64,000 nucleotides of DNA, from NCBI GenBank assembly GCA_004369045.1, contig ML213515.1:654818-718817 (forward strand). Reading direction: 5' to 3'. The translations under genes and the position numbers were made by a program. Source of the DNA: Heliocybe sulcata (Eukaryota > Basidiomycota > Agaricomycetes > Gloeophyllales > Gloeophyllaceae). The notes below the pieces were generated by a model. It worked only from the letters and a program-made list of their open reading frames with translations, ran no database searches and was not told the DNA's origin. Every line of letters begins with the position of its first letter. The first letter of the stretch is position 1. Shown here piece after piece: positions 1 to 64,000 of the stretch.

Positions 1-441
1 CAATGTATGGTGATCTGAAAAAGAAATTCTGTACCACTGATATAGCACTCTCCAGGTCTTGTTTCCCTCCCCGCCGGTTGCCCGAGACCACTTCACACTC
101 CACCGATTCCCGACAGCCTCTAACTCGTCCAAATCAAGATTATAGGTAGCAAGGAGCGCCCCGGCATTGATCTGGCTTGCCTCAGATGTATCAAACAAAT
201 GATCCTCGACTTGACCGCTCTCGATCAGCTTCACGACTCCAGTTTTCTGTTCCCCCGTGAGTACCAAATATTCGAAATAGATGTCTGAGGCAATCCTATG
301 GGCTGATAACATTGACTCAGAGACTTGCTTCTCCATATGCTCGGGTGTCGCATTGACCCATTTAAATGCTTGTTTTTTCTCCTTGGGCTGTCGAGGTTTG
401 TGTCGTGGCTGTTTCCCTTTCTTGTTTTCAGAGGTTGACAT
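1..441 (-). CDS. Unknown ORF, cut by the left window edge
   Basis: An open frame of 147 codons starts at the ATG complementary to 439-441 and runs off the window without a stop. The N-terminus is lysine-rich and basic (MSTSENKKGKQPRHKPRQPK). It is followed by a more ordinary acidic/aliphatic stretch. I do not recognise a family. An in-frame TGA lies about 24 codons upstream, so the start is reasonable unless an upstream exon exists. A second overlapping minus-strand frame (231-605, beginning MTDPISQAWLAAPSRMNQQG) could be such an exon or a coding relic. Palindromic sequence and the lack of nearby conserved genes make a mobile-element origin possible. That is inference only. Confidence 0.35.
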   Translation of the reverse strand, partial: MSTSENKKGKQPRHKPRQPKEKKQAFKWVNATPEHMEKQVSESMLSAHRIASDIYFEYLVLTGEQKTGVVKLIESGQVEDHLFDTSEASQINAGALLATYNLDLDELEAVGNRWSVKWSRATGGEGNKTWRVLYQWYRISFSDHHTL

Positions 442-780
442 AATAACAGTGGCAGTAATTCCTGAAGATGGGCCAGAGGGCAGGTATGAGTGTACAAGTC
501 AGTGAATATGTCTCCTTTGTCCGTCACTAATATTGATCGGTTACTTCCTTGTTGATTCATCCGGCTAGGGGCTGCAAGCCAGGCCTGACTTATGGGATCT
601 GTCATTTTGTCTTGCTATCAAGAGCTAGGCTAGTGTATAACCTCTGCTCTAACATGTATATGATCTCTAGAATCTCATAATATACATCAGAATTATAGGC
701 ACAGGCTCTACCACTACATGAAGTCAGGACTTCGCATACGACGCTTGATAGCCTCATGGCGCAGCACGTGGAAGCAGAGA

Positions 781-902
781 TTACATCAAGATCAAGGTAC
801 CCGGGCTATTTCGGGACACTTCCCGAAAAGGCGCGCGGTTGTGCGGGCTTACCCTCCACGCTCGGTGCGTGCCTCCTTTGTCACGATCACCTGACCGTGA
901 CA
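781..902. repeat. Palindromic stretch, possible mobile-element terminus
   Basis: Two inverted repeats lie close together. One is a perfect 8-bp stem (TTTCGGGA, loop CACT, TCCCGAAA) at 809-828. The other is an imperfect palindrome at 879-902 beginning TGTCACG and ending CGTGACA. On the minus strand the second would read TGTCACGG..., in front of the unknown ORFs at 1-605. TGT...ACA ends are common in mobile elements, but no matching second terminus is inside the window, so no family is assigned. Confidence 0.3.
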
Positions 903-1028
903 GGACGCGTATCTCGACTTCAATTCTGATACTGAGTCTCCAGAGTGGCATCTAAGTCTTGTGATATTTCTAGGTCTCTGGTTCGATAATATATGTCTCA
1001 CAATATCTAGAGTGTTGGGTAAACGGTC

Positions 1029-1502
1029 TCATGCATATGAAAACGAGTCGAACCTGTCTGGGGCATAGAAATCGGAAACGATGCGATGGATGCTTGTACT
1101 ACAAGTTGCAGTACTTGTGGCAGTCATACTTTTATTTGAAATTTGAGGTGCGAAGTTTCCTCTGCAATTACACGCAACGTACGCTGTCGAAGATTCATAT
1201 GTTCGGGAGATCGTCGGCTCGTCCCAAATGTCGGCCCTTTCTGCATACCTGCTGTCACGCCTCTCCGTAACCTTCAGGCTTATTTTCGGACCCTCTGTCC
1301 AGAGCTCTGTACGGAATGATTGACCACTCGTAATAGCGACCACTCTGGCAGTCATTTCATATTGGCTTTCAGAAGACGAGTCCGTCGTACGAAGGCACAC
1401 CTGCATCCGCCCAACCTGGAATGGCCATGCTCTCACTCTATGACTGTCAACAGCTCGGAAGGGCTGTGATGGGTGGTGGTGAGTGTCAACAGTCTCGTTC
1501 AA
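1029..1502 (-). CDS. Doubtful hypothetical ORF
   Basis: An uninterrupted 157-codon frame on the minus strand ends with a stop at 1029. The protein has no signal peptide, membrane segment or motif I can name. A plausible short upstream exon (ATG near 1632, donor GTGAGT) does not join it in phase. It may be a real small gene with missing exons or chance. The remaining bases of 603-2071 show no gene that I can support. Confidence 0.2.
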   Translation of the reverse strand: MNETVDTHHHPSQPFRAVDSHRVRAWPFQVGRMQVCLRTTDSSSESQYEMTARVVAITSGQSFRTELWTEGPKISLKVTERRDSRYAERADIWDEPTISRTYESSTAYVACNCRGNFAPQISNKSMTATSTATCSTSIHRIVSDFYAPDRFDSFSYA

Positions 1503-2071
1503 GGTCCAGTCGGGAACGTCCCGTTATCTCAAGATGAAGCGGCTTTCCATCCACTCACCAATCTCGTGCTCCGATCTCATGCGAAATTTCGCTACGTAAT
1601 CTAATAAGTATCCCGAATGCTGCGGATTCATTGTTGGGTTCAGAGCTTTCAGATGACTTGCTGAATGATAGCCGCATTACCTGTCTTTGTCAGACTCCAG
1701 TCGTATCCTCCAGTTTCTCAAGAGCCCAAGAAGACTCAGGAATAGTCCTTGCGAGGTCAGTCCTAGTCCATCAGAAACCGGCAGACGATCTGATATATTC
1801 CCGCAAGCCTATTCAAGGAACTCATAACGAAGAAGATACATCACAAAATATTTGGCTATGGATATCAAAAAGCCAACACCTGCACCTGTACACGGTCGAG
1901 GAGAGAATTTGAGGGTGCGGGACTAGTGGGCGTCCTTCCGCTCTAATAGAACCTGTACGGCCAAAATCCTTAGAGATAGGTCGGCTGGTATCGAGCCAAT
2001 ATTACTATTTGATTCAAGCCAAGATCGTGGATCCCGCCCTTAGCACAACGCTATCCTCGGATTTATCGTAC

Positions 2072-2830
2072 TCAGGGCGTAACATCCTCTTCCGTCCACG
2101 CTTCCCCATCTCTGACGTACATCCTTCTCCGGTTAGGCACAACCCCCAACTCCACATAATCAACCTTAGAGGGCATGAACACCATGAGCGCAAAATTTGC
2201 CAATGCGTTTTCCCAGTTCTTCTTTTCCTCGTCTGTCTTCAGGTCTCCTTGCTTGGGAATAGTCTCCACCCACGCCTTGCTCTCCTCGCGTCCACCTCCG
2301 AGCTTGCTCCCGGGCGCGGGCCTTAGCCACCCCGCTTTCATCGGTGGGGACATGGCATCAAACATCTGCCTCCGCCTGGTCTCCCAACTGGCCCTATCCT
2401 CTCTCGCAGTAGCTGCCATATGATCTGGCTTGCACTTCTCGTACAACGGGTGCTCGGTGCCGGAGATGATATAAGATTGGGCAGAGATGCGGAACTGCTC
2501 TTGGGTGGCGTCTATCCACCAGCAAATCTCGACGTGGGGGTTGGCAAGAAGCTGCGTGACCTTTGGTGTGCGGATGTCCGTGCTCGAGAGGAGGAGCGGG
2601 TAGGGGTACCCATCGAGCGCTAGTGTTTCGCGGTAGACCTGGGAGCGGACATGTGGGATCCCGTGCTCGTCGACTGTGGCGACTTGGAATATTGGACGAG
2701 CTATAGTGAGATGTCGATGAGAGAGACAATTAAGATGAAACTGTTCAGACGAGTTTAGGTGCGTACCTCTGACTTCCTCGTGCTCATTAAGAGTCTTCTC
2801 TAGCGCAGTAGCCCAGGACGGGGATGTCAT
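2072..2830 (-). CDS. Pyridoxamine 5'-phosphate oxidase-like FMN-binding protein (copy A)
   Basis: Two exons, 2767-2830 and 2072-2700, are separated by a 66-bp phase-1 intron and give 230 aa. After splicing the protein reads MTSPSWATALEKTL..., then ARPIFQVATVDEHG, the N-terminal strand of the split-barrel flavin-binding fold in the Alr4036-type (Pyridox_oxase_2) family. The central region has the family pattern FSSTDIRTPKV and WWIDATQEQFRI, and the end is RRMYVRDGEAWTEEDVTP. Family members are cytosolic and predicted to bind FMN. Whether this one oxidises pyridoxine phosphate is not known. Its paralogue at 4471-5249 has the same length class and an intron at the identical codon and phase. It is divergent from the permease gene starting at 3053. 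Confidence 0.85.
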   Translation of the reverse strand: MTSPSWATALEKTLNEHEEVRGTHLNSSEQFHLNCLSHRHLTIARPIFQVATVDEHGIPHVRSQVYRETLALDGYPYPLLLSSTDIRTPKVTQLLANPHVEICWWIDATQEQFRISAQSYIISGTEHPLYEKCKPDHMAATAREDRASWETRRRQMFDAMSPPMKAGWLRPAPGSKLGGGREESKAWVETIPKQGDLKTDEEKKNWENALANFALMVFMPSKVDYVELGVVPNRRRMYVRDGEAWTEEDVTP

Positions 2831-3052
2831 CGTGATTCCGATTCGCGTAGGTGCTCGTTATTGGAAAGTATTATGCAGCAATATGTCGATATTGCTGCGG
2901 CGTCCACATCGATCAAAGATAAGATGTCGTTTCTGATCCCGGCGGTATCTGTGATAAGATTATTCTCGGGAATGACGTCACCGAGTTCGCTTCATCGCCG
3001 TCATCCACAGCGGTCACAGACCGCAGCGCACCTCTGCTCTCCCGTGGCAGCC
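2831..3052. promoter_or_regulatory. Shared divergent promoter interval
   Basis: Only 222 bp separate the start codons of the FMN-binding protein (minus) and the FetB-like permease (plus), so both promoters must lie here or overlap. No TATA box or named factor site was convincing. Co-regulation is inference. Confidence 0.4.
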
Positions 3053-4290
3053 ATGGACAGCCCAGGGACGGACAAGACCCACCTCACTTTCGAAAATGTC
3101 GGCCTCGCGTTCGCCTTCATCGTCTTCGACGCCGCGGTCTCGCATCTGCTCAGTCTCGGCGTCGGAACATCGCTCGTGACCGCAGCCACGAGATGTATTG
3201 TGCAGCTCAGTGTCATGGCGCTCGTGCTTGCCCGGATATTCGAGACGGGGAATCCATGGGGCGTCGCTGGGATTGCAGGTGAGCGAACATGATCCAATAC
3301 GAAGGTATTGCATCTAGTTGCTCATCTACTACGCCAGGGTTGTTGAACCTCATGGGGACACTTGAAACTGGTGAGTACGGCCTCTCGACGTCGATGATTT
3401 ACTGTTGACACTTCCATCTCGAGTTATCAACAAGGCGAAGATGCGCTTCCACTACATGGTATGCCACACTTCTCTTGTCGTACACTTAACGCGTGTTCAC
3501 TTCAGGGTACAGTTTGGATTTGTTCTGCTTTCCATGGTCGGCTCGACTATCCCCGTGTCCATCATTGGAACCCGCTTTGCAATAGCCGTGCAACCTTTCT
3601 GGATAGCTGACCAGTACGGTAAGTCTGGACACTCGCCTTCACTCCTGCCAGCGGACGTGACCTCTTATCTTTGCCAGTCCCAATTGTCGGAATGCTCTGC
3701 GGTAGCACCATCTCCGGCATGGTCATTGCCGTCAACTACGTCCTGAAAGAACTCGTGTAATTCTTACCTGCCCCTTCGCTACGTCCGGACTGACGCAACG
3801 TGCCAGAGAGAACAAAGACAAAGTCGAAGTCTACCTGGCCTTCGGCGCCAGCCGCTTCGAGGCCTGCAAGCCCATCGCGCGCGACGCACTCCGCCTGGCG
3901 CTTACGCCCAACGTCAACCAAATGAGCGTACTCGGCATCATCTCCATCCCCGGCATGATGACCGGCGCAATACTAGGCGGGTCCTCCGTGCAACAAGCCG
4001 CGCGCCTCCAGATGGTGATCATGTTCATGATCTCGTCGTGCACCGCGTTATCGAGTATGGCGATTACCGTGTCTGCGCTGAGTGTGGTGGTGGACGGAGA
4101 GCACCGCGTGCGTGGGGAACGGGTAGACCGGAGGCAGCATCTGGTGTACCGCGTGAGGAACAGGCTGGCAGAGGTGGTGAAGAACGGGGTCGAAGGAGCA
4201 ACAGAGAAGATAAAGGGTGTCTTTGGTAAGGGGAAGAAGGGGCAAGAGGAAGAGGGGACAGATGGGGAGAGGCAGAGGTTGTTGGGGTAG
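3053..4290 (+). CDS. UPF0014 / FetB-type ABC transporter permease
   Basis: Six exons (3053-3278, 3338-3370, 3424-3458, 3513-3618, 3678-3756, 3807-4290) give 320 aa. All junctions are GT-AG and keep phase. The protein is a polytopic membrane protein. It shows the UPF0014 pattern: LTFENVGLAFAFIVFDA, INKAKMRFHYMFGFVL, STIPVSIIGTRFA, then YLAFGASRFEA and the very conserved SVLGIISIPGMMTGAILGGS. The bacterial relative FetB exports iron with the ATPase FetA, and plant relatives (ALS3/STAR2) act in aluminium tolerance. Fungal substrates are unknown. No ATPase gene lies nearby. The C-terminal tail is basic, then lysine/glutamate-rich and probably cytosolic. An upstream in-frame ATG exists, but the family N-terminus fits Met at 3053. 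Confidence 0.9.
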
Positions 4291-4470
4291 AGGTGACCGG
4301 TGAAATCGGACAGTGAGAGTCGTTTGGACTCGAGGTATACGTAGGCAACATCACCTGTATATTCCTTGGCGCAAGGGAAACACTAATGTATTGTCCAGTT
4401 GGACCTACCACCCTTCGACGCCCGATACTGAAATTCATCTCCTGCACCGCATATGCTTACTCAATCACCT

Positions 4471-5249
4471 TCAAGGTGCAACATCCTCCTCCGTCCACTC
4501 CTCCCCGTCCTTCCTCACATAAATCCTCCTCCGATTCGGCTGAATTCCGAGCTCGACATAGTCCACCCTCACAGGCTCAAAAACCATCAGCGCGAAATTT
4601 CCCAGCGCCTTCTCCCAGTTCTTCTTCTCCTCGTCCGTCTTCGCCCCCTCGAGGTTCGGCACCCGCTCCACCCAGGTCTTCGCCTCTTCGTACCCGCCTG
4701 CGAGCTTGCTGCCTGGCGTAGGGCGCAGCCAGGAGGCTTTCATGTGCCCGGACATGCCGTCGTACGCTTCCCGCCTTTTCTTCTCCCAATCTACGTTATC
4801 TTCTTCCATGAGCGCCTTCATCGCCTTCCCCATCGTCGATCCCAAGCGTGCGTGGTGAGGGTGCTCCGGGGAGGGTATGATATACGTTTGGGCGACGATG
4901 CGGAACTGTTCTTGTGTCGGGTCGAGCCACATGCATATCTCTGCCAGTGAAGACGGATTACCGGGGTTGGCGAGGAGTTCGGCGACCTTGGGCGTTCGGA
5001 TGTCGGTCGAGGAGAGGAGGAGCGGGAGCGAGGGGTGTGATGTTGGGGTGAGGGTTTCGCGGTAGATTTGGGAGCGGACGTGCGGGGTGTTTTGGGCGTC
5101 GACTGTCGCGAGCTGGAAGACTGGCAACATCAATGACATCATGAGCGGGTGTATCGGAGGGAGAGACATTGAGCTGCTGGCGTACCGCTGACTTTGTCGT
5201 GCTCGCTGAGCGTTTTGTGGAACGCGGTTAACCAGCGCGGGGGAGGCAT
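4471..5249 (-). CDS. Pyridoxamine 5'-phosphate oxidase-like FMN-binding protein (copy B)
   Basis: Exons 5186-5249 and 4471-5120 give 237 aa. The intron is 65 bp, phase 1, at the same place as in copy A. The start MPPPRWLTAFHKTL is chosen because it aligns with copy A, although a longer frame continues upstream. Shared motifs include VFQLATVDAQNTPHVRSQIY, LLSSTDIRTPKVAELLANP, MWLDPTQEQFRI and the end EEWTEEDVAP. Copy B has a slightly longer loop before the WLDPTQ motif. It converges with the permease gene, with 180 bp between stop codons, so the two paralogues bracket the permease on opposite sides. Function is known only to the level of FMN-binding split barrel. Confidence 0.85.
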
Positions 5250-6695
5250 TGCTGGTGGTATCGATACGAAGCCTGCATGTTTTGGTTCTGGAGGTGACGG
5301 TTATATAGTGATACAAAGCGGCTCGACGTCAGGCAATGATGTCAGACGGTAGGCTCTTCACATGCATCACATCGTGAAGAGAGGAAAAGTTTGCGGATGA
5401 CAATGGCGGGAAAGTCACATCGAATGAGGATGTCGACTGCGGGAGCCAGTAACTTATGAGCAGGGTGGCTTCGAGCTCGACCAGTCTAGGAAAATTGGAG
5501 ACAGTACCGCTGCTCGGTTCCAATTATCAGGCAGCGGACGGCCAAGGATTTTCGAGGGTTGTATCGTACCCACGACGTGTAGTGCTGGTATAAAAAAATA
5601 CTAGCAGAGGACTCGCGTTCCAGTCCAGTGGAAGGGCGGTGATAGCGACAAGCAGATTTTGGGAGAGATTACCCAATGTCAGAGGCGGCAGTGTATACCT
5701 ATTGCACTGCATCATTTGAGCACTTGAGCGCGAGGTTTCGAATGGCTGAGTGAAGGCGAACGGCGTCTAGAGAGCTTGAGTGGTCCTTAGGTTCAGGATC
5801 GCCACGGCAACATAGCACCGTGCCAGGCTGTCGCACAATTAAAAGTAACACCAGGCACAATATTTGGACTGACTCTAGAGATGTAGAGAGAGAGAGGCAG
5901 GAGCACCGGAGACATACAGTCGTCTGAGTCGGAGCATCCAGCAGGGGCGAAAGTTGAGACCCAGCATAGCGAAATGCACGTAGACTGTGGGTGCAGCGAG
6001 AGAAGTTGGAAGCAAAGACAGTACGGTTAGAGAAGGCTATACGCCGGGGGCTGAATATGAGGGTGAATGTTCCGTCGCAGCGTCGCAGAGAACAAATGCA
6101 ACCAGCTGCTATGTCGAGATGAACTAGGGTCACCTTTGGCTGAGCGAGATCCATGCTGAAATGCGCATCGATGTGCCTCGAGGCATATTCATGTGAGACT
6201 GGTAAGACGGTTTCGACTAGATCTATATAATCAATGGACTTTACTGGGACGGTAGACTTCATGTTGGAATCCACGTCACCTTAGGTTGCTCTGACTGATT
6301 TGAGAGCGCCAGATCCTGGGATAAAAACACGGCTAACCAGGTCCTATATGGTGCACACACCCTATGCATCCCGTCTACTTGGATTCGCTGAAGGGGCATA
6401 CACAAGAAATTTACGCTGTCTTTCGTTATGTGCGGACTACCGGGCCGCACATGCCACAAGCGAGGGGGTAAACATGAGTAAACAAGTTGAGATGCCACCG
6501 ATGGCAGTGAGCAGTGAACTTGATAAGTCTCGAGCCTCAAAACAGCCATCTCTCCTTAGTCCTAGTCGCACTCGACCAAACGACGTACGTCTTGGGCGCC
6601 AGCCTCTCAAGGTGACTTGTCTATCAATCGCTGTAAATGCATCGGATAATCTGACGAGCTGAATCCAAGGGCGCACCGGCGTTTGGCAGCCTGAG
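5250..6695. other. No firm gene; chain of minus-strand frames
   Basis: Three neighbouring minus-strand open frames (5699-6274, 5527-5715, 5329-5523) could be parts of one spliced gene whose start is near 6274, but I could not find splice sites that join them with confidence, and the translations match no family I know. The stretch 6275-6695 in front of the F-box gene shows nothing recognisable. Confidence 0.25.
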
Positions 6696-8222
6696 ATGGG
6701 ATCAAACCAATCGAATCTCCACGTTCGAGGTTCCACCGCTCCGCCATCGAGCGAAACGGAATCCTACCGAAGCATTACGTCGTGGCAGCGAGGGCACTGG
6801 GTATCTCCTATGCAACGCATTCCTCCAGAGATATTGTCGGAAATCTTCATCTACTGCGTGCTGATCGACAACGAACAATTCGTCCGGCCCCGATTTCGGA
6901 CAGCTCCCTTGCTCCTGCTACGTATCTGCAGGTACTGGAGAGACCGCGCTATGAGCACGCCGCAGCTGTGGTGCTCTCTGCAGATACACGACGTCAAGTT
7001 TACCAACCGCCGGCGCCGTCTTGACGATGCGAAACTTCTTGACCTACAATCTGCTAGGCTATCCTCTGAGATGGCCATGCTTGGTGACTGGCTCTCTCGC
7101 GCAAGAGGTCAGCAGCTGTCGCTGCGTATACACTTTTCTGGTACCCTTCCCGACCAGGCACCGGAGTGCTACGAGGTATTGCGATACTGGTTTTCCGGCT
7201 GCCACGTGCTCTCCCTTTCTGTCTCTAGAGAGTGGCTCGAAGTCCTCTCAGGACTTGGGTGCTCTGTGCTCGAAGATTTCACCATTGAAGTACCACATCC
7301 TCCACGTACTTTTGGCAATGTATTTTCATTACAGTTCCCATGCCATGCTCCATCCCTTCGAAGATTGACTCTGAAGAATACCGCCGATATGGTTGTGCCG
7401 TACCTTGCGATCTCGCCGACATCACTCAAGGAGATGCATTGCCACGATGTATTACTGTCGACGAACCTTGTGGAATTTTTGAAAGGGTGCGAATCCTTGA
7501 TTTCCTGGTCCATGTTGTCGCTTCACCTTCCTCGCAATATGGAGGACTCGATCGGTGACATGACGTTACCCAATCTCGAGGAACTAGTTATCAGTGACTA
7601 TAGCAAGCGGGGCGAAGCGTGTAGCTTCTTGCAGAACCCGGACCTACATCTCCCCAATTTACGAAGACTGGACTTGAACCCCAAAGCATCCGGGATAGCT
7701 AATGTGGCATCCATCACAGCGTTTGCGACTCGCTCAGGTTGCACTTTGACTCATCTTAAGATGCACAGCTCTATCCCGGTCTGCTCGGAAGTGGCAGAGT
7801 TTCGCGCCCTCCTTTCGGCCATCCCTAGTCTGGAAGTCTTACATATACAAACGCGGGAGGTCCCTATCTGCAGCGAGGACGGCAGCTCAATAAGCATCTT
7901 CGCATCTCTCATGCGTCCGCCGGCTGAGGCGGGATTGATTCACCGGCTCCCATGCCTCTCTGACTTGGCTATCACGACTACCTGTATACCCCCGGGTGTC
8001 CCTAGCGCGACATATATCGAAAACATGATTAGGTCTCGCACCCAGGATCACGACTATGTTGGGCACAACGTTGCGCGCCTCACCTCCGTCATGATCACAC
8101 TGGCCGTATCAAGCGCAGTGCCCATGACTGTCAGATGGCATCGTCTGGTAGCAGGAAGACTTTCCCGTGAATTGACAGTTGAGCACTTCAACACCTATTG
8201 CGTTGAGGAGGTTACTCTCTAG
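6696..8222 (+). CDS. F-box protein with leucine-rich C-terminal region
   Basis: Single-exon gene of 508 aa. The F-box lies near residues 30-80: MQRIPPEILSEIFIYCVLID, then APLLLLRICRYWRDRAMSTP and LWCSLQI. This is the basidiomycete form of the Skp1-binding motif. The rest is made of irregular leucine-rich segments such as LPNLEELVISDYS and LPNLRRLDLNP, expected to form a solenoid that picks the ubiquitination substrate for an SCF ligase. The 40-residue N-terminal extension is polar. It is the most divergent F-box member here and shares the RYWRDRAMSTPQLWCSL block with the others. The target is unknown. Confidence 0.8.
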   Translation: MGSNQSNLHVRGSTAPPSSETESYRSITSWQRGHWVSPMQRIPPEILSEIFIYCVLIDNEQFVRPRFRTAPLLLLRICRYWRDRAMSTPQLWCSLQIHDVKFTNRRRRLDDAKLLDLQSARLSSEMAMLGDWLSRARGQQLSLRIHFSGTLPDQAPECYEVLRYWFSGCHVLSLSVSREWLEVLSGLGCSVLEDFTIEVPHPPRTFGNVFSLQFPCHAPSLRRLTLKNTADMVVPYLAISPTSLKEMHCHDVLLSTNLVEFLKGCESLISWSMLSLHLPRNMEDSIGDMTLPNLEELVISDYSKRGEACSFLQNPDLHLPNLRRLDLNPKASGIANVASITAFATRSGCTLTHLKMHSSIPVCSEVAEFRALLSAIPSLEVLHIQTREVPICSEDGSSISIFASLMRPPAEAGLIHRLPCLSDLAITTTCIPPGVPSATYIENMIRSRTQDHDYVGHNVARLTSVMITLAVSSAVPMTVRWHRLVAGRLSRELTVEHFNTYCVEEVTL

Positions 8223-9187
8223 CAAGTTGCCTCTCGCCCTGATATCTATCATGATCCACTGTTGAACGGTCTCGAAGACGAAGCAGTGTCAAGATGCCAG
8301 ATTTTCGAATGCCCGTCTGGTCGCATAGAAGGCACTGTTGATGCGGATACGATGGCGTACGGAGACGAGCATCATTGCGCCCCTCGTGCAATTGAGATGC
8401 CTCTATTCCTTTCGTTCATCGCTGCGAGCGCGGAGTACTCTTGCTGTGTTGCCAGTGGTACATCTGCTAATTTGGCGTGGCATGCCATGCACGCGTACCA
8501 CAAGGATTCGGGGCAGAAAGAGGAGCGTATTACTGGACCGGGAGTATCTGTAGTTTAGAGAGACAAAATAGCCATTTACATCTTCGTCTTATCGGGAATT
8601 ATGCTAAGTAGTATCAGACGCGAATCCTTGGAATCCGGTAGCGCCTCTCTTTCTGGTTTCAGGGTGTAAAAGCGTAAGTTTCGGCGACTTACCACTGCTC
8701 TCGCATACGCTGGACTGCTAGGACACGCAGTTTCACGGTTCAACGTTCAACGTTCAACGTTTAACTGCGTAATGCACGGAGTAAGCGCGACGGGCCATCT
8801 CATGATCAGAGAGTTTTCTCCAGCCACAACTGCCAAACATTACCACGCTGCTGGCAAACCACTTCGTCGCATGCGTAGCACTTTATAGATCCACCCGAAA
8901 TCCGCAACCACCAGCCTATTAGCAACAGTATAGGAAGTCGAGTATAGTGTCTTCCTATCCTGCAACGGACATACAATATCAGCATTTACTGCTCAGCCGT
9001 GCTAACGTTTGCTTGGGTAAAGGTCCGTATATCCCGCCAATATGCGTCTCTTGGGCTTGCAATGACATGAACCAAGGACCAGACTCATAGGTTTCAGCTT
9101 CGTACGGGCCATCCTCTACAGGATCCGCTGTTTTGCTACACAAGTGGACATTGCATAGGAGGAAGCACGACAACTTGAGCACCTGCT
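8223..9187. other. Intergenic, no gene seen
   Basis: Only short frames are present. The single structured item is a small tandem repeat at 8738-8765. Nothing else was recognised. Confidence 0.6.
8738..8765. repeat. Tandem repeat, four 7-bp units
   Basis: The unit GTTCAAC is repeated three times and followed by GTTTAAC. It lies in the intergenic space between two F-box genes. Confidence 0.85.
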
Positions 9188-10627
9188 ATGGATACATCGA
9201 CTCGCGATGTGCTTGGGGCCGACCTGCGTGCCCAGTCGTTCATCCACAGACTTCCCGTCGAGCTGCTGTCTGCCATCTTCATCTTGTGTCTGGATTCAAC
9301 ATTCATCCGACCAGACCGCAGGAAAGTGCCCTTGCTGCCATCTCAGGTTTGCTCACGCTGGAGAACATGCGCTCTAGATACCCCGCGACTGTGGTCTTCT
9401 CTTTCTATCGCTGATACTGCGGAAGAGCACAAGCATACAGCCTTTAACATAGGCTATAGCCGTCTGCCTAGACAATCGAATGGACGGTTTGGATCTCAGT
9501 TGATCATTCTCAAGATTTGGGCTACTCGTTCGCGCGGTCTTCCACTATCTCTGTCTGTGCATCTTGCGAGCAAGTATTCCGAGCAAGACCAGGCGCACTC
9601 CCAGGTGCTCAGTTCCTATTTCATTCGCGCCCAGGTCCTTCATCTACATCTCGATTCCACCTGGTTGCCAATGCTCTCTGGTATCACGTGCGGCGTCTTG
9701 GAAGAACTATCAGTTGAATCTAGGACTTCCGACTCGTTTTCGCTGGACCACCCTCTTCATGCACCGCATTTGCTAAGGCTGCATCTCCACTACGCGACCG
9801 AATGGGCACTGGGGAGCTTCGTATTTTCACACTCCCGGCTTACGGAGCTTATATGGCATCCCACATGGGAGTCGGAGCGCTTGATAGAGATGTTGGCGAG
9901 TTGTGGCTCCTTGACGCATTGTTCGGTGGCATATCGAGAATATCCCGAATCTCAGCCCTCGACCGTCTCCCTCCCCTCTCTGGAACAACTGGAGGTGTTC
10001 GGCGATCATACTAATGATATCCGTCCTCTCTTGCGGTCTCTGGATGTCCCACGTCTGGAGAAGTTGAAGTTCAACATGAGACTGCCTTATGAGAGCGAGG
10101 CGAGGTTGGACGCGCACTCCATCCGTTTCATGCTCTACCGCTCGAGCTGCCAACTTCGTCATCTGGAAGTCCAGTTCAAAAGTCCTCTTTGCACAGATGC
10201 GACAGATTTTCTCGCGCTCCTAGAAGCCGTACCTTGCATCGAAGTTCTGCGCTTAGAAGGACGCTACGGCAAGCTATATGAAGCTCCCTCAGATCTGAAA
10301 CAGATCTTCCAGGCTCTCAAGTACGCACCGCCGCGGAAGAGGCTTGTGCCATATCTTTCTGAGATATACATCTCTTTCCCGTGCAAATACAATGAATTTC
10401 CATCCAACCTCGATGTCGAGACTATGCTCAGTTCTCGCGTCGCAGGCGAGGACAACGCTGATGAAGAGAGCACTTACCTTTGGTCTGCAACAATCTCATT
10501 ATCGGCATTGCAGCCTTCACCGATCGCCTCAATCACCTGGCATGGCCTCAATGACGGCCTGATATACCGAGACACTTTGGTCAGAGGGAGGGAAGTCTAC
10601 ACCGACAAGGTGGTCGTAATTCTCTGA
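9188..10627 (+). CDS. F-box protein with leucine-rich C-terminal region
   Basis: Single exon, 479 aa. The F-box is at about residues 18-65 (FIHRLPVELLSAIFILCLDS, PLLPSQVCSRWRTCALDTPR, LWSSLSI). Later segments VLHLHLDSTWLPMLSGI and LEELSVES match the mid-region of the 30-44 kb F-box proteins (WLSPLLSGLHCPMLESLEL), so it belongs to the same family. It probably acts as a substrate receptor of an SCF ubiquitin ligase; the substrate is unknown. It ends with the hydrophobic tail DKVVVIL. The 439 bp after it (10628-11066) contain no recognisable gene. Confidence 0.8.
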   Translation: MDTSTRDVLGADLRAQSFIHRLPVELLSAIFILCLDSTFIRPDRRKVPLLPSQVCSRWRTCALDTPRLWSSLSIADTAEEHKHTAFNIGYSRLPRQSNGRFGSQLIILKIWATRSRGLPLSLSVHLASKYSEQDQAHSQVLSSYFIRAQVLHLHLDSTWLPMLSGITCGVLEELSVESRTSDSFSLDHPLHAPHLLRLHLHYATEWALGSFVFSHSRLTELIWHPTWESERLIEMLASCGSLTHCSVAYREYPESQPSTVSLPSLEQLEVFGDHTNDIRPLLRSLDVPRLEKLKFNMRLPYESEARLDAHSIRFMLYRSSCQLRHLEVQFKSPLCTDATDFLALLEAVPCIEVLRLEGRYGKLYEAPSDLKQIFQALKYAPPRKRLVPYLSEIYISFPCKYNEFPSNLDVETMLSSRVAGEDNADEESTYLWSATISLSALQPSPIASITWHGLNDGLIYRDTLVRGREVYTDKVVVIL

Positions 10628-11066
10628 GGACCAAGCTTGGCGTTCTTCGGGTGCTCTTGAATCTTGAAGTTCATTTCTTTCGCAAGTAACGACTGCATGG
10701 CGACGGCTAGTGGACCCAGGTTAGCAGCACTAAACATACGTTCAATAGGATGTCCACTCAGATGGACATTGGATACTCTCGTTACTTTTCGGAAGCAACT
10801 TTGGTTACGTCTTCGACCCACAAGTGTACAATTTCGAAGCGATGGGTCCCACAACTGATCCGAGTTACTAGGCCGATGCCATCCACTTAGCTAGCTGGCA
10901 CGGATACTTCCGCCTCTTTGCTTGGCCATGATTTGGCCATGAGACCTTATAAAACGGGATGTTATGGGCAGTCTATGCGCTCATGCACTTTCCCCGTGGC
11001 ATTTCATTATTACCCTTCGCCCGCTTACTTTCGTTTGTCTCAGCCAGTGATTTGCGAGTCCCTACT

Positions 11067-12429
11067 ATGTCCCACCTAGCTCTAGTTTACGAATGTATGT
11101 GCTTTCAAACTTTTACCTTGCCCTACTAGCTTATGCATGTTGCTCAGCCAAATACCCAAATGCGAGGCAAACTGTCAAATGGAGGCCTATTCCCGAACCT
11201 GAGTCCAATCAGATACAGGTAAAGGTTCATGCAACGGCCGTAAATCCAGTCGATTACAAAGTAAGCTTATGAGACTCGCAGTCTTTCATTCTCTAAGCCA
11301 CTGATATGTAGGAGTTTGATAATGGCTGGTTTGTCACGACAGTGCCAACTATACTTGGCATGGACGCGTCAGGGGAGGTTACAAAAGTCGGGTCAAACGT
11401 CACCAAGTTCAGTGTAGGCGATCGAGTTCTGTTTAACGGACAGTGGAATTGCCAGGGGGACGGTAGCAATGGTAATAAAGCTACATTCCAGCAGATCGCT
11501 CTGGTTGACGCTGACCTTACCGCAAAGGTCAGTCGCACATGCGAGGATTATCGGTTCAGTTCACACTCAGTGACATGCTGTTTGTGTCATGTAGATGCCT
11601 GATACGCTGGACTACGATTCGGCGGCGACAATCCCCATGGCTATGGATACCGCTGCATCCGCACTTTACGACCTTGGGCTTAGCCTGACGCCCCCTTGGG
11701 AAGGCGGTGAAGGTAAATATAGCGGACAGACGTTCGTCGTCCTCGGTGGAAGCTCGTCCGTTGGCGCCTACAGTAAGCAGAATTACCTCTACTTGAGTGG
11801 CCTTCTGGATCCGAACCTACTTCTGCCGACAGCCATACAGCTTGCTGTCCTCTCTGGATTCAGAGTGATCACAACTGCCTCCATAGTTCATGCGGACTAC
11901 CTGAAGTCCATAGGCGCTAGCACTGTCATTGACCGCAAGTCAAGCACGGTGGCTTCTGACGTCCTTGCGGCAGTCGGAGGAGAGCCGCGATACGTACTTG
12001 ATGCCATTTCCCTTGCGGACACACAGCAAGAGGCGATGGATATCGTTGCGCCAGGTGGGACGGTGATTCTGGTCCTTGGGGTCCAACCAAGGGCTATGGG
12101 CATGGCTTTAGAGAAGAATGTTCGACTGCGAGGATGCCATGGTGCTCCACATCGTTACCCTGAGTTCTTGTGAGTGCAGTGATCTATAAATTTGATACAA
12201 GGGATAATAACCTCCGCCCTTTCGTCTGAGCAGTCGAGGATTTTGGGCCGCAGTGGGCGGGTATCTGGAACGAGGAGTGATCAAGGCTAACAAGCCCCGC
12301 GTTCTTCCTGGTGGCTTGCACGCATGGGAGGAAGCGTTTGCACTGCACAGGGAAGGTAAACTCAGCGGAGAGAAGGTTGTGATGAGGCCTTGGGAGACCA
12401 AGGAGATCTCGCCGCGAGATGAGCTGTAG
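11067..12429 (+). CDS. Medium-chain dehydrogenase/reductase (zinc-independent, enoyl-reductase type)
   Basis: Six exons (11067-11094, 11148-11260, 11312-11527, 11595-11772, 11833-12169, 12234-12429) give 355 aa, with all phases consistent. The N-terminal GroES-like part reads VKVHATAVNPVDYK and TILGMDASGEVTKVGSNV...VGDRVLF, as in quinone-oxidoreductase and toxD-like trans-enoyl reductases. The catalytic zinc ligands of alcohol dehydrogenases are not seen. The Rossmann part has VVLGGSSSVGAYT for NAD(P)H binding, and a second part IGASTVIDRKSS. The end is GEKVVMRPWETKEISPRDEL. The family reduces activated double bonds or quinones with NADPH. No polyketide or other biosynthetic gene is adjacent, so the substrate cannot be inferred. 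Confidence 0.88.
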
Positions 12430-12784
12430 AAGAACCGAATGCTCGACCACGAGCGTTGCAGACCTCCGGGTACAGCGAATTTTACGCCGGCTTCCATATC
12501 AATATGTTGTATGTATCACCTATGTATATGAGGAATGTCTCATCGAGTTCAATTCAGGACGGAAAACTTGCGCGATACATCCGGGTCTACCAGTGTTGAA
12601 TAAAGCAACTCGTAAATAGCGCTCGTAGCCTAATTATTGGTATTATAGACAACCCGCTGTCGCGAGCACGGGATTCTGGATATCATTTGCAAAATCCATC
12701 CTACAATAACGTTAATGTTGTCCGCTTGGTGATAGAGTCCGCTGCGCCTGGTATAGGTGTACGCAGCATGGAACAGTTGGTAGA

Positions 12785-15700
12785 TCAAGCTCTGGGACTT
12801 GGAGGCCGCTTGCACCGACCAATCCCCATTCCCACCCGCACGAGCGTCTCCAAACACGCTCGGCCATTAATCAAAAGATCTTCGTCCCACTCTACAACTC
12901 CACGTTCGAAGAGGAGGACGATAGTTGAGCCACCTGTCGTAGTGTCAGCCGTGATATAAACTCCGAGGGGAGCAATTGACGTACCGAAGGCAAAATATCC
13001 AAACTCCTGTCCACGCTTAACCTGCTCGCCCTCCTGCACTGTCGTTCGAATAGTACCAACCATCATTGCGCCGATGCACACGGCCATGACACGTCCAAAC
13101 TGTGGACTGTCTATGGGAACAATCTTCCGCGCATTCTCACCGTACACGTCCAGCGCTGTCCGGATGGCTTGTGGCTGGATACACAAACATGAGATCAATG
13201 CCACCACTCTTTCGATACGTCACTCACGTTGACAGTGTAATATTCGCCCGCAATATAACTCATAGGCCCGATCGTGCCATCCACTGGGGAATGGAAGCGG
13301 TGGTAGTCCTGCGGTGCTAATCGGAAGATGGCGAGAGCACCGCCATTGTACCGCTCCGCTTGGTCTTTGTACGTGTCGCCTAACAGACGCGCGACAGTGA
13401 ACTCGCGCCCTTTGATCCAAAGCTTCGTCGCCTCATTGACAGTTTCAAATGTCATCAGTCGACAATCAGCGGCACTGACAAGTCTCGTCTGGTCATCAGG
13501 AGATTCGACGGGCCGCGCATCTGGCTTCAACTTGCGGTAAAAGAATTGGTTGAACGTTTCTGCATGCGTGTCAGTGACAACTCTGGCACACGCGCAATCA
13601 ACGCACTGAAAGAGTTGATTGGTTCCAGGATTTCGTTCACATTTAGCTTATGGAATTCTACGAACGAGGGGATGTCACGTGCAGATTCCGGAGAGTCGTA
13701 TTTGACACCCTGCTTGATGGACAGTGACTTGAGCAGCTTGCGAGCTGCCAAGACACATCGTGAGATCGCATCGGAGTGATGAAAACAAGATACATACCTC
13801 TCGCGCCTTCCATTCTTCCCTTCATACCCTGCATGATCCGTGAGCGCATCATATGACCCCAGACTCAACTCGATCCGTACCTTATAAAGCAGCCTGATAC
13901 CCAGTCTCACATAGACTTGCATCTTTTCCTCCTCCAGCTGCCCCGTCATCCTATTTTGGACAATGATATTCGCAGAATTCTGTCATCACACAAAATTTGA
14001 AATAAATCAGCCTGGCTCTCAGCACGATGGTGATCCGTCCCTCAACACTCACAGCACCTAATTTATAGTTCCCGCTCGACACTTTCGAGATCATCTTAGT
14101 ATACCACTTCCGCTGCGCCTGGCTCGCGGTCACAAAGTTCCCCACCACAATCCGGTCGACCCTCGCCCAGTCCTGGCTCGCGCACACCGCCAGATGCGTC
14201 ACAATATCCATCTCCGCCTTCGAATTCAGCCGCGGCCGGTGACACAACGGGCAGTTCTTCACATTGATCACGCGTTCCAAGGACCCAGTCGGAGAGCCCG
14301 AGGCTGAGGACGACGGCTCGGAAGACGAGGAATCCTCCGCATCAGACATCGACGACGACGAGTTGGAATGCACAGGCCCGGGATATGACGTCGGCACAGC
14401 CTTCGCAGGCTTCCCCGGCAGTCCCATCGCAACGTCCTGCACAGGCTGCTGCATCCTCTCCGTCGGATACGCCGGCGGTAACGAGGGTTTACTTAGCGGC
14501 TCTACCTCAGGCAACGTCTCCGCCTCCTGCGGCGGCGCCATCGGCGGGCCCGAAAAGTTCATCTTGCTCATATCCAGCGCAAGCCCCGGCGGACTATCCC
14601 CACCCCCCACCTGCGACGGCGTCCCCAGCGCACTCGTATCCGTCGACAGCAGATCCGAGTCACTTGTGATCCGCTTCTTCTCGCTCGCCGGTCTGCACAG
14701 CTCCTCCTCAATGCACTGCACTGTCTCCGCGATGCTCAATTCATCCTCGTGCGGCTTCTTGCCGTGCCGCGTGAAGAAGGAGCTGACAGTTTCGGGCGAG
14801 AGCGTCGACCCGAGCGAGTCGAGCATAGACGTGATCTCCACGTGCGAGAGCGAGCCCGTATCGTCCGTGTCGTACTGCTTCAGGTATTGCCGCCAGAAGC
14901 GCTGGCGCAGGGCATCATAAGGCTGGTACTTCGCCTTGAAGGTGATGGTAGGATTGTGCAGGGCCTCCCACGGCATCTCCTTCGCAGTCGACAGGGGCAA
15001 CTGGAACTCCTTCATCGGTGTGTCGCCGTTCGTCTCGTCTGTATAGAGTCCAGTCTCCGGATCCTTCGCAGGCACATCGGCCAGCAGCTGTGCCACACTG
15101 AATGTCGCGTCGCCGACGTGATCGTTCGATGAGAGCTTGTCCCAGTCCAGGACCGTGAGCTGGATCTTGAACGCCGTCTCGTAGCGTCGCACGTGGAAGA
15201 GCAGCTTTTCGTCCCAGATAGGATCCCGAGAGTGCCGGATAACCCGGGTGCGGAATACCTTCTTACCAAACGAGATCACGACAAACGGATCCATATCCCA
15301 GCCCGTCCGCGTCACTAAACCGAGCCCATCAGCTTCCTTGAAACTAACGTGATCACTGTGGCACTCACTGTTCTTTAGTCTTGGCAAATCTTTCGCACTA
15401 TTGATTTCCAGCATCACAATCCCGACAATATCGTTCTCCGCCGAGAAATTATACGCCCCCTTCTTCTCACCCCACGACTTTCTGAACTTGGTCCCCTTCT
15501 TCTCCGCCGTCGGCGTACTCGGAGGGCCGGCACTAACACTCCGGCTGCGCACGTCAAGCATGGGCGCGGACTGCATCCGCGAGTCCTTGCGGTGCGCAAG
15601 CGGGACCGGAGTGGGCGCCGACGAGGAGTCGTACGAGCTTGTCGGCGACATCGTCGGCCGTCGTAGCATCTTAGGTACTTTGAACACGGGCGACGGTGGC

Positions 15701-16761
15701 TTGGTCGCCACGGGCGTCTTGTCCGGTATCAGCGTGCGGTCGCGGTCGAGTGCGCTGGGGGTAGATGGGGTTGTCGGGGTGAGCGGAATGTTGAGTGATT
15801 GGGGCTCATCGGCGAGAGGGGAGGACGGAGGCATGTAGAGTCCGGTGAAACGTGGGAAGGCTGCTTCTTCGTCTTCTTCGTCCGTGGGGCCTTCGCCCTC
15901 GTCAGAGCTGAGACCGTCGTCCTCGAATAATGGACCTCCTTGATTTGAGCGGACGGTACCAATACCTTCAGTCTAGAGGCGTTCTAGATAACTGATAAAG
16001 CAGAAACGTAGATACACGCACGGGAGGAGCGGACATTAAACTAGGTCGTGATCGTTTGACCAGATCTTGGTAGACTTCGTCGTAATCGAGAAGAGAAGTC
16101 GTGTTGGGTGGCTGGACAAAGCCCAACTTTATCTGGATGCTTCCCCTGGCTTTCGTAGTTGTCCTAGTCGAGACAACTGGTGCTGAGAAGGGCTGGACAA
16201 AGCGTAAGCTGTGCACAGGACCCCATAATTAGAGGACAAACTTTGTTGCTTGGATCATCAAAGTCGAGTGCATGCCCGTCCTTGAACCAGTCCTCCAACG
16301 GCAAAGAAGCCTCACCAAGATAGTCTTTCTTGATCATGTCCTTGTCCCATATGATCAACTCCACCGTCCCCAGCTTCTCGGCCAGTGAGAGGTATATCGG
16401 AAAGTCAAATGTTGACTCCTTCTCGGGATACACAGGGTTCGTCGACCGTTTCGCGACTGGTGTGTGGTACTTGTTGCTCAGCAAGGACACCACGACAAAG
16501 CTACATACGTATGGATCAGCGCAACAGGGGTTAATTGAGGCTCGGATGCACGTACGGATCGCTGTTCCCGCTCTTGTCTTTCGCCAACAGATCCCTGCAT
16601 CCTATCACCTGCACGCGCAACGAAACTGTTGGCAGTTCGCCGGGAATAGGAGCAAAGGCGTTCGTGCGTCCACCGGTTACGCGCGTCGGGAGACGAGCCG
16701 CCGACGCTGCTGTCTTGAGCGCCTTCCGCAGCTTCAGTGCTTTCTTTGGCACCGGTGCCAT
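12785..16761 (-). CDS. PSD2: Phosphatidylserine decarboxylase with C2 domains and EF-hand-like motif (PSD2 type)
   Basis: Eleven exons in transcript order: 16556-16761, 16242-16500, 16022-16192, 15369-15972, 14053-15314, 13881-13979, 13798-13828, 13607-13744, 13228-13559, 12985-13174, 12785-12933; about 1146 aa. It converts phosphatidylserine to phosphatidylethanolamine, and the yeast relative works in Golgi/endosome membranes. Domains in order are: a first C2 ([20 protein letters not shown]...DPFVVVSL); an acidic linker; a serine/proline-rich stretch; a second C2 ([20 protein letters not shown]); an EF-hand-like loop ([13 protein letters not shown]); then the decarboxylase. The catalytic part shows [35 protein letters not shown] and the self-cleaving GGST motif, which is assembled across the last intron (FG|GST). 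Self-cleavage should create the pyruvoyl group. It is long for the family but usual for basidiomycetes. Confidence 0.93.
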
Positions 16762-18313
16762 TGTGCTCGCCGTTCAGATCAGCGAGAGCGTAGATGAATT
16801 GTAGCGTCGTCAAGTCCGGCGTTAATGAACTGCAGCCTGGCCACTCCGAATGTGATATACCAGAATTACGTAAAGTCTGAAGTTCTCGGGTATCACAGCG
16901 TCGTCGCCGACAGCTTTGAATGGCGATTTCGGGTTGCGCGGAAGCGGCGGCAATATTGAGGACAGGAAGGAGCGGAGGATGTAACCGCGACGGACAGGAG
17001 GGAATGTCTTTCTTGTGGGCATTTAATATTTAATATGTTTATCTGCAGCCGCCGGCTCGCGCTGCTACGCATTTGATGGACTTCGAGAAATCAGCGGCTT
17101 CACGGACGTATATCAGACTAGTGGAAACAGTAAGTGAGCAGACATCACTCCGGACTCAATTATTGATACATTCATGCAGGCGCTCTGCAGGCAAATCGCT
17201 GCCAAAGCACTGTCTTACCATGAACAATATTCTTCAGAGCGCCCATATAACGACCACTGACAGTCATCCGGCCAGCAACACGTTTGGGCCTCATCTTCGG
17301 AACACGAAACTTGAAAGAACTTCATGAAGGGAGCCGGACAGCCAGGTCTGGTCCTATGACTCTCTTGGTCTGTTTCCCTTTCTAGATCGCGCAGGGCATC
17401 GTAGCGGCCATGAGCTTCATGGAGAATGTGGCGAGTGGAGACGTACTGATGCGCATCAGCTCGACATCTGCACGAGGCTGGCACGCACTAGCACAGCACC
17501 GCCACGCGTTTTCACAGTTCCGAAGCGTTGACTGGAATGCAAGTCGTGCAGGTAAAATATCCGCAGGTTCCGTCGACATGCTGACAGATGTTGCAGGAAA
17601 TGGTACTTATAGAGCAGTCCTCTCGCGGTTTTCCGGTCACCCAAACCTGCTGTGCATCGTTAAGGACCGGTGACGGTGTGTACGAAGGTCAAGAAGCCGG
17701 CGTTAAAATGAGGGCCGATGCCCTGATTGGACTCGACGGTGCCCACGGGTACTTTCGTCATCTAGGTCACCCAACAAGACTTACTACAAGCAATTCTGTA
17801 AAATCGCTCCGATAATTGCCAGACGCATTCCTACGCGGCGCATCACCTAGCCTGCTTCGAGTCTGGGTCAGTGCGCAGGGTGAGCGGAACGCTCTTGTAC
17901 AGGCAGAGCGAAGGCGTTGTCGTACGTTCGAATCCATCGGCACGCCCGTGAATAGCGTTAGGATGCAACGAACACTGGCTCAATATAAGTGTATGAAATA
18001 CATGTAAGATCATCTTAAGGTTTAAATCTACACGATTCTCGTCGCTTTGCACTGGCGCGAACGCGCGCACGCGCATGATGGGCGTGACAGACGTCTCCGG
18101 TCACTATGCACGTGACACGAAGCCACACCACAGTCGCTAGTGTGGCCCAGGCGACACGCGGCCCGTCCACCTCGTCACTCCGCCCCAAGCCCACTTCCCC
18201 ACACAAAATCGCAGAAACGACCAAGATTAAATCACATTATCGCGGTTATAGAGCTACAGTACTACTGATACAACTTATTCCTATGCTTCTTCAGATCACC
18301 CAGCAAAACAAGC
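16762..18313 (+). pseudogene. Intergenic with probable FAD-monooxygenase relic
   Basis: No intact gene is seen between PSD2 and the HAM1-like gene. Around 17660-17770 a plus-strand frame reads GDGVYEGQEAGVKMRADALI followed by GLDGAHGYFRHLG. This resembles the strand preceding the GADGxHS motif of class A flavin monooxygenases (typically DILVGADGVHSTVR). The flanking frames 17073-17327 and 17410-17673 may be other decayed pieces in the same direction, but no Rossmann GxGxxG start was found. The call rests on one motif and could be chance. Confidence 0.3.
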
Positions 18314-20895
18314 TCAAGCATCAAACGCGGCACTCTTCCATCCCTCCCTCCCCTTCTCCTCCTCCGTCTTCTGCTTCACGCTCTCCTTGAACCCTTTCAC
18401 CTTCCTCACCCCCTCCTTCCCCATCTCCCCGACCTTCGCGGCGACACCCTTCGCCCCCTCCTGCGCGTTCTCCATATTCGCATCCACATCAATATCCAGC
18501 CTATCCTTCAGAGGCTCCGCATTGATGCCCTTCGGCCCCCTCTTCTCCGGCGCCAGCACCTGCGGCTCAGCACCCATCGCGAATACAGCCGCGTCCTCGC
18601 CCTTCTTGGCAGTCGGGTCCCTCCTCACCACACCCGTCCCAGTCGCGCGCCAGCCCTCCGTCAGCCCACCGGGCTGCCTCGCCATCTTCCCGAGCTCGCT
18701 CCAGAACCCAGCCACAAGACTCGCACCACGCGGCAGGCCCGTATCCTGGAACACCTGGGCCCGGTTCCCAACATCCCACGCCATCCTGTCGACACTCTCA
18801 ATCGCGCCCCGGATCTGCTCCCGCAGCGTCTTCTCCAGCGTGTCCTTCACCGTGCCCGTCATGATCGGCTTGAACATCGTCACGAGCACAGGGTGGTTGC
18901 TCTCCCGCACGTTAAAGCTCAGCCCGTCCGCCACCTTCACATCCACGCTCTCGACCCTATGGAACCCGCCAAGCTTCTCGCGCTCCTTCAGCCCAGCAGG
19001 CGTATTTGGCAGCATGCGCACCCGCAGGTCAACATCGATACCTTGCGGCGGGAGTGTCAACTCCATGATACCGGTGTGCTCCGCAGGCCCGACAGTCGCT
19101 GTCTTGTCGTTGTAGTAGAACGACACCTCGCGCAGCGCAAGCTGCATGCCCTGCACGTGGACGTGCGTGAATGCGCCGACGGCCGTCTTTGACTCCTCGT
19201 CTTGCGGCGCGGAGATGTCGACGTCAGTGATGTTGCGGATAAAGACATGTCCGGGTAGAAGGCTGCACGAGGAAATGTCGAGGTCCTCAAGGACAAACTC
19301 GGTCTCGGCGTCCTTGTACTCGGTCCTGAAACCATCATCAGTGCTCGGACAATGTAAGACCCGCGCCACGACACTCACCTTGGGATGGGAATATCCTTGA
19401 GAGCACCAAACACTCTCGGCATGTAGACATTGAAGATGTCCTGCCAGAACCAGTTCGCCTGCGCAGCCGCAATCTGCAAACCCGTACTGCCAGCCTCAAG
19501 CATCGCCTCCTCCAAATCATTCCCAAACTTCGCCCACGCACCCCGAATGCGCTGGATGTCCTGGTCCTGATCGATACGCTTATTGAATGCCGTCCACTCC
19601 TCATTGAATTGCTTAACGTCCGCCTTCCACTTTCGGCCCTCGTCCGAGTCCTGGGACATGAGGTCCCGCCAGCGCTGGCGCAGCTCCGAGTACCGATCCG
19701 TGCACTCGTCCGAGTGGATGTATCCGGGCTCGTCGAGGCTCTTGCGCACATGGGCGGAGAAGTCGTTGAACCACTTCTTGAGATCATCGTCCTGGCGAAT
19801 GTCAACGAGGCAGGTGCGGAGGTTGGCAAACAGGTCATCCAAGGACTTGCCGCCCGCAAGGCGCTCAGCGAGGGTGCGCATCGCGCGCAGCGACTGGATC
19901 GTGTGCTGCTCGGGGGTAGGATCATTGATGAAGGACTCGAGAGAGGTATCCTTGTTCACATCCGAAGCAGCGTCGAGTGTCTTGTTCAGCCACTTCTGGC
20001 AGACATCGAAGACGGTCGTGACGGATTCGCGGTACTGAGGGTCGTTCTGAGCGCGCTCAACAATCTGGACATTACAGATTCATCAGTACACTTCACAAGG
20101 TAAGCATATGCATGCGCAGGAACGTACCTGGTAATAGGAGTTCGTCAAACGATCGCTCGTCCTCTGGCTAACGGCCTGAGCCCGTGCAGTCGCCTCCTGG
20201 CCGGCACCGATTGCCTTCGAGCCATACACCTTGGCAGTGTCCATACCATCCTCAAACTTCTGCTGAGCGTCCTTCTCCTCACCCTCGTCGATCTTGCGCT
20301 TCTTGCGACCAAGCTGGTCGCGCTCGCCCTGCTGGATGTCGTCCTCCAAGCCGCGAAGGCCCTCCTTCGTCTTCGCCGCGCCAGCCTCGACTGCCTCGGC
20401 AACGTCCGAGAGTGTCAGGCGGGTGAAGGAGGCAAAGTCGTCGAAGAGGCTGGAGCCTTCTGAAGAAAGGTTTTGCCAGCCGACTTGGAGGAAGGTGCGG
20501 ACGGCGGTGCGAATCGCGCGTGCGTCACGGGTGGCCTCGTCCTCATCGACGTCCATGCCAGTGTTTATCTGGGTGTTGGAGAGGTCGCCTTCCGTGAGGT
20601 GCCAGAACGCTTCCTGGAGCTGGTCATCGCCTACGCATAGGTTAATATAGCGCGACAATTTCCATCAGCACTGAGACTCACCATTCTTGTCCTCCCCAAG
20701 CTTCTTGTACGCCTCGAGCACATCTCTGAGGTCCTGCGCGAGGACCTTTCCCTGCTTGCTGAGCTCACCGCCTTCGCTGGGCTCAACCTGGATCAAGCCA
20801 GACTTGAGAACGTTGTCGATGAACTGGCTGATCTGCTTCTGTGTGGGCATCTTGCCCGCGTCGAAGGCAGCAATAACAGATGCGGTCTTGTCCAT
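18314..20895 (-). CDS. HAM1-like protein (HAM1_N / HAM1_C, lipid-binding-fold family)
   Basis: Four exons (20682-20895, 20128-20630, 19379-20064, 18314-19325 in transcript order) give 804 aa with clean phases. The N-terminus (MDKTASVIAAFDAGKMPTQK) and a long helical, charged region match the fungal HAM1-like N-terminal domain. The C-terminal part shows VFIRNITDVDIS, THVHVQGMQLALREVSFYYN and LPPQGIDVDLRVRMLPNTPA. These are beta-rich segments of the HAM1 C-terminal domain, related to bactericidal permeability-increasing/lipid-transfer folds. The biochemical role is not established. The tail is rich in lysine and glutamate. The gene is followed after 1.5 kb by the PSD2 start, so two lipid-related genes lie side by side, though with no sign of shared control. 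Confidence 0.82.
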
Positions 20896-21823
20896 TATGA
20901 AGTGTTTTGATATGAAGGTATTCGTGAAGGGATCGTAAATTGTGGCTATCGACGGCTGCGCGTGAGGGTTTTATAGAGCGGAAAGCAGCGCGTCACTGGG
21001 ACAGGGCATGACGCAGGGCGTTGACGTCGATGGGGCAACCTTCAGCGTCGTGGAGCGGTCAATCACATCACATCTGGAATGGAGAAGAATACGCCGCTTT
21101 CGACATCCAAGCAAGGACGCCCTGGCCAGTGACCGTGACGTAAACTCTGACGGTGGGGTGGGCACGTGACGTACTCATCACGTGCTTGTGGCAGGCAATT
21201 TCAAGTTCATTCCCATCCCCAGGGAAGATGGCCAGCACTCAATATACCTGTGGCCATGATATTATTTGGTTTATGGTGTAGCTCTACGTGATAACGTGAT
21301 TCAATAGGGACGTACAGTTCTAACTGCAGATTTTGCTTTCCTGCTTTCTGAAAAGCTGCTTTCTCGGCAAGCCCGACGAATGCACGTGAGAACTGAATAC
21401 TCATGCCACTTTTTACAGCATTTTTTATGGTAGAATGCGAGCCAAGACGGCAGTTTCGTGTAGCATCGCATTGAGTCGTGACATCGGCAGTGATACCGCG
21501 ACAGCCGCACGTGACCGTCAGGGCTGAGAAAGCGTGTTATCTGACACGCCTTTTGAACATGCTCTCTTAAGCTTGTTGAGGACCACTTTGGCATCAAGTA
21601 TACTACAGTTTTCGATTTCTTCGGTGCAGCTGGTATCCTACCTTCTACCGCAGGTCTCTGTCTGCTCTGATGATGATCGATCATCGTCGCAGTGATACAC
21701 GACAAGGCCTCATCGACATACTTGGATAGTCACTCCACGCTCTGTAAGTATCCTGTAAGTTTGTGTATCGCTTTATGAGCTTCCTTGAAATTAAAAGTTT
21801 ACTGATGCTCGAGCCCGTCAGCG
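20896..21823. other. Promoter interval, no gene seen
   Basis: This separates the HAM1-like gene (minus) from an F-box gene (plus). It holds an E-box/CRE-like cluster at 21163-21184; the rest shows no coding pattern. Confidence 0.5.
21163..21184. promoter_or_regulatory. Paired CACGTG E-boxes overlapping a TGACGT half-site
   Basis: Two perfect CACGTG hexamers start 16 bp apart (21163 and 21179), and the first overlaps TGACGT at 21167. Another CGTGACGTAA lies about 30 bp to the left. CACGTG is the usual target of bHLH factors and TGACGT of bZIP factors. They lie about 270 bp upstream of the HAM1-like start. Function is inferred from sequence only. Confidence 0.4.
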
Positions 21824-23272
21824 ATGGTTCGTACGAAGAAGGCCTCCTACGCAGCGCCTGAGTCACTACGAAGGTTTCCAATCCAAGAGCTCCCGGTGGA
21901 ACTGCTCTCAAAAATCTTTATCCACTGTCTGAATCCTACCGGACTGGAAGCATATTTCATTGGGGCACATCCACGGAGTGCCCCGATGCTCTTGACACAG
22001 GTGTGTTCTCGTTGGAGGAAATGTGCGCTGGACACGCCCCAATTGTGGTGCTCCCTGGACCTGACAGAGCGCACAATCGTGAACAGTGTTAATGTCACTC
22101 AGATACGATTCACCTCGGATCTTGCCTCTCAAGTCGCTGGATTGGAGGAGATGTGGTTCGGTCGCGCGAAAATCCTCCCCCTTTCACTGGCCCTGCGTCT
22201 GAGAACTCAACTCGCCCCCCATTTTGATAAAGCATCACTCCACTCCCACTTCTCTCGCTGTACCGTCCTCTCGCTGTCTATGTTCGAGCCTGTATGCATT
22301 TTGGGGCTTACGAGCTCCGTGCTAGACGAACTGGAGGTGACTTGCTTCTATCCGAGTCGCGTCTCGGGGCCGCCAATGCATGCACCACGGCTGCGCAAGC
22401 TAACTCTAGGTGGCTACGCCGAGTGGACAGTAGGACAGCTCGACTTCTTACTCCCGCATCTCCAAGAGCTCGTCTGGCGTGGCGCCATGGAAGACGAGCG
22501 CTCCAGCCAAAGGTTCCTGGAGATACTACGGCGTTGCAGAGCGTTGACGCGGTGCTCTGCGATTGTTCCCTCCAGGTTTCGTGGACTGACTATCTCAATG
22601 CCCAATTTGGCGCAACTGGAAATCCGAGTCCTCGTCCCAGGAGTCCTCGCCCCGGAACCTGAGGCTTCGCTGGATCCATTCTTGAGCATCCTCCACATAC
22701 CAAGTCTGAGCCACTTGACGCTGAGCTCCACGAGGACTTACGAAAACGGGACCCTGGGCGTGCAGTTCCTCATTTTGATGCTCCTCCGCTCTTCCTGCTC
22801 TCTCACACATCTCACGATCTGCTTGAAGGACGTGGTATCCGCGAGCGCCATGGAGTTTAGCACCTTTCTCCAGGCTATGCCTGGCTTAGAGGAACTCAAG
22901 ATGCACGGATACTTCCGTTCTATCTGCGGATGGGGCTCCACCCTATGCGACCTTTTCAAATGCCTCACGTACGGTTTTGCAGGGACGGAGACGCTGCCCA
23001 ATCTCCGCCGACTGGACATAGAGATACCGTGGGCTGCGGTTTTCTATACGCTGCCGTCGGTCGACGTTGTCGAGGCGATGCTGCGGTCTCGCACGGAGGT
23101 TGAGGGACGACCTAGAAGTGGAGGCGTGCAGCCAAGTGCGTATCTTCGCTCAGTCTCAATAGGGTCGTGCACCAAGCCCTCCGGATTGTGGACTAGTTGG
23201 TGGTTTGACGGAATCAGGACCATGCGGAAAATAGGCGATAGGGATGGGGATCCTACGTGTGTCATACCATGA
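21824..23272 (+). CDS. F-box protein, tandem pair member 1
   Basis: Single exon, 482 aa, starting MVRTKKASYAAPESLRRFPI. The F-box lies at residues 18-75 (IQELPVELLSKIFIHCLNPT, APMLLTQVCSRWRKCALDTP, QLWCSL). Leucine-rich segments follow (PRLRKLTLGGYAEWTVGQL, LPHLQELVWRG, LPNLRRLDIEI). It closely matches the next gene, including the N-terminal MV(R/C)TKK and RFPIQELPVELLSKIF, so the two arose by tandem duplication. The likely role is substrate recognition in an SCF ubiquitin ligase. The intergenic 463 bp after it contain no gene. Confidence 0.82.
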   Translation: MVRTKKASYAAPESLRRFPIQELPVELLSKIFIHCLNPTGLEAYFIGAHPRSAPMLLTQVCSRWRKCALDTPQLWCSLDLTERTIVNSVNVTQIRFTSDLASQVAGLEEMWFGRAKILPLSLALRLRTQLAPHFDKASLHSHFSRCTVLSLSMFEPVCILGLTSSVLDELEVTCFYPSRVSGPPMHAPRLRKLTLGGYAEWTVGQLDFLLPHLQELVWRGAMEDERSSQRFLEILRRCRALTRCSAIVPSRFRGLTISMPNLAQLEIRVLVPGVLAPEPEASLDPFLSILHIPSLSHLTLSSTRTYENGTLGVQFLILMLLRSSCSLTHLTICLKDVVSASAMEFSTFLQAMPGLEELKMHGYFRSICGWGSTLCDLFKCLTYGFAGTETLPNLRRLDIEIPWAAVFYTLPSVDVVEAMLRSRTEVEGRPRSGGVQPSAYLRSVSIGSCTKPSGLWTSWWFDGIRTMRKIGDRDGDPTCVIP

Positions 23273-23735
23273 CCAGTGTTGTAGCAAGCTGCTGGGCCTG
23301 TCATGCCGTCTGTATAGGGATTACGTTTTGAGCAGCAGTATAGTCGACGTATATACATAGCAATGAAATCCAAGTCCGGGTCTTCATAAACTATGTGGCG
23401 TAACTGAGTGTCCTTGTCGAATGTGTGTCATAGTTACGTGTAACGGTCTGGCTCCGGCGCGCATCTCATTTTCTCTTGCTTTCGACCACTTCTGCAAGTA
23501 CGCTGTCTATTCTATGGTACAGTCGGTACCTGTAGCCTACTATTCCTTTCGATACTTATCTGCTCGCCGTGCAGTACGACCGGCGTCCTTGTCTGTTGCG
23601 GGATCATCGTCGCGGTAAAGCGCCTATCGGTATTCTTGGGTAAGCATTCGTCTCTCCATAATCACCCAAAGCTTGCTTTACTGATTCCGTGCTTCCGTGA
23701 AAGTAGGTGCTTGCTGATAGTCGTGCCCTTTAGCG

Positions 23736-25193
23736 ATGGTCTGTACGAAGAAGAGTGCCTACTCGCCCGAACCACCAAAATGGTTCCCAATCCAAGAGCT
23801 CCCAGTGGAACTGCTCTCGAAAATCTTCGTGCACTGCTTGGATGCAGGCTCAGGACGTGACGCGCAGTTTACTCGAGCACATTCAGGGAAGGCTCCCATG
23901 CTCTTGACACAGGTGTGCTCTCATTGGAGGAGGTGTGCGCTGGACACGCCCCAGTTGTGGTGCTCCCTGGAAATAATAGAGTCTAATCATAATCGTCATA
24001 CCAACAGTGGTCGGATGCGTGCCAGATCGTGTATGAATGCCCAAGTGGCTGGAGTAGGCGAGATGTGGTTCTCTCGCGCAAAGGCTCTCCCCCTTTCCAT
24101 AAAACTGCAGACTCGACTTGCTCTGCATGTTGACAACGCTTGCTTTACGACGCTCCAATCCTATTTCTCTGTCTGCGTCTGCCTATATCTATCTATACAC
24201 GACACTCAATGGCTGCTCGTCCTTTCCGGGGTTACGAACTCGGTACTGGACGAATTGACCCTGTCGTTGTCTCGCTACATGTCAGGTCCGGTCTTGGGTC
24301 CTCCTATGCACATCCCGCGACTGCGGAAGTTGACTCTGATTGACCATATCGATTCGATGGTAGACCTACTGGAGTTCTCGCCCGCCCATCTCGAGGAGCT
24401 ACTTTGGCATGGCCAAATGGACGATTTCACCGGATACGGGAGTCCGAAGCTGCCCGAGTTCCTGCGGCGCTGCGTGTCATTGACACGATGCTCTGTGGTG
24501 GTGTCATCCAGTCATTCCGGCGATACTATCTCGTTGCCCAAGCTGGAGTGGCTGGAGATCCACGCTCCCATCGCGGCTGATGGCGACATTAATCTGAGTC
24601 CCTTCCTAGACAGCCTTCATGTGCCCAGTCTTCAGAATCTGGAGCTGAGTTGGATAGGCATGATGAAATGCGGCACCGTCGATGTGCACTCCCTTATTAC
24701 CATGCTCGCCCGCTCTGGCTGCTCTCTGAAGCAGCTCACCATCGATTTAAAGTACGTCGTGTGCTCGAGCGTCGCAGAATTCGGCACGCTCCTGCGCGCT
24801 ATGCCTCACTTGGAGGTTATGAAAATGCGAAGTCACTTCCAGTCTCTCGGGGGAGGTGACTCTGACTTCGGTGACATCTTCCATTTCCTTACGTTCGGCT
24901 TCGCGGGGGAGGAGCTCCTGCCCAACCTTTCTGAGCTGGTGATCGTGATCGACCGGGAACTGGATTTCGATGAGGAGCCTTCTACACGTACCTTCGAGGC
25001 GATCCTTCGATCTTGCATGAATGCTGAGGGTGGACGGGCTGTGGGAGTGATGAGGCTGAGATCGTTTATCCGCTCAGCCTTGATCATATCGTTCTCTAAT
25101 TCCTCCAGGACATTTACCAAATGGTGGGACGGCGGATCCCATGTTATGCGACAGGACGGCAGTAGCACCGTCCCTACGCCAGTTATATCATAG
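23736..25193 (+). CDS. F-box protein, tandem pair member 2
   Basis: Single exon, 485 aa. MVCTKKSAYSPEPPKWFPIQ leads into the F-box ELPVELLSKIFVHCLDAG and then APMLLTQVCSHWRRCALDTP with QLWCSLEI. The C-terminal two thirds repeat the family pattern (LRKLTLIDHIDSMVDLLEF, LPKLEWLEIHAP, MPHLEVMKMRSH). It is a direct tandem copy of the preceding gene with scattered divergence and small length differences. The frame is uninterrupted, which argues that both copies are under selection or are young. Confidence 0.82.
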   Translation: MVCTKKSAYSPEPPKWFPIQELPVELLSKIFVHCLDAGSGRDAQFTRAHSGKAPMLLTQVCSHWRRCALDTPQLWCSLEIIESNHNRHTNSGRMRARSCMNAQVAGVGEMWFSRAKALPLSIKLQTRLALHVDNACFTTLQSYFSVCVCLYLSIHDTQWLLVLSGVTNSVLDELTLSLSRYMSGPVLGPPMHIPRLRKLTLIDHIDSMVDLLEFSPAHLEELLWHGQMDDFTGYGSPKLPEFLRRCVSLTRCSVVVSSSHSGDTISLPKLEWLEIHAPIAADGDINLSPFLDSLHVPSLQNLELSWIGMMKCGTVDVHSLITMLARSGCSLKQLTIDLKYVVCSSVAEFGTLLRAMPHLEVMKMRSHFQSLGGGDSDFGDIFHFLTFGFAGEELLPNLSELVIVIDRELDFDEEPSTRTFEAILRSCMNAEGGRAVGVMRLRSFIRSALIISFSNSSRTFTKWWDGGSHVMRQDGSSTVPTPVIS

Positions 25194-25489
25194 GGATGCC
25201 ATGCATCCCATCGACTTTGTGACGGCACTGGTTTACCGAGTTCACTTCGTCGAGGTAGCGCATATAAGCTAGCGGAGATGGAGAAATATTTTATAGATGC
25301 ACTCGAAGACTCTCAATGCAATTTTTGGTCGATCACACCCATCAAATGCCATAGTACATCCTTCAATATCGCACGTTGAACCCTGCGTCGTCTTTGTACG
25401 GCATTTCTGGTGTATGGAATTCGGCGACCCTGCCGGAATACTCTGTCCTAACGTTCAAACGGGTGAATACTGGTAAGCCAGACCAGCCC

Positions 25490-26035
25490 GTCAAAATGTA
25501 ACGTCGCTGCTCAGCGCAAGGAAGGTCAGCATTCTAGCCGCTCGTCTGACAGGCCTCAGAGTGAGCGGACGCAGGCAGTCAGAAGCCATATCCAATACAC
25601 GATATGCTACGACTCGAGCACGCCTTCGACAAATGCCAGAATGCCACAGCTGACTGTCCATTATAATCCGCATGTGACTCAGGAATGGATAGGTCTGTCG
25701 AGAGAGTGAACGCAGCACTTTCGTCGGGTCCCTATTTCATGAGGTCAGAATGTGAATTGACAAGGACAGAGGCCACGTTTTCGTACGGCCAGCTATAGCC
25801 GAGAAGAGTCGGTCGCAAAGGGCGCAGTGACGGTACGAAATAACCGCCATCATGAAAATAACTGGCAGTAATCAGACCAACATAGGGAACGCCAGGCTCG
25901 GTCACGGCAATGGAGTGTTCCTCAGTACCGGCACACTTGCGCGAAGAGAAGCTGGACCCGTCAGGGCTTGGCTACAGTGAACATCGAGACAGCCGATGAA
26001 GATCCTGGGCACCAGCTCTGCCGGCAGCTCTGCAT
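25490..26035 (-). pseudogene. F-box gene relic
   Basis: On the minus strand near 26035 the sequence still encodes ELPAELVPRIFIGCLDV, the start of an F-box, but the ATG is out of frame with it by one base and the frame stops soon after. Further on (about 25810-25740), bases resemble the region after the F-box in the relic at 62.7-63.5 kb (shared stretch reading ASVLVNS / ASILVDL). The relic keeps the upstream repeat module found at 26215-26520. No C-terminal half is seen. The 296 bp between 25194 and 25490 show nothing. Confidence 0.6.
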
Positions 26036-26214
26036 GTCCACCACGCTATATTGGCGATGATATATCACTGAGAAAAATTCCAATACTTAATGGTGTATGG
26101 TACGACATGTGCGCGTCTTACCAACAGACTACGTGATTATGGTCAAATCAGTGTCGATTTAAGATAACCAGTAGCACTTCCTAGTTACCGAGTCACTCTC
26201 TGGCTCGAGGCCAC

Positions 26215-26520
26215 CCATTAATTGGGTGACGGTATTTGTGGCAGCGATGCCACGGTGGCACCGGAAGATGCCGTCCGGACAGGAAAACTGCCTCTGGTAA
26301 CGCGACCAATCCAACCCAGGTCTTCTTCTGTCCATGACTGAGTCGCCAGAAATGCAGATTTCATGAAGGCCGCAGACGAAAGCGCAACTCTTGCTACAGT
26401 CAAGGTACCCCGTGACACAGGACGTACTGAATCACCGTCGATCTGCAGATGCCACTTTCGCGTTTCGCGTTCTGCTTATTGGAGATGTTGCAAACGCCGC
26501 TGAATTTCAGTGAGCCACAA
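26215..26520 (-). repeat. Dispersed F-box upstream module (copy A)
   Basis: About 300 bp are clearly homologous, in the same order and orientation, to 63724-64000. The core palindrome GTGGCAGCGATGCCAC is at 26238-26253 and is followed by GGTGGCACCGGAAG. Shared text continues to GATCTGCAGATGCCACTT near 26440. It lies about 200 bp upstream of an F-box relic. Shorter versions occur at 33535-33600 and, inverted, at 42245-42300, each upstream of an F-box gene. It could be a promoter carried along by duplication. Confidence 0.75.
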
Positions 26521-26632
26521 GTGAGTAATCTATGGATGTCGTCGTACAGGAAACAGTATCTGCTCCGTGCCTTCCCATCTACCATCTACTTCGCCAGGAC
26601 CGATGCGATCCGATACCTCCCCCCAACTCGAC

Positions 26633-28213
26633 TCAGTCCTCCTCTCCCTCTTGCTCCTCGTCCTCATGTGCATGGATTACCCTCTCAATGGACGAATCAT
26701 CGTCTTCTGCCTCTGGGCTACCACCATGCTCGTACCCCAGTGAACGATCCCAATCGACTGGGATCTTCTTCCTCAACGCCATGACGTCCTCGCTAAGGAC
26801 GTTTATTGCATCTCGGATTGTAAGATTGTTTTGTTTGTCCTCCTGCCGGAGGTACTGAACCGTCTTGCTTAGGAGCTCTATGAAGTCATCTTCGTTGCTG
26901 GCAAGGAAAGTCGGCCGAAACCTGACATGGTTCAGTTGAATCTTCTTCACGCGAGAACACACCAGCTCCCAGCCCCCGACAACAATGGGCCTGTGTCCAT
27001 TTCGCCTGGTTGTGTCCTCCCTGAATCGGAGTACACGGATAAGACGCGACGGGAACGGCCCTATCAGGTGTCGGCTAGGCAGTAAGCCGGGTTCATTATA
27101 CTCGTCCATGTCCTCAATGTCGAGCTCGGTCACTTGCGCGAAGGAGGTGCGCAGTGTCTCTGCCAAGGCATCGTATACTTGGCCCTCCTCCTCATCCCGA
27201 TACGTCGACATGATGATATCAAGCCGCGGCTCCGCTGGTGCTTCACCCGCCCCGGTTTCTCCAGGCGCCGGAGAAAAGCTCAGCTTGGTGTAGGAAGTAT
27301 TGATATGCTCGAGCCTGCATTTGCGGTATTGGCTGCTGGCGACGATCTTGTTGACCTTCGGGGCAAGAATTCTCGCGATATCCCTGACGCTGCTGAGGTC
27401 CTCGTGCTCGATCTCGATAATTGTGGTTGCCTCCGTCGGGAAATCGAGGCGGGCAAGGACGTTTGCAGATGCCGTGCTCCTGATGGCCATATCGAGTGTC
27501 TGCAGATGCGGCAGCGCAACATCATGCATGGTATTGTCATCCTTGACAGTCGCGCAAAGCGCGAGGTGCTTGAGATCCGGCACCATCAGCAACGTTGCGG
27601 AGACATCGTTCGCAGGCATCTTGAGATTGCCGCGGATCTCGAGTCGCTCCAGGCTACGACTGTGGGAGACGACAGTCTCGATAGTGCTCGGATAGAGGAA
27701 TGTGACACGCAAGTCCTTCAGTGCCGGAGCAGTGATGGGTAGTACGGCGCTGGGCGGCACCGGTAATCCGACCTCGTATGTACTGAGCTCCAGCTTTTGA
27801 AGCTTGGGAAAGTTCCATGCCTGACCATTGCAGAACTCGACCCACATCGCACTTCGGATCGTGATGTCGAGCGAGAGGATCTTGTAGGAGAAGCTGCGGA
27901 GGACCGTGAAGAGCTTCTCGGCCTTGCCTGGGTTCATGCAGCGGAGGCGGACCTTCGGATTCGCAGCTCTGGTGAGGAAGAGGGCGGTCAGGTCGGGGTG
28001 GAAGGCGACGACGTCGTCCCACAGATGCTTGTTCCTCTCCAATACCCTGTGGAACGTCTGAGAGACGAGCCTTTTCTTCACCCAGGAGACTGTCGAGCAT
28101 CCCGACTCGCCGGCGGCGGCAGCTTCCTTCTCCATGCCGACTGCGAGGGTCAGGATGTTATCGAGCGTCTCGGTTGGGATGCGATATATTGGGGCAGAAT
28201 TGATGAAAGCCAT
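26633..28213 (-). CDS. Divergent F-box-like / leucine-rich protein
   Basis: Single exon, 526 aa if translation starts at the ATG complementary to 28211-28213 (MAFINSAPIYRIPTETLDNI); a longer frame reaches 28288 but adds an atypical N-terminus. An F-box-like motif occupies residues 8-60 (IPTETLDNILTLAVGME, WVKKRLVSQTFHRVLERNKH, LWDDVVAF). Many leucine-rich segments follow (FPKLQKLELSTYEVGLP, LERLEIRGNLKMP, LPHLQTLDMAIR). The C-terminus is acidic (EDDDSSIERVIHAHEDEEQE). It differs strongly from the neighbouring F-box family and probably represents a separate, older lineage. Its role is presumably protein binding; nothing more specific can be said. Confidence 0.72.
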   Translation of the reverse strand: MAFINSAPIYRIPTETLDNILTLAVGMEKEAAAAGESGCSTVSWVKKRLVSQTFHRVLERNKHLWDDVVAFHPDLTALFLTRAANPKVRLRCMNPGKAEKLFTVLRSFSYKILSLDITIRSAMWVEFCNGQAWNFPKLQKLELSTYEVGLPVPPSAVLPITAPALKDLRVTFLYPSTIETVVSHSRSLERLEIRGNLKMPANDVSATLLMVPDLKHLALCATVKDDNTMHDVALPHLQTLDMAIRSTASANVLARLDFPTEATTIIEIEHEDLSSVRDIARILAPKVNKIVASSQYRKCRLEHINTSYTKLSFSPAPGETGAGEAPAEPRLDIIMSTYRDEEEGQVYDALAETLRTSFAQVTELDIEDMDEYNEPGLLPSRHLIGPFPSRLIRVLRFREDTTRRNGHRPIVVGGWELVCSRVKKIQLNHVRFRPTFLASNEDDFIELLSKTVQYLRQEDKQNNLTIRDAINVLSEDVMALRKKIPVDWDRSLGYEHGGSPEAEDDDSSIERVIHAHEDEEQEGEED

Positions 28214-29100
28214 GTTTCCTGAGGAAAGGCATGTTGTCAGCAAAGCTTGAGACGAAGAAATATGATGATATGAAAAAGCGTGTGGCACGGTGGCACGATG
28301 TCCTCTGCCACTGCGACGGAGATCGAGCCGAGTCGCTCACCTCAGTGATTGATGGACTAAATGTGGTCGTAGAATTGAGTGTGGGGCTTGTAATGGAGAA
28401 TTGCCGTGGCAGATAGAGCGCTTTGGACGATCTAGTGGTATGGATCGTGTGGCACTCAACACCAACGACGGAGCAGAAAGGTGCGACAGACGTACGGTAT
28501 AAGCTTTGAAGTAAAGTCGAGCTTACAATCGGTTGTGTAAACCGTCTAGTGGCCTGTGCGAGCAGATGCGAAGTTGTGCGTCTGGATGGAGTTCCTGAGC
28601 TGGAAGGAAGGAAGTGCGCACTCGCGCCCCTTGAAGAATGCGTGACCTATTTGGCTCTCGGCTGTGGCATGATTCCCACGCTCTTTCCTTTCCGATAGCG
28701 GGTCATGGTGTCTCGCAGAAGTGCTGCCTCAGCGTGGTCCTGAAAGTGTCAAAAGAGTACAGCAAGGCCCGCTAGACCCGTGATAGATTCTAGGTTGCAA
28801 TAAAAACGACCTTAACGAAGGACAAGTCGCATGAAACCCACCGGATTTACTAGCTGCTACCTGTTTACGGAAAATATTTGTACTGCACACGCACCAGGCA
28901 GGATGTACGCAAATGTACTGCTTATGCATTCGAGAGAGTCGCAAAAGCTTTATACCGCTTTCGCAAATCAGACCCTCTCGACGCAGCTTTCACAAAGTCT
29001 TCGCGCCGCGCCCAGGCTCCATCTACGAGCGGCTGCTCCAGCGTTCTCGCGTACTTACTGCGCTTCTTAACCATGTCAGAGTCCCCTCAGCCAACACGCC
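28214..29100. other. Intergenic, no gene seen
   Basis: Upstream region of the divergent F-box-like gene. Several short frames overlap, but none shows a family pattern. Confidence 0.5.
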
Positions 29101-29259
29101 ATGGACCTTGATGCATCAGCGTCTGCCTCTGGATCATTTTATGAGTTCGAATTCCAACGACCACCCGGATGGACTGGAAGTATACAAGAAGACTGCTTGT
29201 GCAGTATCACCTATATATGCCGGCCTGAGGGGGCGGAGTACCCGGTTGGCATAGACTAA
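29101..29259 (+). CDS. Small ORF of 52 aa with a related copy at 31.4-31.6 kb
   Basis: ATG at 29101 opens MDLDASASASGSFYEFEF, then QRPPGWTGSIQEDC and a stop at 29259. The duplicate DNA near 31490-31570 still encodes QRPPGWNGSIQEEC before ending early. The two regions are homologous over several hundred bases on both sides, so the resemblance may reflect only DNA duplication. There is no signal peptide or CaaX end. It may be the 3' part of a lost gene. The rest of 29260-29606 is 3' flank of the F-box gene. Confidence 0.2.
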   Translation: MDLDASASASGSFYEFEFQRPPGWTGSIQEDCLCSITYICRPEGAEYPVGID

Positions 29260-29606
29260 CGAGGAGTGAATAGCAAACAACGATTGCGGACGTAAGAAAT
29301 AAGCCACAAAAAAAGTTGAATTTATAGTCCACACACGCTGGACTGTGTCTGCACATCATGTCTGAAACACCAAAAAGAAGGATTTACTACGTCGAAAATG
29401 TCAGCCAAAAAGGGATGTACAGTGCTCATCCTGGTTGAAGCCTGGCGAATCCTTCCGATGTACTACCCCGTCCCAACAGACCTTGGCTTCCAAGAAAGCA
29501 CGAAAATTGAAAGACGCCCGTGACACAAAGTGGCAGGCCTAGGACATGTTTTTGGAAAGGAATGAACGCAGATGCGCTGAGAGGTGTTTCGGTCGTCCAA
29601 ATACCT

Positions 29607-30977
29607 CTAATGTAGGATTGACTTGAGAATATCGCCATCCTTGGGCCCAGTCCATTTCATAAAATGTCCACCGCTTTCAATGGTTGGGATGACCACGATG
29701 TTGAATCGACCAAGATAAACCTTGCCTTCCTCCTCAGGCCTGGTTCCGCGCATGCGTGACCGCAGCATTCTCTCGAGCGGGGCCTTGTGATGCTCACGCA
29801 CCCAATCAATTTCAATGTCTGTAAGCTTCGGCAAGAGAGCCTGGTGCGAGTCGCTTTCCGAAACGTACGTGAGATAGTCGCAGATGTCTGAGAAACCGGT
29901 CTCCTTTCCGCAGAAATCATCCTGAACGCCATCAATGTGGAGCCTTTCGAGACGGGGCATGGCAAGCAATAGCTCGCGGAACTGCTCTACGTCTCTAGCG
30001 AACGACGTCCAGAGTTCTGTCCTCAGCTCCCTCAGACGACAGTCCGAGTGCACGAGGAAACGCGTGAGGGCGGCTGCCGACGGTAAGTAGAAGGGATAGC
30101 CGATATCGATGTTGACAGGAACCAGACGTAGCTCCTGCAGGGATGGAACTAGGAAGAGGGCTAAGAAATCCTCCAAGTTCCGACCGTTTCGCTCAGGTAG
30201 TGCGCGAATTTCCAGAGCCCGCACAAGTGGCAGTTCGCTCGCAGGTCCCTCGTCGAGCGTAGCTTCTGCAATTGTCACCCGGCACTTGGTCAAGGAAGTA
30301 TACTGCGGTAATATATGTACAATTTCTCGCATGCAGGAGTAATCGCACCACTGCAGTTCCCGGAGCTGAGAACGCGGGAAGCGTATAGACTCGATTGTCC
30401 ATTCAATGTTGCCGCTGAGAGTTAGGTTCTGCAGGGACGGCGCATGCAATGGACAATCAAGGGGGTTGTATTCTTGCACGCGTCCCAGCTCGAGGGACTC
30501 TAGCATGGGACAGTGGAGACCTGAAAGCAGCGGAGACAGCCAGCCGTATTCTGCCTCAAGAGAGAGGAGGCGGCACTGCGATATAAAAGAGCGGAGAACA
30601 GGAACATAATTGTCCAGCTCGCTCGTCCGCGAGGCGTCGATGCCAAGCGACAAGGCGAGTGGCTGCGCGCCTGCGCGAGAAAACCATGATTGGAGTTTCT
30701 CGAACGCGCGTTGTGCTCGAGAGTTGGAGGGGTCGGAGGAGTCGCATTCGGGTACGCGTATCTGGAGTGAACACCAAAGCTCCGTGGTACTGATAGCGCA
30801 CTCCCTCCAGGACGCACACACCTGAGTTAGGAGAAGCGGGGCGTGACGAGGATCTGGTGTGATGAAGTTCGATTCTGTGTCCAATGACTGGAAGAAGATC
30901 TTGGACACCAACTCTGTGGGAATGGCTTGCGTGAAGGACCGCATAGTGTGCGTCGATCGAGTATCACTACGAACCAT
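29607..30977 (-). CDS. F-box protein (minus-strand array)
   Basis: Single exon, 456 aa. MVRSDTRSTHTMRSFTQAIP leads into TELVSKIFFQSLDTES and the block HAPLLLTQVCASWRECAIST with TELWCSLQI. The middle reads WLSPLLSGLHCPMLESLEL and the end WTGPKDGDILKSILH, shared with all members of the 29-45 kb array. A segment of about 240 bp (30601-30841) is nearly identical to the pseudogene at 32915-33154. The upstream 170 bp are repeated in inverted orientation before the gene at 40188. It is presumably an SCF substrate receptor. The frame is intact. Confidence 0.82.
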   Translation of the reverse strand: MVRSDTRSTHTMRSFTQAIPTELVSKIFFQSLDTESNFITPDPRHAPLLLTQVCASWRECAISTTELWCSLQIRVPECDSSDPSNSRAQRAFEKLQSWFSRAGAQPLALSLGIDASRTSELDNYVPVLRSFISQCRLLSLEAEYGWLSPLLSGLHCPMLESLELGRVQEYNPLDCPLHAPSLQNLTLSGNIEWTIESIRFPRSQLRELQWCDYSCMREIVHILPQYTSLTKCRVTIAEATLDEGPASELPLVRALEIRALPERNGRNLEDFLALFLVPSLQELRLVPVNIDIGYPFYLPSAAALTRFLVHSDCRLRELRTELWTSFARDVEQFRELLLAMPRLERLHIDGVQDDFCGKETGFSDICDYLTYVSESDSHQALLPKLTDIEIDWVREHHKAPLERMLRSRMRGTRPEEEGKVYLGRFNIVVIPTIESGGHFMKWTGPKDGDILKSILH

Positions 30978-30984
30978 TGCAGCA

Positions 30985-31165
30985 GTTAGCGCCTTACGGT
31001 GTTATGCTCACTGCTGAGAGTAAGTTAAGCACAGTAAACCGTCGACTTACGATATGGGGAGGCCGTGCAGAATTCAGGTGGAGGTGTCGAGTTTGTTCAA
31101 GTTGAAGTCCCTGCGTCCTCCCAGGAGGCCTTATACCCGTGGGAATCCAGGACATTGACTGTGGC
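30985..31165. repeat. Upstream block repeated in inverted orientation at 40005-40165
   Basis: The sequence reading ACGATATGGGGAGGCCGTGC near 31050, with flanking GAATTCAGGTGGAGGTGTCGA, recurs as its reverse complement at about 40070-40125. In both places it ends near a GGCCTTATACCCGTGGGAAT-like block. Both copies sit immediately upstream of an F-box start (30977 minus, 40188 plus). It marks an inverted duplication of gene plus promoter. Confidence 0.8.
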
Positions 31166-31302
31166 TCCAGAGTCCAGCTTGTCCTTTTACCTCGTTCTCT
31201 CACCTTGCTGTGTAATCCATCAAAAGGTGATTGTAATAATTGCGCCCGACAGCTGCGTGCGGCCTGCGGTATAGAACAATAGGTGACTTGTAGCCTAATT
31301 CC

Positions 31303-31440
31303 TCTTTGCTAGAGACGTAGAGCAGTTCCGCAAGCTGCTGCTTGCTATGCCCCATCTCGAAAGGCTGCACATTGATGGCGTCCACGATGATTCATATGGA
31401 AAGGAGACCGGGTTCTCAGTTAGCCATGTCGAGGTCTCCT
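31303..31440 (+). pseudogene. Isolated F-box C-terminal fragment, plus strand
   Basis: A short piece encodes ARDVEQFRKLLLAMPHLERL followed by HIDGVHDDSYGKETGFS, the well-conserved three-quarter point of the array F-box proteins. It is in the opposite orientation to its neighbours and lacks all other gene parts. It stops shortly after. It is most likely a leftover of an inversion or of an ectopic recombination junction between array copies. The surrounding 31166-31937 otherwise holds duplicated 3'-flank sequence and no gene. Confidence 0.75.
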
Positions 31441-31937
31441 GAGCCAACACGCCCTGCCTCATGTTGCATGAGCATCTACCTTGGGAGCATTGCTTGGGTT
31501 CCAATCCCAAAGACCACCCGGATGGAACGGAAGTATACAAGAAGAATGCTGCGAAATATCAGCTATGTTGGCTTGAGAGGGTGGAGGAACCAGTTGGCAT
31601 AGAATGACGAGGAGTGAATAGCAAGTAACGTTCGCGGACGTGTGAATTAAGCCGGGACAATAATCGAATTTATGGTCACTAGACTGTGTCTGCACACTAA
31701 AAAGAAGGAATTACTACTGTCGATTGTCGAAAGTGCCAGCGAATATTGAGCTATGATATATGAGTGGTTGAATCCTCGCCGATGCGCGCGCTATACTACC
31801 CCGTGAGAAGAGACCTCGGCTTCCGCGAACGCGTAAAAACTGAAACACGCACGTGAAACAATGTGGCAGGCATAGGTCACGTTTCCGAAAGGTAATGAAC
31901 GCAGATACGCTGAGGTATTTGTGTCGTCCAAATATGT

Positions 31938-33250
31938 TCAATGTAGGAGCGACTTGATGATCTCGCCATCCTTGGGCCCAGTCCATTCCATACGGCGTCC
32001 AGCGCCTCCAGTAATGTGGAAGACCACGATGCGGAATCGACCAAGATAAACCTTCCCGTCCTCCGCAGCTCCAGTTGCGCGCATGCGAGACCGCAACATT
32101 CTCTTGATCGATGTCTCGTGATTGTCTTGCACCCGGCCAATTTCAAGGTCTGGAAGCTGCGGCAAGAGATCCTGGCGCGAATGGCCTGTCGAAGCATAGG
32201 TAAGATAGTCGCAGATGTCTGAGAACCCGGTCTTCTTTCCACAGAAATCATCGCTGACGCCATCAATGTGGAGCCTTTCGAGATGAGGCATAGCGAGCAG
32301 CAGCTCGCGGAGCTGCTCTACGTCTCTAGCGAAGGACATCCAAAGTTCTGTCCTCAGCTCCGTCAGGCGACAGTCCGAGTGCACAAGGAAACGCGTGAGG
32401 GCGGCTGCCGACGGTAAGTAGAAGGGATAGCTGCCACTGCTGTAGATAGGAACCAGACGTAGCTCCTGCAAGGATGGAACTAGGAAGAGGGCTAAGAAAT
32501 CCTCCAAATTACGACCATCTCGCTCATGTAGTGCGCGGATTTCCAGAGCTCGCAGGTACCTTTTCGAGCGTAACTTGTTCTGGAATTGACACGCAGCACT
32601 TGGTCAAGGAAGTATACTGCGGTAATATATGTAGGATTGTTCGCTCGATGGAGTAATCGCACCACTGCAACTCCCGGAGCTGGAAACGCCGGAAGCATAT
32701 AGAGTCGATTGTCCAGTCGATGTTGCCGGTGAGAGATAGTGTCTGCAGAGATGGCACGTGCAATGGACGATCAAGGGGTTTATATTGTTGCGCGTGTACC
32801 AGTTCTAGGGACTCTAGCATGGGACAGTGGAGACCTGAAAGCAGCGGAGACAGCCAGCCGTATCTTGCATCGAGAGAGAAGATGCGACACCGCGATATAA
32901 AAGAGCGGCGAACAGGAACATAATTGTCCAGCTCGCTCGTCCGCGAGGCGTCGATGCCAAGCGACAAGGCGAGTGGCTGCGCGCCTGCGCGAGAAAACCA
33001 TGATTGGAGTTTCTCGAACGCGCGTTGTGCTCGAGAGTTGGAGGGGTCGGAGGAGTCGCATTCGGGTACGCGTATCTGGAGTGAACACCAAAGCTCCGTA
33101 GTACTGATAGCGCACTCCCTCCAGGACGCACACACCTGAGTTAGGAGAAGCGGGGCATGGCGAGGATCTGGTGTGATGAAGTCGGACTTTGCATCCAGGC
33201 AGTGAGTGGACGAAGATCTTGGACACCAGCTCCGTTGGAATGGTTTGCAT
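31938..33250 (-). pseudogene. Broken F-box gene (mosaic)
   Basis: The full length of an array F-box gene is present but split into three frames. After the start (MQTIPTELVSKIFVHSL) a tandem AGTGAGTG at 33201-33208 (CACT doubled on the coding strand) shifts the frame. The second frame then runs through the F-box end and leucine-rich part (ITPDPRHAPLLLTQVCASWR). At about 32548-32555 a 20-base loss between two copies of CTGCGAGC, compared with the gene at 43391, shifts it again. The last frame (31938-32507) is intact to WTGPKDGEIIKSLLH. Its 5' half is nearly identical to the gene at 29607-30977 and its 3' end to that at 40188-41585. It lies 960 bp upstream of the former. Confidence 0.85.
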
Positions 33251-33981
33251 GGTATCAACGACCACGTAGTATTCGACAATTGGATATCGCTGAGAAACGT
33301 TCCGGTAGTTGATGGTTTATACTGCGAGTGGTGGAAAATGTGTGCACCTCACAGGCTAGTTGACAATAAGCCCTAAGCTAGTCGCCGAATCACTCTGAAT
33401 CGTACCTGCTGGACCCGTGCAACCAGGCTACGTTGAGTGTCAAACAGAGCAGTAGTACCTCAGCAGTGGATACTGTGGCTATTCGTCAGGAATAAACGGA
33501 TTTCACTTGGAGAACTAGGAGTGCAGAGAACCTAAGCGCTGAGTATTTGAGGCAGCAGTGGCATCGGACAATGCCGTCCGGCTGCTCTGCTAACGCGGGC
33601 CTATGGAGCACAAAGGTACCGTTTCAGCAGTACTAGACTTATGTTGACCCAAAGCCACTGTTCTCTCAGTATACTCTACACTTCAAAGCAATGCGTCTCA
33701 ATGTTAAACAGAATCACAAGGACCCTTTAATGTAAGTCTAGCCCGAGAACTTCGGACTCGAGCAGGAAACCTCTGCTGTTTACATCCGTTGAAGCACGAT
33801 GCCTAGTGAAAAGAGGAATTACTATTATCATGTATCGCGAGCACCAGCCTGCGAAGTATGTACCGTCATAACCATGGTTGAAGCCGCGTGCGAACTGAAA
33901 GACCCCCGTGAAAGAAACCCGCCAGCTTGGGATCTCCAATGGACGCAGACGCGGTGAAAGGTGTTACGGCCGACCAAATCT
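33251..33981. other. F-box upstream region, no gene
   Basis: It is homologous in inverted orientation to the region upstream of the gene at 43391 (about 42240-43390), without the transposon found there. A degenerate copy of the GGCAGCAGTGGCA module is at 33550-33575. Sequence after 33720 matches, inverted, the 3' flank of the gene at 40188. No gene is seen. Confidence 0.7.
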
Positions 33982-34475
33982 CTAATCCGGGATGACCTTG
34001 ACGATATCGCCATGCTTGAGCCCAGTCCATTCCATAACGCGTCCAGCGCTCTTGGCGAGTGGGATGAGCATTATGCTGAATCGACCAAGATAAACCCTTC
34101 CGTCCTGCGCAGATGCGGTGCAGCGCATCCTCGACCGCAACATTGTGACGATCACCCACCTTGCCAATTTTGTAGTCTGTAAGCTACGGCGAGAAAGCCT
34201 GGTACGATTCGCCTGTCGGAGCATAGGTAAGATAGTCGCATGTGTCTGAGAAACCGGTTTCCTTTCCGCAGAAATCATCGTGGAGGCCATCAATGTGGAG
34301 CCTTTCGAGATCGGACATAGACAGTAAGAGCTCGCGGAGCTGCTCTACGTCTCTAGCGAAGGACGATATGAGCTCTATCCTCAGCTCCCTCGGGCAGCAG
34401 TCGGAGCGTGCGAGTAGACGCGTGAGGGAGGATGCAGACGATAAGCCAGGGAGAAGGGCGAAATCCCTGCGAGTG
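33982..34475 (-). pseudogene. F-box C-terminal fragment
   Basis: Only the C-terminal third remains: SSASSLTRLLARSDCCPREL, then SFARDVEQLRELLLSMSDLE and, in a second frame, MLRSRMRCTASAQDGRVYLG with MEWTGLKHGDIVK. The two frames are out of register near 34190. The N-terminal end is joined directly to an epimerase-like fragment at about 34480, so the reading frame runs from one gene remnant into the other. Confidence 0.8.
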
Positions 34476-34483
34476 TTGCCAGG

Positions 34484-34745
34484 TCCAACCATCTCACACT
34501 CCTATACCATCTAACTGCCAGCACGCAGCATATCTGCATCGAACGAGGGTTGCTGATGTCCTTGTCGAACAGTGCGCCGGAGGCAAGTCCAAATGTCGTA
34601 GGAGGAAAGATGATGTGAGCTCGGACATAATCTAAAGAGTAGAATGAGTAACTTGGCGTCATGACCGATGTCAATTTACTTGCCTTCCTCCCGGGCTGCC
34701 GCTATGGCTTCGTCGACCCAGTAACGGGCTGGCTTGGAGTCCCGA
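34484..34745 (-). pseudogene. Fragment of an NAD(P)-dependent epimerase gene
   Basis: The minus strand encodes YWVDEAIAAAREEGK, a recognisable intron (GTAAATTG to CTCTTTAG), then YVRAHIIFPPTTFGLASGAL with FDKDISNPRSMQ and MVGPGN. This matches exons 4-5 and the intron between them of the intact gene at 60820-62307 (RWVDEVIAAAGDEG, YVRTHIILPSTIFGMASGPL). Because the intron is kept, the copy came from DNA, not from mRNA. Sequence similarity stops abruptly after MVGPGN, where F-box sequence begins. Confidence 0.82.
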
Positions 34746-34789
34746 GGCACCGCAAGCAAGTGTTCGACTATATTTCCGCACCGCATACC

Positions 34790-35330
34790 CCCACATGCGA
34801 CTAGGCTGCTTTAGGCGGGATTCCGAGCGCGAAAATGATGCCATGACAGTAGGTGCAGTTACCCTGCCCAGGTCCAAGCTAGCATCTGGACGGGTATCCA
34901 GGCGTAGCTCTTGCACGCCAGGAGCCGAAAGGCAGCCACAAGACCTCCATTATTTTCTAGATCATAGGCAGAATGGACTCCAGGCACTCCCGACACGGTA
35001 GCACGATTCTGGCTACCGTCGTGGGCGTGACGTGTGGAGTAGCTGGCAGAACACCGTCAAGTGAGTGTACTGCGGTAGAACACATAGAATCACTTGACCG
35101 CTGCATTCACCGACCCGCTTGAGTTCCCTGAGCTAAGGCAGTAAACGTACTGCGGTGTCGGACCACTCTGTGTCGGCGCGCAACAGTCCAGACGAGAGCG
35201 AGCCGCAATCAGCGTCGTGCCAGCCGCTCAAGAGGGGATGACTTACTGTACAACCTACCCCGCAACGCAGCGTCCGCATATCTAAACAAGCCGCGAACAG
35301 GATGGAGGAAGTTGAGTCTGACATGGTGAT
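34790..35330 (-). pseudogene. Old F-box relic
   Basis: Degenerate pieces in family order can be read on the minus strand: SHPLLSGWHDADCGSLSSG, then TEWSDTAVRLLP, a stop, LRELKRVGEC and VILCVLPQYTHLTVF, and near 34850 VQELRLDTRPDA. They correspond to WLSPLLSGLHCPMLESLEL, IEWTIDSIRFPRSQLRELQW, ILHILPQYTSLTKC and LQELRLVP of intact genes. The F-box itself is not visible. It lies upstream of the epimerase fragment in the same direction. Confidence 0.6.
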
Positions 35331-36107
35331 GGATCAGTGCCGCAGACTCATAGAGCAGTATCTGCGAGTGTCAAGACCCAGGTGTCACATCGTCTATATT
35401 AGTCGGTGTCGAAGAAAGCAAGGAGGCTGCAACGGAGGTGCATACAATCAGCACCGACGTCAAGATCCTGCAGGAGGGAATACGCGATCAGCATATAGTG
35501 GCGAACGAGATGCCACCGACAGCGGACACCGAACATTCAAGATCGGCCACCTAGCAACGCCACAATAGAAGGGAGTCCGGTTATCACATAAATCGCGAGT
35601 ACAACCTTGAAGTCTAAAAGGGCGACGGATCACGGATCAATGTGGCAGTTCGTCCTCATGTTGAAGCCTAAGAATATGACACGGATTGTGAGCGATCCTG
35701 AACGACTGTACATGTGATGGGGAGGACGACGCTCACTGCAATTCCAGGGGGGCAAGGACAGCCGGCAACAGTGTTATAACGGCGAGGAAATTTGCCGATC
35801 AGGAGTATGAGCGTTCCAGACGATGAGAGGGAACCTTGTGGATTAGGCGCGCCCACAATGTAGTACAAAAGATAATGTACAAACAACCGATCTAGTCATG
35901 ACGAAGGAAGAAATACATAAAGTAGGCACTGAGGGCGGGAGAATAGAGTGGAAGGGCTTAGAGTCGACTCGGGGTATACATCGATGACATGACGCAGTAA
36001 TAATATAACAGTCATTATAGATGTCCTGCTGTACACCCCAGTAAGCACGACATACCCTCGTCGCACAGATATAGTCACTCGTACCTAGTATACCAGTCCA
36101 TCGCAGC
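35331..36107. other. Intergenic, no gene seen
   Basis: Short frames only. The last 150 bp are probably the 3' untranslated region of the HMG-box gene. Confidence 0.5.
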
Positions 36108-36807
36108 TTACTCGTCGCTGTCTCCGCCCTCCTGCTCTTCCTGCTCCTGCTCGTCGGTCTCGCTCGACGCCGCGGCCTTCTTGGACTTGCGCGTCGCGCG
36201 GGGCTTCTTCTCCACCTTTTCTTTGGGGGCTTTTGCAGCTCGGGCCTTGGGCTCCTGGCCGCGGTTGGGGTTCTCTGGCGCATCTCGCCACAACTTGGCA
36301 ACCTGTCCGACACGGAGTGAGCACCATAAGAGAGGTGGAATGATATATATGCGTACCTCAGCCATGGCCTCCTTGACGGACATGCCGTCGTGCTCGGCAC
36401 GGTACTTTTGCAGGTTCTCCTTCATGTACAGGTTGTATGCGGTAGGCTGGCGCTTCGGCTTATCGGCCTTCTCCGGCTTCTCTGTCAACCCATGGATGTG
36501 TTAGGTAAGCCTCTAAACAAAGGATAGAGAACAGAGATATGGGATGTTAAGTGTGGCATGGCTGGCCGTATGCAGAATGTTGGTGGCCAAAGTCGAGTAG
36601 CGCATACAGGGGCAGGTATATGCGCGACGAAACCTGAGGGAGCACATGGGACTGCGATGCTAACCTTTTCTCTGCCGTGTCGACTTTGCGTTAGCCGACT
36701 TGGTGGCCGTCTTAGAAGTTGTTTCTGGAGGCATCGACGATCTGCGTTCAGCCATCACCGCCATCATCGAAAACGATGGTCTGCTCACCAGTAGCGGTCT
36801 TGGCCAT
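36108..36807 (-). CDS. Small HMG-box / YABBY-like nuclear protein
   Basis: My preferred model has four exons in transcript order (36789-36807, 36665-36724, 36357-36481, 36108-36302) and 132 aa: MAKTATETTSKTATKSANAK..., a lysine-rich stretch, then the box KRQPTAYNLYMKENLQKYRA...SVKEAMAEVAKLWRDAPENP, followed by a lysine/alanine region and an acidic tail ending QEGGDSDE. The HMG-like box suggests non-specific DNA binding in chromatin. The first intron is 64 bp with a GTGAGC donor. An alternative start at 36734 (MPPETTSK) skips it and gives 129 aa. It is followed on the other side by the divergent glycoprotein gene, with 373 bp between starts. Confidence 0.85.
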
Positions 36808-37180
36808 TGCGAGCGACGGCTGCGGGGATGGGGAGGTAGTGGTGCAAAGGAAAGGGCAAGTGGGAAGGAAAATGGCTAGTGGGGATTAAATAAGAGACTA
36901 GGCAGCGGGGCTCCAAAACCAAGAGTCAACGGACACCAAACAGACGCAACAGCGCGTCGAGGCGGTCACGTGCATATGGTCCGTGCGTCGTCACGGGCGC
37001 GCCAAAAATAGGGCGCTTCGCTGATGCGCAGGCTATTTCTGGGGGACGGCAGTTTCCAGGGTCCGGTGGGTATATGAACGCTGGCGGTGCGACGACAACG
37101 CCATCTCCTCCTTTTCCTGCATCCCCCGCCTCGCGCGCACAACCAGTTTTATTTCTTCACTACTCTTATTAGTCGTCTAA

Positions 37181-38525
37181 ATGGCTCGCTACGCTCTTTC
37201 TACCTTCCTGGCCGTCGCCGCTGTATCGTCCGTCCTCGCGCAGGACAGCACCTCCATTACTCCCCTTGCCGACAAGCATTTTGCTTACCCCTCTGAGATC
37301 GTGAGTAGCGGATGCTTAAGTATCAGCAGGGTTTTCTCTGAACGGTCTGGCTCCAGCCCTATCAAGTCGACCCCGCCAATGGCGTCCGTGGTCCTCAGCA
37401 GGGTTACAACATGTGTAACTCGACCACCGAGAACCAGCAGTCCATGTGCCAGACAGCTTTCGTTAGCCATATCGACGGTCAGTTCCTGTCTCGGCCTATT
37501 TTTGCCCTCTTGAGAAGTTGTTTCATCGCCATACTCACGGTTCCTGCCGTTCCAAATATAGACTTCTGCCTCTGGGCTCCTCCCACACCCAACCAAACCA
37601 TCGGTGACACCGAGGGCGAGGAAGTCGCCTGGTGCACGAAGAAGGGCCATGGCAGCCGTCTCATTCCCGAAGGTGCCCTCCAGGGTGTCCAGTACCTGAA
37701 GACTCCCGACTACATCCAGATCGTCGGTTTCATCGACCAGAGCAAGATCAACATTGCTTCTGATGACTTTGGTGGAGAGTTGGATCCTCACGGTGCCGAT
37801 CTCGTGAGTTGCCATGCCCTGACAAGCGAAACGGCGATAATTGACCGCGACACATCAGCGTGGTAACCCTCTCGGTGGTCTCATGTACTCTAACGCCTTC
37901 CCGAGCAACAACGGTAACAACGACTCGTACCAGCAAGTGATCGAATGGCACAAGTATGTCGTTGCTCCGTGTCAACCGTCTGAGCAGCTATTGACTTGCC
38001 CGCAGCTTCATGGGTGGCAACGCTTTCTGCATGAAGGTCTGCGACCCGGCTGGTGCCCATGCCGCTGACTATTGCCAGCACATCTTCGACCGTATTGGCT
38101 GCTCGTTCAACGACCCCAACACGGCCCAGAACGGCACCTTCGAGGTCTGCGACTCTGACAATGCTGACTACCCTGGTGTCTACACCTCCAACGGCCAGGT
38201 CATGACCTACACGCAGCCTCCCGAGTCGCTCGGTGCCATCACCAGCATGCCCTACACCGCCCGCGTTGCCTCCTCGTCCAACTGTGTCACGTACGCGAGC
38301 AGCGCTCTCTACACTGACCTCGCTGCCGCCACCGGCGCTGCAGGCTCATCTAGTGGCTCTGTCACTGGCACCGCGAAGACCGCCGGTGCCACCGGCAGTG
38401 CTTCGCGCTCTGGCTCTGCGGCCAGCGCGAGCTCTACTGGTTCGTCGAGTGGTGCTGAGGCCCTCGGCATCAGTGCTGTCTCTGGCATCATCGGTGTCAC
38501 GTTCGCCATGATGTTCCTGTCATAA
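37181..38525 (+). CDS. Secreted GPI-anchored glycoprotein, macrophage-activating-glycoprotein family
   Basis: Five exons (37181-37300, 37357-37477, 37562-37803, 37859-37953, 38006-38525) give 365 aa. A signal peptide (MARYALSTFLAVAAVSSVLA) is followed by a cysteine-rich ectodomain with NMCNSTTENQQSMCQTAFV, FCLWAPPTPNQTIGDTEGEE, MGGNAFCMKVCDPAGAHAAD and YCQHIFDRIGCSFNDP, the pattern of the basidiomycete MAG glycoproteins. Several N-glycosylation sequons are visible. A serine/alanine/threonine-rich linker precedes a hydrophobic C-terminus (GIIGVTFAMMFLS), as expected for GPI attachment. It probably sits in the cell wall or plasma membrane; its role in the fungus is not known. Confidence 0.9.
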
Positions 38526-40187
38526 ATCCGTCCATGCGGTTTGTGACTTCATGACATTCACGACGACTGGTGATGTTATGGGCTGGGTCGTCGGCGCGGG
38601 CTGGATCGTTAGCTGTATGAGGACTTGGATTTAATCAGGCTTGGTTGAGGAGAGAGGGTAGAGGAGTGGACGATTCGTGACGCGTGATTGCAAAAGACTC
38701 GAGTCTCTCATCGCCCTGTGCCGCATCTACCTACCATCATATTTTCTAGTACTAGTGTGTGTTCTCGGACACAGCCAATGGACTTTATTACATCTTTTCT
38801 TGTCTCTTGCATTTCAACTTTTGTATCCTGAGGCAACGCTACATTCGCTTGGATGGATAAGTGGTCGACTTGATGCTTGGCTGCTGCAGTCATACCCTGC
38901 GCTAGTATAGCATAGAATACGGAAGTAATTGGATCCTCTTGGCTACTCTCCCACTGGTGCTTTGCCCGGGTTGAAGCAGCGCGAAGAGCGCGGTATAGTT
39001 GCTTTTCTTTGTGCGCCGAACCCACTCGGTCTGAAACACACTTGAGTGAATCGTACGTACTTGGTATCTCCTGAGGTTTCCTTTCACTTAGCTACTTCTG
39101 CTGGATAACCGGTACCGGACATTTCAGGCTCGAGCAGAGAACTTTTCACGGCGTCGCGTATCGATAGACGGTGCGTGACACAGACCGTCGCCTGGATCAT
39201 TTAAATGCGCTCCTCTGAGAAAGCGCATGTCGCCATAGCTCTTTGAGCGGTCCTGAATTTTTCCGATTTGTCCGTTGTCTACCGGTCAAGTACCTCACAC
39301 TGGATTGCCCAGAATATGGTATGGTCTCTCACATTCTGCGTTGGAGGCCTTGCGAAGCTGAAGCTTGATTCGAGATCCCTTTCCCGCCTCTCAGATCAGG
39401 GAGTTCAAGCTCATCGACGAACCTGACGCTCGAGACTGCATATGTGCTGCCATAGTATACTTCCTCGGTACAGCCCGAGGTGTTCTGTAACAGCTCCTCC
39501 ACACTTGACGTCTACGAGCGACACGAGCTCGGGAAGGCTGGTGGGCCAACCTTGAGTTGATAAGTTGGTCGGGCCACAACTACTGACCCCGCGCTGTTCA
39601 TGCGGAAAAGCATGAATGGATATTATGCCGAGGTGTGTTCCTAGTCTCCTTGCGTAGCTCTTTCCTCGTACTCGATGCGGCTATGAATTACTAGGTGCCC
39701 TTTTCCGGCATTAACTCGTACTGCGAAACCGAGCGAGTTCGATCGAGCACTAAGCTTCTGGAAGTCAGTCAAGACCAAGCAAGCCGCCTTCGGAGGTCCT
39801 GATCAAAAACAAACAGATGAACGATGCGTTCTGCAAACCCTTGCAGAGCGGTCCTCGAACCCTACTATCAAGGACTGAGGAAGCTGTGTTTTGATCATTG
39901 GATTAGGCTGCAAGTCTCACATAAACTGTGGATAGCGCAGGCCGCCTTACAGTCACCGTTGAACGGGTTGTAGGTTGGTTAAGAGTCAGCGAGTTTGGTT
40001 CTCCACGTTATGGATTCCCACGGATATAAGGCCTCCCGGCTTCGGCTTCAGGGGTCAGGACGACTTCAGCTTGAACATACTCGACACCTCCACCTGAATT
40101 CTGCACGGCCTCCCCATATCGTAAGTCGATAGTTTTGTTCTGCTTACCAGTGAGCATACTATACATCGAAAGGCACTAATTCCGGCA
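38526..40187. other. Intergenic, no gene seen
   Basis: The first 300 bp are likely 3' flank of the glycoprotein gene. The bulk has short scattered frames with no family pattern. 40005-40165 is the inverted copy of the F-box upstream block at 30985-31165. Confidence 0.55.
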
Positions 40188-41585
40188 ATGATTTGTAGTG
40201 ATACTCGATCGGCGCACACTATGCAGTCCTTAACGCAAACCATTCCCACAGAGTTGGTATCCAAGATCTTTGTGCACTGCTTGGACACAGAATCCAACTT
40301 CATCACGCCAGACCCTTGCCATGCCCCACTTCTTCTTACCCAGGTGTGTGCGTCCTGGAGGGAGTGCGCTGTCAATACCACGGAGCTTTGGTGTTCCCTC
40401 CGGGTACGCATCCCTTATCGTGCCGATTGCGACGACTCCTCCGAATCCTCTGACTCCTCCGACTCCTCCAACCCACGAGCACAGCGCGCGGTTGCTCATC
40501 TCCAGTCATGGCTTTCTCGCGCAGGCGAGCAGCCACTCGCCTTGTCGCTTTTCTTCGACGCCTCGTATACGAGCGAGCTGGACAATTGTGTTCCTGTTCT
40601 TCGCTCTTTTATATCGCAGTGTCGCATCCTCTCTCTGGAGGAAGGATATGGCTGGCTGTCTCCGCTGCTTTCAGGTCTCCACTGTCCCATGCTAGAGTCC
40701 CTAGAACTGGTACACGTGCAACAATATAAGCCCCTTGATAGTCCATTGCGCACCCCATCTCTACAGAGGCTATCTCTCAGTGGCAGCATCGAATGGACAA
40801 TCGATTCTATACGCTTCCCGCGTTCTCAGCTCCGGGAGCTGCACTGGTGCGATTACTCCAGCATGCGAGAAATCCTTCATATATTACCGCAGTATACTTC
40901 CTTGACCAAGTGCCGGGTGACACTTGCAGAAGCTACGCCTGACCAGGGACTTGCGAGCGAACTGCCTCTTCTGCGGGCTCTGGAAATCGACGCACTACCT
41001 GAGCGAGATGGTCGGAAGTTCGATGATTTTTTGGGCCTCTTCATAGTGCCATCCTTGCAGGAGCTGCGTCTGGTTCCTGTCAACATCGATGTCGGCTATC
41101 CCTTCTACTTACCGTCGGCAGCCGCCCTCACGCGTTTCCTCGTGCGCTCGGACTGTCGCCTGACGGAGCTCTGGATAGAACTTTGGATGTCCTTCGCTAG
41201 AGACGTAGAGCAGTTCCGCGAGCTGCTGCTTGCCATGCCCCATCTCGAAAGGCTCCATATTGATGGCGTCAACGATGATTTCTGTGGAAAGAAGACCGGG
41301 TTTTCAGACATCTGCGACTATCTTACCTATGCTCCGACGGGCCGTTCGCGCCAGGCTCTCTTGCCGCAGCTTACAGACCTTGAAATTGGCCGGGTCCGTG
41401 ACCATCACGAGACAGCGCTCGAGAGAATGTTGCGGTCACGCATGCGCGCAACTGGAGCTGCGGAGGACGGGAAGGTTTATCTTGGTCGATTCCGCATCGT
41501 GGTCTTCCACATTACTGGAGGCGCTGGACGCCGTATGGAATGGACTGGGCCCAAGGATGGCGAGATCCTCAAAACAATCCTATGA
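40188..41585 (+). CDS. F-box protein (plus-strand array, member 1)
   Basis: Single exon, 465 aa. MICSDTRSAHTMQSLTQTIP leads into TELVSKIFVHCLDTESNFIT and TQVCASWRECAVNTTELWCS. It aligns end to end with the gene at 29607-30977, which is inverted 9 kb away. A short expansion of TCC/GAC codons near 40433-40472 encodes DDSSESSDSSDSSN, absent or shorter in relatives, and probably arose by slippage. The leucine-rich region and the end WTGPKDGEILKTIL are typical. It is expected to act as an SCF substrate receptor. The last 170 bp are nearly identical to the pseudogene at 31938. Confidence 0.83.
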   Translation: MICSDTRSAHTMQSLTQTIPTELVSKIFVHCLDTESNFITPDPCHAPLLLTQVCASWRECAVNTTELWCSLRVRIPYRADCDDSSESSDSSDSSNPRAQRAVAHLQSWLSRAGEQPLALSLFFDASYTSELDNCVPVLRSFISQCRILSLEEGYGWLSPLLSGLHCPMLESLELVHVQQYKPLDSPLRTPSLQRLSLSGSIEWTIDSIRFPRSQLRELHWCDYSSMREILHILPQYTSLTKCRVTLAEATPDQGLASELPLLRALEIDALPERDGRKFDDFLGLFIVPSLQELRLVPVNIDVGYPFYLPSAAALTRFLVRSDCRLTELWIELWMSFARDVEQFRELLLAMPHLERLHIDGVNDDFCGKKTGFSDICDYLTYAPTGRSRQALLPQLTDLEIGRVRDHHETALERMLRSRMRATGAAEDGKVYLGRFRIVVFHITGGAGRRMEWTGPKDGEILKTIL

Positions 41586-42347
41586 TAGAGATCTGGACGG
41601 CCAAAACACCTTTCAGCACGTACACGTCCATTAGAGATCCAGTCCTTTTAGAGAGCATGTTCTAGGCCGGCGAGTTTGGTTCACGGCCGTTTTTCAGTTT
41701 GTGCGCGGCTTCAACCAGGGTTATGACGGCACATACTTCGTAGGCTGGCACTTGCGATACATGATGATAGTGATTCCTCTTTTTACTAGGCACGTGAGTC
41801 GGTGCGTATTTTCGCTGCTCTTCGTCGCATGTAAACAGAGAGCGTTTTCCTGCCCGAGTCCGAACTCCTGTGCGAGGGTTTAGATACTAGCTGTTCATGA
41901 TCATGCCTAAAGTCGGGACAGAGTTACAATAAAGTCGTCTGGGTGATTCTGGTCGAGATTTCGGAGGCGATAAACCATCCTAGGAGAGCAGTAATGTATG
42001 TGGATTAGACGTAAGTATAATACTGCTGAAACGGGTTTCCTCGTAGCTTTGTGCTCCATAGGTAGGCGGAAGTGGTCGTCTGTGCTACCAGTAAAGACCA
42101 GGTGCGAGACCACTTCCACGTCCTTAAATCTAGCGCTATGACGTATTCTGGCTTCATTAGTACTAGTAACTACCCGTTCGTATTCTACGGTCCTGTAAAG
42201 GTCTGTGCAATGAGAAAGTCTGTGCGAGAAAGTCTGTGCAATGCATTAATGAGAGCCCGACGGCATCTTCCGGTGCCACTGCTGCCACAAATACTCAGCC
42301 ACACCGTACTGGGCGCGCTAGTTGTCTGATCGGATTATTCCTGCATA
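41586..42347. other. Intergenic, duplicated F-box flank
   Basis: 41640-41880 matches, inverted, the 33727-33960 region (shared block reading TTGTGCGCGGCTTCAACCAG-like sequence and GATAGTGATTCCTCTTTTTA). 42245-42300 is a shortened inverted copy of the F-box upstream module. No gene is seen. Confidence 0.65.
42201..42243. repeat. Short tandem repeat of GTCTGTGC units
   Basis: Three units beginning GTCTGTGC and separated by (A)ATGAGAAA or GAGAAA follow each other directly. The block lies just before the F-box upstream module. Confidence 0.75.
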
Positions 42348-43135
42348 CAGTCATCAACCGCTCCTTTACACACAACTACTCGTTTACACACTTCGTTCCC
42401 ATTGCTCCCCCGTAAGCTTTGATGCCCGGATTTTTTCCAATAATATATCTATGGTCCCTGTGCACTATATACAAAACATTTTATTGGGTTTGAATCTGTA
42501 GCTCGGAAATGAGAGCCTGATCAATGCAAGCCCCAGACCAGTCAAAGAAACTTGAGAGAAGTCTAGCTCAGACAAATGAAAAGTTGGTAACTTACTTATA
42601 CCTGCAGAATATGAGTACCATTCTCAGCATTATTTTTGATATAGGGAGCCAGTCGAACGGGGCAACACTCGTTGAGTTATGGCCAAAATACGGTCAAATG
42701 GTGGGCCACTGTGGCGGCAAGTCATCCGAATAAGGCAGGTGCATGCCACGTGATGCCTGCGCACCCACAATGCGCAGAAGAGAACTGACCCTCGCTGCTC
42801 TTAGAAATACATTTGCTAAGACCACTGTATCTTGTAAAACTCATACATGTCAGTTTAGAAGATCAAAATGAGTTGGGCGAGGCAGAATGCGATGAAAAAT
42901 CAGCACGTCACGCCCGTGACATGACTGTGTAAAGGACGCGTGTTCACGCGAATAGTCCATCCGAAACGTTTGCTTTCTATCACGACAAGTTCATGACATT
43001 TCGGGCTCAAATTTTGTGTAAACATACATAGTACATATGTGAATTATCTTGTGGCAAAAAAATCAGTTTGTAACCCTTACATTAATGACAGGAGATTAAT
43101 GGAAATTCGGCGTGTAAAGGAGCGGTTGATGACTG
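42348..43135. mobile_element. Non-autonomous Tc1/mariner-like DNA transposon (MITE-like, 788 bp)
   Basis: Perfect 24-bp terminal inverted repeats begin CAGTCATCAACCGC on the left (42348-42371) and end GCGGTTGATGACTG on the right (43112-43135). TA lies directly outside both ends (42346-42347 and 43136-43137), as expected for a duplicated TA target. CAGT-type ends and TA duplication are typical of the Tc1/mariner group. There is no transposase frame; the interior is AT-richer than the surroundings. The element splits the upstream region of the F-box gene at 43391. The paralogous upstream region at 33440-33500 carries the same flanks (TTATTCCTG...CCACAGT) without it. Confidence 0.85.
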
Positions 43136-43390
43136 TACCACAGTGGAGTCCACTGCTGCAGTACTACTGCCTGTGCCATCACTCAACGCAACCTGCTTTC
43201 AGAGATCCAGCAGGTACGAGTCAGCGTGATTCGGCGACCAGCTTAAGGCTTACTGATCATTTCAGCTGTAAGCGCGGAGCCCGCTAGTGAAGCGCACACG
43301 TTCCCCATCGAACTCGCAGTATAGATCATCAACTACCGGGACATTTCTCAGCGGTATTCAATTGTCAAATACTACGTGGTCGTTTATACC

Positions 43391-44719
43391 ATGCAAACTA
43401 TTCCAGCGGAGCTGGTGTCCAAGATCTTCGTCCACTGCCTGGATACAGAGTCCGACTTCATCACACCAAACCCTCACCATGCCCCCCTTCTTCTTACCCA
43501 AGTGTGCGCATCATGGAGGGAGCGCGCCATCAATTCGACGGAGCTATGGTGCTCCCTCCACGTCAGCGTGCGTGATTGCGCAGACTCTTCCGAGCTCCGA
43601 GCACAGCGTGCGGTCGCCCTTCTCCAGTCATGGCTTTCTCGCGCGGGCGCGCACCCGCTCGCTCTGTCCATGCGCCTCGAATACCGGAAGAAGAGCGAGC
43701 TGAGCAATTATGTTCCTCTCCTCCGCTCTTTTATACCGCAGTGCCGCATTTTGTCTCTCGGTGCAATATGCGACTGGCTACCTCCTCTGCTTTCAGGTCT
43801 TCACTGTCCCATGCTAGAGTCCCTCGAATTGCGAAACGTGACCGAAGCTTACCCCTTTGATTCTCCATTGCACGCACCATCCCTGCAGAGGCTACGGCTC
43901 AGCGGCAACATCGAATGGACAATCGAGTCTATACGCTTCCCGCGTTCTCAGCTCCGAGAATTGCAGTGGTCCTATTACTTTCGCAAGCGAGAAATCCTAC
44001 ATATATTACCGCAGTATACCTCCTTGGCCAAGTGCCGCGTGACAATCCCGAGAGAAGTTACGCTTGACAAGGTACCTGCGAGCGAACTGCCACTTCTGCG
44101 AGCTCTGGAAGTCAACGCACTACATGAGCGAGACGGTCGTAACTTCGCCAAATTTTTGGCCCTCTTCCTAGCTCCATCCTTGCAGGAGCTGCGTCTGGTT
44201 CCTACCAACCTCGATGTCGGCTTCTCCTTCTGCTTACCGTCGGCAGCCTCTCTCAGGCGTTTCCTTGTGCGCTCGGACTGTCGTCTGACGGAGCTGAGGA
44301 CAGAACTTTGGCTGTCCTTCGCTAGAGACGTAGAGCAGTTTCGCGAGCTGCTGCTCGCCATGCTCCATCTCGAAAGGCTGCACATTGATGGCGTCAACGA
44401 TCACTTCTGTAGAGAGAAGACCGGTTTCTCAGACATCTGCGACTATCTCGCCTATGCTCCGACAGGCGAATCACAGCAGACTCTCTTGCCGCAGCTTACA
44501 GACTTCACAATTAACGGGGTGGCTGATCGTCATGACATGTCGCTCGACAGAATGCTGCGGTCGCGGATCCGGGGCACCGCATCTGCGCAGGACGGAAGGG
44601 TTTATCTTGGCCGATTTTACATACTAGTCGTCCCATCCAGTAGTCTCGCTGACCGTATGGAATGGACCGGGCCCAAGGACGGCGACATTCTTAAAAGTAG
44701 GCAGATGGAACACCTATAA
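43391..44719 (+). CDS. F-box protein (plus-strand array, member 2)
   Basis: Single exon, 442 aa from the first ATG (MQTIPAELVSKIFVHCLDTE); the frame is open upstream but without an ATG. Then APLLLTQVCASWRERAINST with ELWCSLHV, WLPPLLSGLHCPMLESLELR, LTELRTELWLSFARDVEQFR and a slightly altered end (WTGPKDGDILKSRQMEHL) that differs from the usual KSILH. The upstream region is shared with the pseudogene at 31938-33250 but is interrupted by the transposon at 42348-43135, leaving about 250 bp of original promoter next to the gene. It is a likely SCF substrate receptor. Confidence 0.83.
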   Translation: MQTIPAELVSKIFVHCLDTESDFITPNPHHAPLLLTQVCASWRERAINSTELWCSLHVSVRDCADSSELRAQRAVALLQSWLSRAGAHPLALSMRLEYRKKSELSNYVPLLRSFIPQCRILSLGAICDWLPPLLSGLHCPMLESLELRNVTEAYPFDSPLHAPSLQRLRLSGNIEWTIESIRFPRSQLRELQWSYYFRKREILHILPQYTSLAKCRVTIPREVTLDKVPASELPLLRALEVNALHERDGRNFAKFLALFLAPSLQELRLVPTNLDVGFSFCLPSAASLRRFLVRSDCRLTELRTELWLSFARDVEQFRELLLAMLHLERLHIDGVNDHFCREKTGFSDICDYLAYAPTGESQQTLLPQLTDFTINGVADRHDMSLDRMLRSRIRGTASAQDGRVYLGRFYILVVPSSSLADRMEWTGPKDGDILKSRQMEHL

Positions 44720-45130
44720 GCGCTACAGCCTCCGGACTCTTTCAGTTCACGCGCGACTTCAGCTTCAGCTAGCATTATGACGGTACATACTTCGTATTAG
44801 TCTCGCAATTGCAATATTTGACGGTAACACACCCGCATGCAATGGGCGCCGCCACAATGTCAAGTAGACAATACTCAGCGCTCAGGCACGCCACAACGCG
44901 CTGGGACCAAATTTAGGTCCATGAATCACTTATGATGTCGTCGAGACCTTCCGTGATTTGTCCGTCTGTGCAGGCAACAACGACAACCCAGTTAGCTCCC
45001 GATAATGATATGGTATGAGTTGGGGATAATATGTACAGTCAAAGGTCGTCTACATGTACTAGGACCGATGAAGAATATGCTAATGCGTAGTCCAGGATGC
45101 GTGCGTGTAGGTAAACTATCAAGGATACTT
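44720..45130. other. Intergenic, no gene seen
   Basis: Convergent space between an F-box gene and cytochrome c. The part next to 45130 is probably the cytochrome c 3' untranslated region. Confidence 0.55.
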
Positions 45131-45691
45131 TTATGCCGTCTGGAGATCATGGAGTCAGTATGATGGTAGTGGCGGTAAAGGAGCGGGGAGGTACGTACCG
45201 ACTCCTTGAGGTAAGTGATGAGGTCATTCCGGTCCTTGTCCTTCTTGAGGCCAGCGAACGCCATCTTCGTGCCAGGGATGTACTAAGGAGAAAGCCAAGA
45301 CATTAGTACGCTGGTGCTGCGTACCACGACTGAGGGCAAGCTCACCTTCTTAGGGTTCTCGAGGTACTCAAACAGAGTGTTCTCTTCCCATGTAATGCCC
45401 TTGTTTACGTTGGCAGCGGTGTAGGAGAAACCCTCGGCCTGACCAGTCTTACGACCAAAGACACTGCATATCCACAGCGTCAGCCTCCAACCTCCGTCCA
45501 GTGCTCAGTGATACGTACCCATGCAAGTTGGGGCCGACCTTGTGCGGTCCACCAGCCTCAACAGTGTGGCACTGAGCGCACCGGGTCTTGAAGAGAGAGG
45601 CACCCTTGCCAGCGTCACCTTGACACGTCGACCGTCAGCCTCACGTCCTCGTCCTCCACTGCAGTACACACTCACCCTGAGAGTAAGGCAT
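45131..45691 (-). CDS. CYC1: Cytochrome c
   Basis: Five exons in transcript order (45676-45691, 45519-45618, 45346-45463, 45199-45282, 45131-45139) give 108 aa. It is the soluble electron carrier between complexes III and IV in the mitochondrial intermembrane space. The heme-binding CAQCH, the GPNLHG turn, the axial methionine in [20 protein letters not shown] and the start [19 protein letters not shown] are all typical. The first exon has only 16 coding bases and the last only 9 (encoding Thr-Ala-stop), so the end KESTA is easy to miss without splicing. CCAAT boxes lie upstream at 45889 and 45985. Confidence 0.95.
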
Positions 45692-45847
45692 GTCTAAGAG
45701 GAGTCTAGGAGGGGTCGTTAAGAGAGGGATTATAAACAAGTAGTCGTAAGACTAGAGCAAAATGTAGTAGTCCGTAGAGGTAGAGGTGCAAGTCGCAAAC
45801 TTTGCCTTTAAATTTAATTTCCTGTTTCTATCCTGCCCGCGCGTGTA

Positions 45848-45989
45848 TGACGTAAGCTGACGTCCGGTTCCTTCCGCTGCCTTTTTGGCCAATCGGGCAT
45901 GTCGGATTAAACCGCGTGCCGCGGGTCATTGTTGGGCCACGATCGTGCTCGAGACCCGGGGACAAACCTCGGCCCTGCTGTCAGCCAAT
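45848..45989 (-). promoter_or_regulatory. Cytochrome c promoter: CCAAT boxes and TGACGT sites
   Basis: CCAAT occurs at 45889-45893 and 45985-45989, that is ATTGG on the coding strand, about 200 and 300 bp upstream of the start. Two TGACGT hexamers lie at 45848 and 45858. CCAAT is the target of the fungal HAP2/3/5 complex, which drives respiratory genes including cytochrome c. TGACGT is a bZIP half-site. The assignment is based on position and motif only. The remaining stretch 45990-46567 has short frames and no gene. Confidence 0.5.
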
Positions 45990-46567
45990 CATACCGTTTG
46001 GAATATTGAATTTTCTGGCACTGCTAATATTGCGAGTATCACACCGAAAAGCAGCTTGGACGCCTGCCAGCTGTTGCACATCCCGAGCTCGGGCATCGCT
46101 CGACATTAAATGAGACCAGTAATAGAATCGTTCGAGGGCCAATTGATGTCTTACTGCCAGCATCACCAGAAATACTAAAAACGCCGTCACTCACTGTTCC
46201 TGTGGGATGTCACCTCATGTATGGACTGCGAGAGAAGACTGAAAGAGCCAAGCACGTAGAGTAAACCACGATTGGCCAGAATCAGTTCATGCGCATGCAC
46301 GTCCGCCATTGCACTAGGTGTCGCAGATTATATACCGACGTGCCTAGAAGTATCCGTTAGTGAGTACGAGCTCCACAACGTATGGCACAGAGGAAGAGAA
46401 TCAGAAACTATATCGCCGCAAAAAGCGATGAAAAAGCCGGACATATATCACTCCACTTTCCAAGAGCAATGCCCTCCAAAGGGTCATATGGCCCCGGCAA
46501 ACTGTCATCCCCAAACAACTCAATGACCTACAAAACACTCACATATACAAACTAACTGAGACGGACA

Positions 46568-48059
46568 CTATAATTCATCCTCCTCGTCGGTAAGCTCCTC
46601 CCCTTCCCGGACACCGCGGTGGCGCTCGTATCCTTCTCTTCGTGCCCATGACCACCCGTCGGTGTAGGGCTCTATTCGGAATGGGAGGAGGAGGGTGTAT
46701 AGAGGACTGGAGAAAAGGTTAGAAGCGGGCAGTTACTTGAAGGGTAGTATACTAACTATCCGTCCCTCCCTACGTTGAAGAAAAGCTCCAGGTTTTTGCG
46801 TTTCCTAGAATACGCTAAGTGTTCTGCTGTGTCACGCTCCAGAAACACAGGCAACCTACCCAAGATCATACGAGTTCACGAACGTCTGAAGAAATGAGTT
46901 ACATGGGATTCACAAAAATGGCAATCATACATACCTCGCCCCTTTCCTCAGCCACCTTACGGTAATGCTCATGATCCTGTGCTTCGACGCTCGTCTCGCC
47001 TTTGACGATGCTCCACACGTGCCAGCTGCACATCACTGCTACTGCTAGGCTCAGGACACCTGCTAGGATGTACGTCAAGATGAAGCCGAGCGCCGGAACG
47101 CGGTACGGCCATGCGGGCTGGTGGCAGAAAGTCTGCTTGAGTATAATTGAGGGGGAGAAGGTGAAAAAAGCAGACTGACTTGGTAGTAATACCCAATGGC
47201 TTCGAGAAACTGGTGCCAGCCGAGCACGACATAGCAGAATGAGGCAATAATGAGGTATACCCTAATTTAAGCGGTTGAGGATGGTTGAACAGTGGGTATT
47301 GGTAAAACTTACATGAACAAGATGAAATGCCGTTCGTTATGCAGACCCACGCATTGGTTCACCCCTTATACACCATGAGCTCAGCAGAGAGGTCCCAACC
47401 AAGAAAAATACAGACACTATGCATAATCAGTCGTCTTACGGACAATATGTACTGACAGACCTACTGGACAATGGTGGTCGAACTTCAACACACACCGATT
47501 ACATATCCTACAATGATGTGCTCTCTTCCAACCCGATCCAATTGTCAGTCTGAAAACCGACCCGCGAAGCACAGCACTCACCTCGGGTCTGGGCTGCAGA
47601 CACTTCCTGCACTTGCCCACACTCGCTCTGGTCACCCTGACATCCTCCGACCACCGCACACCCGTCAACGCCCTATTCCTTGCTGTCCTCCTCTTCCTCG
47701 CCCACACCCACCCACTCCCGCTCTGCCTCGGCGGGTCCTCCACGAACCCGGGCGGCACCGTGCATACCCACCAGTAGTGCCCCAGCATGTTCACGATGAT
47801 GACGAGGCATATCGGCGTGGTAAGCCACGGCCATCGCAGGGACGGCTGTTCAATATCAACTGTCCGAAGATCCGATTGTTAGAAGGAAGCTGGGTAGGAG
47901 AAGAACGCGAACGCACTGACAGAAACATACTGTCCCAGTGGAGAGCAGAATCACTGCCAGTCCGACGAAGAACGGACCTGCTGCGCCAGTTATTCGGTCA
48001 CCTAACCGTTCCAGTGCTCTGAAGCATCGGAAAACCGTCTTCGCGCATGGTCCTGGCAT
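46568..48059 (-). CDS. DHHC-type palmitoyltransferase
   Basis: Nine exons in transcript order (47931-48059, 47582-47845, 47461-47524, 47313-47364, 47180-47261, 46935-47132, 46860-46885, 46757-46804, 46568-46706) give about 333 aa. It transfers palmitate from acyl-CoA to cysteines of target proteins in endomembranes. Two N-terminal membrane segments are followed by the cytosolic zinc-binding core [32 protein letters not shown] and [12 protein letters not shown]. Two more membrane segments come next, and an acidic tail ends LTDEEDEL. Oddity: the best splice of exons 3 and 4 reads DHHCPVGVNQCVG instead of the near-invariant DHHCPW(I/V)NxCVG. Either the donor differs from the one I chose or the tryptophan is lost. 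The final introns use GTATG, GTAGG and GTTAG donors. Confidence 0.85.
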
Positions 48060-48384
48060 TCTTCAGTATGAAGACAGTAAAGTGGGAAAGCGTAGTATAT
48101 TGGCATGAGGCGGTGTCGACTTGGTGCGGACTGAAGTTAGACGCGCAGCGACGTCGGCTTCCGGGGAGTGTATCACCACTCCAAGATCCAGCAGAAGAGG
48201 CCGCAATCCACGCTCGCTGTAATATTCACTACAGAATAACCACGCTAAACTACGATGCAAAGAGAATAAAAATAGAATCAAGATGGAGAAAGATGAGCAC
48301 CACCACTATCGAACATCGAATATTACATCCATTGGAATCAAAATCCGTAGCACACCACCTGACTGTACAATTTCAACTAGACAA

Positions 48385-50285
48385 TCATCGTCCTCGTTTG
48401 GGCGTCATCGCTCTTCGCGGTGTGGGAGGGGCTACTGTCAACCGCCGATCCTGCACGGGCGCTTCCGTGATGCGCTGCACCTCCCTCACAGCGCGTCTTG
48501 CAGCGTCCCCAACCTGTGCTGGAGGGCGCTCGGCGTCCAAGCGTGATAGTGCGCGTAGCAACTCTTGCGGATCGGGGCGGTCGGGCGGTCGTGGCACCGG
48601 AGTGGGATGCGATGTCGAAGGGGTGGATGTGCGCGCAGACAGTGAGAGGTTGAGGAGGGCGAAGCGATGATTGAGATCATCAGAGGCGTAGTGTGTCGTG
48701 TGCATGGACGTCTGTACGAGCGCTTGTAGGCGATCAACCTGCGAGTCGGGTCAGCAACGAGCTGCACAACGTCAAGTTCCAGACGTACCGTAAACTCAAG
48801 ATCATGCAAACGCGAGCTTAACGGATCCTGCTCTCCAACCTCGCTGAGAGCTTTGCGTGCTAAATCGACACCATTGGCGCTGCGGAACTCCTCCGTCAAC
48901 TCGGCCTCCCGAGGCTCCCAGTCGACAGCGCGCTGCTTGCCCTTTGCCTTTGCAGACTTCCTCCGCTCCTCGAGAGCAGTCATCACACGGGACTGATGCC
49001 CATTGTAAAAGTGTACGACCTCGTCCCATGCTTTGTCCTCCGCCTTGGCTCTGTAGACATGTCAAGGTTAGGACCATGATCAAATTACGTGGAGGGGAAG
49101 GTCAACCGCACCGCTCGATATGCTCGGTAAAGCGCACCTCCCGCGCCCTGTTCTTGATATTCTGCTCGTTCGGCTTCATCTTCTTCGTCGATGCCTCACT
49201 CGACACACCGTTCGGACTGTACACGTTCGTGTCAATCTTCCGTTCCGCCAGCATCCGGATCGCATCCTCCTGAACCGCGCGCAACAGCTTCGAGGCATTG
49301 GCCGACAGAGGTTTCAGACTGGCCGGAGGGTCTTTGCCAGCGTCGCTGGATTTATGCTTGGATGATGAGGGGGCAGGTTTGGACGTGGATGACGGCGAAG
49401 TCCGGTTCATCGCGCGAGAGGAGCACCATATGAGAAGTTGACGGGCTCGCTGGGCTTCTGGGAGGTCGGCATCGATGTGTTTGTAGAAGCTGGAGTCGGA
49501 AACAGATGCGTGAGGTTGAGCTGTGCCGTATTGCCATAGGTAAGGATCTCCAGTAATATGATAATGCACTGAATTACACGAACTGATAACGCCAGAAGTA
49601 TCGTATGCGGTGCTTACTCGTTTCCCGCGCATGCTCAGGGAACTCTTCCTGCGGTTTGGAGGTGGTGGGTCTCCGTTCCGTGTTAGAGATCGCCCTTGGC
49701 GACTCTGATCTGAATGAGGAGGCTGCTTGGCGGATGTGGACACGGCGGGTAGACTGAAATCCTTGTTGACGGCTTCTGCGTTGGCACGCGACCGGCGTCG
49801 CAGATGCTCCGCCTCAACGTTCATTTGACGCACATCCTCGTCGACTTCTGGGTCAGGTCGGGATGCTGCAATCAGGTCACGCTCTTTCGCCTTCCCGACA
49901 GGTCGGTGGGGTGGTCGGGGATCGGATTTGAACTTCTTAGAGGGGGGCTGGGACGGCCCAGCGGATGGCGGTCGTGGCGGGGGATGATCTGGGGGCTGGG
50001 TGGATGGGGTACGTGATGACGGTGCCGAGGGCTGTGCTCGGACAATGACTAGACCTCCGGGCTGCTCCTCGCCATTGATCACTGCAGCAGTCCCTCTATC
50101 AGACGCGCGGAATGCGACAAGTAGGTGCCAACTCACGTTTGCGTTTGGCGACCCCGTTCGGTTTTGCTGATAGCTAGAAACACACATATAGCTTCAGTAG
50201 GAATCACCCTGCAGATCCAGCGCGCACTCACTTCTTTCTTCAGTCGTTTCGACGCGTTCGCAAGCGTATTGGCATCGTCGGGCAT
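48385..50285 (-). CDS. DSN1: Kinetochore protein DSN1/Mis13
   Basis: Five exons in transcript order (50232-50285, 50137-50173, 49112-50081, 48789-49050, 48385-48738) give 558 aa. It is a subunit of the MIS12/MIND complex, which links the inner kinetochore to microtubule-binding Ndc80. The N-terminal third is disordered, basic and proline-rich. The Mis13 signature follows: SVSDSSFYKHIDADLPEAQR, ARQLLIWCSSRAMNR, then the helical part LLRAVQEDAIRMLAERKIDT and WDEVVHFYNGHQSRV. The C-terminus contains a coiled region (SSRLHDLEFTVDRLQALVQ) and ends TPKRGR. The start MPDDANTLAN is the nearest ATG; upstream in-frame ATGs exist. It follows 325 bp (48060-48384, nothing seen) after the palmitoyltransferase start and runs in the same direction. 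Confidence 0.88.
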
Positions 50286-52476
50286 CTTCCGTTTCGCAGT
50301 GGATTGTGCGTGCTCCGGGGGTATCATAGGTCCCGTAACGGTGGTAACGTACGAGCGCACCCAGTTCATATACGCCAGAGGCCGCCTTTGGACGCGTCGT
50401 CGACGTCGGGAACGCGTTCGTGGTCGCGCGCGGTGGTGGGGGAGGAGAGAACTGCTGAAAGCGGAGTTCGAATTGTGTTTCCCACCCTCGTTCATTCAAC
50501 AAACGAGTGTGACAGTGACGCGCCCTGTGACGTTTCGTTCCTGCTTGAAGGTTCCGCGCCGTATGTCCGCACTTGTCCTTCTGTCATCCGCGTCGTCCGC
50601 AACAGCGAGCACCACTATAGAGATGCTGACAATCACATCTCTCTATCTGTTTCCAATGAAAATGGTGTCCGCAAAAAAATCAAGCCGGAGTGACAGTTGC
50701 ATGCACACGCGTTTCCTTGGCTCTCCCAATGGCCAAAGTATGGTCCTGCAGAACTCACCGATAAGGGCCGAATACGGCTCTTATGAGTGTCCCCGACGTT
50801 TGGACGAACTAGGATATCCGCATCATGGTACGTCTACCGCGGTCAGCACTGACTCCCACTTCCTTGTAGAATCTACGGAGTGTCGAGATGTCACGCCCTG
50901 GTACTGGTACAGTCAGCATGTTGCAAGTGATGCGTCTTGACGACGCTTATCAGGGTTGAAGTCTGCAATTGAACCTGGCGTCTCAATGACGGTACGACTC
51001 CTTCAGCTTAGTCAATCCCCTCAGTCGGTGTACTCGTCGTTCTGGTCCGTATATGCGCTGGGCTTTGGTACCTATCTGAATGCCCGCTCGTGTGCCGTCC
51101 CCGTCCTGCTTTTGGCGGCTCGAACAACCTCGGCGACGTCGTTTTGTCTTGATATCCGTGCGCTATGGAGTTCTTGTATCTTCTTGTCTTCAGCGTGCGT
51201 GGAAACCCTCGGTACGACTAACTCAATGTGATTCTGGACGACATGGCCACTTGAACATGCTGCGCGTTGGCGTGAGCTCCTTGGCTACTTAGGCTGTTGC
51301 TCACATAGTCTTTCCTGTCTGACAGCGGCACGGCACTGAGCTGATGTGTGGACGAGCTCGGAGGCATCGTAGCGACAGATATTCTATTCCTCGGTTGTCC
51401 TACCCTGAATGTGCTGGTAGATGGTGAACTTCGTGAAAACGAGGTCTAACTCACAAAGCAGTGTCCGATTTTGACCCCGCTGCTCACTGCCGGATGGACA
51501 ACTCATGCGGCAAGACTCTCACACCCTATTCTATCTGGCTCAATGAGAGCGCGCTATACTTGCGCTGGGTCGTCCTGTCTGGATATTTCCAGTAGCTCAG
51601 GTCGCTACCCATGGATCTATCCACTGTATCTGATTTCCCGAGCTCTGGTGGGTTTCTCCGCGAGGTCTTCCCCCATTGACCTAGCCGTGGGTCCTCAAAA
51701 ATGCCTGTCGTTGCCCTTCTGCCTCCCGGTTTGATTAATGCTGCTGTGACGGCGGGCTGGGACTGGTGACATCTATACCTTCATTGCCATTGCATATTAC
51801 AGTACCACCCTACTGAGTCTCGGTTCAGACGGGCTACCGAGACGACACGCTAGCTCGCTGCTATTTGCAACATTCCTCCGCGTCCTTACCGGTCTTGTGA
51901 CCGGTCCCATGGACACTGGCTGCTTGAACCTGCGTCGTCAGCAGTTTGCCACGGCGTTTCCGACTGTGTCTATGCTGGCCCTGATTAACCTCTACCACTG
52001 AGCTATGCAATGCAACTTTCCGTGTGCATAAGAATCTCACCGCAGTGTCTAGTACGGCGGTTTTCCGAGAGTACAGTCCAACGTCATTCTTACGCTTAGT
52101 CCCGCACTCACCCATGTCCCTGCTCCTGCTCCTGCTCCTCCTCCTGCGGCTACAGCTCTAGACCTATATACTGGTCCTCTTCCACCTCCATCGCCACATC
52201 GGCAGATTACGCCATCTCAACGCCAAGCGTGCATCGCTCCGATATCCGATCCGGTTCCCTAGGATGGCAATTTCCCACGCTCAATGTCTGGAACAAAATG
52301 GGCGCTAAACTTATCGTCTTCACTTTACTCAGACGATCTCGGTTTCATTACTCATACCCCGCGGCCGGGCCTTTCTTGGTTTATATATCCCGTATACTTG
52401 ATTCCTGCGTCACATCTCTATCTCGGACCCTCTTCATCACTACTTGGTAAATCGGATCACCAACAACGGTACACTC
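50286..52476. other. Long divergent interval, no firm gene
   Basis: About 2.2 kb separate DSN1 from the dioxygenase. Many short plus-strand frames exist. Around 51800-52000 a frame reads FLRVLTGLVTGPMDTGCLNL, hydrophobic and possibly from a decayed membrane protein, but no family match is firm. A CCTGCT microsatellite is at 52118-52147. Confidence 0.4.
52118..52147. repeat. CTGCTC / CTC microsatellite
   Basis: Three CTGCTC units followed by CTC repeats, in non-coding sequence upstream of the dioxygenase. Confidence 0.8.
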
Positions 52477-53995
52477 ATGGCCGACTTTTTACTACCGAAC
52501 CACTTCCTCTCCCTCCCGCGTCCTGACTCGCACGAAGGCGCGCCGGAAGGCGCTGCGGATATCTCGACCCTCGCCGCTGCGGATTTTGATGTCGACAATA
52601 GGACAGGGTTTATGCCGCCGCAGCCGCCCCTGGCGCGGTTGCCGGAGGAGTGGGAGGAGTGGGAGAGTGTGCTGGAGGAGGCAGTTGAGAAGCGCATAAA
52701 GCTTGGAAGCAGGGAGGATTTGACGCACGAAGACAGGGAAATGGGGGAGAGATGGAGGGAGAAGGTTAAAAAGGTTAGTACTCGTATTCAGGACTTACTT
52801 CTGGTTGTAACGTGCTAACTGCTATTTGCAGATGCCCGTCCTGGACACGGATCTCCTCAATAAATCAGAGATATTGCTTCGGAGAGCTCACCATGTGCTC
52901 GCCTACATAATGCACTTTTATATCCACTCACAACCTCCCTCCTTGCAAACCATCATACCTCGGTCCATCACTCTCCCTCATCTTCGCATCTGCGCTCAGC
53001 TGCAACTACCCCCAGTAGTGACTTACTCTGACGATGTCCTATACAACTGGGATTTTAAAGAGTCCTCTGCCGACCCCTGCCGCATCCCCACGACCGAAAA
53101 TATTAAGGCGATGACCCTCTTTACGGGCACAAAAGATGAAGAGGAGTTTTATCTGTCGTCTGCGCGTGTCGAGCTGCGCGGCGTTGAAGCGCTGGAGCTG
53201 ATGCGGCTGACGATGGACGAAGCGTTCGTCGGCGATGCGATTGCCCTCCGGCGTATCACCACGTACCTGCACGACATGGCAGACGTCATTAGGGGCATGT
53301 CAAGTCAGCTTGTACGCGTGCGCGAGGGGTGCGACCCGTCAGTCTTTTATAACGAGATCCGGCCTTGGTTCAAGGGCGCGGACTCGGGGAGCGGAAAGTG
53401 GGTGTTTGAGGGACTGGATGAAGACCCAACTTTGGTGGAGCCGGAGGAGTTGTCTGGACCGAGTGCGGGACAGAGCTCGGTGATCCATGCGTTGGATATC
53501 TTCTTTGGCGTGGATCAGTATTCGCATTCGTTGACGCTCTCGGGGTCGTCGAAGGAAGAGAGTACGGCCAACGCTACGTACAGTCCACCAAACAAGAAGT
53601 CCTTCCTCAGCCGGATGCAGATCTACATGCCCCGCTACCACCGCGCGTTCCTCCGGCACCTCTCTGCGAACCCTCGGCCCCTCCGCGCGCTTGTTGCTGC
53701 GCATGCTACGGATGCACCCGAGCTTCTCGAAGCGTACAATGCTGCTGTTACTGCGCTGAAGGAGTTTCGTGACGCCCATATGCGCATCGTGGCGGTCTAC
53801 ATTATTGGCCCGAGCCGCAAGGTGGCTAATGGTATCCAGGAGAAGCAGGAGGGGAAGAAGAGGTTTACGGAGGCGGACACGGATGAGAGGGAGGTGCTGA
53901 AGGGTACCGGCGGTACCGACCTAGTCAAGTTTCTGAAGGGCGTGCGAGATAGGACTGCGAGTGCTGTTATCCCGCAGGCCTCGGATGCGCGATGA
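52477..53995 (+). CDS. Indoleamine 2,3-dioxygenase
   Basis: Two exons (52477-52773, 52832-53995) give 486 aa. The heme enzyme opens the tryptophan ring to N-formylkynurenine, the first step of the kynurenine/NAD route. Family blocks are seen in order: FDVDNRTGFMPPQPPLARLP, HVLAYIMHFYIHSQPP, LPHLRICAQLQLPPVVTYSD, the IDO signature region VREGCDPSVFYNEIRPWFKG, IHALDIFFGVDQ, RMQIYMPRYHRAFLRHL and DAHMRIVAVYIIG, which carries the proximal heme histidine. It is somewhat longer than animal IDO because of a loop before the C-terminus and a lysine/glutamate-rich tail. The ATG at 52477 gives the expected N-terminus. The next 416 bp (53996-54411) are non-coding. Confidence 0.93.
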
Positions 53996-54411
53996 TTCAC
54001 GCCGAGGTCAGATTCCTATTTATTCCTTATTTAGGGGGTACAGTTTGATCTTCTGGTAGACTTGTGTTAGTATTGTATCATGCTGCGCACCACGTAGAGC
54101 CACACTGCGCGGCTAGATATTTCAATATCGTTATGTCTCATAACCAGATGCCGACGTAGTCGGTGAATGTAATGGCGTGCCATCAAAGACATTGACCCAG
54201 AAGGTATGAGGAGAACCATATTTAGGCGAATGTGCCGTAGGCCGTACGAGTTCGTAAGCCACTTGGAGGTGTTCCTTACCTGCACTTTCGATGTCGTAAA
54301 CCGTCGGCGAAGCCTTCTTCTGACTCCTCCAACGGCTCCGGTATATATCCGTTGGACTGTTTTATAACGCTCTGAATCAAAGCACATATACCTGTGCAGC
54401 TCTGCGCTAAG

Positions 54412-57400
54412 ATGTCTTCAGCAGACGAGGAGGGACAAGCCGAGTCCGAGCAGCTCAGCAAGAAGAGAAGAGTGCAGAGAGCATGCGATATCTGCAGGCG
54501 CAAGAAAAGTATGGGTTATATCCCTTCTACATGGCTTTTTCTGACCAGGATCCGCCAGTTCGATGTGAGTAGAGCGGATATGGTAGCACCAGACTCTACC
54601 CAATGAACACCTGTGCTATCTAGGCGATGGCGCGCAGATGCCAGGCAACCGCTGTACCAACTGCACGACGTACAATATGGAGTGCACGTATATCGAGGCG
54701 GCGAAGGTGGCATCTCCCTTGCTTGTCTGTGACTGCGCTGACTCTTTGTTCAGAAGCGCGGACCTCCGAAAGGGTTTGTGGCATCCCCGGATGGCTAAAT
54801 GTGGCACTGCTGATGTACGAAACGCTGCAGGTATGTCGAGAGTCTGGAGAATAGGTTGGAAAAGATGGAGAGGTTGCTCGGGAAGGTGCGTCTCGCTGCC
54901 CCACATGCTTCCATCCATTCAACGTATGCCATATTAGATTGCCCCGGAAGCCGACCTCAAAGAGCTCGGCGTTCAATCCGACCACGAGAGCTGGTACCAC
55001 GACCGAAGGCATGGCTCGCCCTCTCGCTCCGCCTCCGCTTTCAAACAGCCCGCACTCGCAAAGTCCTCCCCCGTCTCGCCCACCCCTCCGGACCTCGACC
55101 TCGACCCCTCCGACGACGAGTACCTAAACACGACGCTTACGGAGAACCTGCGCAAGCTCACCGTCGACCCTAATTACCACCGCTTCTTCGGCAAGTCGAG
55201 CGGGATCATGTTCATTCAGACGGCCATCGATTTGAAGAATGAGTATGCTGGGGATGGGGATGAGAAGCAGAGTATCATTGATGAGACTTATTTGGGGAGT
55301 AAGAGGCCTGAGTTCTGGTCTTCGAATCCTGTAAGTACCCTTTGTCTTCCCTAATACATTAACAAGGTTACGTACCCATCTCGGACAACCATTCCACCCC
55401 GTTCGCTCGTTACAGTGGGAAGAACACCGTTTCGGCGAATCCATTCCCTCCTTCACCTTCCCCGCTCCCGACTTAATTGACTCCCTCGTCTCCCTCTACT
55501 TCCTCAACATCAACAACTTCTATCCCTTGCTTCACGAACCCTCCTTCCGCCACAAGGTCGCCGACGGCCTGCACCACCGTGATTCAGGTTTTGGCGGGGT
55601 CCTGCTCGCCGTGTGTGCGTGCGCGAGCAGGTGGAGCGATGACCCGCGGGTGCTCATGGATGGCACAAGAAGCCAGCACTCGGCAGGGTGGCAGTGGTTT
55701 AACCAGGTGCAGATGGTGAGGAAGAGCTTGTTGGCGCCGCCGTGTTTGTATGATTTGCAGCTTTACACGGTGAGTGACCGGATTGTGCGTACAGAGGTCC
55801 TCCGTTTCTTACCCTGACTGCAGCTTTCTGTGATTTTCCTACAAGGATCATCAGCTCCGCAAGGGAGCTGGACTATGGTCGGGATTGGGCTGCGTTTGGC
55901 TCAAGACGTGGGCGCTCATAGGAGGAAAGTGTATAACCCAGATCTAACGCCTGAAGACGAGCTATGGAAGAGAGCGTTTTGGTTAGTCGGTGTTGCGTCT
56001 CGTGGCTGACAGGTCTTAACGCAGTCTCCAGGATACTCGTTACTCTGGACCGAATATACAGCTCAGCGCTTGGTAGGCCTTGCGCCATCCAGGAAGAGGA
56101 GTACATTGTTGTGATCAAGGTTGCCTTCAGCTACTGACCGAAATCGTTGTCTCATAGCTTCGACCTTGATATGCCAGCCGAGTGCGACGACGAATACTGG
56201 CTCGATCCGGATCCCGATAAGGCGTTCAAGCAGCCTCCAGATAAGCCGTCGCGGGTGGCGTACTTCAACAGCTACCTCAAGCTGAACCAGATTCTCGCGT
56301 GTGCATTGAGAACTATTGTGCGTGATCGTCATTCTCGTACTTCCGTGATTACCTGTGCTCATGTGGAGTGTGCGATCATAGTATTCGATAAATAAGTCAA
56401 AGGTGCTGTTAGGCTTTGTGGGTCAGCAGTGGGAGCAGCATATCGTTGCGGAGCTGGATTCGGCATTGAACAAGTGGATCGACTCTGTGCCGGAACATCG
56501 TCTGTATCAACCCTTTCACTTCATTCACAGTACCAGCTGATCGACAGCCATACAGTTCGATGGGATCCTAACCGCGAGGATGAGATTTTCTTCCAACAAT
56601 CAGCAATGCTGTACTGCAATTACTATCACCTGCAGATTCTCGTCCACAGGCCGTTCATCCCTCTTCCTCGCAAGCCATCGCCTTTATCATTCCCCTCGTT
56701 GGCGATCTGCACTAACGCCGCCCGCTCACTCAGTCATGTGGTCGATATACTGCGGAAACGGTCAAAGCAGCCGCTCCCACAGCTGGTGGTACGTCCTCTT
56801 GTTTTCAACGGCGAACAGGGCATTTGACGTGACGGTGCAATAGATGCCAGTGTTTAGCGCAGGTCTGGTGTTACTGCTGAATATATGGGGAGGTAAGCGG
56901 TCCGGACTGTCCACCGATCCGGCGAAAGAGATGGCGGAGGTCCACAAGTGCATGCACGTCCTCAAGGCTTGTGAGCCCAGGTCAGCATGCCGCTCTGTAT
57001 CTCTCCTTCACTACTTATTGTGTCAATGCAGATGGCACTCTGCAGGCCGGCTGTGGGATATCCTGTGCGACCTCGCATCAGTGGGGGACCTCCCGCTCCC
57101 ACAGCCTAGTCCTGCGCCGTCTGGGAAACGCGAGCGCGACTCGGACGAGCCCCTTGGGCTTGGGCGTGTGTCCAGGACTTCGAGCGATGCGAGCTATGAA
57201 GAGAGCGGGCAGCGCGCTTTCGCGGGGACAAGGCGGGTTACGAAGGAGCAGAGCGTGACTATGACTTCGCCCGTTGCGGGCCCGAGTTCTGCGGGCCCCT
57301 CTTCATCGGCGATATTCCCTCCGCAGAATGCGATGGGGGATAGTGTGTTCACGCTACCGATTCACAGCGACGAGCTGGGGAGATTGCCGCTTCATCCCAA

Positions 57401-57898
57401 TTTTGGCGCGCAGACTGTGGCCCCGACTTCGACTATGGCGACTATCGGTCAACAGCCCCCGAGTTCGACAGGAGGATGGTATAGAGATGAGGGCGTCTTG
57501 TCTCGGCCATCTGGCAGCTCGACACCAATGGGTCCGCCAAGTACGATGGGCGCTATGCCGTCGATGCTACAGATGGATCCGATGATGTTCGACTCGGCAA
57601 TGTCGTCTTACGATCTGTACGCGCAGGGAAATCCGCCGCCGCAGTATGCGGCCCCCATGCAGTATGGGGATATGATGGCGCCGCCGATGTTTGCGAACGA
57701 GGATACTATCAATATGTGGTCGAACGCTCCCACAGGTTTTGAGTGAGTGCGCTGTTTAGAGTGTGCGTGCGCAGTTTCTAACTGTCTGATTCTAGGATGG
57801 ATGACTGGGGAACGTACATCACGAATGTTTGCGGACTCACCAATACGAGCCATTATCCTGGGAATCCTGGGGCACCGCCCAGAACTGAGGGCGGGTAG
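54412..57898 (+). CDS. Zn2Cys6 fungal transcription factor
   Basis: Fifteen exons (54412-54508, 54559-54564, 54624-54706, 54754-54773, 54831-54885, 54938-55330, 55416-55769, 55824-55981, 56032-56100, 56158-56317, 56382-56499, 56556-56788, 56844-56980, 57032-57742, 57796-57898) give 898 aa in one consistent frame. The zinc cluster is RACDICRRKKIRCDGAQMPG, NRCTNCTTYNMECTY; the linker KKRGPPKGYVESLENRLEKM leads into a coiled coil. The fungal-specific middle homology region follows (LYFLNINNFYPLLHEPSFRH, WTMVGIGLRLAQDVGAHRRK, FDLDMPAECDDEYW). The C-terminus is rich in Ser, Pro and Met. The IRC of the cluster depends on a 6-nt microexon. It is a nuclear regulator; its targets are unknown. It converges with galactokinase, 260 bp between stops. 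Confidence 0.93.
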
Positions 57899-58158
57899 AT
57901 GAGTTATAGATCTCCACCTGTTCCTTAATTCATCCCACCTTCCTGTAGCCATAGCTTCCTGTCTTGCATCCGTATCTCTAGGCTCATCTAGCCCCACTCA
58001 TCGCTGTTGAACAGTAATATATCATGTATAGCTAGGCACTCATCGCACCTCTCCGTAGATAGTTTCGATATATCAGAGAACGGCTGGAGCATATTTATTC
58101 GCGGTTGGCTAAAGGTACATACTACATCTATACTTCATTCTTCATTGTCTGTTCATCT

Positions 58159-60419
58159 TCATTCAAACTTGTACACTAGAGGACGGTCAGCTATGTATGA
58201 TCCAAATACTGCGCTCCGCTCACCGAATGCACCGCTACTGGGCTTTGTAGCGAAGATAACCTCGTGAAGGGCTTCGCCTTCGAGATTCTTGTACGGCGGA
58301 TACGCAGCCTTGATCTTTGCGATGAACTGGTCGACCTCGGACTCTGCGACAAGGGACACTGTGCAGCCTCCCCATCCGGCGCCTGAGACATCCTGCAGTC
58401 AGTATCAGGTATTCACTCGAAGCACTGATGCGAAGTACCTGTCAATCGCGACCCGTACGCTCCTGCTTCTCGACACAAGGTCGTCAGCTGGTCGAGTTCG
58501 GGACATGAGCATTCGAAGAGCTTCGAGCACGACTGTTGCGATTCGTTCATGAGAGCTCCGAGGATCTGCAAGATCTTGTCAATACGCGGACTACAGACAG
58601 ATTTGGCTGTTGTCACTGTACCCCCAGTGTCGCTTTAGTGGTCTTCTCTTCGACGGGTGCATCGCCCTTAGTTGCTGTGGATAGGTATCGCCTTTAGTTC
58701 AAAATAGAGACCGAGATTTTCTGGTCTACTCACCAGCGTCTGAGGGCAACTGCTCATGGGCCTGCAAGCAAGCCTGGCGGAACTGGAGCACCCGAAGCGC
58801 CTCGGAGAAGACATGCGCCGCACGCTTGTACAGCTGGAACTTCCCGTTCGGTGCCTCGACGTCCACCCAGCTCAAGTACGTCTCGTGGAAATCCTCCTTG
58901 CTCAAGCCGGACATCTCGACCATCTCCTCCATAGTCACTCCCAGCTGCTCGTCGCCCTCCTTCCAGGTTGCTGGCCGCAATTTCCCAGTGTGTGCACCGA
59001 GCTCGGTGAGGGCTTTGTAGAGCTGCTCAGTCGAGACGGAAGCTTGGCCACCCTTTGTTTCTTGGACACCGAGGTATCTCCCTACGACCTCACGCAGGGT
59101 GACCTTCTCGCGGCTGCCGCCCTGGTCGAGTGGGAGGTTGAGGAGGCGGCAGAGGACACGGGCGGCGACGAGCGTCTCAACGACCCGGAGGTTGTACTGC
59201 GTTTTGGCGCCGACCACTTTGTCGGACACGACTAGTGAATTTGCGCAGACGAAGACGCCGCCTGCGCTGGGTCTCGGTACTTCGAGGACTACGCTGGCCT
59301 TGTGAGGGTCTTCGGGATGAGGAGCGGTAGAGGAGACGAGGGAAGGAGCAGCTGTCGTGCTCGTCTCGGCGGGAACGGAGGGAGAAGACCCGGATGGGAG
59401 GGGGATGGGTTCGGCGGAGAGGGTGGGGAAGAAGGTTATGTAGAGTGCGGAGTTCGGGAGGGAAATGACCGATGCGGCTTGGTCCATTCTAATAAAGTAT
59501 AGTCAGGTTAGGCAGGATGCATAGCAAAACCATGTGAGCCTACCCGCCCGAGTTGACGCCGACTCTCTTCTCGTTCTCCATAGCGAGCTCGACCAGGCGT
59601 CCCTTGTTCACTTGATCCAACTTGTTGTTTACGGCCAGGAACGTGAGGGTAGAGGCGACGACCATCGCGGCTGACGAGGAGAGACCGGACCCAGCGGGTA
59701 CAGATCCGGTTACGAGGATATCAACAGGTACGGGCTGCTCGGATCCCGAAGCAAAGAATGTGTTCAGCACGCCCTGCATGCGAGATGTTAATCAGCACTC
59801 CGATAGATCGTACCACCAAACGTTCGCACATAGTATCCTGCCTTGACGTAGCTCTCCCAGTTAAGCTGCGTCTTGTCTATCTCCAGAAACCATTGGTTAT
59901 CCTTGAGTGATGGAGCGAATTGTTTCGGGGAATATTTTGAACCTGCGAGGTTCTCGGCTCTCACAGCACCTGTTGGGTCAAAAATCGGCCTCTTGTATCT
60001 TCGACGCAAGGACTGCTATTTACCTTGTTCATCTGAAGAGCGCGGTGCACACGCCATCAAGATGTCCCGTTCCACAGCTGCTGGAAGGACGCCGAAAAGA
60101 GCATAGTCGATGTGTTCACCTATCAAGCTGAGTTTCTAGCTGCTCAGTCTCCACAAGAGTAAAGAACAGGGCTCCCACATACTTGACTCTCCCTGGAGCT
60201 CGTGCGATGTAAGCCGGTTTCCTGCCAAATCGTGTTTCGAATTCTTTGGCAAGATTATCCCAGCGAGGACTATGTCGTTGGTATCATCCCAAGGTAAGTC
60301 CCATCAGAGATTTAACGTCGGTGGCAATGAAGCACTCACGCATGATTCAATGCACTTCCGAGGCTGGCATAGGCCTCCTCAAGAGTAGTGAGAACGGGGA
60401 TCGGTTTTGACGCTGCCAT
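58159..60419 (-). CDS. GAL1: Galactokinase
   Basis: Nine exons in transcript order (60340-60419, 60183-60269, 60024-60127, 59830-59969, 59544-59773, 58734-59488, 58622-58674, 58439-58565, 58159-58382) give 599 aa. It phosphorylates galactose at C1 with ATP, the entry step of the Leloir pathway, in the cytosol. All three GHMP-kinase motifs are present: [36 protein letters not shown] and LTGAGWGGC with TVSLVAE. NSGGMDQAAS carries the catalytic aspartate. It is about 70 residues longer than the yeast enzyme, mostly from a Ser/Pro/Thr-rich insert after [13 protein letters not shown]. The promoter lies in the 400 bp before the epimerase stop codon (60420-60819), where I see no clear regulator site. 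Confidence 0.95.
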
Positions 60420-60819
60420 TTCGCTGGTCGAATTTTGGATCCGCGGGGGTGGGGGAGGTAAAAACCGGGGATAATGATGTCAAGATTGTTGATAAACTGC
60501 ATACCGTATGGTTCTCGGTCCGCTGCAAGATCGAGAAGGTGGCCCGGACCGAGCGAGAGGCACATTTGATTTTGCTCGCGCGGAAACTTGTTTGTACGTG
60601 TTGAATGAGCCGCTGTGGCACTTGACCGTCGCGATCCACCTCGAACGTTGAATATCGCCTGCCTCGTACTTACCAGACTGTTACTTTCTGCCGGATACAT
60701 ATGATTATAGTCGCGGTGCCCCTGATCTGCAAAGCATTCCACGGTGGTACATGTGCAATGTGATATAGATGATATACGTGAATTATGTATCCGGATTCAA
60801 TGATCGCAACAACACTGTC

Positions 60820-62307
60820 TTAATACGCATCCGCATAACGTTCGATGACAGCTCTAATCTTGAATGCATCGTTAATCCGACCATTCTTAATCAGCGCCTC
60901 CGCCTCCGGTTTGACGCTATCCAAGAAGTCCTGTTTGCCCTTGACTGGCTTCCAGCCAAGTGCCCGAGACCGCTCGGCTTTGCAGTACGAATTGGTGCCG
61001 AAGAAAGTCGCCTAGTCGTTCCCAGCCGTGGCAGTTAGGACGAAAAGCTGGTCAGAAATAATGAGAACATACCCCAGCGAAGTACTTGTCCAGGTCCTCC
61101 TTCGTAAACGGTGTAGGCTCCGCGCTGGTGGCTCGGCCTAAATCGACCAATACCTGTCCTATAGCCTGTGCAAGCTCGTAGTGCGAGTAGTATCCGTTCT
61201 CGGCAAAGTAGTAGCCATTGCGACCGTGAGCGACGCTCGCATCCTTCCTCGCCTTGTCAAAAATGATGATGTAAAGGTCCGCGGCTACAATGGAGTCCAT
61301 CAGTATGTGTACTTGCGGAAGTCCAATAGGTGATCACGCACTGTCGTCGATGTCAACACATGGCCAGACGTTCTTGCCAGGACCGACCATTCCGCTTTCT
61401 CTCTTATGCCAGCCGATCGCCAGCATGCAGGGTATCTCGATCGAATGCGGGTTGCTGATGCCCTTGTCGAACAGCGGGCCAGAGGCCATCCCGAAGATTG
61501 TCGAGGGCAGGATAATGTGGGTACGGACATAGCCTAAAGAATAGGGTGAATAACCTATCAGAACAGGTAACGAGGTTCGATTTACCTTCGTCGCCTGCTG
61601 CTGCTATGACTTCGTCGACCCATCTGTGGGGTTGTTTCGAGTCGAGAGCTTCGATCTTGGCGCTGTCACGATCCGAATACAAGTTGTCGGTTGCGTATTT
61701 TCCCTCGGCATTATCGACGAGGACACCTAACCGGCACGTATCGTGCGTTAGATAATGCATGAGCTGGATTCCGAATGCGAGACTTACCGGTCCCGGACTA
61801 GAGTGACCGAGAAGTAAGTATACCACTTCCAGAGATGTGCGCGAAAGGGACATACCGTATGAATAAGGATGGGAGCTTTCCCCGTCTCGGCATATCTCTT
61901 CCGTAGTCCCTTCAAGATGGCCTTAGCAGCGGGAAGGTCATCGCAGTCAGCCTGAACGTAATATTAAAGGTCAGTCGTCAAATTCAGTTAGAAGAAAAAG
62001 GGCTCCAAACGCACGATAGTAAAGACGACGTCCGACGAGGCGGCGGCAGTTTCCAACTTGTCCAAATCAGAGTGCGAGCCTAACAGGGCCTTTACACCGA
62101 ATGTCTCGAGCAGCTTGGCTTTTTCAGCATTGCGGACAAGCACGGTGATCTCGAACGAGCTTGCTTCGGAATGGCTAAGTAGGCGCTGGAGAACTGAGCC
62201 TCCCAGGTAGCCTACATACCATCGTTATAATATGGTAAGGAATATGGATGATGGAGGAACTACGAACCTGTCGCTCCAGTGAGGAAGATGTTCGTCTTTG
62301 AAGTCAT
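60820..62307 (-). CDS. NAD(P)-dependent epimerase/dehydratase (atypical short-chain family)
   Basis: Eight exons in transcript order (62268-62307, 62015-62211, 61856-61951, 61788-61797, 61586-61726, 61342-61533, 61073-61284, 60820-61011) give 359 aa. MTSKTNIFLTGATGYLGGSV holds the TGATGYLG dinucleotide motif. SDVVFTIADCDD and HTSGTGVLVDNAEGKYA follow, then YVRTHIILPSTIFGMASGPL, VWPCVDIDDTADLYIIIFDK and LGWKPVKGKQDFLDSVKPEA. It resembles the fungal SDR-e/NmrA-like proteins rather than UDP-glucose 4-epimerase; a usual YxxxK active site was not evident. The S-G-T motif is encoded by a 10-nt microexon. A fragment of a paralogue is at 34484-34745. Confidence 0.9.
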
Positions 62308-62500
62308 TGTCGCGGATCTGAGCTCGTATAGCACTTGTTATGCTGATATTCCGTGCATTGAATGCCCATTTTATACGAGGAGCCCTTTCCCATATTCCAA
62401 CCTTCTCGATATTTGTTCGTACGTTCAAGCTTGGAATTGTAAGCAGGCTACCGAAGCATTAGTGATGGGAGATCACTTACAAATAGGGGTTATTTGGCTT

Positions 62501-62540
62501 ATTCACTGATTCAATCATTCACCGATTCACCGATTCACCG
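62501..62540. repeat. Tandem repeat, five 8-bp units
   Basis: ATTCACTG, ATTCAATC and three ATTCACCG units follow directly. The repeat lies in the gap between the epimerase start and the F-box relic. Confidence 0.85.
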
Positions 62541-62699
62541 GCAGACCAACAGCAAGTGCCGGCCCGGCGGACGCTCTCGCCAGGCCTTGCAAGCGCGACT
62601 GCATTGCATCGCGGTCATATCATCCATACTGGCTGAATAATGTTTTCCGGCAAGAGAAGAGGCGAAGTCGATGATATCAGGATTGCCGCTCCTGCCACT

Positions 62700-63492
62700 T
62701 CTAATTTCCTGCAGGCAAGAGTTCGACGCCAATGCTGGGACCCGGAAGGCGGTCAAGAAGTCGGCCATGTCTGTAATTTCTACATGATGGCCAAAGTGGA
62801 TTTTTGAAAACTCCAGACACGGTGGCACATCGATCTCAAGCACCTTCATGGGAGTGATGTGCGTCGGAGCTGTTGCAGAGCACCATGTCGATGGAATACT
62901 GTGGTAACACATCTAAAATTACTATCGAGTGCCGCAGAGGTCGGCCCACTGAGAAGGCGGGAAACATAATACAGTGCCGGACCAGGCTTAAGCTTTGCAG
63001 GAGTGGTACCTGCAGCAGCGAATCCGAGGGATAGGTTTGAGAGTCTACGCATTGTAATGAGACATTCCAACATAGCGATACCCAGCCGAGACGCATCGAG
63101 AGAGAGAGAACGCGGCACTGCGGGTATGAAATAACGTAGCGCAGAGGCGCAGTCGCTGGGATAGCCGTTGTACAGCATCAAAAAGCAAATCGACAAGGAT
63201 AGAGGCCGTGTCCCCGAGCGAGGTAGCCATAGCTCCAGAAGAGAAACTTACGACGGCATGTCCAGCGGGTGAAAACGATTGTCCTCGGGGTGTTCCTGCT
63301 CGACGGAATGCACGTCAACATGTAGTGAGCACTAAATCAGGGTCGTAGCAATGGCGCACTCCCTCCAGCATTGGCAGACCAGGGTGCGGAGAAGCGGAGC
63401 CAGGCGAGAATCGGGTACAATGAACTTGGGCTTTGTGTCCAGACAGCGCATATGAAGATCCTGGAAACCAGCTCTGTGGGAATGATTTGCAT
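62700..63492 (-). pseudogene. Truncated, frameshifted F-box gene
   Basis: The ATG at 63492 opens MQIIPTELVSRIFI, then the frame shifts within the F-box. The next pieces (CLDTKPKFIVPDSRLAPLLR, LVCQCWREC) are in another frame. Later fragments VILDVLPQYS and ADFLTAFRVPAL...CLQEI correspond to ILPQYTSL and FLALFLVPSLQEL of intact genes. The C-terminal third is missing. It lies directly upstream of the epimerase gene in the same orientation. Its upstream module (63724-64000) is the partner of 26215-26520. Confidence 0.75.
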
Positions 63493-63723
63493 GAACGACC
63501 ACGTAGTATCGTAGGATCGAATATCGCTGAGGGACATCCCGGTGGTTAATGGCTTATGCTGTAAGTGCCGTCACCCTTGAAGGCAGGCTGTGTTGAACGA
63601 TGGCACCTGGCAAGCAAGTAGTGGAACCAGCAGCACTGGGCATATGGCAATTATGAAGGTAACAACGAACCAGTCTCACTTGAAGCACCAACAATGAATG
63701 CAGACGACAATGGGCGTCGTCCC

Positions 63724-64000
63724 GTTCAGTTAACTGATTCTTTGTGGCGGATTTGTGGCAGCAATGCCACGGTGGCACCGGAAGTTGCCGTCTGGCTGGA
63801 AAACTGCCAGTGTCCACCGCAGAGTTTTCTTCCTTCTTCTGTCGATGACTGAGTCGTCAGAAACACAGACTTCACCAGGGCTGTAGACGAGAACGCAGCT
63901 GCTACTGCGTTCACGATACCTTCTGGTGCGGGATCGATCGTACCACCGTCGATCTGCAGATGCCACTTACGCGTTAGAGATGTCGCAAATGCGCTGCATT
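63724..64000 (-). repeat. Dispersed F-box upstream module (copy B), cut by window end
   Basis: Homologous to 26215-26520 in the same orientation. The core palindrome is GTGGCAGCAATGCCAC at 63755-63770, followed by GGTGGCACCGGAAG. Shared text near 63950 reads TCGATCTGCAGATGCCACTT. It lies about 230 bp upstream of the F-box relic start. It continues beyond the window. Confidence 0.75.

Follow-up and report, generated by a model that had tools for sequence, protein, structure and literature searches.

Members of the Tc1/mariner superfamily typically have terminal inverted repeats of 12–28 nt and a TA target site, according to PMC4054914. The same paper describes PpTc1 and PpTc2, Tc1-like elements of a moss, which have CAGT...ACTG ends flanked by TA and contain DD34E transposase frames. 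The mimp elements of Fusarium are related to impala, a Tc1/mariner element. They are non-coding, have ends that begin with CAGT, and lie upstream of genes. PMC3599309 gives them a length of 200–220 bp and inverted repeats of ~27 bp; their end pattern is CAGTGGG.GCAA[TA]AA. In isolate N11A of the mushroom Marasmius oreades, a Mariner-type element without protein domains (similar to MarorTcMar-18) was observed as a new insertion; it is 1,120 bp long and has many copies (PMC9674265). The term MITE is used for elements under 500 bp in PMC5579170.

The element examined here lies in a 64-kb window, the whole stretch of Heliocybe sulcata DNA that was analysed. It shares its CAGT...ACTG ends and TA flanks with PpTc1 and PpTc2, but no transposase frame was found in it. 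Like the mimps it is non-coding, has inverted repeats of similar length (24 bp), begins with CAGT and lies upstream of a gene, but it is 788 bp long and its end reads CAGTCATCAACCGC. The likeness to the Marasmius element, which is longer and has many copies, is one of description; the new insertion of that element gives the mobility of a domain-less fungal element a precedent. The flanking TA, the length of the ends and their CAGT...ACTG tips match the description in PMC4054914, and we would therefore place the element in the Tc1/mariner superfamily. This placement is drawn from the ends and the target site, and the family within the superfamily is left unassigned. A transposase within the element is expected only of autonomous members, and since it is absent the element would be at most a non-autonomous derivative. 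Because 788 bp exceeds the MITE limit, we felt that "non-autonomous element" was the safer name. The element is single copy within the window, while the high copy number expected of MITEs concerns the genome.

The two arms (42346–42371 and 43112–43137) are 26 nt long including the TA and are 100% complementary, giving terminal inverted repeats of 24 bp each with a 100% match. Among inverted repeats with arms at most 5 kb apart, these arms form the longest perfect one in the window. In 20 order-1 Markov sequences matched to the window in composition, the longest such repeats measured 13–15. The runner-up was a 24-nt repeat at 29976/31308, among repeated F-box-like paralogues. The GC content is 43%, compared with 53% for the window. 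The longest stop-to-stop frame in the element is 70 codons, and 0/6 frames matched Pfam at E up to 10 (stops given as X), so that no relic of a transposase was detected in that search. An earlier note had described a TA-flanked 788-bp element with perfect 24-bp ends and no transposase, and both statements are borne out, the ends lying far beyond what 20 random sequences produced.

Other scans added little. The DNA fold of the element had z = −3.28 relative to 20 shuffles, which is not independent evidence because the perfect arms are paired in the fold. No Rfam match was obtained in the window at gathering scores, and Tandem Repeats Finder reported no repeat in 42300–43200. A bacterial promoter scan found 3 promoters (1.9 expected) and 1 terminator (0.9 expected), and is uninformative for a eukaryote.

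Table 1. Coordinates of the element, its parts, the downstream gene and the insert-free upstream regions.
Feature	Position	Strand	Evidence or remark
Left TA target-site copy	42346..42347	.	sequence, inverted-repeat arms
Left terminal inverted repeat, 24 bp	42348..42371	+	
Non-autonomous TIR element, non-coding, 788 bp (TA excluded)	42348..43135	.	no long frame, no Pfam match
Two tandem 18-mers at left end, 15/18 identical, each ending TTTACACA	42355..42390	+	
Internal GTGTAAAGGA	42927..42936	+	same orientation as right end
Internal GTGTAAAC	43016..43023	+	same orientation as right end
Right terminal inverted repeat, 24 bp	43112..43135	-	
Right TA target-site copy	43136..43137	.	sequence, inverted-repeat arms
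Intact ORF of F-box-like gene downstream of element	43391..44719	+	
Insert-free paralogous region upstream of the 33250 pseudogene	33205..33583	-	BLAST, alignment
TA of empty paralogous site	33480..33481	-	
Second upstream region without insert, both anchors found	63491..63797	-	
Third upstream region without insert, left anchor strong, right marginal	26040..26278	-	

The region upstream of the 33250 pseudogene was compared with the flanks of the element. The flanks were joined with one TA kept, and the resulting 122 bases were aligned to the minus strand of 33400–33580. The joined flanks scored 64 across the junction (best of 2000 shuffles, 31), and the outermost 60 bp at either end of the element scored only 16 and 11 against the same upstream region. 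The local alignment at the junction is TTATTCCTG-C--ATA-CCACAGT in the filled copy and TTATTCCTGACGAATAGCCACAGT in the paralogue at 33 kb. ATA is kept, with a single TA at the empty site, and the paralogue has 4 extra nucleotides. Three further nucleotides are missing just right of the junction in the alignment of the filled-copy flanks with this paralogue. The alignment of the two F-box upstream regions that the earlier note had proposed thus runs across the junction, and the empty site it had claimed at this pseudogene does align. In view of the 4 extra nucleotides, however, it is the shared flank that is right, while the junction is not base-exact.

The two arms of the junction contribute unequally. 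The right arm alone scored 51 against the 33 kb paralogue (shuffles, at most 29), while the left arm alone scored 24, within the range of shuffles (maximum 27 of 1000). Homology near the junction therefore comes mainly from the right arm together with a 46-bp block that stops 48 bp short of the element on its left side and is 89% identical to the paralogue, in correct order and orientation. Farther left, 42009–42062, 41820–41864 and 41426–41796 are collinear with 33644–33600, 33794–33751 and 34144–33795, respectively. Between these blocks and the element, 42063–42253 (~190 bases) has no counterpart block and faces 16 bases in the paralogue, so the flanks differ by other indels besides the element. 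This is a second, smaller length difference, just left of the element; within the segment, the short repeat GAGAAAGTCTGTGC occurs three times (42195–42239).

Upstream regions of five paralogues were tested for the insert. The left anchor, 42254–42292, is common to the regions upstream of the F-box-like sequences at 63 kb and 26 kb. At 63 kb it was found at 63797–63751 with a score of 49, and at 26 kb at 26278–26234 with a score of 47; the highest score among 300 shuffles was 23 for each. The right anchor was clear at 63551–63491 (52, shuffles 28) and marginal at 26075–26040 (23, shuffles 22). The anchors are ~200 bases apart at 63 kb and ~160 bases apart at 26 kb, too few to accommodate a 788-bp element. 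The insert is therefore absent from 3/3 upstream regions in which the left anchor is present. Neither anchor was found upstream of the genes at 40188 and 29607, which are uninformative on the insertion. By eye, each of the regions at 26 kb and 63 kb is followed by a broken-looking F-box-like start. Still further upstream, a 143-nt stretch with 75% identity is common to 26322–26464 and 63833–63975.

Dating the insertion is complicated by the history of the 33250 pseudogene (31930–33300, minus strand), which is a mosaic: its promoter and first 100 columns most resemble the filled copy, whereas its body resembles other paralogues. Compared with the 43391 copy in four 100-column blocks down to the ATG, it shows identities of 0.73, 0.61, 0.79 and 0.86. 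After the ATG the identity is 0.92 in the first 100 columns and then 0.68–0.77 from +100 to +400, where the pseudogene is 0.99–1.0 identical to the 29607–30977 copy. Near its 3' end (+1100 to +1400) it matches the 40188 copy at 0.92–0.95. The bodies of the genes and their promoter blocks thus differ in history, presumably through recombination or conversion between neighbours, and the 43391 and 33250 promoter blocks may themselves have moved by recombination. Owing to this mosaic structure the insertion is dated against the promoter blocks, not against "the F-box duplication". Judged from the alignments, it took place after the 43391 and 33250 promoter blocks had separated. The earlier claim of an insertion after the F-box duplication was too simple.

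Taken with the ends, flanks and insert-free sites, the element is very probably a non-autonomous cut-and-paste DNA transposon of the Tc1/mariner type that inserted after the promoter blocks split. Its transposase, of the DDE/D type, would be supplied in trans from another place in the genome and would bind the 24-bp ends, and perhaps also the repeated GTGTAAA boxes. After excision, this enzyme would integrate the element into a TA and thereby duplicate that TA.

Other copies of the element were sought in the window. With 3 mismatches allowed, the 24-bp end has two occurrences. The next-best site has 7 mismatches, which is the random level (7, 7, 8, 7 and 7 in five sequences). BLAST of the element against the window returned no match apart from the element and its ends. 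The window contains 6 inverted pairs flanked by TA (14 bp, at most 2 mismatches, within 3 kb), compared with 2, 1 and 1 in three random sequences; they comprise the element and 5 pairs among inverted F-box-like repeats at 29.9–34.4 kb. The exact 24-mer had 0 occurrences in IMG/VR and 0 in the GTDB genomes, zeros that carry little weight because these collections are viral and prokaryotic. A match in IMG/VR (L001) to an 18-base piece was taken as chance, the similarity stopping right after the 18 bases. Among the literature matches listed, no title or abstract opening described the element, which is not proof of its being unpublished. As a text string, CAGTCATCAACC matched three listed papers, on the DNA of ginseng, genes of spinach and E. 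coli from swine. No end sequences for comparison were obtained from PMC7325037.

The empty paralogues could instead have lost an ancestral insertion by excision. Cut-and-paste elements do excise, and the extra nucleotides at 33 kb (ACGAATAG versus CATA) are readable as a scar. The usual Tc1/mariner footprint is CAG or CTG between two TAs, however, and the extra bases at 33 kb keep neither. In the pairwise identities of a six-way alignment, the upstream regions at 63 kb (0.52) and 26 kb (0.49) are more diverged from the filled copy than that at 33 kb (0.75). With these more diverged regions and all three informative regions empty, a single gain in the 43391 copy is simpler, and we regard loss by excision as improbable. 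Little credence was likewise given to an origin in another superfamily, or to an unrelated large inverted repeat that came to lie between TAs by chance. The class was assigned from ends and target site, with neither a transposase nor a second copy in the window to draw on, but the perfect ends coincide both with the TA repeat and with the insert-free point of the paralogue, and by eye the flanks contain no duplication longer than TA. A Tc1/mariner-type insertion into the 43391 promoter block is therefore the reading that we prefer.

The position of the insertion bears on whether it was co-opted into the promoter of the 43391 gene. Counting its TA, the element stops 253 bp upstream of that gene's ATG. 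Among the four genes with the upstream block, only the insert-bearing one is full-length open (442 codons); the 33 kb pseudogene has open pieces of at most 251 codons, and the starts at 63 kb and 26 kb look broken by eye. One case in four is of little weight, however. In the closest parallel found, in Fusarium oxysporum, mimps were judged from promoter deletions to be dispensable for effector-gene expression, although SIX5 expression was lost in one deletion that covered a mimp plus other sequence (PMC3599309). We consider co-option very unlikely, and the element probably has little or no regulatory role. The earlier note had placed the element about 250 bp upstream of an intact F-box gene, and the distance and the open frame agree with this; the F-box name is weaker. 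The open frame shares 73% identity with the long paralogue at 40188 and 70% with that at 29607. With E limited to 0.001, no Pfam F-box was found in the 43391, 40188 or 29607 proteins. When the limit was raised to 10, PF12937 (F-box-like) matched 6/7 paralogues (best E, 5.3e-05), with no match in the 43391 protein itself. Homology within the family thus lends the name of this gene tentative support.

The ends of the element differ in their tandem repeats. The tandem 18-mers at the left end occupy 42355–42372 and 42373–42390, while the right end reaches only 9/18. A 15/18 tandem match was seen in 0/2000 random sequences and in 0/659 sampled 60-base pieces of the window. The left-end double 18-mer is a candidate double transposase-binding site. 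The GTGTAAA core has 5 copies in the element, compared with 9 in the whole window on both strands. By element position, TTTACAC occurs at 18 and 36 on the left, and GTGTAAA at 580, 669 and 765 towards the right. Three interior copies of any of 18 end 7-mers were obtained in 21/5000 random sequences, and three copies of some end 7-mer in 4/168 real 740-bp pieces of the window; some 7-mer reached at least 4 copies in 255/2000 random sequences. With this moderate excess over the controls the boxes are suggestive, no more; they would fit putative transposase-binding sites.

A bolder account would have the element found an undescribed fungal Tc1/mariner family with unlike ends, with a double 18-bp site on the left and a single site plus two distant boxes on the right, and would have it give the promoter group's only surviving gene a new regulatory region. 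We think this improbable. The element is a cleanly bounded non-autonomous transposon insertion of a familiar, ordinary type, and it answers none of the long-standing questions. As a well-bounded insertion with an empty site in neighbouring paralogues, it is of use in defining the ends and the target site of its transposon family, as well as the family's relative age, and the locus allows a promoter that carries an insert to be compared with natural counterparts that lack it.

Two minor observations were made. Inside the element, at 42921–42936, the sequence that forms the outer tip of the right end (ATGACTG) abuts TGTAAAGGA, the inner part of an end; this could be the relic of a second end, with chance as the alternative. 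At 31304–31419, between the 29607–30977 gene and the 33250 pseudogene, there is a 116-nt F-box-like coding piece in the orientation opposite to both neighbours, which is 84–91% like five other copies.
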